From: Bacteroidota bacterium | GTDB taxonomy: Bacteria; Bacteroidota; Bacteroidia; Bacteroidales; VadinHA17 | Assembly: GCA_011049175.1 (NCBI GenBank) | Contig: DSCJ01000126.1 | Coordinates: 1 to 40,964, forward strand | Direction: 5' to 3' | Length of the DNA: 40,964 bases | Shown: piece by piece, positions 1 through 40,964 of the stretch | Numbering within the stretch: position 1 is the stretch's first letter | Layout of the letters: each line of letters begins with the position of its first letter | Notes under the pieces: generated by a model | Told to the model about the DNA's origin: nothing | Seen by the model: the letters and a program-made list of their open reading frames with translations, nothing else | Databases searched by the model: none | Program-made: the position numbers and the translations under genes

Positions 1-69
1 CGATACGTCAAGCATCAGGAGAAAGAAGAAAAACTTGAAGAAGATCAACAGCATAAGTTTGATTTTTAA
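1..69 (+). CDS. 3' end of an unidentified protein (partial)
   Basis: The frame is open from the first base and stops with TAA at 67-69. It gives a 22-residue, strongly charged tail (many Lys, Glu and Gln, ending DFDF-like in HKFDF). Such tails are common at the C-terminus of membrane or secretion proteins, but nothing here identifies the family. A hairpin follows directly, which is consistent with a gene end. The rest of the gene lies outside the window. Confidence 0.5.
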   Translation, partial: RYVKHQEKEEKLEEDQQHKFDF

Positions 70-70
70 A

Positions 71-113
71 GCCCCCTATGGGGGCGACTCAAAGCCACCT
101 TCTAAGAAGGTGG
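71..113. terminator. Two adjacent hairpins between convergent gene ends
   Basis: There are two perfect stems. The first is GCCCCC-TAT-GGGGGC at 71-85. The second is CCACCTTCT-A-AGAAGGTGG at 95-113. They lie between the + strand stop at 69 and the minus-strand SDR stop at 132. Read on the minus strand, the first stem is followed by TTTAAAAA, so it can end SDR transcription. Read on the plus strand, neither has a real U-tract. A bidirectional terminator region is the likeliest role. Confidence 0.55.
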
Positions 114-131
114 ATATTTACTTCAAAGATA

Positions 132-893
132 TTACGCGGTCATTCCCCCATCGATCGGGTTGATGGTTCCTGTGATGAACTCACTGTCGGGTCCGGCCAG
201 GAACAGGGCCAGTTTTGCCACTTCCTCATTGGTGGCATATCGTCCCAGCGGGATCATTTTTTCGAAACCTTCCTTAGCGTTGGTGCCCTGGCCCGGTGCA
301 AATCCTTCTTCCAGGGAGCGCATCATCCGGTTATCGACCGGCGACGGATTGATGGTGTTTACCCTGATCTTGTATGGAGCTCCTTCCAGGGCAGCCGATT
401 TCATCATTCCGTTCACCGCATGCTTGCTGGTTACGTAAGGTAAAACATTGGGCGTACCCGAAATACCGGCCACCGAAGAGGTTATCATGATGCTTCCCCC
501 GTTTTTCTTCATATGGGGAAAAACATAACGCAGTCCGTAATATGCTCCTTTTACGTTCACATCGATTACTTTGTGGAATTCGTCCATAGGGTATTCGTCG
601 AGGGGCTTTACTTTGCCTTCCACGCCGGCATTATTAAAGAATACGTCAATTTTTCCGTATTTCTCGATGGTTTTCTCCACATAATTTTTAACCTGGTCTT
701 CCTTGCTTACATCGGCCACCACGTATGATGCCTTTTCTTCGCCAATTTCTTTCACGGTTTCCTTCAGGGTCTGCCCGTCAATATCTACCAGCATCACTTT
801 TGCTCCTTCTTCGGCAAATAATTTTCCTGCCGTGGAACCGATGCCTCCCGATCCTCCGGTTATCAATACTACTTTGTCTTGAAATTTCCTCAT
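132..893 (-). CDS. SDR-family NAD(P)-dependent oxidoreductase
   Basis: This 253-residue protein has the length and every landmark of a classical short-chain dehydrogenase. The Rossmann glycine motif TGGSGGIG is at about 12-19, Asp37 ends beta-2, NNAG is at 87-90, the catalytic Ser is in ITSS around 139-140, and the active-site Tyr153/Lys157 are in PYVTSKH. It ends in the usual GGMTA tail. Asp at the end of beta-2 suggests NAD(H) rather than NADP(H). The substrate cannot be told from sequence; glucose 1-dehydrogenase, 3-oxoacyl reductase and sugar or alcohol dehydrogenases all look like this. It is cytoplasmic and monocistronic, divergent from the small lipoprotein gene. An inverted repeat in its leader may regulate it. 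Confidence 0.9.
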   Translation of the reverse strand: MRKFQDKVVLITGGSGGIGSTAGKLFAEEGAKVMLVDIDGQTLKETVKEIGEEKASYVVADVSKEDQVKNYVEKTIEKYGKIDVFFNNAGVEGKVKPLDEYPMDEFHKVIDVNVKGAYYGLRYVFPHMKKNGGSIMITSSVAGISGTPNVLPYVTSKHAVNGMMKSAALEGAPYKIRVNTINPSPVDNRMMRSLEEGFAPGQGTNAKEGFEKMIPLGRYATNEEVAKLALFLAGPDSEFITGTINPIDGGMTA

Positions 894-926
894 GGTTTTC
901 TTCTTTTTCCTGTTATACTTATCACA

Positions 927-953
927 TGAACAAAAAAAAGGGGTTTTTGTTCA
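927..953. promoter_or_regulatory. Perfect 10-bp inverted repeat in divergent leader
   Basis: TGAACAAAAA (927-936) and TTTTTGTTCA (944-953) are exact reverse complements around a 7-base AAAGGGG loop. The repeat lies 34 bp before the SDR start codon and 53 bp before the lipoprotein start, in their shared divergent region. It could be an operator for a dimeric regulator, or a leader hairpin. No gene ends here, so a terminator is less likely. Confidence 0.4.
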
Positions 954-1005
954 GGTTGACGCAACCGGCAGAGCCGTTTATTCATCTTACATTCAAAACG
1001 ATTGT

Positions 1006-1380
1006 ATGAAGCGTCTGGTTGCGGTTTTTTTTGTTTCTGTTCTGTTTCTGTCATCCTGTGAAAAAGAAGCGCTTGTTTTCACCGGACAGGTTACCGCATC
1101 CATTCAGGGTGATGATCTGAAAATTTCCAACGGCACCCATTACCGTATATATTTTATTGTGATGGAAGCTTCCTGCGCCGATATCTGGCCCTGGCAACCC
1201 ATGACCGACGGACCCAACTTCATTGAAGGCGGGCGTTACCGGCTAAGACCCCTTTCCAATATTCAGTGCTGTTCTACCCGCTCCGGCGTGGAGGTGGGGG
1301 ATGAAATACTGGTATACTGGTGGGAAGACGACTGGGAAGACGGCCAGGAACTGAACCGGATCAGACTGGTGGTAAGATAA
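1006..1380 (+). CDS. Small predicted lipoprotein, unknown function
   Basis: I take the ATG at 1006, which begins MKRLVAVFFVSVLFLSSC. This is a classic lipoprotein signal with lipobox LSSC and an acidic +2 region (EKE). The frame is open from 892, but the upstream part is a low-complexity Phe-rich translation of intergenic DNA. The mature part is about 107 residues. It has a short beta-rich opening (FTGQVTASIQ), two adjacent Cys (QCCS), and a Trp/Asp-rich end (YWWEDDWEDGQE). I recognise no family. It is probably anchored on the periplasmic side of a membrane or at the surface. Confidence 0.7.
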   Translation: MKRLVAVFFVSVLFLSSCEKEALVFTGQVTASIQGDDLKISNGTHYRIYFIVMEASCADIWPWQPMTDGPNFIEGGRYRLRPLSNIQCCSTRSGVEVGDEILVYWWEDDWEDGQELNRIRLVVR

Positions 1381-1695
1381 ATTCCCTTTGTGCGGGGAAG
1401 AAGGGCTCCGCACCAAAATATATTCCCATACCCATATCTCTGATTTTCCCGCATTCTGTGACATTCCGTTCACAGGGTGGTCTGGTTATTTGCTTGTGGT
1501 TTGCAGCCTCACTTGTTTTATCACTGGCAGAACAGAAGCCGGTAATTGTTACGGGCCTGCAGAACAAGGGATGCAATATTCCATGCTCTCTTATGCAATA
1601 ATATGGAAAAGGATAGGGGAAAATTATATAATTTCTATATTTGTTTCATACAGAACCACGAAACATTATTGGTAATTCCTAAAAATTCACTTTAC
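1381..1695 (+). other. Non-coding gap with transporter promoter
   Basis: This 315-base stretch holds no convincing gene. A GTGCGG/CCGCAC hairpin (1390-1413) just after the lipoprotein stop might slow or end transcription but lacks a U-tract. A consensus Bacteroidota -7 box lies near the right end at 1636-1643. The rest shows nothing distinctive. Confidence 0.5.
1636..1643 (+). promoter_or_regulatory. Bacteroidota -7 box (TATATTTG) for the sugar transporter
   Basis: TATATTTG matches TAnnTTTG exactly and ends 52 bases before the chosen transporter ATG. No clear -33 TTTG is present. The box falls inside the longer open frame, which argues for the ATG at 1696. Confidence 0.5.
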
Positions 1696-3066
1696 ATGGA
1701 AAAACGCAACAATAATTTGCTTGTTGGCATGACCGTTTTTGGAGCCATCTTCTTCATTTTCGGCTTTGCCACCACGTTTATTATCACACTCAGTGCGCCG
1801 GTAAAAGCCATTTTCAATCTTTCGGAATTTGCCGCGCAGCTCCTCTCATCGGCCTTTTTTCTGGCCTATCCCCTGATGTCTATTCCTACAGGGAAGATCA
1901 TCGACCGGATGGGTTACAAATGGACCGTTGTGGCCGGGCTGTTACTGATGGCCCTGGGAAGCTTTATTTTTATCCCGGCTGCCAGGATCCCATCTTTCCC
2001 CATCTTTCTGCTCGGTACCTTTATCCTGGCTGTGGGGGTTGTATTCCTTCAGGTGGCTGCCAATCCCTATGTAACGGCTATCGGACCTGACAGTACTGCT
2101 TCCAGCCGTCTGAACCTGACGCAGGCGCTGAACTCGGTAGCTACCATGGTGGCTCCCTGGCTTATTTCCGTTGCCATTTTCAGGGGGCTGAACCTGCCTG
2201 CCGACGACAGCCTGATCACCCCGGAACAGGGTTTGATGGCGGCCGAAAGGGTTCCCCTTCCTTTCATTATGATGGGATTCATTGTCATTGCCGTGGCTAT
2301 TGCCATTCTGGCCATCAAGCTGCCGGTACTTGAGAAAGGGACCGGCGTGAAAAAAAATGTGTGGAAATACCCGCATGTAGTACTGGGAGCCTTTGCCATT
2401 TTTGCCTATGTTGGGGCCGAAGTGGGTAATGCCGGTCTGATTGTGAACTACCTAAAAAACGCGGTGGAAGGTGTTGATGCGGAAATGGCTTCCACTTATG
2501 CAGCCATATACTGGGGAGGAGCGATGATCGGCCGGTTTTTCGGTTCGTTCATGTTCTCGGAAATGAAGCAAACGAAAAAACTGGCCTACATGTTCCCCGT
2601 TCTGGGTCTGGCTTTTATTTCCGGCTCATTTGTCACCGACTGGAACTGGTCGATCGGGCTCACCTTTACTATTGTGGCCCTGGTGAATTTTGTGATCATG
2701 CAGATCGGTACCGGGAAAGCGGCCCGTACCCTGGCTATTTTTGCCCTGGTAACGGCTCTGCTGGATATTACCACCACCTTTACCACAGGACATATCGCTC
2801 TTTGGACGGTAATATCCATCGGCCTGTTCAACTCGATCATGTTCCCGAACATCTTCTCGCTGGCGGTGAAAGACCTTGATAAGGCCGAGCTGAGCGGTGC
2901 TTCGGGTCTGATCAATTCCCTGATCATCGGCGGAGCAGTCATTCCACCCATCATGGGCGGGATTGCCGATAATTTCGGTTATACCTGGGCTTTCCTCGTT
3001 CCCGCGATATGTTACCTGTATATATTCTACTATGCAGTGAGGGGGAATTTTATCAGGAAACAATAA
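1696..3066 (+). CDS. FHS-family sugar:H+ symporter (FucP/GluP-like MFS)
   Basis: The 456-residue polytopic protein has about 12 membrane segments. The features of the fucose-galactose-glucose:H+ symporter branch of MFS are present: FFIFGFATTF in helix 1, GKIIDRMGYK in loop 2-3, and the family-typical stretch VAANPYV..GPDSTASSRLNLTQALNS. It should import a hexose across the inner membrane with a proton. I start at MEKRNNN (1696), because the 50 residues upstream are intergenic translation containing the promoter box. The ROK kinase begins 35 bp downstream on the same strand, so the two likely form an uptake-phosphorylation operon. That neighbour favours glucose, galactose or GlcNAc over fucose. 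Confidence 0.9.
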   Translation: MEKRNNNLLVGMTVFGAIFFIFGFATTFIITLSAPVKAIFNLSEFAAQLLSSAFFLAYPLMSIPTGKIIDRMGYKWTVVAGLLLMALGSFIFIPAARIPSFPIFLLGTFILAVGVVFLQVAANPYVTAIGPDSTASSRLNLTQALNSVATMVAPWLISVAIFRGLNLPADDSLITPEQGLMAAERVPLPFIMMGFIVIAVAIAILAIKLPVLEKGTGVKKNVWKYPHVVLGAFAIFAYVGAEVGNAGLIVNYLKNAVEGVDAEMASTYAAIYWGGAMIGRFFGSFMFSEMKQTKKLAYMFPVLGLAFISGSFVTDWNWSIGLTFTIVALVNFVIMQIGTGKAARTLAIFALVTALLDITTTFTTGHIALWTVISIGLFNSIMFPNIFSLAVKDLDKAELSGASGLINSLIIGGAVIPPIMGGIADNFGYTWAFLVPAICYLYIFYYAVRGNFIRKQ

Positions 3067-3101
3067 GTTCGTTTTATGTACCAAATTAAATAGCGATCAA
3101 T

Positions 3102-4073
3102 ATGAAAAAAGTAACCATTGGTGTAGATATCGGAGGAACCAATACCAAACTTGGCATAGTGGACCAGGAGGGAAATGTGCTGGATAAGGATAACATACTG
3201 ACCCCTGCGCATGGAGATGCACAGAAGTACATCGAAGAGCTGTCAGCTGCCATAAAAAAACTGATTGAGGCGGTTCAGTCAAATGAGCCCATCGACGTGT
3301 TGGGTATAGGAATAGGGGCTCCTAACGGTAATTATTATAGTGGGACTATTGAATATGCGCCGAATCTTTCTTTTAAAGGTGTGGTGCCCTTCATTGAAAT
3401 GCTGGGCAGGCAATTTACCGGACTCACCCTGGCCATGACCAACGACGCCAATGCGGCTGCCATGGGGGAAATGGTATACGGAGGTGCACAGGGAATGAAG
3501 AATTTTGTCATGTTTACCCTGGGTACGGGCGTGGGAAGCGGCCTGGTGGTTAACGGCGATTTGGTATACGGTCATGACGGTTTTGCCGGTGAATGCGGCC
3601 ATACCACCCTGGTCCCGGGAGGACGGTTGTGTGGCTGCGGAGCAAGGGGACACCTGGAAGCCTATTGCTCGGCGCCAGGTATGAAACGGACGGCATTCGA
3701 GATCATGGTGCGTGACAATGCCACCGACAGCCTGCTGGCAGGAATCTCTTTCAATGAAATGGATTCGAAAATGATCTATGAAGCAGCACAGAAAGGCGAC
3801 AGGGTGGCGCTGGAAGTGTTCGAACAAACCGGCAGGTGGCTGGGTCAGGGACTGGCCGATACGGTGCACCACCTGAGCCCGGAAGCCATATTCCTGTTCG
3901 GAGGGCCCACAGCCGCCGGCGACCTGATCTTCAAACCCACCATTGAAAGCATGGAAGAACATCTGCTTCCTGTATTCAAGAAAAAGGTGAAGGTGCTTCC
4001 ATCCGAACTGTCCATGGGTGATGCCGCCATTGTGGGAGCCAGCGCTCTGGTGTGGAAAGAACTGGAAAAATAA
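3102..4073 (+). CDS. ROK-family sugar kinase (probable glucokinase)
   Basis: The 323-residue protein has the ROK layout. The phosphate-binding loop DIGGTNTK is at 9-16, catalytic Asp115 is in TNDANAAA, the ATP-binding GTGVGSG is at 141-147, and zinc-site His167 (GHTT) is followed by CGCGARGHLEAY at 177-188. In the usual CxCGxxGCxE motif the third Cys is replaced by His184, which could still bind zinc. It should phosphorylate a hexose, most likely glucose, in the cytoplasm. It follows the FHS transporter by 35 bp in the same operon and is closed by a strong terminator at 4092-4130. N-acetylglucosamine or mannose kinase are alternatives. Confidence 0.9.
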   Translation: MKKVTIGVDIGGTNTKLGIVDQEGNVLDKDNILTPAHGDAQKYIEELSAAIKKLIEAVQSNEPIDVLGIGIGAPNGNYYSGTIEYAPNLSFKGVVPFIEMLGRQFTGLTLAMTNDANAAAMGEMVYGGAQGMKNFVMFTLGTGVGSGLVVNGDLVYGHDGFAGECGHTTLVPGGRLCGCGARGHLEAYCSAPGMKRTAFEIMVRDNATDSLLAGISFNEMDSKMIYEAAQKGDRVALEVFEQTGRWLGQGLADTVHHLSPEAIFLFGGPTAAGDLIFKPTIESMEEHLLPVFKKKVKVLPSELSMGDAAIVGASALVWKELEK

Positions 4074-4091
4074 AAATGCCGGCACATTATT

Positions 4092-4130
4092 AAAAGAACG
4101 GGTTCCGCAAAAGGATCCCGTTCTTTTTTT
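4092..4130 (+). terminator. Rho-independent terminator of the sugar operon
   Basis: AAAGAACGGG pairs with CCCGTTCTTT around a short loop, and the stem is extended by TCC/GGA with one mismatch. A run of T follows at 4123-4130. It lies 18 bp after the kinase stop and also faces the convergent DUF4468 gene. Confidence 0.9.
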
Positions 4131-4149
4131 ATCCGGCAGCCCACTGCTG

Positions 4150-4701
4150 TTATATAGCCGTGCGGGCCATGAATTCCTTCAGGGAACGGATCAGCCGGTG
4201 CACTTCGGCATCCAGATTCCTGGCATTGTCATTCAGGCTGTCCAGATCGTAAATATTGAAATATTCATTTTCTTCCAGGGGGCCTTCATAAGGTGCATCC
4301 ATGTGGGGAACCAGCAGGGTGCTGGTGAAGGTGTAGAAATCAGAAATTTCGTATTCCAGGAAGCCGTCGCCCGCGTGCGCTTTGAAACTGGCGTTTACCC
4401 ACCAGAACCGGATCCTGGCGGAAGAGGTGATGTTCATCTGCACCGAAGCATGCAGAAATCCGTGTTCGGGAATCTGATAAACCGGACCGAAACTTCCCCT
4501 GAATTCATGGAAATAAGAAAGCCATATATGCACTTTATCCAGTATTTCTCCGGCGGAATATCCGGGAATGTCGAATTTTCCGGCATAAGTTACCTTACCG
4601 GTTTCGGAGCTTACCGGAAGACTCAGAGAATCGCTCTGGGCGAAACCCTGCAGCTGAATCCAGGCAAGAACGGCCAGCAGGCAAATCCGTGTACTTTTCA
4701 T
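4150..4701 (-). CDS. Secreted DUF4468-like protein
   Basis: This 183-residue protein begins with a clear signal peptide (MKSTRICLLAVLAWIQLQ, cleavage near GFAQ-SD). The mature part opens with LPVSSETGKVTYAGKFDIPG and then EILDKVHIWL. This is the pattern of DUF4468, a small TBP-like-fold domain found in exported Bacteroidota proteins: a hydrophobic strand, G-K-V-x-Y, then a helix ending in W. A beta-rich middle part and a C-terminal helix follow. Its function is unknown. It starts 17 bp after the permease gene and so is probably cotranscribed with it. The DUF assignment is by eye. Confidence 0.7.
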   Translation of the reverse strand: MKSTRICLLAVLAWIQLQGFAQSDSLSLPVSSETGKVTYAGKFDIPGYSAGEILDKVHIWLSYFHEFRGSFGPVYQIPEHGFLHASVQMNITSSARIRFWWVNASFKAHAGDGFLEYEISDFYTFTSTLLVPHMDAPYEGPLEENEYFNIYDLDSLNDNARNLDAEVHRLIRSLKEFMARTAI

Positions 4702-4718
4702 ATCGGGTTATTATTACA

Positions 4719-6134
4719 TTATTCATATCGTAAGGCCTGCACGGGATCGACCCGTGCAGCCCTGGCCGCCGGATACAGTCCGGCTGCGAGACTGACCAGA
4801 ACGGAGAACAGGACCGATCCGGCCAGCAGCCACCAGGGAAAATAAAACAGGTCAACCGGTTCCTCCATTTCAGCTGCCAACTGGATCCGGATAACGAGGT
4901 TGGCCCCCCGGGTAACCAGCCATCCCAGCGCCAGTCCGAATATTCCTCCGAAAAAGCCGATAGTGGCAGCCTCGGCAAAGAACGACCACCGGATCATTTT
5001 TCTGCTGGCGCCCACCGATTTCATGATGCCGATTTCTCGGATCCTTTCCATGATCGACATGATCATGGTGTTGATAATGCCCAGGGCCGCCACGAACAGG
5101 GCGATGAAGCCGATAGCCCCCAGCAGCGACTGGAAGATCAGGAATTGTTGTTTGAATTCTTCCAGTTGGTCGTTCATGCTGAATACCCCCAGCCCCATGT
5201 TTTCCACAGCCTTGAGGACCGGGGTGGTGAAACGGGAATCTTTTACCCTGACATACAGGGAAGAATAGGTATTCTGCCCCGTTGCGGGATTCAACAGGTC
5301 CCATACACTGTTGAATCCCAGGCGGGGCATGCTTTCTGCCAATCCGGGACTCACCATGACATCCCCTCTGAACCGGTTGAATCCCATGTCGCTTGAATAA
5401 TCCATAATACCTGCAATCCTGACCGGGGTTTCGTATTCTTTCAGCAGGTCCTTTCCGCCGGGTATGGCTATGTGGCCTGAGGCCAGGGATATGCCGGAAG
5501 GATCGAACGACACGCTGACCAAACCGGCCGGCTGGCCGATCAGGGAATCTACCGGAAGAAAACACATGTCTTCAGTTGCTTCCTGGGGTGCCCGGTCGTT
5601 TTTTAAAACCGGCGTGATCTGTATGTTGTGGAGTACTTCCCTGCGAACCACAATCTGACCGGATGAATCGGAAGAATAGAATGCTCCGGCCAGCAACCTG
5701 TTGAACGGGGGGTATCCGGCCATACGGGCCGGGATCATCTGTAGCTGTACCCGGGTTTCCCTGTCGCGGAAGCGGATCCTGGCCGGAATGATCACGTCGG
5801 GGATCACAATCTCCACGCCGGGAAGGCGGCTGATGGTATCGATCACCGAATCGGTAAGGAATATTTCAGGTTGCCGGGCAATCTCACCTGGCGAGGGAAT
5901 GCTTCCCGACATAACCGCTTCTATTCCCGAACCGGAAGGGAAAATGGTAAGGCTGGTAAACAGATCGTTTGCAGAAAAAGCGTCGGTAACGTTTTTTCGC
6001 AGACCTGTCCCGAACGACATCATGGATGAAAGGGCTCCGATGCCCACCGTTACCCCCAGGAGTGTCAGGAACGTTCGCAGCCTGCTTCGAAAGAGGTTCT
6101 CCATTCCCATCATGATCATATCAATCCATCTCAT
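4719..6134 (-). CDS. MacB/FtsX-family ABC transporter permease
   Basis: The 471-residue protein has the MacB-type order. It has an N-terminal cytoplasmic amphipathic start and membrane helix at about 20-42 (TFLTLLGVTVGIGALSSMMS). A large periplasmic MacB_PCD region of about 270 residues follows. Three C-terminal helices form the FtsX domain, with IMERIREIGIMKSVGAS in the cytoplasmic loop, the part that contacts the ATPase. It ends with the typical ARVDPVQALRYE. Such permeases power lipoprotein release, peptide or antibiotic efflux by mechanotransmission. No ATPase gene is next to it in this window, which is unusual. The only partner in the transcription unit is the secreted DUF4468 protein downstream. 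Confidence 0.92.
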   Translation of the reverse strand: MRWIDMIMMGMENLFRSRLRTFLTLLGVTVGIGALSSMMSFGTGLRKNVTDAFSANDLFTSLTIFPSGSGIEAVMSGSIPSPGEIARQPEIFLTDSVIDTISRLPGVEIVIPDVIIPARIRFRDRETRVQLQMIPARMAGYPPFNRLLAGAFYSSDSSGQIVVRREVLHNIQITPVLKNDRAPQEATEDMCFLPVDSLIGQPAGLVSVSFDPSGISLASGHIAIPGGKDLLKEYETPVRIAGIMDYSSDMGFNRFRGDVMVSPGLAESMPRLGFNSVWDLLNPATGQNTYSSLYVRVKDSRFTTPVLKAVENMGLGVFSMNDQLEEFKQQFLIFQSLLGAIGFIALFVAALGIINTMIMSIMERIREIGIMKSVGASRKMIRWSFFAEAATIGFFGGIFGLALGWLVTRGANLVIRIQLAAEMEEPVDLFYFPWWLLAGSVLFSVLVSLAAGLYPAARAARVDPVQALRYE

Positions 6135-6160
6135 GGGGCAGGTTTTTCAAAACGGTTTTC

Positions 6161-6168
6161 CAAAGATA
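6161..6168 (-). promoter_or_regulatory. -7 box (TATCTTTG) for the permease operon
   Basis: Read on the minus strand the bases are TATCTTTG, an exact TAnnTTTG match, about 26 bases before the permease ATG. They lie after the rocD terminator, so the permease-DUF4468 pair has its own start of transcription. No good -33 box is seen. Confidence 0.45.
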
Positions 6169-6201
6169 CCTTTTCCGGTGAATATTTTGTGTGCAGCCAG
6201 T

Positions 6202-6230
6202 AAAAAAGCCTGCCCCGGTAAGGCAGGCTT
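6202..6230 (-). terminator. Rho-independent terminator of rocD
   Basis: Read on the minus strand, AAGCCTGCC pairs with GGCAGGCTT and six T residues follow. It lies 28 bases after the rocD stop codon and separates it from the permease operon. Confidence 0.9.
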
Positions 6231-6257
6231 TGATACGGCATCGGCAATGCACTTTTT

Positions 6258-7472
6258 TTATTCGAACTGTTTGAACGTTCCCTTGATCCTTTCCATGGCA
6301 TCCCGCAGTTCTTTCTCTTTGATCACCAGGGGAGGAGCGAAGCGGATAATGTGTCCGTGGGTGGGCTTGGCCAGCACGCCGTTTTCTTTCATGGCTACAC
6401 ATACATCCCAGGCGGTTTTTCCACCCTTCGGCCTGATCACCACGGCGTTCAAAAGGCCTTTTCCTCTTACCTTTACGATCATTTCCGAGGGAATGCTGCT
6501 GAATTCTTTCCGGAATATTTTACCGAGCTTTTCCGCCCTTTCGGCCAGTTTTTCTTCTTTCACCACCTCGAGGGCGGCAATTGCCACCCTGGCTGCAATG
6601 GGGTTTCCTCCGAAGGTAGACCCGTGTTCGCCGGGCTTGATGGTGAGCATGATCTCGTTGTCGGCAAGTACGGCCGATACCGGATACACACCTCCCGACA
6701 GGGCTTTTCCAAGGATCAGGATATCGGGACGGACCTCTTCGTGATGGCAGGCCAGCAGCTTACCCGTACGGGCAATGCCGGTCTGCACCTCATCGGCAAT
6801 GAACAGTACATTATGTTTTGAACAGAGGTCCCTTACTTTTTTCAGGTAACCGTCGTCGGGGACATTCACACCGGCTTCTCCCTGGATAGGTTCCACCAGG
6901 AAGGCGGCGATGTTCTTATTGTCCTCCAGTGTTTTTTCCAGGGCATCCGGGTCGTTGTAAGGAATGGTGACGAAACCGGGTGTGTAGGGTCCGTACCCTT
7001 TCCGGGCGTCGGGATCGGTGGAGAAAGAAACCACGGTGATGGTTCTTCCATGGAAATTCCCTTCACAGGTTACGATCACAGCCTCGTCTTCGGCCGTACC
7101 TTTTACATTATAGGCCCATTTGCGGGCCAGTTTCAGGGCCGTTTCCACCCCTTCCGCTCCCGTATTCATGGGAAGCACCTTGTCATATCCAAAGTATCGG
7201 GTAACGTACTCTTCAAATTCCCCCAGTACGCTGTTGTAAAAAGCCCTGGAGGTAAGCGTCAGCTTTTTGGCCTGTTTGGTCATGGCCTTGACGATCTTCG
7301 GGTGGCAATGACCCTGGTTCACCGCCGAATAGGCGGAAAGAAAGTCATAGTAACGCTTGCCTTCCACATCCCATACATAGGGACCTTCGCCTTTATCCAG
7401 CACCACCGGCAGAGGATGGTAATTGTGTGCTCCGTAACGTTCTTCCCGTTCAATAAATTTCTGTGTTTTCAT
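6258..7472 (-). CDS. rocD: Ornithine--oxo-acid aminotransferase
   Basis: This 404-residue class-III PLP aminotransferase transfers the delta-amino group of ornithine to 2-oxoglutarate, giving glutamate semialdehyde for proline or glutamate metabolism. It is cytoplasmic. The N-terminus ([15 protein letters not shown]) and [14 protein letters not shown] around 45-58 are specific to ornithine aminotransferases. [14 protein letters not shown] is at 101-114, Asp227 is in IADEVQTG, and the Schiff-base Lys256 is in [16 protein letters not shown] closes the cofactor site. The length is normal. It is a single-gene unit with a good promoter at 7574-7603 and its own terminator. Acetylornithine aminotransferase is the nearest alternative but the N-terminal motifs argue against it. 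Confidence 0.95.
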
Positions 7473-7573
7473 AATTGGTTACTATTTGCTGTTCATGATT
7501 CGGCATTTCCGGTTGAACCGCCTGCAGACCTTTCACGGAATCCGGAGAAGGTTTTTTGACGGCAGGTGACCCG

Positions 7574-7603
7574 CAAAAATACTGATTTTTTCGGCTGTTC
7601 CAA
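7574..7603 (-). promoter_or_regulatory. Complete Bacteroidota promoter for rocD
   Basis: On the minus strand, TTG (7601-7603) is followed after 19 bp by TATTTTTG (7574-7581). This is the best -33/-7 pair in the window. It predicts a leader of roughly 95 bases before the rocD ATG. Confidence 0.6.
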
Positions 7604-7711
7604 TTTTTCAGGTGGGGATAATGCAGGCCGGGCTTCAAAACATTTTTTTGCCCGCTTTGTTTAATTTTCATAGATTGATGATGATTTCTGCAAATTGTAC
7701 CGTTCAAATTC

Positions 7712-8308
7712 ATGAAACAGATGAAGAAACCAGAGAAAATAAATCAGGGGATAAGGGAAAGGCGCAGTCACGTGATTTTTTCGCCGGAATCCCTTTCCCA
7801 TGAAATAATCCGTTTACTGGTTGAAGCGGCCAGGTGGGCCCCAAGTTCTTTCAACCAGCAACCCTGGCGTTTTATCTATGCCAGGCGGGAAGAAAATGAT
7901 GAATGGTTGCATATGTTCGATCTGCTTCTTCCGGGAAATAGAGAATGGGTTCAGCACCATGTGCCTGTTCTTATGATGACCCTGGCCGAAATGGTGCCTT
8001 CCGGAAGAAAGGAACCCAATATTTATGCCTGGCATGATGTAGGGCTGGCTACTTCGCAGTTGCTGGTACAGGCCGCTTCCATGGGGCTGGCTACTCACCC
8101 GATGGGCGGATTCGACAGGGAGAAAGCCATGGAAGTGATGCGTATCCCCGAACCTTTCCGCCCGGTGGCCATGCTGGCCCTGGGATATCCCGGCCGGCCG
8201 GAAGATGTGCCTGAAGGGCTGGTGCAACGCGACCGGAAAGAGCGAACCAGAAATCCTCCGGAAACCATGCTCTTTCGTGGCCGGTGGGGGACGGAAACAG
8301 GCCGCTGA
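7712..8308 (+). CDS. Nitroreductase-family FMN oxidoreductase
   Basis: The 198-residue protein is of the usual size for this flavin enzyme. The FMN phosphate-binding RERRSHVIF, which resembles the family's RRSxRxF, is near the N-terminus. LLVEAARWAPSSFNQQPWRF is the classic FMN/dimer motif. A middle WHDVGLATSQLLVQAASMGLATHPMGGFD precedes a C-terminal LALGYPG. It should use NAD(P)H to reduce nitro compounds, quinones or enones; the real substrate is unknown. It is cytoplasmic. An in-frame ATG three codons later (7721) is an equally possible start. It is divergent from rocD, and its stop directly abuts the stop of the convergent TonB receptor gene. Confidence 0.9.
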   Translation: MKQMKKPEKINQGIRERRSHVIFSPESLSHEIIRLLVEAARWAPSSFNQQPWRFIYARREENDEWLHMFDLLLPGNREWVQHHVPVLMMTLAEMVPSGRKEPNIYAWHDVGLATSQLLVQAASMGLATHPMGGFDREKAMEVMRIPEPFRPVAMLALGYPGRPEDVPEGLVQRDRKERTRNPPETMLFRGRWGTETGR

Positions 8309-10810
8309 TCAGAACCTGACAGTGAGTTTAATATTGATCCTTCTTGAGGTGAGATAATTCGGAACCGCATACATGCGCGTTTCTCCGCTCAGGTTATTTA
8401 CTGTACTGATCCAGTGGTATGAAATGGTGTTGTTGATATCGAGCAGGTTGAACACCTCGGCACTGACGGAGAAATGCCGGATACCCTGAAATTTGCCCTG
8501 AAACCGTTTTCCCGTTCCTTCTCCCACCCATACTTTGATAAATCCGATATCCACCCGCCGGTAGGGAGGCATCCGAAAATACAGGTCGTACCGGTCGGTG
8601 TTGGGGTAGTTTACCGGCAACCTGGAACCATACATCATGGTAAGCTGCACCCGGTAAGAGGGATCTCCCGGCAGATAATCCTGAAAATGCAGGCCGAAAT
8701 TCACCAGCTGGTCGGTGGGACGGGGATAGTATCCCGGATAAACGGTACCGCCTGTTTCGTCGGTGTACGAATCACCGGGAATATCTTCCCGGGTGCGCAT
8801 CAGGGAGAGGCTTGCCCATGATTCGGTTCCGGGTACAAATTCCCCGTTCATCTTCAGATCGAGGCCCGTGGCATACCCTCGCGCCAGGTTTTCACCTGCA
8901 TACCGGATGCGTACGTTTTCTATTCTGTAGGGGATCAGCCGGTCCATCCATTTTAAATAGGCTTCCGCGCTGAACACAAAGGGCCTTTCCCAAAGTGTGA
9001 AATACCGGTCGGCCCCGCCCACAATATGAACCGAACGCTGGGCCTGGATACGCAGGTTGCTTTTTCCTTCCCGGTTGGTGTATTCCCTGAACAGGGGCGG
9101 TTGGTGGTAGGTTCCTCCCGAAAGATGGAGCCGGTATTCTTTTTCCCATAGCGGTTCGAATACCATGGAAAACCGTGGACTCAGGAACCATTCACCGGTC
9201 AGGTCCCAGTAATTGGCCCGTATCCCGGCGTTCAGTGACAGGTTGCCGGCTCCGGTCATAAACCGGCGGCTGTACTGCAGAAAGGAAGTCAGCCGGCCCG
9301 ACCGCAGATTCAGTTCGCCCTGGCTAACATAGGCCAGGTTTACCGTTTTGTTGTTGTATGGAATGGAAAAACCGGCGGAATCGACCATTTCCCATTCATG
9401 AACCCGGTTATCCACCGCTTCATACTGGTATTTCAGTCCCCATTTCCAGGTAGTGCCGCCCGCCAGGTATTCTCCCCGGTGCTCCGCAGATGCAATGGTT
9501 CCCGCAAGATCATTCCGGGCATGATTCAGAAAGCTTCCTATCCCGATGTTCAGGATACTGTCGCCCAGGTTTTTCGATCCCATTTCTTTATCCAGCTCAT
9601 TCAGGGAATAGCTTCCCCGGATATCGAAAGTTTCGGCTTCCATGGTGTGGAAGGCTGAAGCAGTGAATTTCAGGACAAGGCGAGAAGAGGGTTTGTATGC
9701 CGCTGTCAGCGCCCCGGTCCGGGTGTTGAACCGGTCACGCTCCTGTCCGTCATAAAGCACATATAATTTAACGGCATGGTTTACTGTTCCAAACGAAGTT
9801 TCCCGGTCATCGGGCACAAAACGGTAATCATTGAGAGACAGGTTTCCCAGGAAGCTGAATTCCCATCGGTTGGAGGGTTGGTATTGCAGATAGGTCTGGA
9901 AATCAAAAAAAGAAGGCTGGTAATCGCCCGCCACATCGAGCGATTGCAGCAGATACCGGTTGGTTTTGTACCGGATGCCGGCCAGCCAGGAGATTTTGTT
10001 TTCTGCCGCCAGCCCCTCCATATGTACCGAACCGCCCAGGAAACTTAGGGAAGCGGAGCCCCCGGTTTTCTGCGGGGTGCGGTAGGTAATATCCAGCACC
10101 GACGACATCCGGTCGCCGTATTCGGCCCCGAACCCCCCGGCCGAAAATTTGACCGAACCTACCAGGTCGGGATTGATAAAACTTAGCCCTTCCTGCTGCC
10201 CCGAGCGGATCAGAAACGGGCGGTATATCTCCAGCCCGTTCACATATACCAGGTTTTCATCAAAATTCCCGCCCCTGACGGAATAACGCGAACTGAGCTC
10301 GTCCCGTGAAGATACCCCCGGAAGGGTTTTCAGCAGGGTTTCAAACTGGCCGGAAGCATTGGGGATCAGCCGGTAATCTTTCATACTGACCGGTACGAAT
10401 GAGCCGGTCCGCCTGATTTCCGCCTCTACAGTTACCTCTTCCAGTTCCCGTGTGCCTTCTTTCATTTCGGGATGGATTTCCCGTGTTTCACCTGGGGCCA
10501 GGCGGAGGGGATATTCCAGTGTGATGAAGCCCACCGAGGAAACTACCAGGATGATGTCGCGCCCGGCAGGGACATCGAGACTGAAATATCCCGTGGTATC
10601 GCTGGTCGTTCCATGAGGCAGCCCGCGCAGGGAAATATTGGCCAGCGGCAGGGGTTGTCCGCCGGTGGTGATGACTTTCCCGAATACGGTGGCCGTTTCC
10701 TGGCCCCTTACCTGGGAAAGGAACATGCATGCCACAAGCAGGGTCGTGATAAATTGCATACCGGATACCCGATGGTTTCTTTCTATAAACTGTTTCCGGC
10801 CGGAATTCAT
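8309..10810 (-). CDS. TonB-dependent receptor with carboxypeptidase-like N-domain
   Basis: The 833-residue outer-membrane protein starts with a signal peptide (around FITTLLVACMFLSQVRG). A CarboxypepD_reg-like beta-sandwich follows (VFGKVITTGGQPLPLANISL to about residue 115). Next is a TonB plug with LIPNASGQFETLLKTLPGVSSRDELSSR.SVRGG, and then a 22-strand barrel ending KLTVRF with the aromatic C-terminal residue that BAM recognises. It imports an unknown ligand using TonB energy. No SusD partner, siderophore gene or cobalamin riboswitch is near, so the ligand cannot be guessed. An internal ATG at 10759 gives a cleaner signal peptide and may be the true start. Transcription is divergent from the YjbQ gene. 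Confidence 0.92.
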   Translation of the reverse strand: MNSGRKQFIERNHRVSGMQFITTLLVACMFLSQVRGQETATVFGKVITTGGQPLPLANISLRGLPHGTTSDTTGYFSLDVPAGRDIILVVSSVGFITLEYPLRLAPGETREIHPEMKEGTRELEEVTVEAEIRRTGSFVPVSMKDYRLIPNASGQFETLLKTLPGVSSRDELSSRYSVRGGNFDENLVYVNGLEIYRPFLIRSGQQEGLSFINPDLVGSVKFSAGGFGAEYGDRMSSVLDITYRTPQKTGGSASLSFLGGSVHMEGLAAENKISWLAGIRYKTNRYLLQSLDVAGDYQPSFFDFQTYLQYQPSNRWEFSFLGNLSLNDYRFVPDDRETSFGTVNHAVKLYVLYDGQERDRFNTRTGALTAAYKPSSRLVLKFTASAFHTMEAETFDIRGSYSLNELDKEMGSKNLGDSILNIGIGSFLNHARNDLAGTIASAEHRGEYLAGGTTWKWGLKYQYEAVDNRVHEWEMVDSAGFSIPYNNKTVNLAYVSQGELNLRSGRLTSFLQYSRRFMTGAGNLSLNAGIRANYWDLTGEWFLSPRFSMVFEPLWEKEYRLHLSGGTYHQPPLFREYTNREGKSNLRIQAQRSVHIVGGADRYFTLWERPFVFSAEAYLKWMDRLIPYRIENVRIRYAGENLARGYATGLDLKMNGEFVPGTESWASLSLMRTREDIPGDSYTDETGGTVYPGYYPRPTDQLVNFGLHFQDYLPGDPSYRVQLTMMYGSRLPVNYPNTDRYDLYFRMPPYRRVDIGFIKVWVGEGTGKRFQGKFQGIRHFSVSAEVFNLLDINNTISYHWISTVNNLSGETRMYAVPNYLTSRRINIKLTVRF

Positions 10811-10907
10811 TGTGCAATGTTAACCAAAAAACCTTGTTGGCAGGCAATTCCCGGCGCAGAAAAACTTCTGTGTATTCCGGCCGTTTTACGGGACGGTGCA
10901 TTCTTTG

Positions 10908-10915
10908 TATATTTG
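10908..10915 (+). promoter_or_regulatory. -7 box (TATATTTG) for the YjbQ gene
   Basis: An exact TAnnTTTG match ends 22 bases before the ATG at 10938. It lies inside the longer open frame from 10896, so that upstream start is unlikely. A TTTTA around 10884-10888 sits at -33 distance but is a poor match. Confidence 0.5.
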
Positions 10916-10937
10916 GTTGCTGAAAAAAAATCCCGCT

Positions 10938-11351
10938 ATGGTAAAGCAGTATGAACTGATGCTTCCTGCAATGGGCCGGGGGTATCACCTGGTGACCCGG
11001 GCTGTGGAAAAGGAACTGAAAGACCTTCCCGACAGGGGAATATGTCACATCATGATCAGGCATACTTCTGCCGGACTTACCCTGAACGAAAATGCCGATC
11101 CCACTGTACGTGACGATTTTGCCTCGTTCTTCGACCGGCTGGTACCCGATGACCCCTCTCTGTTCACCCATGTGATGGAAGGAACCGATGATATGCCTGC
11201 CCATCTGAAGTCTTCACTGATCGGTCATTCCGTTACTATTCCTGTGGTGAACGGCCGTCTTGCCCTTGGAACCTGGCAGGGGATCTACCTGTGCGAATTC
11301 AGGGATCACGCCGGAGCCAGAAGGCTTACGGTAACTGTGGTGGGAGAATGA
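10938..11351 (+). CDS. YjbQ/UPF0047 family protein
   Basis: The 137-residue protein is a full-length member of the UPF0047 (YjbQ) family, small trimeric cytoplasmic proteins. The conserved motif IMIRHTSAGLTLNENADPTVRDD and the end motif LGTWQGIYLCEFRDH are both intact, including the conserved His residues thought to form the metal or active site. Some members can replace thiamine phosphate synthase in genetic tests, but the physiological role is unclear. I choose the ATG at 10938 because the promoter box at 10908 sits inside the longer version. Its neighbour iorA begins 104 bp downstream with its own promoter box. Confidence 0.9.
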   Translation: MVKQYELMLPAMGRGYHLVTRAVEKELKDLPDRGICHIMIRHTSAGLTLNENADPTVRDDFASFFDRLVPDDPSLFTHVMEGTDDMPAHLKSSLIGHSVTIPVVNGRLALGTWQGIYLCEFRDHAGARRLTVTVVGE

Positions 11352-11420
11352 TTTTGGGTAACGCTCACAGAGGATTTTACACAACATATCATGCGATCAT
11401 GCGTGTAAAGCAAAGTTTCG

Positions 11421-11428
11421 TACTTTTG
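11421..11428 (+). promoter_or_regulatory. -7 box (TACTTTTG) for iorAB
   Basis: An exact TAnnTTTG match ends 27 bases before the iorA ATG. No clear -33 box is seen. A short purine run (AAAGGGA) precedes the start codon. Confidence 0.5.
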
Positions 11429-11455
11429 AACATTATCCATCCGAATTAAAGGGAC

Positions 11456-13072
11456 ATGAAGAAACTGCTGTTATTAGGAGATGAAGCCATCGCCCAGGGG
11501 GCAATGGACGCCGGATTATCAGGTATTTATGCGTATCCGGGAACACCGTCAACGGAAATAATGGAATATGTGCAGGGTTCGAAAATGGCCGAAGAAAGGA
11601 ATATCCACCGTATGTGGTCGGCCAACGAAAAAACGGCTTATGAGGCTGCCCTGGGCATGTCGTACGGGGGAAAACGCGCCATGGTATGTATGAAACATGT
11701 GGGACTGAATGTAGCGGCCGACCCCTTCATGAATTCTGCCGTTACCGGTATCAACGGAGGATTCCTGGTGGTATCGGCCGATGATCCTTCCATGCATTCC
11801 TCACAGAATGAACAGGATTCCCGTTATTACGGAAAATTTGCCAACATTCCCATTCTGGAGCCCTCCAATCAACAGGAAGCCTATGATATGGCCTATGAGG
11901 GCTTCACCCTTTCGGAAAAATACAGGGTGCCTGTTCTGCTGAGGATCACCACCCGTCTGGCCCATTCCCGATCGGGGGTGAAAAGAAGGGAGGTTTTGCC
12001 ACAGCATTCCCTGAACCTTCCGCAGGATACGAAACAGTTCATTCTGCTCCCGGCCATGGCACGGGTCAAATACCGGATCCTGCTGTCGAACCAGCCGAAC
12101 TTCAGGGAAGAATCGTTGCATTCGCCCTTCAATAAATATTTTGACGGGGTGGATAAACGCATGGGCATCATTGCATGCGGACTGGCCTATAATTACCTGA
12201 TGGAAAATTTCCGCAACGGCTCCATCGACTATCCGGTGCTGAAAATATGCCAGTATCCTATGCCTATCGAGCTGTTGAAAAAGATCACAGACGAGTGCGA
12301 AGAGGTTCTTGTTGTGGAAGAAGGGTATCCCTTCGTGGAAGAGCTGATCAAAGGATTACTCGGCACAGGAGTATTTGTGAAAGGAAGGCTGGATGGGACC
12401 CTTCCGCGTGACGGCGAGCTGGATCCCGATCTGGTGGCCGAGATTTTCTGGAAAGGGAAACCTTTGCCGCACAAAACACCCGACTGGATATCCCGGCGGC
12501 CACCGATGCTCTGCAAGGGATGTGGCCACATCGATACTTTTCTGGCTTTGAACGAAGCACTGAAAGATTATGGCCCGGGACATGTTTTTTCCGATATCGG
12601 CTGTTATACCCTGGGCGCCAATCCCCCATATAACGCCATCTATTCCTGTGTGGATATGGGAGCTTCCGTAACTATGGCTGTAGGAGCTGCCGATGCCGGA
12701 CTGTTCCCATCGGCCTGTGTGATTGGCGACAGTACCTTTACCCACTCGGGAATGACGGGCCTCCTGGATGCCGTGAACAAGAATTCGCCGGTAACCGTGA
12801 TTATATCCGATAATCAAACAACGGCAATGACCGGAGGACAGCCCACACCAGGACTTAACCGGCTGGAAAAAATCTGTGAAGGCCTGGGTGTGGAACCCGA
12901 TCATGTGCGGGTCATGGTTCCCCTGAAAAAGAACCATGACGAGAATGTGAAAATACTCCGGGAAGAACTGGAATACCGGGGAGTGTCGGTTGTGATCAGC
13001 CGGCGCGAATGTATCCAGACCGCCAGTAAGAAAAAACGGGCTGCAAAGAAATCAAAAAAAACGAATACCTGA
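11456..13072 (+). CDS. iorA: Indolepyruvate ferredoxin oxidoreductase, alpha subunit
   Basis: This 538-residue TPP enzyme oxidatively decarboxylates aryl pyruvates (from Trp, Phe, Tyr) to aryl-CoA, passing electrons to ferredoxin. The pyrimidine domain starts at YAYPGTPSTEIMEY, with the catalytic Glu in SANEKTAYEAALGMSYGGKRA. The TPP domain carries RPPMLCKGCGH near 345-356, and GDSTFTHSGMTGLLDAV binds the diphosphate and Mg. Unlike the roughly 600-residue archaeal type, it ends after VVISRRECIQ with a Lys-rich tail (KKKRAAKKSKK). It has no CxxCxxC 2[4Fe-4S] ferredoxin domain. It is followed 25 bp later by iorB in the same operon. Confidence 0.93.
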   Translation: MKKLLLLGDEAIAQGAMDAGLSGIYAYPGTPSTEIMEYVQGSKMAEERNIHRMWSANEKTAYEAALGMSYGGKRAMVCMKHVGLNVAADPFMNSAVTGINGGFLVVSADDPSMHSSQNEQDSRYYGKFANIPILEPSNQQEAYDMAYEGFTLSEKYRVPVLLRITTRLAHSRSGVKRREVLPQHSLNLPQDTKQFILLPAMARVKYRILLSNQPNFREESLHSPFNKYFDGVDKRMGIIACGLAYNYLMENFRNGSIDYPVLKICQYPMPIELLKKITDECEEVLVVEEGYPFVEELIKGLLGTGVFVKGRLDGTLPRDGELDPDLVAEIFWKGKPLPHKTPDWISRRPPMLCKGCGHIDTFLALNEALKDYGPGHVFSDIGCYTLGANPPYNAIYSCVDMGASVTMAVGAADAGLFPSACVIGDSTFTHSGMTGLLDAVNKNSPVTVIISDNQTTAMTGGQPTPGLNRLEKICEGLGVEPDHVRVMVPLKKNHDENVKILREELEYRGVSVVISRRECIQTASKKKRAAKKSKKTNT

Positions 13073-13097
13073 TCAGGTAAAAACTATACGATTAACC

Positions 13098-13691
13098 ATG
13101 AAAACAGATATCATTCTTGCGGGTGTAGGCGGACAGGGAATTCTGACCATTGCTACTGCCATAGGGGCGGCAGCCATTAAAAAGAATCTGTATCTGAAAC
13201 AGGCCGAGGTGCACGGTATGAGCCAGCGCGGAGGAGCCGTTCAATCACACCTGCGACTCAGCAGCCGACCTGTGGCTTCCGATCTGATACCCAGAGCCCA
13301 TGCCGATCTCATTCTTTCGGTCGAACCCATGGAATCGCTCCGGTATCTTTCTTACCTGTCGGAAGATGGATGGCTGGTGGCCAATGAGGAACCGTATAAG
13401 AATATTGACGACTATCCCGGTATGGAGACCATCATGAACGAGATCACCTCCCTGCCGCATTACGTGTTGCTGAATGCCGATCAGATAGCCCGCAAACTCG
13501 GTTCTCCCAGGTCATCGAACATTGTTATGCTGGGAGCTGCCATACCATTTATCAGCGGACTGGATGCCGCACTCATGGAAGATGGTATCAGGCAGGTATT
13601 TGCGCGGAAAGGGGAGGAAGTGGTAGAGGTGAACCTGCAGGCTTTCAGGGCCGGATTACAGATATCAGAGGAGAAAATAAAAAAGATTTGA
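13098..13691 (+). CDS. iorB: Indolepyruvate oxidoreductase, beta subunit
   Basis: This 197-residue protein is the gamma-type (POR/KOR gamma) subunit of the 2-oxoacid oxidoreductase. It opens with DIILAGVGGQGILTIATAIG and contains EVHGMSQRGGAVQSHLRLS, the two signatures of this domain. It then has DLILSVEPMESLRYLSYLS. It pairs with IorA to form the active heterodimer in the cytoplasm. It lies 25 bp after iorA and only 3 bp before the DUF4301 gene, so all three should be cotranscribed. Confidence 0.93.
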   Translation: MKTDIILAGVGGQGILTIATAIGAAAIKKNLYLKQAEVHGMSQRGGAVQSHLRLSSRPVASDLIPRAHADLILSVEPMESLRYLSYLSEDGWLVANEEPYKNIDDYPGMETIMNEITSLPHYVLLNADQIARKLGSPRSSNIVMLGAAIPFISGLDAALMEDGIRQVFARKGEEVVEVNLQAFRAGLQISEEKIKKI

Positions 13692-13694
13692 TCT

Positions 13695-15257
13695 ATGTTG
13701 TTTAATGAGCGTGATCTGGAAGAATTCCGTACCAGAGGAATTACCCCCGAACAGGCACAGAAACAAATTGAACGTTTCGAAAAGGGTTTCCCGGATATCC
13801 CGGCTGTGCGGCCAGCCATAGCCAGTGACGGGATCATCCGGCTTACCCGTGAAAAAATCACGAATTACAGGAAATTTTATGAGGAGAACCGGGAAAACCA
13901 ACGGATACTGAAACTGGTACCTGCCTCGGGGGCAGCTACACGCATGTTTAAAGCGCTTTATGAAGCCCTGTCGGATGGGAAAAAGGAAAAGGAAAAGGAC
14001 TTTTCTCTGTACCTCCAGCGTGAGGGAAACCGGGCCATCCAGGAATTGCTGAACCGCATCGGCCGGTTTGCCTTTTATCCCCGTTTGCGGAAACGGATGG
14101 AAGCGAAAGGAATGGATCCTGACAAGCCGAAGTATGCCCGGGAAACGCTCGAAATGATCCTGAAAGAAGACGGGCTTAACTACGGGAACCTGCCAAAGGG
14201 ACTCATCCTTTTTCATCGATATACACAGGGAGAAAGAACTGCGGCCGAGGAACATCTTGCCGAGGGGGCTCATTATGCTTCCACACCCGATCATACCGTA
14301 CACGTGCATTTTACTGTTTCTCCTGAACACATTGATCTTTTTCAAAGGCTGATGGATGAAAAAATCCCACTGTATGAGAAAGAATACGGTGTTACCTACC
14401 GGTTGGATTTCAGCCTCCAGAAGCCGTCTACCGACACTCTGGCCGTGGATATGGCAAACCGGCCTTTCCGGGAAAAGGACGGCACACTTTTATTCCGGCC
14501 GGGAGGCCACGGAGCCCTTATTGAAAACCTGAACGACATACCGGCCGATGTGATTTTTATCAAAAATATCGACAATGTGAGCCCCGACAGGCTCAAACCG
14601 GTTACAGTGAAATACAAGAAGGCGCTGGCCGGAATATTGCTTACACTCAGGGAAAAAATATTCCGGTACCTGCACATGCTGGATGAAGCTCAGGACCATT
14701 CCCCCGGCCTGGTAAAAGAAATTCTTTCGTTCCTTGAACAGGAACTGTGTGTGCGTCATCCAGGGAAAATTCACCGAATGAGCCAGGAGGAACGGGCAGA
14801 CTATTGCAGAATAAAACTGAACCGTCCCCTGCGGGTATGCGGAATGGTGAAGAATGAAGGCGAACCCGGAGGAGGACCCTTCTGGGTGAAAAACCCCGAC
14901 GGCAGCCTGGGCCTGCAGATTGCCGAGAGTTCACAGTTCAACCTGAATAATCCCGACCAGAGGAAAATTTTCCGGTCTTCCACCCATTTCAATCCAGTTG
15001 ACCTGGTATGTTCCACGCTCGATTACCAAGGGAATCCCTTTTACCTGCCTGATTTTCGTGATCCGGATACCGGATTCATTTCTAAAAAATCGAAAAACGG
15101 CAAAGATCTGAAAGCGCTTGAACTTCCCGGCCTCTGGAACGGGGCTATGGCCAACTGGAACACCGTGTTCGTGGAAGTGCCCCCGGAAACCTTTACCCCG
15201 GTGAAAACGGTCATGGACCTTCTGAGAAAAGAACACCTGCCGGAAGATATCAGCTGA
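13695..15257 (+). CDS. DUF4301 family protein
   Basis: The 520-residue cytoplasmic protein matches DUF4301, a Bacteroidota family. Its clearest mark is LVPASGAATRMFKALYEAL at 74-92, which resembles the nucleotide-binding loop of sugar-nucleotidyltransferases (GxGTRM). Further family-like stretches are LPKGLILFHRY..GERTAAEEHLAEGAHYA, LFRPGGHGALIENLNDI with DVIFIKNIDNV, and VCGMVKNEGEPGGGPFWV. Together they suggest an NTP-transferase-like fold with an inserted region. The reaction is unknown. It starts 3 bp after iorB, so a link to aromatic amino acid oxidation or to the resulting acyl-CoA is possible but unproven. No signal peptide is seen. Confidence 0.85.
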   Translation: MLFNERDLEEFRTRGITPEQAQKQIERFEKGFPDIPAVRPAIASDGIIRLTREKITNYRKFYEENRENQRILKLVPASGAATRMFKALYEALSDGKKEKEKDFSLYLQREGNRAIQELLNRIGRFAFYPRLRKRMEAKGMDPDKPKYARETLEMILKEDGLNYGNLPKGLILFHRYTQGERTAAEEHLAEGAHYASTPDHTVHVHFTVSPEHIDLFQRLMDEKIPLYEKEYGVTYRLDFSLQKPSTDTLAVDMANRPFREKDGTLLFRPGGHGALIENLNDIPADVIFIKNIDNVSPDRLKPVTVKYKKALAGILLTLREKIFRYLHMLDEAQDHSPGLVKEILSFLEQELCVRHPGKIHRMSQEERADYCRIKLNRPLRVCGMVKNEGEPGGGPFWVKNPDGSLGLQIAESSQFNLNNPDQRKIFRSSTHFNPVDLVCSTLDYQGNPFYLPDFRDPDTGFISKKSKNGKDLKALELPGLWNGAMANWNTVFVEVPPETFTPVKTVMDLLRKEHLPEDIS

Positions 15258-15355
15258 CCAGCCCGGAAAGGTTCTGAAATTTCATGTTGTTTTAAGATTT
15301 GTTTCTCATAAACGTAAGATTGGATTCTTACTTTTATTTCCGGAATCCAAAAACC

Positions 15356-15712
15356 ATGAGAAACACGAACATTATCCTGATCTGCCTGGGTTTTCTGTTG
15401 CTCACTGCCCCCGTATCCGCCGATGGAAAGGAAGAGAATGGGGGAGGTGAAACCATGGAAACCGTGCTGGCAGGAAAGATTACCGATATACTGAGCGGTG
15501 AAGAACTGGCCGGGGTGAGGGTGCAACTGGATGGAACCGACCTGATAACCTATACCGGATTTGAAGGGGAATTCCGTTTTGAAGGATTGAAACCGGGAAC
15601 CTACTATCTGGTAACCAGTATGATTTCGTACAAAAACAGCCGGATAAAAGTGGAAACGGGTAAAGATGTACGGAAGCCATCAGGTATTATGATCAGATTG
15701 AAGCCCGATTAA
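15356..15712 (+). CDS. Secreted carboxypeptidase-regulatory-like domain protein
   Basis: The 118-residue protein has a signal peptide (MRNTNIILICLGFLLLTAPVSA) and an acidic, Gly-rich linker. A single beta-sandwich follows: LAGKITDILSGEELAGVRVQLDGTDL..TGFEGEFRFEGLKPGTYYL. This is the CarboxypepD_reg/CnaB-like repeat used in Bacteroidota as the N-domain of TonB receptors, but here it stands alone. I start at ATG 15356 because only this gives a proper signal peptide. The role is unknown; it may bind a surface partner. It lies 98 bp after DUF4301 and is closed by a terminator. Confidence 0.8.
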   Translation: MRNTNIILICLGFLLLTAPVSADGKEENGGGETMETVLAGKITDILSGEELAGVRVQLDGTDLITYTGFEGEFRFEGLKPGTYYLVTSMISYKNSRIKVETGKDVRKPSGIMIRLKPD

Positions 15713-15740
15713 AGAAAGGGTTAGGTTGTTTATATATAAC

Positions 15741-15775
15741 AAAAGGCAGGGGCCCATGGGTCGCTGCCTTTTTAT
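15741..15775. terminator. Bidirectional Rho-independent terminator
   Basis: AAAAGGCAG pairs with CTGCCTTTT around a GC-rich loop. T-runs occur on both strands (TTTTTATT on plus, TTTTGTT on minus). It lies between the convergent stops at 15712 and 15794 and can serve both genes. Confidence 0.85.
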
Positions 15776-15793
15776 TTCTGTACCAATTCGGCT

Positions 15794-16255
15794 TCAATCG
15801 TATTTCTTAAGGGAAATTGCTTTTCCCTGTTCGTTGTATATTTTCCAGGTTCCCGTTTTTTTGCCCATGTCATAAACCATTTCGTAAAGGAGCCTTCCTT
15901 TATCATCCCAAATCTTCCATGTCCCGTGTTTCTTTCCGTGGCGGTAACCGGCCTCTCCTGTTTTAACCTGGTTTTCATTCCAGGTGACCCAGGTGCCGTC
16001 AACCTGCCCGTACCGGTATGAACGAACCTCTTTCCTGTTCCCGTTCTCATAATACAGAATGGTGGCCCCGTGATATACCCCGTCGGCAAAATCGGCTTCG
16101 AGCCGGATCGTCCCGTCGGGATAATATTCCCGGTATGTACCCGTAAAGGCGCTGAAATCATTGCCGTACATCATGCCGTCATTCTCAGCCAGGATCTGGG
16201 CATTCAGCGAAGAAAGAATGAAAACACCGGCCAGTAAAGTGAAGATATTTTTCAT
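15794..16255 (-). CDS. Secreted MORN-like repeat protein
   Basis: The 153-residue protein starts with a signal peptide (MKNIFTLLAGVFILSSLNAQ). It continues with about five MORN/toxin-15-antitoxin-like repeats of roughly 22 residues built on the pattern YxxGxxxGxWxxW: GTYREYYPDG, ATILYYENGN, GTWVTWNEN, GTWKIWDDKG and GTWKIYNEQGK. Such proteins are usually periplasmic or surface scaffolds of unknown role. The longer frame to 16384 is not used, because it would place coding sequence across the Pho-box array and spoil the signal peptide. It is divergent from the first PhoB-like regulator, so the shared control region might act on it too. Confidence 0.8.
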   Translation of the reverse strand: MKNIFTLLAGVFILSSLNAQILAENDGMMYGNDFSAFTGTYREYYPDGTIRLEADFADGVYHGATILYYENGNRKEVRSYRYGQVDGTWVTWNENQVKTGEAGYRHGKKHGTWKIWDDKGRLLYEMVYDMGKKTGTWKIYNEQGKAISLKKYD

Positions 16256-16292
16256 AGTAAACCTGTTTATTCCTGAATAATAACCGAACAAA

Positions 16293-16331
16293 TTTATAAA
16301 TAATTTACAATATGTTAACATTAAGTTAACA
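16293..16331 (+). promoter_or_regulatory. PhoP/PhoB-box-like array, four repeats at 11-bp spacing
   Basis: Four hexamers lie exactly 11 bp apart: TTTATA (16293-16298), TTTACA (16304-16309), TTAACA (16315-16320) and TTAACA (16326-16331). TTAACA-N5-TTAACA is the documented binding pattern of Bacillus PhoP, and PhoB-family regulators in general bind 11-bp direct repeats. The array ends 39 bp before the -7 box of the response-regulator gene at 16470. This is a suitable activator position. It suggests autoregulation by phosphate starvation. Confidence 0.6.
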
Positions 16332-16370
16332 TTAAATTTTTCAAACGGCCGGGGATTTTCCAAATAATTG

Positions 16371-16378
16371 TATTTTTG
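16371..16378 (+). promoter_or_regulatory. -7 box (TATTTTTG) for the first PhoB-like gene
   Basis: An exact TAnnTTTG match with no recognisable -33 partner, as expected for an activator-dependent promoter. It is preceded by the 11-bp-periodic array and gives a leader of about 85 bases. Confidence 0.5.
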
Positions 16379-16469
16379 GTACATGATTTTATGTGGATAG
16401 TTTCCGGTTTGTTAAAAGGGACAACCTTCATAAAACGAAAAGAGCGATGTTCTTCAAATAATTGATTTC

Positions 16470-17168
16470 ATGAACCATTCCACTGCATACCGGATCCTCC
16501 TGGTAGATGACGAAAAGGATATACTTGAATTCATAGGGTACAACCTGAAAAAGGAGGGGTATGAGGTGTATTCGGCTACCAATGGAAAAGATGCCATCCG
16601 GATGGCCGGTGAAATACTGCCCCACCTGATCCTGCTCGACGTGATGATGCCGGGCATGGACGGGATGGAGACCTGTGAAGAAATGCGAAAAGATGCAAGG
16701 CTGAACCATAGCATCATTGCTTTTCTGACTGCCCGGGGAGAGGATTATTCCCAGATCGCGGGTTTTGAGGCAGGAGGCGACGATTACATTACCAAACCCA
16801 TTAAGCCCAAGGTATTGCTCAGCCGTATCAGGGCTCTGCTGAAGCGGTCAGGACCGGGTCCTGCACACACACCGCCCGGGAAAAAGGTGATTCGTCATAA
16901 AGATATTACCATTGATCAGGAACGGTTCACTGTGATCAAAAAAGGAAAGGAAATTTCCCTGCCCAAAAAAGAATTTGAATTGTTGTCGCTGTTAATGGAA
17001 AAACCCGGCAAGGTATATACCCGCGATGAAATATTTCAGCGGATATGGGGAGAGAAGATCATTGTGGGCGACCGAACCATCGATGTGCACATCAGGAAAC
17101 TCAGGGGCAAGCTGGGCGACCGGCATATCAAAACCGTCAAAGGGGTGGGATATAAGTTTCAGGAATAG
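16470..17168 (+). CDS. PhoB/OmpR-type response regulator (copy 1)
   Basis: The 232-residue regulator has an N-terminal receiver with acidic pocket DDE (13-15), phospho-acceptor Asp57 (LLDVMMPGMDG), Thr87 and Lys109. A C-terminal winged helix of the OmpR/PhoB type begins near 135: KKEFELLSLLMEKPGKVYTRDEIFQRIWG and RTIDVHIRKLRGKLG..IKTVKGVGYKF. It should bind direct repeats as a dimer. The array in its own leader and the adjacent PiT transporter point to phosphate control. No sensor kinase gene is in the window. Copy 2 at 19702 is a close paralog. Confidence 0.93.
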   Translation: MNHSTAYRILLVDDEKDILEFIGYNLKKEGYEVYSATNGKDAIRMAGEILPHLILLDVMMPGMDGMETCEEMRKDARLNHSIIAFLTARGEDYSQIAGFEAGGDDYITKPIKPKVLLSRIRALLKRSGPGPAHTPPGKKVIRHKDITIDQERFTVIKKGKEISLPKKEFELLSLLMEKPGKVYTRDEIFQRIWGEKIIVGDRTIDVHIRKLRGKLGDRHIKTVKGVGYKFQE

Positions 17169-17239
17169 CTCTTACTTCTGATCAGTTCCTTTCCGGTTTT
17201 TCCCCGCGGAATCATTTTCACTTAGCGTACCGGTGTGTT

Positions 17240-19510
17240 TCAGGGAGCCAGAACGCCGTTTTCCCGGGAATAGATCACAAAATCACGCTGGGCTTTCAGA
17301 ATATTCAGGGTGTAAAGCATCAGGTTCTTGGTCTCGGCCAGCACATTGAAATACAACAGGCTGGTTTTGGTCCCGGCTTCGCCTTTCTTGATCCTTTTCA
17401 CCTGTTTCTTGTTCATTTTGGCGATAATATCCAGGATGTGTTTCTGCTTTTCGATGATTTCCGACAGATCATCGAATTTACCCTGTTTCAGGTGATTCAG
17501 CACAAAGTTGAAGAAAACGGATATCTCCTCGTTCAGGAAAATGAACTCCTGTTTCTGGTCTTCATTGAAGGGTGCGTGGTTGTTTTCCATATGTTCATGA
17601 ATATGCTCCATGATGAAATTCACGCAGTGAGCACCTTCCCTGATGTAATCGAGCACCTGAACGTAGAAGGGCCCGCTTTCCACGGAATCTTCCTCCAGTT
17701 GCCGGATTGTGATGTATATATTGTTTTTCAGTTCTTTGCTGTGCTGGTTCAGTTCCTTGATCTCATTCCGCACTTTTTTCAGTCCGCGCCTGTCTTGCCT
17801 GAAAAAGTTCTCCAACGTGAGATAATACAGTTTCGACATGGAGATGACCGTGCTGGTAACGTTTTTGTTGCACTCGCTGAGCACGGTATCGGCCTTCACA
17901 ATCTTACGTCCGTACAGGGCTTCCTGCTTCAGTTTCATATCGGCTTCCCGGCGCTTGTGGATCACGTGGGTGCGGAAAATGAAGAAACCGGTGAGCACGA
18001 TCAGCACCAGAATGGAAACGAACCCTCCGTAATAGATGATAAAACCCATAACCAGGGAAATGGTGAATGCGATCAGTGCAGTAACAAACCAGCCTCCGAT
18101 CACCGTAAGTACGCCCGAAATCCGGTACACCGCACTTTCCCTGCCCCAGGCTCTGTCTGACATGGAACTTCCCATTGCTACCATAAAAGTGACATAGGTT
18201 GTGGAAAGGGGTAGCTTAAGGGAAGTGGCAAACGAAATAATGATGCTGGCTACCACCAGGTTTACCGAGGCCCGCACCAGGTCGAAATAGGCGGTATCCC
18301 TGGTGGTTGAATTCTTTGATTTGTATTCGGTCTGGTCAAAGCGTTTTTCCAGTTTTTCTTCCAGGCTTTGAGGCATCAGGGTGCGAAATCCTTTTGACAG
18401 GTTCATGCTGGCTCTTACCAGGAAACGGGAAAAAGCATTGGGTTGAAAACGTTCGTATCCCTCATCCTGCCGTCCCAGGCTGATCTCCGTTTCGGTAACC
18501 GAACGGGCTTTGCGCGACAACCACAGGGTAACGGCCATGATGATCCCTGCCAGGAGCAGAAAATAAGTGGGGGTTTGAACCGGGCCGTTCAGGGCATCCA
18601 TGGTGAATACTTCGGGATTCACCCCTTCCGCCATGAAATTCCGGAAAGAAGCGAACCCGGCCAGGGGAACCCCTATAAAGTTCACCAGGTCATTCCCCGC
18701 AAAGGCCATGGCCAGGGCAAACGTACCTACCAGCACCACCACCCGCAGTATGTTGACTTTGATCAGCCACATCAGCAATTGCAAAAGCAGGGTCCATCCC
18801 AGGAAACTGGTCACCAGGATCAGCATGGTGTGATCCATGATCCAGGTCAGTGTGGCATCGGTTATGAAGGCGGATCCTTTGGCTCCCTTGATCAGCATGA
18901 AATAGGTAATAGCTGTGATCGCAACTCCTCCCCAGATGGCTCCGAAATATTTCATCTGTTTTTCGAAATTGAAGGTAAATGCGATCCGAACCAGGTACTG
19001 AACCAGCGCTCCCAGTGTAAAGGCAATCACAATGGAAAGCAGGATCCCCGATATAATGAACAGAGCCCCCCCCGAATTGATGTACTCGCTTACCCCGGTT
19101 CCCAGTTCAGGATTCTGGCTCGTTTTGATGATGGCCAGGGCTACGGCGGCGCCGAGCAATTCGAATACAATGGATACGGTTGTGGAAGTGGGAAGCCCGA
19201 AGGTATTGAACAGGTCAAGCAGTATAACGTCGGTCAGCATCACCGCCAGGAACAACACCATAATCTCGGAAAAGGTAAACATGTCGGGATGAAAGATCCC
19301 TTTCCTGGCCACTTCCATCATGCCGCTGGAAAAAGTAGCCCCGATCAGGATCCCAAGGGAAGCAATCAGCATGATCACTTTAAAGGGAGCGGCTTTGGAG
19401 CCGATGGCCGAATTCAGGAAATTGACGGCATCGTTGCTTACTCCAACGATCAGGTCGGAAATTGCCACTCCGAACAGCACAATAACAATGAACAAATACA
19501 GGTTTTCCAT
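17240..19510 (-). CDS. PiT-family phosphate transporter with PhoU-like tail
   Basis: This 756-residue inner-membrane protein imports phosphate (or metal-phosphate) with cations. Both PiT repeats are visible: GVSNDAVNFLNSAIGSKA with FGLPTSTTVSIVFELLGA near the N-terminus, and FAGNDLVNFIGVPLAGFAS with LKLPLSTTYVTFMVAMGSSMSDRAWGRES further on. About 12 membrane helices are expected. From about residue 555 the chain becomes soluble and helical, like the PhoU/DUF47 proteins that usually are separate subunits. I start at MENLYLF (19510), since a -7 box at 19540 falls inside the longer frame to 19573. It sits between two PhoB-like genes and behind a Pho-box-like array. Confidence 0.92.
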   Translation of the reverse strand: MENLYLFIVIVLFGVAISDLIVGVSNDAVNFLNSAIGSKAAPFKVIMLIASLGILIGATFSSGMMEVARKGIFHPDMFTFSEIMVLFLAVMLTDVILLDLFNTFGLPTSTTVSIVFELLGAAVALAIIKTSQNPELGTGVSEYINSGGALFIISGILLSIVIAFTLGALVQYLVRIAFTFNFEKQMKYFGAIWGGVAITAITYFMLIKGAKGSAFITDATLTWIMDHTMLILVTSFLGWTLLLQLLMWLIKVNILRVVVLVGTFALAMAFAGNDLVNFIGVPLAGFASFRNFMAEGVNPEVFTMDALNGPVQTPTYFLLLAGIIMAVTLWLSRKARSVTETEISLGRQDEGYERFQPNAFSRFLVRASMNLSKGFRTLMPQSLEEKLEKRFDQTEYKSKNSTTRDTAYFDLVRASVNLVVASIIISFATSLKLPLSTTYVTFMVAMGSSMSDRAWGRESAVYRISGVLTVIGGWFVTALIAFTISLVMGFIIYYGGFVSILVLIVLTGFFIFRTHVIHKRREADMKLKQEALYGRKIVKADTVLSECNKNVTSTVISMSKLYYLTLENFFRQDRRGLKKVRNEIKELNQHSKELKNNIYITIRQLEEDSVESGPFYVQVLDYIREGAHCVNFIMEHIHEHMENNHAPFNEDQKQEFIFLNEEISVFFNFVLNHLKQGKFDDLSEIIEKQKHILDIIAKMNKKQVKRIKKGEAGTKTSLLYFNVLAETKNLMLYTLNILKAQRDFVIYSRENGVLAP

Positions 19511-19539
19511 GGTATGCGGTTGGTTCCGGTAATCAGAAG

Positions 19540-19547
19540 CAAAGGTA
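19540..19547 (-). promoter_or_regulatory. -7 box (TACCTTTG) for the phosphate transporter
   Basis: On the minus strand the bases are TACCTTTG, an exact TAnnTTTG match, 29 bases before the ATG at 19510. The Pho-like array ends 31 bp upstream of it, next to where the -33 box would be. Confidence 0.5.
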
Positions 19548-19578
19548 ATGGCAGGAATTTTTTTTCCATCCATTCGAA

Positions 19579-19606
19579 TATTAATTTTTTCTTAACTTAT
19601 TGTAAA
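19579..19606 (-). promoter_or_regulatory. PhoP/PhoB-box-like array for the phosphate transporter
   Basis: Read on the minus strand, TTTACA (19601-19606), TTAAGA (19590-19595) and TTAATA (19579-19584) follow each other with exactly 5-base spacers, so an 11-bp period. It has the same orientation and nearly the same distance to the -7 box as the array before the regulator at 16470. Matches to TTAACA weaken toward the gene. Confidence 0.5.
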
Positions 19607-19670
19607 GCTGAAGCGATTGAAAATCATAATATTATAAAGTAAGATTAACATGGGCTAACGTATTTATTTC

Positions 19671-19678
19671 TATTTTTG
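19671..19678 (+). promoter_or_regulatory. -7 box (TATTTTTG) for the second PhoB-like gene
   Basis: It is identical to the -7 box of copy 1 and lies 23 bases before ATG 19702. A lone TTAACA at 19645-19650 sits near the -33 position; no full 11-bp array is seen on this strand. Confidence 0.45.
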
Positions 19679-19701
19679 ACCTGTCTGTGAAAAACAAATG
19701 C

Positions 19702-20397
19702 ATGGCTGAAAATAAAATCCTGATTGTTGACGATGAAAAGGATATTCTGGAGTTTCTGGGGTACAACCTGAGAAAGGAAGGATACAAGGTATATGCTGCC
19801 TCCGATGGAATGGGAGCCATTGAAACCGCCAGGCGGATAACCCCCGACCTGATTGTTCTGGATGTAATGATGCCCCGGATGGACGGAATAGAAACCTGTG
19901 AAAAAATGAGGGAAATTCCCGGGCTGAAGCAGAGCATGATCGTTTTTCTCACAGCCCGTTCGGAAGATTATTCGCAGATTGCTGGCTTTGCAGCCGGAGG
20001 CGACGATTACATTGCCAAACCAATACGTCCCAGGGTATTCATTTCCCGGGTGAAAGCCCTTCTGCGCAGGGCGCAGTACGTACAGGGCGAAAATGTTCAG
20101 CAGCAGACGGATCATGTAATCGATACCGGACAGCTGCTGATTGACAGGGAAAAATATGTTGTATATTTTGAAGGGAAAGAATTCTATCTTCCGAAAAAGG
20201 AATTCGACCTGCTTGTGTTGCTTACTTCCAGTCCTTCCAGGGTATTTACCCGCGATGAAATATTCAACCGCATCTGGGGAGACGATGTGTTCGTGGGCGA
20301 CCGAACCATCGACGTGTATGTGAGGAAACTAAGGGAAAAGTTCGGTCAGAACACTATTCGTACAATCAAAGGGGTGGGCTACTGTTATGAGGCGTGA
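19702..20397 (+). CDS. PhoB/OmpR-type response regulator (copy 2)
   Basis: The 231-residue protein is collinear with and very similar to copy 1. The receiver has DDE at 10-12 and Asp54 (LDVMMPRMDG), with a shared EDYSQIAGF.AGGDDYI.KPI.P stretch. The winged helix contains KKEFDLLVLLTSSPSRVFTRDEIFNRIWG and RTIDVYVRKLREKFG. The two likely arose by duplication. It probably controls the same phosphate genes or reads a different signal at overlapping sites. I prefer ATG 19702 over the GTG at 19687. It is convergent with, and 2 bp from, the single-domain REC gene. Confidence 0.92.
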   Translation: MAENKILIVDDEKDILEFLGYNLRKEGYKVYAASDGMGAIETARRITPDLIVLDVMMPRMDGIETCEKMREIPGLKQSMIVFLTARSEDYSQIAGFAAGGDDYIAKPIRPRVFISRVKALLRRAQYVQGENVQQQTDHVIDTGQLLIDREKYVVYFEGKEFYLPKKEFDLLVLLTSSPSRVFTRDEIFNRIWGDDVFVGDRTIDVYVRKLREKFGQNTIRTIKGVGYCYEA

Positions 20398-20399
20398 GC

Positions 20400-20768
20400 T
20401 CAGAGAACGGACTTGATTTTTTTTATGACCTGGGTTACATCGATGGGCTTCTCAAAATAATCCACTGCACCCAGTTTCTGCGCTTTCTCTTTATAATTTT
20501 CGTTTCCAACCGCCGTGATCATGATCACGGGAAGATCTGCCAGTTTCGGCTCCTGCCTGATCTTTTCGAGTAATTCCAGCCCGTTTGTCTGAGGCATCAA
20601 TATGTCCAGCAGGATAAGGTCGGGTTTGTCCTTCTCCAGGTATGCCAGCGCCTCCCTGGCGCTGGAAGCCGTTATTACCTCGTATCCCTCTTTCTGCAGA
20701 ACCACATCAAGCAGTACCACATTGGTGTTGGAATCGTCTATAACCAGAATTTTTGCTCCTTTCGCCAT
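20400..20768 (-). CDS. Single-domain response regulator (CheY-like)
   Basis: The 122-residue protein is a receiver domain only. The acidic pair is DD at 11-12, phospho-acceptor Asp55 is in LILLDILMPQTNG, Thr85 is in IMITAVG, and Lys107 is in YFEKPI. With no output domain, it must act by binding a partner or as a phosphate shuttle in a relay. The longer frame to 20855 is intergenic translation, and a -7 box lies inside it, so I start at MAKGAK. It is divergent from the Crp/Fnr gene and convergent with PhoB copy 2. The Hpt protein at 28978 is a possible partner only by inference. Confidence 0.9.
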   Translation of the reverse strand: MAKGAKILVIDDSNTNVVLLDVVLQKEGYEVITASSAREALAYLEKDKPDLILLDILMPQTNGLELLEKIRQEPKLADLPVIMITAVGNENYKEKAQKLGAVDYFEKPIDVTQVIKKIKSVL

Positions 20769-20794
20769 AATGTTCGCTTCGCATGTCTGCAGGT

Positions 20795-20802
20795 CAAAAA
20801 TA
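20795..20802 (-). promoter_or_regulatory. -7 box (TATTTTTG) for the single-domain REC gene
   Basis: An exact TAnnTTTG match on the minus strand, 27 bases before the ATG at 20768. No good -33 element was found. Confidence 0.45.
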
Positions 20803-20842
20803 AAAAACTTTTCCCCAACAGAAAGATAAGCCTGAGGAAATA

Positions 20843-20873
20843 TTGCATATTTCATTGATGTGAATTACATTTA
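20843..20873 (+). promoter_or_regulatory. Probable promoter of the Crp/Fnr gene
   Basis: TTG (20843-20845), then 20 bp, then TACATTTA (20866-20873), which matches TAnnTTTG in all but the last base. It ends 29 bases before the ATG. Confidence 0.4.
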
Positions 20874-20902
20874 ACTGATGATTTATCTCATTAACCTTCC
20901 TC

Positions 20903-21565
20903 ATGGAACAGGATGAATACCGGATATGGCAAACACTGACGGAACAGGACTGGATGGAAATGATCCGGGCCAGCAATCTGGTACGTTTTGAAAACCGGGA
21001 AACCATTTTCCGGCAGGATACCCGCTCATCCCATTTCATGTTCGTTGAACAGGGACTGGTTAAGGTTTACAAAACGGGAAAAAGCAAAAAGATCCTGACC
21101 CTCAAGCTGGAAGGTCCGGGTCATTTTGTTGGGTTGCTTTCGGTACTGGGAAGTGAAATACATCAGTATTCCGCATCGGCCGTGGGACCCGCTTCCATTC
21201 GCTTTTTCGACCATGATACATTTCTGAAAGTCGTCATGCGGAACGGGAATTTTTCCCTCGACCTGCTTCGTGAGCTCAGCCGTCATGGCCTGTTCATGTT
21301 CGATAAGCTAATCAGCCAGGCCCAGAAACAGTTGCCGGGCAAAGTGGCGGAAGTAATCCTGTATTTTTCAGAAAACATATTTCACAGCCACGAATTCGAG
21401 ATACCGCTTACCCGCGAAGAAATGTCGCAGCTGGCCGGGACCACCAAGGAAAGTTTTATCCGCACCCTGAGCGAGTTCAGGCACGATAAGATCATCGACC
21501 TGGACGGGAAAAAGATCTCGATCAGGAGCATGAAGATCATTCGCATCCTGAACGATCTGGGGTAA
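20903..21565 (+). CDS. Crp/Fnr-family transcription regulator
   Basis: The 220-residue protein has an N-terminal cyclic-nucleotide-binding-type beta-roll (about 20-115, with FVEQGLVKVYKTGKSKK and PGHFVGLLSVL), a long dimer helix, and a C-terminal Crp-type winged helix (LTREEMSQLAGTTKESFIRTLSEFRHDKII). The Fnr cysteines for an iron-sulfur cluster are absent, and the residues that bind cAMP are not obvious, so the ligand is unknown. In Bacteroidota such proteins often respond to redox or nitrogen oxides. It is divergent from the REC gene and may regulate it. The BNR protein gene ends 17 bp after its stop on the other strand. Confidence 0.9.
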   Translation: MEQDEYRIWQTLTEQDWMEMIRASNLVRFENRETIFRQDTRSSHFMFVEQGLVKVYKTGKSKKILTLKLEGPGHFVGLLSVLGSEIHQYSASAVGPASIRFFDHDTFLKVVMRNGNFSLDLLRELSRHGLFMFDKLISQAQKQLPGKVAEVILYFSENIFHSHEFEIPLTREEMSQLAGTTKESFIRTLSEFRHDKIIDLDGKKISIRSMKIIRILNDLG

Positions 21566-21582
21566 GCCCTGCCTGATCGCCC

Positions 21583-24500
21583 TCAGAGTTTCACGGCCGG
21601 TACCTGCAACTCAATGGCCATTTTATTGATCATGGGAACCGCACTGGTACGTATCCTGCTGAAACGGTTCAGTTGCTCCCGGATGGCTTTTTCCAGGATC
21701 GCCTTCACTTCCCTGTCCTGCCGGGTGGGAGGATAACTGCCCCGTGAACCGGCTCCTGCCAGCGCAGCCAGCTTGTTGTTCAGCCGGATGGGGTAATTCA
21801 GAGGATCCTGCGGGCTCTGGTTCTTTGTCTGGTAAAGAGCTTCTTCCACCTCGCTGATCTCCTTTAGGGTATGGACGATCAATTCTTTCAGTTCGCTTCC
21901 TTCATCCGGGATACGTTTCTGAAGTTCCTTCAGATCGCCGCGCAGTTTCCGTATATCCAGAATGGTCTGATGAACTTCCGATAAGGTATCCCTGATTTCC
22001 ATCAGGAATGTGAACTGTTCTTTCAGACCATCAAATGTTGTTTCCACTGCCGGATCAGGGAGAATTCTAAGGACGGTTTCCCCTGAATCTTTTTCCGTTA
22101 CCAGCCTGGCTGTGTATTCTCCCGGCAGTGCAAGCGGGCCCCGTGTGGTTCCGCCCCACAGGATCATCCCCGGAAAAGTTCTGGCGCCTGGATATCGCAT
22201 GTCCCATTCCACCCGGTTTATCCCTTTCGATACTTCCAGTTTTTCGGTGTACAGGCGTACATCCTGTTCTACGGGGATTTTTTCCGTGGTAAAGCGCCTC
22301 ACCAGCCTGCCCGTCGCGTCGTAAATATCCAGGCGCACGGGATTGGACGAGTCGGGCGCCTCACGCAGATAAAAAAAGATCACCGGGCCGGAAGGCGGAT
22401 TTTCTCCCAAAATTCCCCGTCCTCCCCGTCCCGCTTCGATGCGGTAGGCAGGAGCCGGTTCGTACAGGTGAAAAAGGCTGTTCACCTGTTCGTTTTTCAT
22501 CTGATGCAACAGGGCCAGATCGTCGAAAACCCACAGGCTGCGTCCCTGGGTGGCCACGATCAGCCGGCGGTTTTTAATGGCAAGATCGGTCACAGGCACA
22601 ACCGGAAGATTGAGCTGAAAAGGCTGCCAGGAATTCCCGTCGTTGAAACTGATGTACATGCCCGATTCGGTGCCTGCATACAGCAATCCGCGAAGATCCG
22701 GGTCGGCCCGGACCACGCGGGTGAAATGCAGGGGATCGATCCCGTGGGTAATCCGTGTCCATGTTTTTCCGTAATCGGTGGTTTTCAGCAGATAAGGGGT
22801 GTAATCGTTCCGTTTGTAAGCAGTGGCTGCCACATACAGGCCTCCTTTTTCAAACGGATGAGGTTCCATACTGTTGATCATGGTCCATTCGGGAAGTACG
22901 GCAGCAGGCGGGGTGACATTTTCCCAGTTTTTACCTCCGTTGCGGGTGAGCCATATCAGCCCGTCGTCCGAACCGGTCCAGATTACCCCAGGCTCATGAA
23001 CCGATTCGGCGGCGGCAAAAATGGTTCCGTAATATTCCACACTGGTATTGTCCTTTGTAATGGGACCTCCCGAGGGTCCCAGGGTGGATGGGTCGTTCCG
23101 GGTGAGGTCGGGACTGATCACCTCCCAGCTCTGTCCTTCGTTCTCCGTTACGAACAGCACATTGGCCGCTGCATACAGGCGGCCTGGGTGGTGCCTGCTG
23201 AAAAATACAGGAAAATTCCATTGAAAACGGTACCGGTTGTCACCGGCTCCCGATCCCATTGGGTTGTCAGGCCACGGATCGACCCGGCGTCTTTCGCCTG
23301 TGCGGTGATCCAGCCGTTCAAGGTACCCACCGTAAGAACCGCCGTACACAATTTCCGGGTCTTCAGGGTCAGGGGCAATATGCCCGCTTTCTCCTCCGGC
23401 CGTTTCTTCCCAGTCATCCTCTGTGATGCCGTATCCGCGCGACCGGCTGGCAATACGCACGGTGGAATTGTCCTGCTGGGCGGCATAGATCCGGAACGGG
23501 AAATGGTTATCGGTGGCGACCCGGTAAAACTGGGCGGTTGGCTGGTTGTAACAGGTGCTCCAGTTCCTGCCCCCGTCAAAAGTCACCTGAGCTCCTCCGT
23601 CATTGCCGACAATCATATTTTCCGGATCGCTGGAGGATATCCACAGGTCGTGATGATCGCTGTGGGGAGTGGATATGCGCTCGAAACTTTTCCCGCCGTC
23701 TTTCGACCGGTGGAAGCCGACATTCAGCACATATACCACATCCTCGCCGGAAGGGCAGGCCACCACCCGTGTGTAATACCAGGCCCTCTGACGCAGATTC
23801 CGGTCATCGTTCACTCTTTCCCAGGTTTCGCCTCCGTCATCCGAGAGAAAAAGGCCTCCCTCATGCGCTTCTACCATTGCCCATACCCTGCGGTGGTTAA
23901 CCGGCGAAACCGATACGCCGGTAATACCCAGCGGACCGTCCGGCATACCCGGTTTCCGGCTCAGGTTTATCCAGGTGTCGCCCCCGTCATAGCTTTTCCA
24001 TAGTCCCGACCCAGGGCCTCCGCTTTCCAGACTGTAAGGAGTACGCGACACTTCCCACAGGCTGGCATACAGGATCCTGGGATTGACGGGATCAATAACC
24101 AGGTCGACAGCTCCCGCCTTTTCGCTGACGTAAAGCACTTTTTCCCAGGTTTCCCCTCCGTCGGTGGAACGATATACGCCCCGTTCCGGGTTCGGGCCGA
24201 AAACATGTCCCAGTACGGCAGCATACACCCGTTGCGGATCGGCGGGCGATACCCTGATCCGTGGAATATAACGGCCTTCCTTCAGGCCGCAATAGTGCCA
24301 GTGTTCTCCCGCATCAGTCGATTTCCAGATGCCGTATCCGTGCGACATGTTCCCGCGCACGGTTTTTTCTCCCCCTCCTGCATATACTATATTCGGATCG
24401 GAAGGAGCTACGGCCACCGATCCAATGGAGCCTCCGAAGTATCCGTCGCTGATGTTCTTCCACGAGTGCCCCCGGTCGGTTGTTTTCCATACACCCCCTC

Positions 24501-24741
24501 CGGTGCCGCCGAAATAATACACATCGGGGTTCCCTTCCACACCGGTTACCGCGGCCGAACGGCCACCGCGGAAAGGACCGATATGCCGGTAATTCAGCCG
24601 GTTCAGCAACAGGGTGTCCATCCCCGTGGGCTGGGCTCCCGTTCTTTTGCGTAACTGGGCTGACGCATCATTCGTGCCTGAAGATGCTATGAGAAATACG
24701 GAAAAGAAAAACAGGTAAAGTCGATTGGGAGAGGTCTTCAT
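21583..24741 (-). CDS. Secreted Asp-box (BNR/sortilin-like) beta-propeller protein
   Basis: The 1052-residue protein begins with a signal peptide (LYLFFFSVFLIASSG). It carries at least eleven Asp-box motifs (S/T-x-D-x-G-x-x-W), for example TTDRGHSW, STDAGEHW, STDGGETW, SYDGGDTW, SDDGGETW, TFDGGRNW and TTDYGKTW. Each marks one beta-hairpin of a multi-blade propeller as in sialidases and VPS10/sortilin domains. From about residue 790 a beta-sandwich part and a helical, Leu/Lys-rich C-terminal part follow. Sialidase catalytic residues (RIP, paired Arg) are not evident, so the common 'glycosyl hydrolase' label is doubtful. The role is unknown, and it is extracytoplasmic. Confidence 0.88.
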   Translation of the reverse strand: MKTSPNRLYLFFFSVFLIASSGTNDASAQLRKRTGAQPTGMDTLLLNRLNYRHIGPFRGGRSAAVTGVEGNPDVYYFGGTGGGVWKTTDRGHSWKNISDGYFGGSIGSVAVAPSDPNIVYAGGGEKTVRGNMSHGYGIWKSTDAGEHWHYCGLKEGRYIPRIRVSPADPQRVYAAVLGHVFGPNPERGVYRSTDGGETWEKVLYVSEKAGAVDLVIDPVNPRILYASLWEVSRTPYSLESGGPGSGLWKSYDGGDTWINLSRKPGMPDGPLGITGVSVSPVNHRRVWAMVEAHEGGLFLSDDGGETWERVNDDRNLRQRAWYYTRVVACPSGEDVVYVLNVGFHRSKDGGKSFERISTPHSDHHDLWISSSDPENMIVGNDGGAQVTFDGGRNWSTCYNQPTAQFYRVATDNHFPFRIYAAQQDNSTVRIASRSRGYGITEDDWEETAGGESGHIAPDPEDPEIVYGGSYGGYLERLDHRTGERRRVDPWPDNPMGSGAGDNRYRFQWNFPVFFSRHHPGRLYAAANVLFVTENEGQSWEVISPDLTRNDPSTLGPSGGPITKDNTSVEYYGTIFAAAESVHEPGVIWTGSDDGLIWLTRNGGKNWENVTPPAAVLPEWTMINSMEPHPFEKGGLYVAATAYKRNDYTPYLLKTTDYGKTWTRITHGIDPLHFTRVVRADPDLRGLLYAGTESGMYISFNDGNSWQPFQLNLPVVPVTDLAIKNRRLIVATQGRSLWVFDDLALLHQMKNEQVNSLFHLYEPAPAYRIEAGRGGRGILGENPPSGPVIFFYLREAPDSSNPVRLDIYDATGRLVRRFTTEKIPVEQDVRLYTEKLEVSKGINRVEWDMRYPGARTFPGMILWGGTTRGPLALPGEYTARLVTEKDSGETVLRILPDPAVETTFDGLKEQFTFLMEIRDTLSEVHQTILDIRKLRGDLKELQKRIPDEGSELKELIVHTLKEISEVEEALYQTKNQSPQDPLNYPIRLNNKLAALAGAGSRGSYPPTRQDREVKAILEKAIREQLNRFSRIRTSAVPMINKMAIELQVPAVKL

Positions 24742-24873
24742 GGCAATTGGTATGTTTTGTTACGAACAGGTCGGTTGATTTTGGTCGGGAGAACCAAAAT
24801 ACAGATTCTTCTTTGATATTCCACGGCATTTTTGCTGAGGTGTTCAAAAAAGTCGTTTTCTTTGATCAAAAAA

Positions 24874-26580
24874 ATGCAAAATCCTCTTTTCATACCGGTA
24901 TCCGTACTGCTGGCTTTCACCTTCGCCTGTACACCGCAAAGTAAACAGCATGAACCGAAGGGAGTAACCTCCGGCCGGGCCATGGTGGTAACCGCCCATC
25001 CGCTGGCTTCTGCCGCGGGTGTATCCGTTCTCGGAAAAGGAGGCAATGCGGTGGATGCGGCCGTGACAGTTGAGCTGTGCCTGGCCGTTTGTTATCCGAA
25101 TGCGGGGAATATTGCCGGAGGGGGTTTCATGGTGATCAGAATGCACGACGGAACCGCCGTGAGCCTCGATTACAGGGAAAAAGCCCCCATGCGGGCTTCA
25201 CGTGATATGTACCTCGATTCCCTGGGAAATGTCATTCAGGGTTCCAGCCTGCATGGGCACAGGGCCTGCGGGGTGCCTGGTACCGTTGCCGGGCTTTTCG
25301 AGGCCCACCGCAGGTACGGTATGCTTCCCTGGGATGAGCTGGTGGCTCCGGCTGTGCGAATGGCCTCGGAAGGGTTTCCTCTTACGGAAATACAGGCCGC
25401 TGATCTGAACCGCGCCGGAAGCAGACTCCTCAGAATAAACGGACGTAAAACCGCCCTGACGGGTAAAGGTTTGTGGCATGCGGGCGACACCCTGGTGCAG
25501 CCCGAACTGGCCCTTACCCTGGAAAGGATCAGAGATATGGGGAGGGATGGTTTTTACCGGGGTGAAACAGCCCGGCTGATCATGGAAGAAATGGAACGGG
25601 GGAAAGGACTGATCAGTAACGCCGATTTGGATGCATACGAACCGGTATGGAGAACGCCGGTTACAGGCATGTACCGCGGATACCGGATCATTTCCATGCC
25701 GCCACCTTCCAGCGGCGGGGTGGGGCTGCTTCAGATGCTTGCCATGGTCGAACCTTTTGACCTGGGGAAAATGGGATGGAACCGCCCCGATGCCGTGCAT
25801 GTGATGGTGGAATCGGCACGGCGCATGTATGCCGACAGAGCTGCCTATCTCGGTGATCCGGAATTTGTGGAAATTCCGGTGGAAGGATTACTGAACCGGG
25901 ATTACCTGAAAGACAGAATGGCCGGTTTCAACATGCGGCAGGCAGGAAATTCTTCTCAATTCGGGGAAGGCGACCCTTCAGCCTGGGAAAGTGAAGAAAC
26001 CACCCATTACTCCATTGTCGATCCCATGGGCAACGCCCTGGCAGGTACCACCACCCTCAACGGATCGTACGGTTCGGGTGTGATCGTAAAGGGTGGAGGC
26101 TTCCTGCTGAACAACCAGATGGACGATTTCAGTATCAAACCCGGTTTTCCCAATCTATACGGACTGGTAGGAGGGGAGGCCAACGCCATTGCACCCGGAA
26201 AACGAATGCTCAGTTCCATGACCCCCACGGTGGTGGAAAAAGAGGGAAAACTGTTCATGGTCCTGGGAAGCCCCGGAGGCTCGACCATTATTACCAGCGT
26301 TTTCCAGGTTCTGATCAACGTGATCGACCATCACATGAGCATGCAACAGGCAGTGGAAGCGGGCAGGTTCCACCACCAGTGGCTTCCGGATACCCTCTAC
26401 TGCGAAAACCGGGCCCTTGACCGTACCTGCCTTCGTACACTGACAAAGAAGGGACACCATGTGAGGCGCCGGGGCGCCATAGGCAGGGTGGATGCTGTGC
26501 TGGTGTGGCCCGGAGGTATACTGGAAGGGGGGGCCGACCCGCGGGGAGATGATACGGCCATGGGTTTGGAGCCCAGATAA
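24874..26580 (+). CDS. ggt: Gamma-glutamyltransferase, lipoprotein type
   Basis: The 568-residue N-terminal-nucleophile hydrolase cleaves gamma-glutamyl bonds (glutathione and conjugates) outside the cytoplasm. Substrate Arg101 is in DYREKAP. The autoprocessing site is before Thr376 in EETTHYSIVD, where Thr376 becomes the nucleophile of the small subunit. SSMTPTVV and GSPGGSTIITSVFQVLINVID are the usual small-subunit motifs. I use ATG 24874: MQNPLFIPVSVLLAFTFAC is a signal ending at Cys19, a likely lipid anchor. The codons upstream in frame from 24832 are leader translation. It is divergent from the BNR gene. Confidence 0.94.
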   Translation: MQNPLFIPVSVLLAFTFACTPQSKQHEPKGVTSGRAMVVTAHPLASAAGVSVLGKGGNAVDAAVTVELCLAVCYPNAGNIAGGGFMVIRMHDGTAVSLDYREKAPMRASRDMYLDSLGNVIQGSSLHGHRACGVPGTVAGLFEAHRRYGMLPWDELVAPAVRMASEGFPLTEIQAADLNRAGSRLLRINGRKTALTGKGLWHAGDTLVQPELALTLERIRDMGRDGFYRGETARLIMEEMERGKGLISNADLDAYEPVWRTPVTGMYRGYRIISMPPPSSGGVGLLQMLAMVEPFDLGKMGWNRPDAVHVMVESARRMYADRAAYLGDPEFVEIPVEGLLNRDYLKDRMAGFNMRQAGNSSQFGEGDPSAWESEETTHYSIVDPMGNALAGTTTLNGSYGSGVIVKGGGFLLNNQMDDFSIKPGFPNLYGLVGGEANAIAPGKRMLSSMTPTVVEKEGKLFMVLGSPGGSTIITSVFQVLINVIDHHMSMQQAVEAGRFHHQWLPDTLYCENRALDRTCLRTLTKKGHHVRRRGAIGRVDAVLVWPGGILEGGADPRGDDTAMGLEPR

Positions 26581-26614
26581 ATAGTTTGAAAGGCAGATTT
26601 TATGAAAGTGCTAT

Positions 26615-26622
26615 TATATTTG
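26615..26622 (+). promoter_or_regulatory. -7 box (TATATTTG) before the M48 protease
   Basis: An exact TAnnTTTG match 55 bases before the ATG at 26678. A TTTG at 26585-26588 is 26 bp upstream, too far for a standard -33 box. Confidence 0.4.
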
Positions 26623-26677
26623 ATGAAAAGTAAATGAAAATTGTCTTTTTTTTGAGTACTTTGCTTAATATGAACAG

Positions 26678-27499
26678 ATGAACTATATGAAAGGTGTCTT
26701 TTTTAAAGGAGCCTTGCTTGTCCTGTTTTCCGGAATACTCTGGCAATGCAGCACGGTACCCTTTACGGGAAGGAAACAGGTGAATTTACTGCCCGAGTCG
26801 GAAATGGTTTCCATGGGGATAAGTAATTACCGGGCATTTCTTGATACCACTCCGGTGGTAACCCGTGGGACCGAACAGGCACTGGTGAAAAAGGTGGGTG
26901 GAAAAATCGCCGCTGCTGTTGAAAACTTTTTTCAGGATAACCAACAAAACGACCGTTTGCAGTATTTTGACTGGGAGTTTCAACTGGTAGAGGATGAAGT
27001 GCCCAACGCCTGGTGTATGCCCGGTGGGAAAGTGGTTTTTTACACCGGTATCCTTCCGTATTGCAGGGACGAAGAAGGCATGGCGGTGGTAATGGGCCAT
27101 GAGATAGCACATGCCGTGGCCAGGCATGGGAACGAACGGATGAGCCAGGCTTTGCTGGTACAGATGGGGGGCATTGCCCTGTCGGTAGCCATCGATCAGA
27201 AACCCGAAGAAACCAAACAATGGTTTATGGCCGCTTACGGCATTACAAGCTCACTGGGCGTGATATTGCCTTATTCACGTGCTCACGAAACCGAAGCCGA
27301 TCAACTGGGACTGATCTTTATGACCATGGCAGGCTACCATCCGGAGTCGGCCATTGATTTCTGGGAAAGACTGGCTGCTGCCGGGGGCCGGAAACCTCCG
27401 GAATTTCTGAGTACCCATCCGTCCGATGAAAAAAGGATCAGGGATATGAAGGCTTTTCTGCCCAAAGCAAGGAAATACCAACCTGTTCATTCCGAATGA
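26678..27499 (+). CDS. M48-family metalloprotease lipoprotein
   Basis: The 273-residue zinc protease has HEIAH at 141-145 (VVMGHEIAHAVARHG) and the third zinc ligand Glu204 in HETEADQLG, all intact. The signal ends in LWQC with Cys24 as lipid anchor, followed by the family opening TVPFTGRKQVNLLPESEM. A C-terminal FLSTHPSDEKRI motif is also typical. It resembles E. coli LoiP/YcaL and BepA, which act in outer-membrane protein quality control, but it lacks the TPR tail of BepA. An in-frame ATG at 26687 is an equally good start. It follows ggt by 97 bp with its own promoter box. Confidence 0.93.
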   Translation: MNYMKGVFFKGALLVLFSGILWQCSTVPFTGRKQVNLLPESEMVSMGISNYRAFLDTTPVVTRGTEQALVKKVGGKIAAAVENFFQDNQQNDRLQYFDWEFQLVEDEVPNAWCMPGGKVVFYTGILPYCRDEEGMAVVMGHEIAHAVARHGNERMSQALLVQMGGIALSVAIDQKPEETKQWFMAAYGITSSLGVILPYSRAHETEADQLGLIFMTMAGYHPESAIDFWERLAAAGGRKPPEFLSTHPSDEKRIRDMKAFLPKARKYQPVHSE

Positions 27500-27709
27500 A
27501 ATCGGCCGGAAAGATGAAGGCTGCCGAACACATAACAAACCGCTTCCCGTGGCCGGGAATATGCCTGTTGATGCAGGGTGGAAAATTTTTTTTATTGAAG
27601 AAAATTAATACATTTATGCTGAACTATTCAGGGCAAAATGCAGAGCCGGATGAAAAGACAGAGTTATGATTCAGGAATTTATACAACAAGTCATTATATC
27701 TAATAATCC
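27500..27709 (+). other. Intergenic region, no gene seen
   Basis: The 210 bases hold no convincing gene or strong hairpin. TACATTTA at 27609-27616 is a 7-of-8 match to the -7 box and may start transcription of the following gene. Confidence 0.35.
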
Positions 27710-28873
27710 ATGAAAAGATCGGTTGTCATTCTGATTGTTATCCTGGTGATCCTTCTGATCCTCCCTGCCTATAGTTTTTTTAAATGGGCGTTCCAGCCAA
27801 AGAAACCGCTTAATGTGCTGGTTATTGACAAAACAGTACCGGATCTGGAAAAAGAGGAACATCGTTCATTTTTCTGGATACTGAATCAAAACCGGTTCGT
27901 CAATAAAGAATCCAACAACGGGTATAGCTTCAGGAAAGATTATTTCGGCTTTATACCCCAGAAGCCGCTGCGAAATAAAATGTATGATATTGCCCGGGTT
28001 AGACTATCGGAGATCATCAACCTGGCGGAACAAAATGACGTGATTTATGTAACCGATACCTATGGGGTGTATTTCAATGACTGGTACCGCGGGATAAACC
28101 GCAGCCGGCGGTCGCGTATGATCTACGGTGGCCTGAACAACAGCGATTACCTGTTGCTGAAAGAGATGCACGACAGGAACAAGCTGGTGATTGCCGAATA
28201 CAATACCCTGGGACACCCCACGCCACCACTGGAAAGAAACAAGTTGGAAGACCTGCTGGATGTCAACTGGTCGGAATGGTCGGGAAAATATTTTTTCAGC
28301 CTCGATACCATCAAAAACCCGGATTTTCCCAAATGGATACTGGAGCTGTACCGAGAACAATACCACAAAAGCTGGGATTTTACACGCTCAGGCATTGTCT
28401 TTGTAAAAAACGACGACCGGGTGGTAGTGCTCGAGAACCAGACCCACCTCGATTTCGATGCTCCCTATATCATCACACCGCATGAATACATGGAAAAATA
28501 TGAACTGCCCTATAAAATTGCCTATTCCCACTGGTTTGAGATCATAGAGACCGATGACAACGATGTGGTTAGCTGGTTCAGGATCTATCCCAACGAACTG
28601 GGCGATTCCATTATGGTAGCCAACATCATTCCTGATGTATTCCCGGCTGTGGTGAAAGGACCCGGAGAGCAGAATTACTATTATTTTGCAGCCGATTTTG
28701 CCCAGAATCCCATCGGGATGTTCTCTGCCCGTTTCAACGGATTTGAAAAGCTGAATTTTATCAATATCCGTACTGATTACAAATCCACACACAACTTTTT
28801 CTGGAAATACTACAATCCCCTGATGCGTAATATTCTGGAAGAGTACTGGGAGAAAACCTATTCCGGAGAATGA
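27710..28873 (+). CDS. Membrane-anchored protein of unknown function
   Basis: The 387-residue protein has one N-terminal membrane helix (about 4-24, VVILIVILVILLILPAYSFF) preceded by Lys-Arg. The large C-terminal part should therefore be periplasmic. The first folded stretch (LNVLVIDKTVPD, then DVIYVTDTYGVYFNDWY and LVIAEYNTLGHPTPP) alternates hydrophobic strands and helices like a GATase/Rossmann-like or carbohydrate-active fold. The second half is beta-rich with many aromatic residues. I recognise no family. A terminator 33 bp after its stop separates it from the Hpt operon, but it is the same-strand neighbour and might serve the same surface glycan. Confidence 0.75.
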   Translation: MKRSVVILIVILVILLILPAYSFFKWAFQPKKPLNVLVIDKTVPDLEKEEHRSFFWILNQNRFVNKESNNGYSFRKDYFGFIPQKPLRNKMYDIARVRLSEIINLAEQNDVIYVTDTYGVYFNDWYRGINRSRRSRMIYGGLNNSDYLLLKEMHDRNKLVIAEYNTLGHPTPPLERNKLEDLLDVNWSEWSGKYFFSLDTIKNPDFPKWILELYREQYHKSWDFTRSGIVFVKNDDRVVVLENQTHLDFDAPYIITPHEYMEKYELPYKIAYSHWFEIIETDDNDVVSWFRIYPNELGDSIMVANIIPDVFPAVVKGPGEQNYYYFAADFAQNPIGMFSARFNGFEKLNFINIRTDYKSTHNFFWKYYNPLMRNILEEYWEKTYSGE

Positions 28874-28906
28874 ATGTAGGGTGTGGTTCAATCTGATCAT
28901 TCACGG

Positions 28907-28937
28907 ATCCATTTTATATCGTTAAAATGGATTTTTC
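28907..28937 (+). terminator. Rho-independent terminator
   Basis: ATCCATTTTA (28907-28916) and TAAAATGGAT (28923-28932) pair perfectly around TATCGT and are followed by TTTTC. It ends the gene at 27710 and leaves the following Hpt operon to its own promoter, for which I see no consensus box. Confidence 0.75.
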
Positions 28938-28977
28938 TTATATGAAAACAGGCTGGTTTTTAGTATAGTATTATTTT

Positions 28978-29346
28978 ATGTCTTTGCCCAGAAAATCAAG
29001 AAAAGGTTATTATGATCTGAAATATGTATTGCAGGTTGCCGGAACCGATGAAGGGTTTGTACTGGAAATGGTGAAATATTTTGTTCAGAATACGCCGGTG
29101 GTTCTGCAGCGATTGAAAAAATACTGCCGGGAAGAAAACTGGAACGACCTGGCTGCCGAAGCACACAAATTTGCACCGGGCCTGAGCTTTCTGGGCATAA
29201 CAGTCCTGGAAGAAAAGATCAGGCGGGTGGAAGATTGTGCCACGGAAGGGGCACGGCATGAATCCCTTCCCCGGCTGGTGGAAGAGATCGATAAAACGGG
29301 AAACGAAGTGGTAAACGTGCTAAAGCAGGATTTTTCTCTGGAATGA
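28978..29346 (+). CDS. Hpt phosphotransfer protein
   Basis: The 122-residue, all-helical protein matches the histidine phosphotransfer domain. FVLEMVKYFVQNTPVVLQRLKKYC is followed by WNDLAAEAHKFAPGLSFLG. His63 is the expected phospho-acceptor, but the usual HxLKGSS context is replaced by HKFAPGLS. It is first in a five-gene operon and overlaps the receiver gene by 4 bp (ATGA), so the two are made together. It should carry a phosphoryl group from a hybrid kinase encoded elsewhere to that receiver, or drain it. No kinase lies in the window. Confidence 0.82.
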   Translation: MSLPRKSRKGYYDLKYVLQVAGTDEGFVLEMVKYFVQNTPVVLQRLKKYCREENWNDLAAEAHKFAPGLSFLGITVLEEKIRRVEDCATEGARHESLPRLVEEIDKTGNEVVNVLKQDFSLE

Positions 29347-29720
29347 ATAAACCTGTCAACATACTGATCTGTGAGGATGATTACCTCACCCTCAAAGCTC
29401 TGGAACATACCCTGAAGCATGCAGGGTATTCCATTATGCTGGCCAAAGACGGGAAAGAAGCCAGAGAACTGCTCAGCCGGGGGAATATCCAGGTATTGCT
29501 TACGGATATTCATGTGCCCTATTTCAGCGGCCTGGAACTGATCCGGTATGTGAGGGAAGAACTCAACAGCCCGATCCCTGTCCTGGTTCTTTCCCGTGTG
29601 GGACTGGAAGACACCATCATGCATGCATTCGAACTGGGCGCCAATGATTACATTACCAAACCCTTCAATCCCGGCGATCTTTTGCTGCGCCTGAAGAAGA
29701 TGATGTCACAGGAAAAATGA
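29343..29720 (+). CDS. Single-domain response regulator, partner of Hpt
   Basis: The 125-residue receiver has acidic EDD at 11-13, phospho-acceptor Asp55 (LLTDIHVPYFSG), Ser84 in the Thr/Ser position and Lys106 (YITKPF). There is no DNA-binding or enzymatic output domain. It overlaps Hpt by 4 bp at the start and the YaiO gene by 4 bp (ATGA) at the end. Such tight coupling suggests it acts on the protein machine encoded downstream, for example on the cytoplasmic HEAT domain or the glycosyltransferase, rather than on DNA. That target is inference. Confidence 0.9.
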   Translation: MNKPVNILICEDDYLTLKALEHTLKHAGYSIMLAKDGKEARELLSRGNIQVLLTDIHVPYFSGLELIRYVREELNSPIPVLVLSRVGLEDTIMHAFELGANDYITKPFNPGDLLLRLKKMMSQEK

Positions 29721-30985
29721 GATGGAATCCAGCTAACATTCTCCTGCCGTTTTTACTGACCGTTGCCTTTTCCCCGGGGGAAGTAAAGGCCGGCCGGTTT
29801 ACACACGGCGATCCCGACAGCCTGTTCTTCCTGGCCAGAGAGCTCGCTTTTCAGGGGGAATACAGCCTTTCCAGGGATTGCTGCTACCGGCTGATCGACA
29901 GCTTCCCCGGCTATACCGATGCCTATATCCTGGCCGGCAATACCTGGGCCTGGGAAGAGAAATTCGATTCGGCCCGTTACTGGATAAAGGAAGCGCTTCG
30001 TATTGATCCCGGCCGCACCGATGCCATTGAGGCCCTTGCCCGGGTGGAATACTGGGCGGGGGCTCCCGGCGAAGCGCTGCCGGCCATTGAGAAAGGCCTG
30101 GAAATCCATCCCCGGCGCCCCGATCTCCTGTATCAGAAAGCTCTGGTGTATTTCCGTGAAGGGAAACGGAAAGAGACCCGGACGGTTCTGAATGCCCTGG
30201 CCGATACGGTACCGCAATATCCCGGCGCTGACAGCCTGTACCGGCTGGCACGTGCAGTGGTTTTCCCCTCGTCTTTTACGGCCGAATACTATTATGATCA
30301 TTTCAGCCGGCCATACGTGAGGAACTGGCATATTCTCTCCCTGGCAGTGGACGGGGAGACAGGCAACAGCCGGTTCACCCTGAAGCTGAACAACGGCTAC
30401 CTGGCACGAAGGGAGGAAAATTTCGGGGAGAATACGGAAAAGCAGCTGGAACTGGATGCCTATCCATCCCTGGGAAAGAAAAGCTACCTGTATCTCAACG
30501 CGGGAATTTCACCCGGGAAGTTTTTCCCCCGTTACCGGGCAGGTGGGGAATGGTTTTACACCATTCCGCACGATATGGTAGTTTCGGCAGGCTTTCGGTA
30601 CCTGAAGTGGGCCGACGGTTTTCTGTTCTATACAGGATCGCTCGAAAAGTATGCCGGCAATTACTGGCTGGCCCTGCGTCCCTATGTGTTTCACAAACCC
30701 TACGGCTGGTCGTCGGCCTGGTTTCTCACAGCCCGCCGCTACCTGGGCAATGAGGAACAGTACCTCCAGGTAATGGCCGGAACCGGAACTTCACCCGATG
30801 AACCCATGCTGGCATCATCCGACCTGGACAGGCTCCGTACCGCGGTATTCCGGGCAGGCGGCCAGTGCCGGCTGGCAGGGAACTGGAGGATACATCTCCT
30901 GGCAGGCTATTCAAGGGAAGAATTTACCGACGGGGAAAAACGAAACCGGTACGACCTGAGGCTGGGGTTGAGATATCATTTTTAG
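29717..30985 (+). CDS. TPR plus YaiO-type outer-membrane beta-barrel protein
   Basis: The 422-residue protein begins with a signal peptide (ILLPFLLTVAFSPGEVKAG). About four TPR units follow at 30-175 (DSLFFLARELAFQGEYSLSR, DAYILAGNTWAWEEKFDSAR, DAIEALARVEYWAGAPGEAL, DLLYQKALVYFREGKRKETR). From about 190 it alternates aromatic-rich beta strands and ends LRLGLRYHF, as in the YaiO outer-membrane barrel family. TPR plus barrel is the layout of the exporters PgaA and BcsC, only smaller. In this operon it is best read as the outer-membrane part of a glycan export system. The start overlaps the receiver gene, and the stop overlaps a strong SD for the next gene. Confidence 0.88.
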   Translation: MRWNPANILLPFLLTVAFSPGEVKAGRFTHGDPDSLFFLARELAFQGEYSLSRDCCYRLIDSFPGYTDAYILAGNTWAWEEKFDSARYWIKEALRIDPGRTDAIEALARVEYWAGAPGEALPAIEKGLEIHPRRPDLLYQKALVYFREGKRKETRTVLNALADTVPQYPGADSLYRLARAVVFPSSFTAEYYYDHFSRPYVRNWHILSLAVDGETGNSRFTLKLNNGYLARREENFGENTEKQLELDAYPSLGKKSYLYLNAGISPGKFFPRYRAGGEWFYTIPHDMVVSAGFRYLKWADGFLFYTGSLEKYAGNYWLALRPYVFHKPYGWSSAWFLTARRYLGNEEQYLQVMAGTGTSPDEPMLASSDLDRLRTAVFRAGGQCRLAGNWRIHLLAGYSREEFTDGEKRNRYDLRLGLRYHF

Positions 30986-30989
30986 GAGG
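30984..30989 (+). promoter_or_regulatory. Unusually strong Shine-Dalgarno (AGGAGG)
   Basis: AGGAGG overlaps the TAG stop of the YaiO gene and lies 9 bases before the ATG at 30999. Perfect SD sequences are rare in Bacteroidota, so it stands out and suggests coupled or boosted translation of the SPOR/HEAT protein. Confidence 0.6.
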
Positions 30990-30998
30990 TTTTACAGC

Positions 30999-32594
30999 AT
31001 GAGGAAACAGGTTGTCGCCATATTGTTCCTGATCCTTTTTCAGGGATATTCCCTTCCGGAAAGGGAACCACAGGTAGCTGACACCCTGCTTACTTCCGGT
31101 CATCCCGTTTTCCTGGTCCGGATCTCTTCCCGGAAGGAAAAATTGCCGGCAGGTTTTGTGGCCCGGCATTTTGGCCTGGACCGGCCTGTTTTTACCGAGT
31201 TTCGCGACCGGCACTACCGGTATTATACAGGCCCCTTTCCCGGCCTCGAAGAAGCCGAAGCATTTATCGATTCCCTGGGCGTTGACGATGCCTTTGCAGT
31301 GGTTTTCCTGAGAGGAACCCGGGTGACCCGCTCGGGAAGACCCATCCCGGGAATGACCCGGGGAACGTGGATCTATCCGCCCGACAGTACCGCACCGGCT
31401 CCGGATACTGTCATTTCCGTTGTGGAAGAGGAACCGGCGGCCGCCGATACGGTGGCGGCTGAGACCCTGCCATCCCGTCCCGCACCGGAAGGAAACCGGC
31501 TCAGAAAGTTCATTGCCAAACGCGATTACGGCCGTTCCACCCTGTTTGTGCTGATCCTGTACGGGGTGATTATCTATTCCATCTTTACCATGATGATCCT
31601 GCTGGTGGTGATCCTGATCAACCGGAACCGGAACGAGCGGCTGGCCAGGATAGAAGAAGACCTGAAGGAAAAATACCAGCGGGTGCTGATGAATTACCTG
31701 TTCGATCAGGAACTACCGGAAGGAGTGCCACTGCGGCTGCAGAAAATCGCTTCCAATTCATTCAAACGTAAAATCCTGATCGACCAGATGATCGACCTGA
31801 GTGTGAACCTGAGGGGAGAAGCCGCCGAAAAATTGCGCGACCTGTACATTCGCACCGAATTGCACCACGATTCGATCAGGAAAGCCAGGAGCCGCCGCTG
31901 GCATATCAAAGTCAAAGGCTTCAGGGAACTGGCTTTTATGGATATCCGCGACGCCAACGATGAGATCATCCGCTGCCTGCACTCCCGGAACGATATCCTC
32001 CGGATGGAGGCACAGCTGGCGCTGGTGAAGCTGGGCGACGAACATCCCTACGAATTCCTGGATTACCTGAAAATGCCTTTTTCCGTGTGGGAACAGATGA
32101 CCGTGCATGAGATGCTGATCCACCATGAACTCAATCCTCCGCCTTTCAGCCGCTGGCTTCGTTCATCCAACACCTCGATCGTGATCTTTTCACTGAAAAT
32201 GATCGCCATTTTCAAACAGGAAGATGCCTACCCCCTGATCATCGAGCTGCTCGACCACACCGACCCCGAGGTGAGGAAAACAGCCATCCGTGTGCTGGGG
32301 GATGTGAAATACCGGGAAGCCATTCTTCCCCTGAAACGAATGTACAAACAGGAACCCTATGAAAATTGCCTGGAAATTATTAAAGCCATGGGCAAGATGC
32401 CCGATCAGATGGTGCTGAAGTTCCTTCAGCTGGTGATCGACCGGGAAGACGACGTTCAGCTTCAGATCGAGGCCGCCAAGGCTATTCACCAGATGGGACC
32501 GGTGGGTGAGGATACCCTGGAAAAAATGATGCATTCCGATTACAAGAATTACCAGATCATTATCAAACACGTGCTGGACAAACGCATTTTCTGA
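30999..32594 (+). CDS. SPOR-like / transmembrane / HEAT-repeat protein
   Basis: The 531-residue protein has four parts. A signal peptide is at 1-18. A SPOR-like domain lies at about 36-106 (HPVFLVRISS, then YRYYTGPFPGLEEAEAFIDSLG and AFAVVFLRG). A Pro/acidic linker runs to 165. A single membrane helix at 181-207 is followed by NRNRNERLAR (positive, cytoplasmic), a helical region and HEAT repeats at about 300-531 (for example HTDPEVRKTAIRVLGDVKYREAILPL). It should span from peptidoglycan to cytoplasm. The upstream phosphorelay and the GT2 gene, which starts inside its stop codon (TGATG), suggest that it scaffolds or gates the synthase. The SPOR assignment is by pattern, not by search. Confidence 0.82.
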   Translation: MRKQVVAILFLILFQGYSLPEREPQVADTLLTSGHPVFLVRISSRKEKLPAGFVARHFGLDRPVFTEFRDRHYRYYTGPFPGLEEAEAFIDSLGVDDAFAVVFLRGTRVTRSGRPIPGMTRGTWIYPPDSTAPAPDTVISVVEEEPAAADTVAAETLPSRPAPEGNRLRKFIAKRDYGRSTLFVLILYGVIIYSIFTMMILLVVILINRNRNERLARIEEDLKEKYQRVLMNYLFDQELPEGVPLRLQKIASNSFKRKILIDQMIDLSVNLRGEAAEKLRDLYIRTELHHDSIRKARSRRWHIKVKGFRELAFMDIRDANDEIIRCLHSRNDILRMEAQLALVKLGDEHPYEFLDYLKMPFSVWEQMTVHEMLIHHELNPPPFSRWLRSSNTSIVIFSLKMIAIFKQEDAYPLIIELLDHTDPEVRKTAIRVLGDVKYREAILPLKRMYKQEPYENCLEIIKAMGKMPDQMVLKFLQLVIDREDDVQLQIEAAKAIHQMGPVGEDTLEKMMHSDYKNYQIIIKHVLDKRIF

Positions 32595-34027
32595 TGGAGA
32601 AATGGATCGACATACTGGAATTCATACTGTACAACTTCATCTTTGTCCTTACGGTCATTATATTCTCCGCCTATGTGATCCTGGCCGTGTTTTCAGCGGT
32701 GATGCTAACCCGCTACCTGCGAAAGAACAGCTATGTGGATTACAACTCCATCATCCTGGCCCCGTTGATCCCCACCATTTCAGTCATTGCCCCGGCCTAC
32801 AACGAAAGCAAATCCATTGTGGCCAATATCAGGGCCCTGCTTTCGCTCTATTATAACGATTTCGAAGTGATCGTGGTGAACGACGGAAGCAAGGACGATA
32901 CACTGGAAAAGATCATCGATGCCTATGATCTGGAACGGGTGAATTATTTCTTCGATTACCGGATTCCCTGCAAAAGGATCCGGGGAGTGTACAAATCCAG
33001 AAACCGTTCTTTCAAAAAACTTACGGTCATTGATAAGGTGAACGGGGGCAAGGCCGATTCCCTGAATGCCGGCATCAACGTATCGAAAAACAAGCTGGTG
33101 GTCAGTATCGATGCCGATTCGATCATGGAACCCGATGCCCTGCTGAAAATGGTTAAACCCTTTCTGGAGGAAAAAGGCAAAAAAGTGATCGGTACCGGCG
33201 GGGTGCTCCGCATTGCCAATTCATGTGAGATCGAGGGCGGACTGGTACGCCGGGTACACCTTCCCGGTAATTTCCTGGCCCGGGTGCAGGTGCTGGAGTA
33301 CACCCGCGCTTTCCTGATGGGAAGGATGGCCTGGGCCAGGCTCGACGGGTTGCTGCTGATATCGGGCGCCCTGGGGATGTTCGACAGGGAAGTCATGATC
33401 CGTGCCGGAGGATATAGTACCGAAACGGTGGGCGAAGACATGGAACTGGTGGTACGGATGCGCCGGCTGATGGCCGAGGAAAAAGTACCCTATGAAGTGA
33501 CCTATATACCCGATCCCCTGTGCTGGACCGAAGTGCCCGAAAGAATGCGCATTCTGGGCCGGCAACGGAACCGCTGGACCAGGGGCACCGCAGAAACCCT
33601 GTGGCTGCACCGGAAGATATTCCTGAATCCCCGGTACGGCAAGTTCGGTATGCTGGGATATACCTACTGGTTTTTCTTCGAATGGCTGGCTCCCCTGGTG
33701 GAGTTCTTCGGGCTGATCTATTTCGGTATACTGGCCGTGCTGGGGCATATCAACTGGTCGTTCTTCCTCCTCCTGCTGGGGTTTGTCTATACCTTTGCGG
33801 TTTCTCTTTCCATCTGGGCCGTGCTGTTCGAGGAAATGACCTTCCATAAATACGAAAAAAAACGCGATGTGTTCAAGCTGATCGGCACGGCTTTCCTGGA
33901 ACCTTTCTTTTACCACCCGCTCACCGTTCTCTGGGCTGTGAAGGGCAATTACGACTTCTTTATCGGTAAAAAAAGCTGGGGGAAGATGGAACGGACCGGT
34001 TTTGAAAAACCGAAAAATACTGTCTGA
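32594..34027 (+). CDS. Processive GT2 glycosyltransferase (PgaC/BcsA-like core)
   Basis: The 477-residue inner-membrane enzyme has an N-terminal helix (about 13-40), then a GT-A domain with PAYNESKSIVANIRALLSL, Asp97 (VVNDGSKDD), DAD at 173-175, acceptor motif GED at 280-282 and QRNRW at 324-328. Three or four C-terminal helices follow. D, DxD, ED and QxxRW together mark processive synthases that make and translocate beta-linked polysaccharide from a nucleotide sugar. There is no PilZ domain for c-di-GMP. The sugar is unknown; poly-GlcNAc-like is possible. The gene overlaps the HEAT gene by one base, and a nitrilase gene follows 12 bp later. Confidence 0.93.
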   Translation: MEKWIDILEFILYNFIFVLTVIIFSAYVILAVFSAVMLTRYLRKNSYVDYNSIILAPLIPTISVIAPAYNESKSIVANIRALLSLYYNDFEVIVVNDGSKDDTLEKIIDAYDLERVNYFFDYRIPCKRIRGVYKSRNRSFKKLTVIDKVNGGKADSLNAGINVSKNKLVVSIDADSIMEPDALLKMVKPFLEEKGKKVIGTGGVLRIANSCEIEGGLVRRVHLPGNFLARVQVLEYTRAFLMGRMAWARLDGLLLISGALGMFDREVMIRAGGYSTETVGEDMELVVRMRRLMAEEKVPYEVTYIPDPLCWTEVPERMRILGRQRNRWTRGTAETLWLHRKIFLNPRYGKFGMLGYTYWFFFEWLAPLVEFFGLIYFGILAVLGHINWSFFLLLLGFVYTFAVSLSIWAVLFEEMTFHKYEKKRDVFKLIGTAFLEPFFYHPLTVLWAVKGNYDFFIGKKSWGKMERTGFEKPKNTV

Positions 34028-34039
34028 AAACTTTACCAG

Positions 34040-34819
34040 ATGAATATCCTGAAAATATCCATCGTACAGGCCGGTCTTTTCTGGGAAGCCCCGGAAAAGA
34101 ACCGGGAACATTTCAGCCGGGTGTGTCAGCGCCTGGCCGGAAAAACACACCTGATCCTATTGCCCGAGATGTTCACCACGGGCTTTTCCATGGAACCCGC
34201 CAGGCTGGCTGAAACCATAAACGGTACCACCGTAAAATGGATGCAGAAAACGGCTGAAAAAACGGGAGCCGCCATTACCGGAAGCCTCATTATCCGGGAA
34301 AACGGCAATTATTTCAACCGCCTGGTGTGGGCTTCCCCGGGGGAAAGGATAGCGGTTTACGACAAACGTCACCTTTTCAGGATGGGAGAGGAACACCGGC
34401 ATTATTCGGCCGGAAAGGAACGTCTGGTGGTTTCATACCGGGAATGGAGAATCTGCCCCCTGATCTGCTACGACCTGCGTTTTCCGGTATGGTCGCGTAA
34501 CCGGGGGGAGTACGACCTGTTGCTGTATGTAGCCAACTGGCCGGCACCACGCAGGGAGGTATGGCTGACTTTGCTAAAGGCCCGGGCCCTGGAAAACCAG
34601 TGTGTGGTTGCCGGAGTGAACCGTACCGGGAAAGATGGCAGGGGTATTGAATATTCAGGCGATTCCATGGTGGTGGATGCCCGGGGGAAAATCCTTAGCC
34701 ATTTGACAGAGAAAGAAAACCGTGCGGAAACGGTTTCCCTTTCCATAGACGAACTCCGTGAGTTCAGAAAAAAATTCCCCGTGCTTTCCGATGCCGATGA
34801 CTATGTCCTGAAAGTTTAA
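34040..34819 (+). CDS. Carbon-nitrogen hydrolase, omega-amidase (YafV/NIT2) type
   Basis: The 259-residue nitrilase-superfamily enzyme has the full catalytic set: Glu in LLPEMFTTGFSM, Lys in YDKRHLFRMGEE, and Cys in PLICYDLRFPVWSRN. The TTGFSM and YDLRFP surroundings fit the YafV/NIT2 omega-amidases, which hydrolyse 2-oxoglutaramate or 2-oxosuccinamate in a repair or salvage step after glutamine transamination. It is cytoplasmic. It begins 12 bp after the GT2 gene and may ride on the same transcript, but nothing links it to glycan synthesis. A hairpin overlaps its stop codon. Confidence 0.92.
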   Translation: MNILKISIVQAGLFWEAPEKNREHFSRVCQRLAGKTHLILLPEMFTTGFSMEPARLAETINGTTVKWMQKTAEKTGAAITGSLIIRENGNYFNRLVWASPGERIAVYDKRHLFRMGEEHRHYSAGKERLVVSYREWRICPLICYDLRFPVWSRNRGEYDLLLYVANWPAPRREVWLTLLKARALENQCVVAGVNRTGKDGRGIEYSGDSMVVDARGKILSHLTEKENRAETVSLSIDELREFRKKFPVLSDADDYVLKV

Positions 34820-34842
34820 AAGAAGAATTTGTAAACTTTTCG
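34811..34842 (+). terminator. Possible terminator overlapping the nitrilase stop
   Basis: AAAGTTTA (34811-34818) pairs exactly with TAAACTTT (34832-34839), and one more T follows before CG. The stem is AT-rich and the U-tract is short, so termination strength is uncertain. Confidence 0.45.
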
Positions 34843-34878
34843 ATCAGTAAATCATAAAAAGCAGCATTCATAAATAAT

Positions 34879-34926
34879 ACTACGTAGTTAACTACGTAGA
34901 TAACTACGTAGGTTACTACGTAGTTA
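34879..34926. repeat. 4 x 12-bp tandem array of TACGTA palindromes
   Basis: Four head-to-tail 12-mers run without gap: ACTACGTAGTTA, ACTACGTAGATA, ACTACGTAGGTT, ACTACGTAGTTA. The core ACTACGTAG is invariant, and CTACGTAG is a perfect palindrome. Only the last three bases vary. The array lies between the convergent nitrilase and crtI genes, just where base composition drops. It could be a set of protein-binding sites, a slippage-prone microsatellite, or a remnant of an integration event. No gene start is close enough for an obvious promoter role. Confidence 0.85.
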
Positions 34927-34932
34927 GCTTTT

Positions 34933-35043
34933 GCCTGCCGGAGGGGTGTGGAGTGGGGGCAGAGGTATCCTGGCGGCCCGATGATGGGGTTCCTGAGTGA
35001 TGAAAAGACTGTGGAACGGGCGATTGAGAATTAGACGGCAGGC
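34933..35043. repeat. GC-rich spacer bounded by 8-bp inverted repeats
   Basis: GCCTGCCG (34933-34940) and CGGCAGGC (35036-35043) are perfect inverted repeats around about 95 bases that are more GC-rich than the flanks. No open frame of interest lies inside. It may be a tiny non-autonomous element or chance; no target-site duplication is evident. Confidence 0.25.
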
Positions 35044-35066
35044 CGGTGTTATACGGGCACGGGCAA

Positions 35067-36554
35067 TTATTCCGGTATGCCTGCCATAAAATCATGGATA
35101 CGTTCCGCCGCCAATTTGGAACTGATAACCGCCATAGGCAAACCAGCTCCCGGAATGGTGGAAGCCCCAACATAAAAAACATTCCTGAATTTTTCGTCAT
35201 AATTTTTCGGGCGGAAGGCTCCTATTTGCCCCATGGTGTGCGATAATCCCAGTCCGGACCCCAGATACAGGTTAAACGCTCTTTCCCAGTCTTCGGGAGT
35301 GTATTCCATCTGACAAACAATATTTTCCGAAATATCTTCATGAATTCTTTCTGAAAAATCATCCAGAATACTCCGGATGATTTCCTGTTTATCAGACCAA
35401 TCCGGTTTATATTTTAAATTCGGTACAGGACAAACAAAAAACAAAGCTTCATGTCCTTCCGGGGCACAACCGGGATTGTGTTTTGAAAGAATATTGACAT
35501 AATAATAGGGTTTTTCCAGGGTGCCCGGATTTTTCATTACGTCTTGCGCATATTCTTCGTAATTATTGCCCAGAAAATAATTATGGTGCTCCAAATGGGG
35601 CAGCTTTTTATTGATCCCTACATAAAAGGTTAAATAGCCCATGGTCCAGCTCATTTTATTCAATCTTCCGGGAGAGAATTTTTTCCGCCTGAACACACTC
35701 CCCCTGAAAAATGCGGCATCGGCATTGATCACAAAAATATCCGACTTCCAGTCTTTGCCATGCTGGTCGGTTAATGACACCAGTTCACCCTTGTGGCTCT
35801 GGTAACCCACAATTTCCGTTTCGTAATGGAACGATACATCGAATTTTGATAATGCGTCAATCAGGCTGGTTACAATGGTGTACATTCCCCCTTTCACATT
35901 GTAATACCCGGTGTGAGTAAACTCAATATGCGAAAGCAAAGTGTATATCGCATTCGTATCAAAAGGGGTCCTGCCCAGAAAGAAGGCAATTAACGATACG
36001 ATCTGCCTGGCTTCTTTCGAATCAAAATAGGTGCTCACCTGTTTCCAGAAGCTCTTGAACAACACCGGAACGTGTTTAGGATTTACCTGCATTAAGGCTT
36101 GAAAATAAGCTGGAATACTGTTGAAATTTTGCTTTATCACAATATCCACTGTATCGTTATACAACTGTTCGCACTTTTTTAAATAAGCCGTGAACTTTTT
36201 TTTAAAATCCGGCTCAATTCCTTCAAACTGCCTGCTCAGTTTACCGATATCTTTATACAGAGAAAATTTTTTGTTACTTCCCCTGAAGTGAACGGTATAC
36301 AGCGGGTCGAGCTCAACAAACTCAAAAGGCATTTTCAGGCCGCAATCATTCACAAGTTCTACAAATTCATAGGGCATGCTAAAAAAGCTTGGGCCAATAT
36401 CAAAAGTAAACCCATCTTTTTTCAGCTGATTTAACCGCCCGCCCGGCTGCCTGTTTTTCTCAACAAATGTTACCCGGTACCCCCGGGAGGCCAGTCGTAA
36501 ACCGGCAGATAGTCCGCCTAATCCGGTTCCAACGATTATTACATGTTTATTCAT
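35067..36554 (-). CDS. crtI: Phytoene desaturase (CrtI/CrtN family)
   Basis: The 495-residue flavoprotein has the N-terminal dinucleotide-binding motif VGTGLGGLSAGLRLASRG (9-26), then EKNRQPGGR and the family stretch FTFDIGPSFFSMPYEF. Near the C-terminus it has VFYVGASTIPGAGLPMAVISSKLAAERI, the FAD-closing signature of CrtI-type desaturases. It should introduce the double bonds that turn colourless phytoene into coloured lycopene-type carotenoid. It is the last gene of the minus-strand carotenoid operon and overlaps the TPR gene by 8 bp. A desaturase of other carotenoid intermediates, such as CrtD, is the alternative; only one such gene is in the window. Confidence 0.9.
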   Translation of the reverse strand: MNKHVIIVGTGLGGLSAGLRLASRGYRVTFVEKNRQPGGRLNQLKKDGFTFDIGPSFFSMPYEFVELVNDCGLKMPFEFVELDPLYTVHFRGSNKKFSLYKDIGKLSRQFEGIEPDFKKKFTAYLKKCEQLYNDTVDIVIKQNFNSIPAYFQALMQVNPKHVPVLFKSFWKQVSTYFDSKEARQIVSLIAFFLGRTPFDTNAIYTLLSHIEFTHTGYYNVKGGMYTIVTSLIDALSKFDVSFHYETEIVGYQSHKGELVSLTDQHGKDWKSDIFVINADAAFFRGSVFRRKKFSPGRLNKMSWTMGYLTFYVGINKKLPHLEHHNYFLGNNYEEYAQDVMKNPGTLEKPYYYVNILSKHNPGCAPEGHEALFFVCPVPNLKYKPDWSDKQEIIRSILDDFSERIHEDISENIVCQMEYTPEDWERAFNLYLGSGLGLSHTMGQIGAFRPKNYDEKFRNVFYVGASTIPGAGLPMAVISSKLAAERIHDFMAGIPE

Positions 36555-37284
36555 CGTTTAATTTTTTTAATACCTGTGGATAAAGCTGATATCTGACCCA
36601 ATGGAAACGGGGTTCTGCAGAAAGTGTCTTTTCGCAATAGTACTTCGCTGTTAGATAATCTTCCATCTCCATACTGGCATGAATGATGGTGGCAAAAAGA
36701 TTAAGATAATTCCAGTTATGAACTGTTTCACCGGGTCGGCTTTCCATGAGCTTCAATGCATGTAAATAATGCTGCATGGCTTCTGTTTTCGATCCTCCGA
36801 ATATTCTGGGAGTAAAATAGGCAATATTGCCAAGCTGAATATGTCCCAGTGCATTTGACGGATCGGATTTTACCGCTTGCTTGGCATATTTAATACTTTC
36901 CGAACCGATAAAGGGAGCTTTTTGAGGGGATAATCCTATTTTATATCCGATAAAAGCGGCTTTGTATGCAAGCAACATGGATTCCTGATACTTCTGTTTC
37001 TGAAGATACCCGATCTGTTCTTCCGCTTTTTCCATATAGCGTTCGGCTTCCTTTTTTTTGTCACGATCTATGCACCAGGCAACGTAGCCATATTGATAAT
37101 TGATCAGGTCAAGCTTATCTTTATTCGTTTTACGCTGTACAGCATCAAGGGAATCCATCGCGCTTTTCCATGCAACCATGTCGCCGTTGATGTATGCGTG
37201 ATAGATTGTTATATGGCTTTGCCCCACCGAAGGAACCAGCAGAATACCGAAAAAAACTATGAGTAGATATTTCTTTCTTTCCAT
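36547..37284 (-). CDS. Secreted TPR-like protein in the carotenoid operon
   Basis: The 245-residue protein starts with a signal peptide (KKYLLIVFFGILLVPSVGQS). The rest is helical with TPR-like pairs (IKYAKQAVKSDPSNALGHIQLGNIAYF, TEAMQHYLHALKLMES, TAKYYCEKTLSAEPRF). It should lie in the periplasm. No enzymatic motif is seen. It overlaps the GT2 gene upstream by 28 bp and crtI downstream by 8 bp, so it is firmly part of the operon. It may help place or transport the finished carotenoid, or it may be unrelated to it. I know of no characterised carotenoid gene of this kind. Confidence 0.78.
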   Translation of the reverse strand: MERKKYLLIVFFGILLVPSVGQSHITIYHAYINGDMVAWKSAMDSLDAVQRKTNKDKLDLINYQYGYVAWCIDRDKKKEAERYMEKAEEQIGYLQKQKYQESMLLAYKAAFIGYKIGLSPQKAPFIGSESIKYAKQAVKSDPSNALGHIQLGNIAYFTPRIFGGSKTEAMQHYLHALKLMESRPGETVHNWNYLNLFATIIHASMEMEDYLTAKYYCEKTLSAEPRFHWVRYQLYPQVLKKLNDE

Positions 37285-38348
37285 GAATATTTTTTTTGTG
37301 TTTTAACCAGAAGGGCATTCACCATGATCTGTAAAAGAAAGATCAAATGAAAAGGGAACAACAGGGTATTCCGAAGGGCATTTTGCCTCGAGGTAAAAGA
37401 ATAGAGAAACTGAACTGAAATGATGCCCAGTATGTAATACAGGAAGGTTTCCCGCAGGGTGATGAGCACAGGAATAAAACCCTGCGCAGCTAACACCCAG
37501 AATAAAAAAGCCAGAACGGGGCTGTTCCCGAAAAACATGAACACGTTTTTGGAAAAACCATGGAATGATTCTCGATAGGATCGGTACATCCTGCATTGTA
37601 TTCTTTTCTCCCCTGTTAAACAAGCGATTTTGATCTTTTGTTCTTTCAGAAAGCGGGCAATGGAAATATCTTCCACAAAGGAACTTTTAAACAGCCTGTG
37701 GGGTTGCATTGTGTCATACGTGGCGGCATGAAACAACATGAACTGGCCGTTTGCTGCAGCATGTGATTTAAACGGCGAGATCCTCACAAAGATCAGAGGG
37801 AGGAGGGTTAGCAGAATGTAATGCATGACCGGCACAGAAAGCTTCTCTCCCGGGGTTCTTTGTATTTGTGTGGGGAAAATGGAAAGCAATCCCAAACGGT
37901 GCTTCTTCATAAATGCAACGGCATCCGCAATCATTCCTCCCTCGATCCTTACATCGGCATCAATGAACAGGTAGTATTTGCCGGTTGCCATTTGAGCCAG
38001 TTGATAACAGGCATGATTTTTACCCAACCAGCCCCGGGGCAGGCCCTGTGATTGCATCAGCCGGATCCTTTTATCCCGCCCTGAGAAATCCCTGACAACG
38101 TTTACCGTATGATCGGTCGACTGGTCATCAAAAACAAGGATCTCCAGATGCCGGTTGGGATATTTTTGAAGGTCGGAAAGCAAATAGCCAATATTCTCTT
38201 CCTCATTGCGGGCCGGGATTAATACTGAAATTACCTCTTCCTTTTCTGCTTCTGAAGAGGTGAGTTTTTGTCTGAAAACAAAGTTTATGAATACATTGAT
38301 GAACTGCATACCCAGGAAACACAATGATATATAGGCTGCATACAGCAT
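37257..38348 (-). CDS. GT2 glycosyltransferase, probable carotenoid glycosyltransferase
   Basis: The 363-residue membrane-bound GT2 has an N-terminal helix, then VLIPARNEEENIGYLLSDL, FDDQSTDHT, the motif GWLGKNHACYQLA, DADVRIE as DxD, and FVEDISIARFLK. Hydrophobic helices follow at about 275-350. LGKNHA plus this topology fits the CrtQ/CruC/HpnB-like branch, which glycosylates hydrophobic lipids such as carotenoids or hopanoids. With CruF-like and acyltransferase neighbours it should glycosylate a hydroxy-carotenoid in the inner membrane. Its start overlaps the stop of the acyltransferase gene by one base. Confidence 0.85.
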   Translation of the reverse strand: MLYAAYISLCFLGMQFINVFINFVFRQKLTSSEAEKEEVISVLIPARNEEENIGYLLSDLQKYPNRHLEILVFDDQSTDHTVNVVRDFSGRDKRIRLMQSQGLPRGWLGKNHACYQLAQMATGKYYLFIDADVRIEGGMIADAVAFMKKHRLGLLSIFPTQIQRTPGEKLSVPVMHYILLTLLPLIFVRISPFKSHAAANGQFMLFHAATYDTMQPHRLFKSSFVEDISIARFLKEQKIKIACLTGEKRIQCRMYRSYRESFHGFSKNVFMFFGNSPVLAFLFWVLAAQGFIPVLITLRETFLYYILGIISVQFLYSFTSRQNALRNTLLFPFHLIFLLQIMVNALLVKTQKKYSWKERNIYS

Positions 38349-38968
38349 TACGACACTTTTCCTTTTTGAATTTCTTTTGCCTGTGCATAAAACCTGTTGT
38401 ATTCCTGTTCAACAGGCAACTTTACTAGGTCTTTTGCCGGGAATGCCTTTAAATAGATAAAAAGGTTGGGTTTTGGATCAGAAAAATAATCAACCATATT
38501 GGCCACAAATAATACCTGTGTTTCTGGCAAGGTGTTTTTCAGGATTCGTTCCACGCCTTTTTCAAATTCCATAGCATCTTTATACAATGACTGGATCCGG
38601 CCCTGAGGAAACATGAAAACCATATTTTCCTTTTGATTTAGTATCTCAATGGTATAGTTGAGGCTTTCCATAATGCCCCGGGTTTTCTTTTTGACGGAGT
38701 AGCCCCCTGTATATTGAAAATACCAGTGTTTTTTCAGTTGTTCCTCCAGCATCATAAAATAAAACCTGCGCCGGATCACTTTTAAATTCAGGAACATGAT
38801 CCAGAAACCATCCCACCAGCTAATGTGGTTCGCAATGACGAAAACAGCATGACCGTTGTCTTTGAATTCCCCTTCAACAGCCACCGAATGAAAATTACGT
38901 TTCAGTAAAAAACGGGTAAGCCACTGAAACAGGGGGTATATAATAAAATGGTGCTTTGCTTTGATCAT
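38348..38968 (-). CDS. PlsC-type acyltransferase, probable carotenoid glycoside acyltransferase
   Basis: The 206-residue protein has the acyltransferase motif HxxxxD (NHISWWD, His48/Asp53) and FMFPQGRIQS in place of FPEGTRS, as in the 1-acyl-glycerol-phosphate acyltransferase superfamily. A membrane-associated N-terminus is likely. Normal PlsC proteins are longer and sit with lipid genes. Here it is 4 bp after the CruF-like gene and overlaps the GT2 gene, which points to acylation of the sugar on a carotenoid glycoside, as CruD does in Chlorobaculum and CrtO in Staphylococcus. A plain phospholipid acyltransferase cannot be excluded. Confidence 0.85.
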   Translation of the reverse strand: MIKAKHHFIIYPLFQWLTRFLLKRNFHSVAVEGEFKDNGHAVFVIANHISWWDGFWIMFLNLKVIRRRFYFMMLEEQLKKHWYFQYTGGYSVKKKTRGIMESLNYTIEILNQKENMVFMFPQGRIQSLYKDAMEFEKGVERILKNTLPETQVLFVANMVDYFSDPKPNLFIYLKAFPAKDLVKLPVEQEYNRFYAQAKEIQKGKVS

Positions 38969-38972
38969 GATT

Positions 38973-39629
38973 TCAGGTAATAAAAAAGGAAAGAATCAGA
39001 AAAAATACCAGCTGGCACATTAACAAAATGGCTGACAGGGGATTTTTTGTCTCAATATTCAGAATCCTGAACAGCAACACAAAACACCATCCTGTGACAT
39101 ACCATGCCACATAGTTCTTTATTGGTACGGTACCATTCTGCCAGAACCACATTTCCATTTCCGGTGCTACCTGCTCCAGAATAACATCATAAAGCAGCAT
39201 GATCAGCGGAGCTACAAACAGGATCCCCCCCTTTTTTATTTTCAGGAATTTTGCAATACCAGCAGAGGTGTATGTTAAAAACAGCCAGTTAATACCAATC
39301 AAAAGGGGCGTGTGCAAAATTTTGGGTCCCAGAGCACTGCCATAATGGTAAGATCCAAAGATATGGCCTGTATTGACACCGATTACTTCAATAAGAAACC
39401 CCAGAAGAAAAACCAGCAGGAACGCAAAAATATCCCTTTTTGAATACCTTGTATGATATACAGCCAGTAAATACGTGCTTAAACCAATGGCCAGAGGAGT
39501 AATGCGTATGAATACATCCCGGGTGAAAGGGATCAGAAAACCGGTCAGAGCAACGGTATAAAAGATGAGAATAAACTTTTTTACTTCTGCCAGTGGCAAT
39601 TTATTTTTAGGGTACAGATCCATCTGCAT
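38973..39629 (-). CDS. CruF-like carotenoid biosynthesis membrane protein (DUF422)
   Basis: The 218-residue protein has six to seven membrane helices. It carries the recognisable CruF/DUF422 stretch FLLGFLIEVIGVNTGHIFGSYHYGSALGPK, followed by TPLLIGINWLFLTY and LLYDVILEQVAPEM. CruF proteins hydrate the terminal 1',2' double bond of acyclic carotenoid ends, giving the tertiary hydroxyl that a glycosyltransferase then uses. It is somewhat shorter than typical CruF. The start may be the first or third codon (MQMD). It is second in the operon, 54 bp after crtB and 4 bp before the acyltransferase. Confidence 0.85.
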   Translation of the reverse strand: MQMDLYPKNKLPLAEVKKFILIFYTVALTGFLIPFTRDVFIRITPLAIGLSTYLLAVYHTRYSKRDIFAFLLVFLLGFLIEVIGVNTGHIFGSYHYGSALGPKILHTPLLIGINWLFLTYTSAGIAKFLKIKKGGILFVAPLIMLLYDVILEQVAPEMEMWFWQNGTVPIKNYVAWYVTGWCFVLLFRILNIETKNPLSAILLMCQLVFFLILSFFIT

Positions 39630-39683
39630 GATGTAACAGTAACGTTTACTTTGCCCAATTTGTGCCCGGTTTGATGCCTTGCG

Positions 39684-40526
39684 TTATATAAGCCGGGTTA
39701 CATACATGAATCCCACTTTGACAATGATCAGGTACTTACGCAGGTTCGAAAGGCGTATCCTTTCCGAAAGCAATTTCTCGGGAGAAGTATGCCTGATCTT
39801 TCGCAATAATCCTTTGAAGTAAAAATAGGCCAGTGCAACAGACAGCTTTGACCTGCCCGGCAATTGCCTTACGCCGGTCCATGCCTCCCGGAAGTCCATT
39901 TCAATGGACTTTTCAATGATTTGTTTTGTATGCGTATCAAGCTGATTGATAGCTGCCTCAGGAAAATACTTCCTGCCCAGTTTCATGGTATCATCCCTTA
40001 TATCCCGCAGGAAATTGACCTTCTGAAAGGCAGAGCCCAGTTTCTGAGCGGAACACTCCAGCCTGTTGTACAAATCCTGGTCCCCGTCGCAAAAAACCTT
40101 CAGGCACATCAAACCCACCACATCGGCAGAACCGTAAATGTAATTGTTCAAATCATCTGAACTGGTATAAGTTGTTTGTGACAGATCGTTTTTCATGCTT
40201 TTCATAAAAGCCTGAATGTGTTCCTGTTTGATATGGTATTTTTTAACCGTATCGGCAAAAGCGGTAAGGACGGTATTGATGCTGATGCCCTGTGTAATGG
40301 CGTAATTCAGTTCTTTATTCAATTCATCCAGTAAAAACGTTTGATCATATCCATGGAAGCTGTCAACAATTTCATCGGCCAGGCGCACAAATCCGTAAAT
40401 GGCATAAATGGCCCTTTTCTTTTCGTCTGGCAGGAATGAGGTTGCCAGTGAAAATGATGTGCTGTACTGATTTGTGATCAGTTTGGATATTCGGTAACAA
40501 TTTTCAAGGTAAAAATCTACACTCAT
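39684..40526 (-). CDS. crtB: Phytoene synthase
   Basis: The 280-residue enzyme condenses two geranylgeranyl diphosphates (or farnesyl diphosphates in CrtM-type enzymes) to the first carotene. Both Asp-rich Mg-diphosphate motifs are present: DEIVD at 51-55 (GFVRLADEIVDSF) and DIRDD at 175-179 (NFLRDIRDD). YSTSFSLATSFLP opens the active site, and YIYGSADVVGLMCL lies in the middle. It is the first gene of the operon, and the leader upstream carries an inverted repeat that may control all six genes. GGPP is the likelier substrate, but C30 synthesis cannot be excluded by eye. Confidence 0.93.
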   Translation of the reverse strand: MSVDFYLENCYRISKLITNQYSTSFSLATSFLPDEKKRAIYAIYGFVRLADEIVDSFHGYDQTFLLDELNKELNYAITQGISINTVLTAFADTVKKYHIKQEHIQAFMKSMKNDLSQTTYTSSDDLNNYIYGSADVVGLMCLKVFCDGDQDLYNRLECSAQKLGSAFQKVNFLRDIRDDTMKLGRKYFPEAAINQLDTHTKQIIEKSIEMDFREAWTGVRQLPGRSKLSVALAYFYFKGLLRKIRHTSPEKLLSERIRLSNLRKYLIIVKVGFMYVTRLI

Positions 40527-40802
40527 GATAACCTGTATATGGAACTTTCATGTTCCCTTATTTAATAAGGTGAATGAAAAGAGCTTTTTTTTAAACACTT
40601 TAACACGCCTTATGTTTTTACTGAACGTTTAATTTTATATTAAATGTAAGTTATCAGATTCAATTAGGCACATTTTAACCGTTTTTTTTTTCATTTTCCT
40701 GTCATTCCAGATACGGCCAGGACCCTGGAAAACAAGCCGCTATCCGTTGCGGGAACCAGGAATTTCCTGCCGTTTCCCTGCCTTGTTTTTCTCATAAAAC
40801 CC
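40527..40802 (-). other. Leader/control region of the carotenoid operon
   Basis: This AT-rich region before crtB holds no consensus TAnnTTTG box. It contains a short hairpin GGAAC/GTTCC (40541-40556) in the probable leader and the inverted repeat at 40625-40647. A 60-residue minus-strand frame at 40691-40873 looks random. The lack of a standard promoter suggests control by an alternative sigma factor or activator. Confidence 0.4.
40625..40647. promoter_or_regulatory. 9-5-9 inverted repeat, possible operator for crtB operon
   Basis: ACGTTTAAT, five bases, then ATTAAATGT: the right half is ACATTTAAT in reverse, so 8 of 9 bases match. The repeat centre is about 110 bp upstream of the crtB start codon. 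Such spacing and symmetry fit a dimeric repressor or MerR-type regulator, which control carotenoid clusters in several bacteria. The regulator is not in this window. Confidence 0.4.
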
Positions 40803-40964
40803 TCAGAGGCCGGTCCTTTTGATGAAATACTTGAAAATCCTTGAACAGAAAATACTGATGAAATATATCCCAATGAGTATTGTAGGGACGGCAGGATATT
40901 TTTTGTGTTTGATGAACGGGTTAATCAGCCCCTCAGGCCGGTTTCGTTCGCCGCCCTGTGGCGA
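40803..40964 (-). CDS. Possible C-terminal fragment of a membrane protein (partial)
   Basis: A minus-strand frame enters from the right edge and stops at 40803-40805. It gives about 53 residues with a hydrophobic stretch (PTILIGIYFISIF) and a basic end (KYFIKRTGL). Codon choice looks plausible, but an open plus-strand frame starting at ATG 40822 covers the same DNA. I cannot decide between them, and neither may be real. Confidence 0.25.
   Translation of the reverse strand, partial: SPQGGERNRPEGLINPFIKHKKYPAVPTILIGIYFISIFCSRIFKYFIKRTGL

Follow-up and report, generated by a model that had tools for sequence, protein, structure and literature searches.

In a 40,964-nucleotide contig of a Bacteroidota bacterium (the window, taken here at its full length), five tightly coupled genes on the + strand (28978-34027) encode an Hpt protein, a lone receiver (REC), a TPR-YaiO barrel, a SPOR-like/TM/HEAT protein and a processive-type GT2. 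We consider it fairly probable that they specify a synthase-dependent exopolysaccharide machine, in which the receiver, acting via the membrane HEAT protein, replaces control by c-di-GMP. The best-studied Gram-negative synthase-dependent exopolysaccharides are turned on by c-di-GMP.

Organization of the gene cluster

A preliminary description of this DNA had listed the five genes and their junctions, and both are borne out by the ORFs and the sequence. The Hpt and REC genes share an ATGA overlap at 29343 and the REC and YaiO genes another at 29717, the YaiO and HEAT genes are joined by TAGGAGG, a Shine-Dalgarno overlapping the stop, ahead of the ATG at 30999, and the HEAT and GT2 genes meet in TGATG at 32592-32596. 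The family assignments (Hpt, Response_reg, YaiO, HEAT_2 and GT2) are equally sound, all exceeding the curated Pfam cut-offs. The inventory was correct for the quintet but overlooked a sixth recurring gene (27710-28873, + strand), homologues of which are found in 19 loci. This accessory gene encodes a 387-aa protein with an N-terminal membrane anchor and a class-I GATase/ThuA/GH42-middle-like domain, which is probably periplasmic. Pfam gives no match to it and NCBIfam just one at chance level; its structural model (pLDDT 81.8) gives GATase1/GH42/ThuA-like matches with Z scores of 12-14, and no Cys is conserved in the alignment. A relationship with the deacetylase-like proteins of relatives was considered and is unsupported (hhalign probability 0.1). 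Downstream of the accessory gene and ahead of the Hpt operon lies a terminator-like 12-bp hairpin with a U-rich tail (28905-28938, + strand; -11.7 kcal/mol, z -4.45), not picked up by a G+C-based scan, which probably separates the two transcripts.

The gene set is conserved in Bacteroidota and in Halanaerobium

The five-gene set is not a chance neighborhood. Among 46 loci chosen on GT2 alone, with at least 4.5 kb of flank on each side, HEAT lies directly upstream of GT2 in 44, YaiO within six genes in 45, and a standalone REC is present in at least 41. In a second sample, consisting of loci chosen on HEAT from 296 Bacteroidota genomes, of which the top 30 were examined, GT2 comes immediately after HEAT in 28 (in the remaining two the locus is cut off there) and REC directly upstream in 18, with the order REC-YaiO-HEAT-GT2 in five more, not counting the window. 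Standalone REC ORFs account for 53 of the 511 genes no more than four genes from GT2, versus one of the 132 genes more than six genes away. Halanaerobium, which belongs to another phylum, carries YaiO-REC-HEAT-GT2-REC/GGDEF-Hpt-kinase, and thus also has the REC-HEAT-GT2 order together with YaiO and a standalone Hpt. The GT2 identity is 41-46%, and the HEAT protein is recognized (E 9e-12) by a profile built without it. Because this cluster includes a REC-GGDEF gene, c-di-GMP may join in there. The preliminary description had proposed one machine and named absence of conserved synteny as the outcome that would refute it; synteny is present in both independently chosen samples, and in Halanaerobium too, which supports the proposal.

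The receiver is sometimes found apart from HEAT. In Chitinophagaceae it accompanies YaiO and the accessory gene (U387), in the order accessory gene-YaiO-REC, on the strand opposite HEAT-GT2.

Known synthase-dependent systems carry polysaccharide-modifying enzymes (PMC7112194). As a candidate periplasmic enzyme of this kind the window offers only the GATase-like protein. The extra genes of relatives encode CotH, sulfatase-superfamily domains, which either stand by themselves or form fusions with GT2 or with TPR, and a polysaccharide deacetylase, the last in relatives L058 and L097.

A receiver and a HEAT protein where c-di-GMP modules would be expected

The standalone Hpt (histidine phosphotransfer) protein (28978-29346, + strand; 122 aa; 31.1 bits, Pfam cut-off 24.6) retains the AHK motif and is one of two Hpt in the host genome. 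The receiver (29343-29720, + strand; 125 aa; Response_reg, 86.7 bits, cut-off 30.2) is a single domain without output domain, with an intact phospho-acceptor Asp, an intact Asp/Ser/Lys site and the signature DIHVPYFSGLE. Both proteins therefore have the intact phospho-acceptor residues that a phosphorelay requires. Across 60 cluster receivers, Asp54 is conserved in 59 and both Lys and Ser/Thr in all 60, and a MP[YF]xSGLE stretch is present in 45, versus 7 of the 36 other receiver domains of the loci. Hpt domains occur in 44 loci, standalone or at the end of hybrid kinases, often adjoining REC. In about 33 of the 77 loci no Hpt was found, and these include close relatives (L026-L034, for example); a search for weaker Hpt similarity in ten such close relatives' loci was also negative. 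There is no histidine kinase beside the window genes; relatives encode hybrid kinases ending in REC-Hpt next to the receiver. Of the built-in phosphotransfer input that had been claimed, the Hpt and receiver residues are thus in place, but the relay in the window is incomplete, with no kinase. The cluster resembles hybrid-kinase/Hpt/single-domain-receiver phosphorelays in these residues and in the adjoining kinases of relatives, and differs from them in that its receiver, which has no output domain, goes with the genes of a polysaccharide synthase.

The HEAT protein (30999-32594, + strand; 531 aa) consists of a SPOR-like ectodomain, one TM segment (approximately residues 189-207) and a HEAT domain (HEAT_2, 62.5 bits, Pfam cut-off 27.7). 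The SPOR-TM-HEAT architecture described earlier is secure for TM and HEAT, but SPOR is weak in the window protein (14.1 bits, under the Pfam cut-off of 21). SPOR exceeds the cut-off in the HEAT proteins of two relatives (L039, 32.2 bits; L097, 32.9 bits), and in a third, L041, LysM occupies its position. The ectodomain therefore varies (SPOR, LysM or absent), the constant part being one TM and HEAT repeats, and conservation is poor (mean column identity of 26%, versus 64% for GT2 among aligned homologues). The "envelope bridge" role once assigned to this protein was overstated, given a SPOR/LysM part that varies between members and HEAT repeats that are probably cytosolic. We propose instead that it is a receiver-to-synthase adaptor or co-polymerase.

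No GGDEF or PilZ was found in the host genome, which is 98.1% complete. The host seems unable to make c-di-GMP, and the earlier claim of signaling without c-di-GMP or PilZ is supported. Synthase-dependent exopolysaccharide systems feature a processive GT2, a TPR domain with an outer-membrane pore, a c-di-GMP-binding domain or co-polymerase, and a modifying enzyme (PMC7112194). The third of these is lacking in the host, in which REC and HEAT are present instead. Staphylococcal Ica likewise operates without c-di-GMP (PMC7112194).

Phosphorylated REC may act on the HEAT and GT2 proteins. The same exopolysaccharide machine could alternatively be made next to an Hpt and a receiver that never touch the synthase. 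The two would then form a diffusible relay, or a sink for phosphate, in some other process such as transcription or motility, and would be co-encoded for coordination. Single-domain receivers often act as shuttles, the one here lacks an output domain, and many loci are without Hpt, all of which would fit. Natural REC-HEAT fusions, sought among the loci as direct evidence of interaction, were not seen. However, in very diverse taxa, Halanaerobium among them, the receiver directly precedes HEAT-GT2 (or YaiO), and most other receivers in these loci lack its special signature. We therefore judge a bystander relay unlikely, and prefer the reading in which the receiver controls the synthase.

A processive-type synthase and a probable, compact outer-membrane exit

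The membrane GT2 (32594-34027, + strand; 477 aa; 80.1 bits, Pfam cut-off 27) is single copy in the host genome. It displays the motifs D97, DAD (173-175), ED (281-282) and QRNRW (324-328), followed by TM segments located after the catalytic part, and the catalytic Asp/Glu and Q..RW are invariant across 37 homologues. These sequence features support the earlier claim of a processive-type enzyme and point to an inner-membrane synthase of the kind found in synthase-dependent systems, which would be processive. Its top NCBIfam match is PgaC/IcaA (TIGR03937; 133.4 bits, below the cut-off of 422.3), and a profile search against solved structures matched nothing more specific than generic GT2 and cellulose synthase entries. 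A tree rooted with PgaC/YaiP had outgroup branches too long to trust, and was used for family coherence only.

The YaiO protein (29717-30985, + strand; 422 aa) has a signal peptide, a TPR part and a barrel, and belongs to the YaiO family by both PF19413 (144 bits, cut-off 23.9) and TIGR04390 (127.1 bits, cut-off 32). Its predicted structure is a TPR domain followed by a 14-strand barrel (pLDDT 89), the best PDB match being the cellulose exporter BcsC (9b8a, E 2.4e-10), with PelB also ranking high. The PgaA equivalog TIGR03939 scores 20.3 bits, against a cut-off of 366.65. As modeled, the protein thus joins a TPR domain to a putative outer-membrane pore, which supports the claimed exit. It had been set apart from the large PgaA/BcsC; the model argues rather for a compact form of the same TPR-barrel plan. 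BcsC and PgaA barrels have 16 strands. Because a 14-strand barrel is narrower, passage of polysaccharide through YaiO is only plausible.

That smaller barrel would also suit a GT2 whose product is a short or lipid-linked glycan, or which adds sugar to a surface component, with YaiO being no exit pore. For the YaiP/YaiO/YaiS set of E. coli, too, the annotation goes no further than putative. Nevertheless, we find this improbable in view of the invariance of all processive motifs including QxxRW, the position of the TM segments, the PgaC/IcaA match, the BcsC-like predicted fold and the modifying enzymes in relatives.

Relationship to known systems

The cluster shares with Bcs the processive GT2 motifs and a TPR plus outer-membrane barrel exporter, but it lacks PilZ and BcsB, includes a separate receiver and HEAT membrane protein, and has an exporter with a short TPR part and 14 predicted strands. 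Of the E. coli synthases included in the comparison, PgaC is the one closest to GT2 (27% identity, E 1.7e-27), and the TPR-barrel exit and the deacetylase of some relatives also recall Pga/Ica. However, the scores are far under the PgaC and PgaA equivalog cut-offs, PgaD and PgaB are missing from the window, and HEAT plus receiver stand where Pga has PgaD and c-di-GMP. NfrB/NfrA form the NGR glycan system of E. coli (PMC8669469, PMC8669472), with a GT2 and an outer-membrane protein sharing an operon and output controlled after translation. NfrB has a MshEN c-di-GMP domain and no significant similarity to our GT2 (blastp E 0.74), which stops at 477 aa and has no space for a C-terminal MshEN (NfrB residues 414-745). 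In E. coli yaiS-yaiP-yaiX-yaiO, a YaiO-family barrel adjoins a GT2 (YaiP, E 2e-11) and a putative deacetylase. This set has no HEAT, receiver or Hpt, and its YaiO, at 257 aa, is too short to include the TPR part. Membership in Pga, Bcs or Nfr is ruled out by the equivalog scores and the lack of GGDEF and PilZ; an ordinary Pga- or Bcs-type system with an overlooked c-di-GMP input, for which the proximity to PgaC would speak, is thus very improbable, and for the host it is already refuted, barring GGDEF genes in the ~2% of the genome that is missing. In the literature available to us, we found no publication on the YaiO, GT2 and HEAT combination or on receiver-controlled synthases.

Proposed mechanism and significance

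In the machine that we propose, GT2 would polymerize a UDP-sugar at the cytosolic face, and its own membrane segments would let the chain through. YaiO would then take over, its TPR part leading the chain across the periplasm and its 14-strand barrel forming the exit. A hybrid kinase encoded elsewhere in the genome would pass phosphate via Hpt to the lone receiver, which, once phosphorylated, would bind the membrane-anchored HEAT protein and so open or close GT2. The REC/HEAT pair would stand in for the modules that bind c-di-GMP in the known systems (PilZ in Bcs, PgaD in Pga, MshEN in Nfr), while the SPOR-like ectodomain and the neighboring GATase-like protein may be lineage-specific periplasmic helpers.

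We give about an even chance to the broader view that this is a widespread class of synthases, in Bacteroidota and Halanaerobiales, gated directly and post-translationally by a phosphorylated single-domain receiver via a membrane HEAT adaptor, free of c-di-GMP. The switch could be tested in culture, for instance in Flavobacterium flevense, Ohtaekwangia koreensis or Chitinophaga rhizosphaerae. The host, seemingly without c-di-GMP synthesis, yet retains a complete-looking synthase and exporter. If our reading is true, such bacteria would control biofilm polymers by a receiver-HEAT switch, and the output of a two-component system would be an enzyme complex rather than a promoter.

A conserved operon joins phosphorelay genes to a GT2 synthase

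ORF and sequence analysis bore out the five genes of the preliminary description, together with their coordinates and all four junctions. The operon encodes, on the plus strand, an Hpt protein (28978–29346), a standalone receiver (REC), i.e. a single domain without an output domain (29343–29720), YaiO with TPR (29717–30985), a HEAT protein (30999–32594), and a GT2 (32594–34027). Each protein exceeds the curated Pfam cut-off for its family (Hpt, Response_reg, YaiO with TPR, HEAT_2, and GT2).

Genome contigs were scanned with GT2 peptides alone, which left neighboring genes unselected. This identified 77 loci in Bacteroidales, Cytophagales, Chitinophagales, Flavobacteriales, Sphingobacteriales, and Halanaerobium (4/77). 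In the well-flanked subset (46 loci with ≥4.5 kb on each side, window included), HEAT lies directly upstream of GT2 in 44 loci, YaiO is at most six genes away in 45, and a standalone receiver (<150 aa) is present in at least 41; this count is a minimum, since receivers in the window and others were over-extended by the simple ORF caller. Of the 511 genes at most four positions from GT2, 53 encode standalone receivers, versus 1 of 132 beyond six. For a second sample, loci were selected by a HEAT-family match across 296 Bacteroidota genomes, drawn evenly. Among its best 30 loci, GT2 follows HEAT in 28 (the other two end at the locus edge), REC is directly upstream of HEAT in 18, and five loci besides the window have its REC-YaiO-HEAT-GT2 order. 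Conserved synteny, the check proposed for these genes forming one machine, is thus found in both samples. Because HEAT matches exceed 80 bits in ∼42/296 Bacteroidota genomes, and are strong in 9/35 other genomes of the window's own family, the gene set is an accessory trait.

Probable synthase, anchor, and exporter

Across 37 homologues the GT2 catalytic residues never vary; column identity averages 64% for GT2 and 26% for HEAT. The nearest named family, PgaC/IcaA, scores 133 bits, far under its cut-off of 422. By blastp, GT2 matches E. coli PgaC (E 1.7e-27, 27%) and YaiP (2e-11), with no significant similarity to NfrB. In a tree whose long outgroup branches preclude rooting, the family is well separated from PgaC and YaiP.

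The HEAT protein has a single hydrophobic segment (∼189–207), with the HEAT repeats C-terminal to it. Its SPOR label is weak in the window (14.1 bits against a cut-off of 21), but SPOR is clear in two relatives. Given a signal peptide ahead of the single segment, SPOR would be periplasmic and HEAT cytosolic. The ectodomain is SPOR, LysM, or absent, depending on the locus. SPOR and LysM generally bind peptidoglycan, so the protein is better described as an anchor than as the envelope bridge originally proposed. In four homologous loci (L110, L111, L113, and L114), HEAT homologues of ∼690–860 aa have a long additional C-terminal part.

The YaiO model (pLDDT 89) displays a signal peptide, a TPR solenoid, and 14 strands. 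In PDB comparisons E. coli BcsC comes out on top, and PelB of PelBC also ranks high; this predicted fold and these matches suggest that YaiO is probably a compact TPR-barrel exporter. The proposed outer-membrane exit role is therefore supported, although the contrast drawn with PgaA/BcsC is smaller than thought. An M48 (BepA-like) metalloprotease gene (26678–27499) precedes the cluster, as in the homologous loci L026, L028, L030, L032, and L034, and, given this recurrence, may be connected with assembly of the barrel in the outer membrane.

Accessory and modifying proteins

Directly upstream of the operon, 27710–28873 (plus strand) encodes a 387-aa protein with no Pfam match. This gene recurs in 19 loci, tied to YaiO/REC/HEAT-GT2 clusters, with 33–39% protein identity across Bacteroidota; in Chitinophagaceae it is coded together with YaiO and REC, opposite HEAT-GT2. 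The protein is modeled as a membrane-anchored class-I GATase/ThuA/GH42-middle-like domain, with structural matches including OST, the IFT52 N-terminal domain, and Agd3 (a carbohydrate deacetylase). The homologue alignment has no conserved Cys. We regard it as a candidate new family. Its transcript probably ends at a downstream hairpin with a T tail (28905–28938).

Relatives' clusters encode sulfatase-superfamily (LTA-synthase-like) domains in three forms: fused to GT2 in one ∼1190-aa membrane protein in Chitinophagaceae and kin (L059:7950–11528; L061, L065, L070, and others), fused to TPR (810 aa; L043:9435–11867), or alone behind membrane segments. For these domains we infer LTA-synthase/BcsG-like polymer modification. 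A polysaccharide deacetylase scores above cut-off in L097 and just under it in L058, and CotH kinase-like proteins lie between YaiO and HEAT in L041 (4781–6205) and L064 (5476–6828).

On the minus strand, 35067–38348 appears by sequence to encode a phytoene-desaturase-like oxidoreductase, a TPR-like protein, and a second, shorter GT2. These resemble carotenoid/glycoside metabolism and probably lie outside the synthase system.

Proposed signaling by phosphotransfer

Profile searches found Hpt domains in 44 loci, either standalone as in the window or within larger kinase proteins adjoining the receiver. The phosphorylation site is kept in standalone receivers (Asp54 in 59/60, Lys and Ser/Thr in 60/60), and 45/60 share a D..MP[YF].SGLE stretch found in 7/36 other receiver domains, most of which have MPxMDG there. 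Together, these features point to a dedicated partner. The analysis establishes gene composition, its conservation, the catalytic and phosphorylation residues, the absence of c-di-GMP genes, and a predicted fold for the exporter. In the most likely pathway, phosphate would pass from a kinase through Hpt to the receiver, which would act on HEAT, and HEAT on GT2, the polymer leaving through YaiO. The main rival to this pathway, each step of which we infer, is that the relay genes share the operon without contact to the synthase. Three more receiver-domain ORFs (frames of 244, 255, and 154 aa) lie at 16491–20765.

The window genome (98.1% complete) encodes two Hpt proteins and neither GGDEF nor PilZ, which makes c-di-GMP control very unlikely and agrees with the proposed signaling without it. 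In Halanaerobium, where the HEAT protein matches a profile built without it (E 9e-12), the order is YaiO, REC, HEAT, GT2, REC-GGDEF, Hpt, and a hybrid kinase (PAS and receiver domains). The REC-GGDEF gene (L091:9371–10372) adjoins Hpt and the hybrid kinase; phosphorelay and c-di-GMP may converge in this cluster.

Synthase-dependent systems are described (PMC7112194) as combining a synthase with a c-di-GMP module, modifying enzymes, and a pore coupled to TPR. The window set has the synthase and a predicted TPR-coupled pore, but its genome appears to lack the c-di-GMP module; modifying enzymes occur in relatives, the GATase-like accessory protein being a possible candidate in the window. It would work like a synthase-dependent system, yet is not Pga, Bcs, or Nfr. 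Because staphylococcal Ica operates without c-di-GMP (PMC7112194), c-di-GMP independence alone is not new. A literature search, with most subscription journals outside its reach, found no publication on the receiver/HEAT pairing, and it is this pairing that is new.
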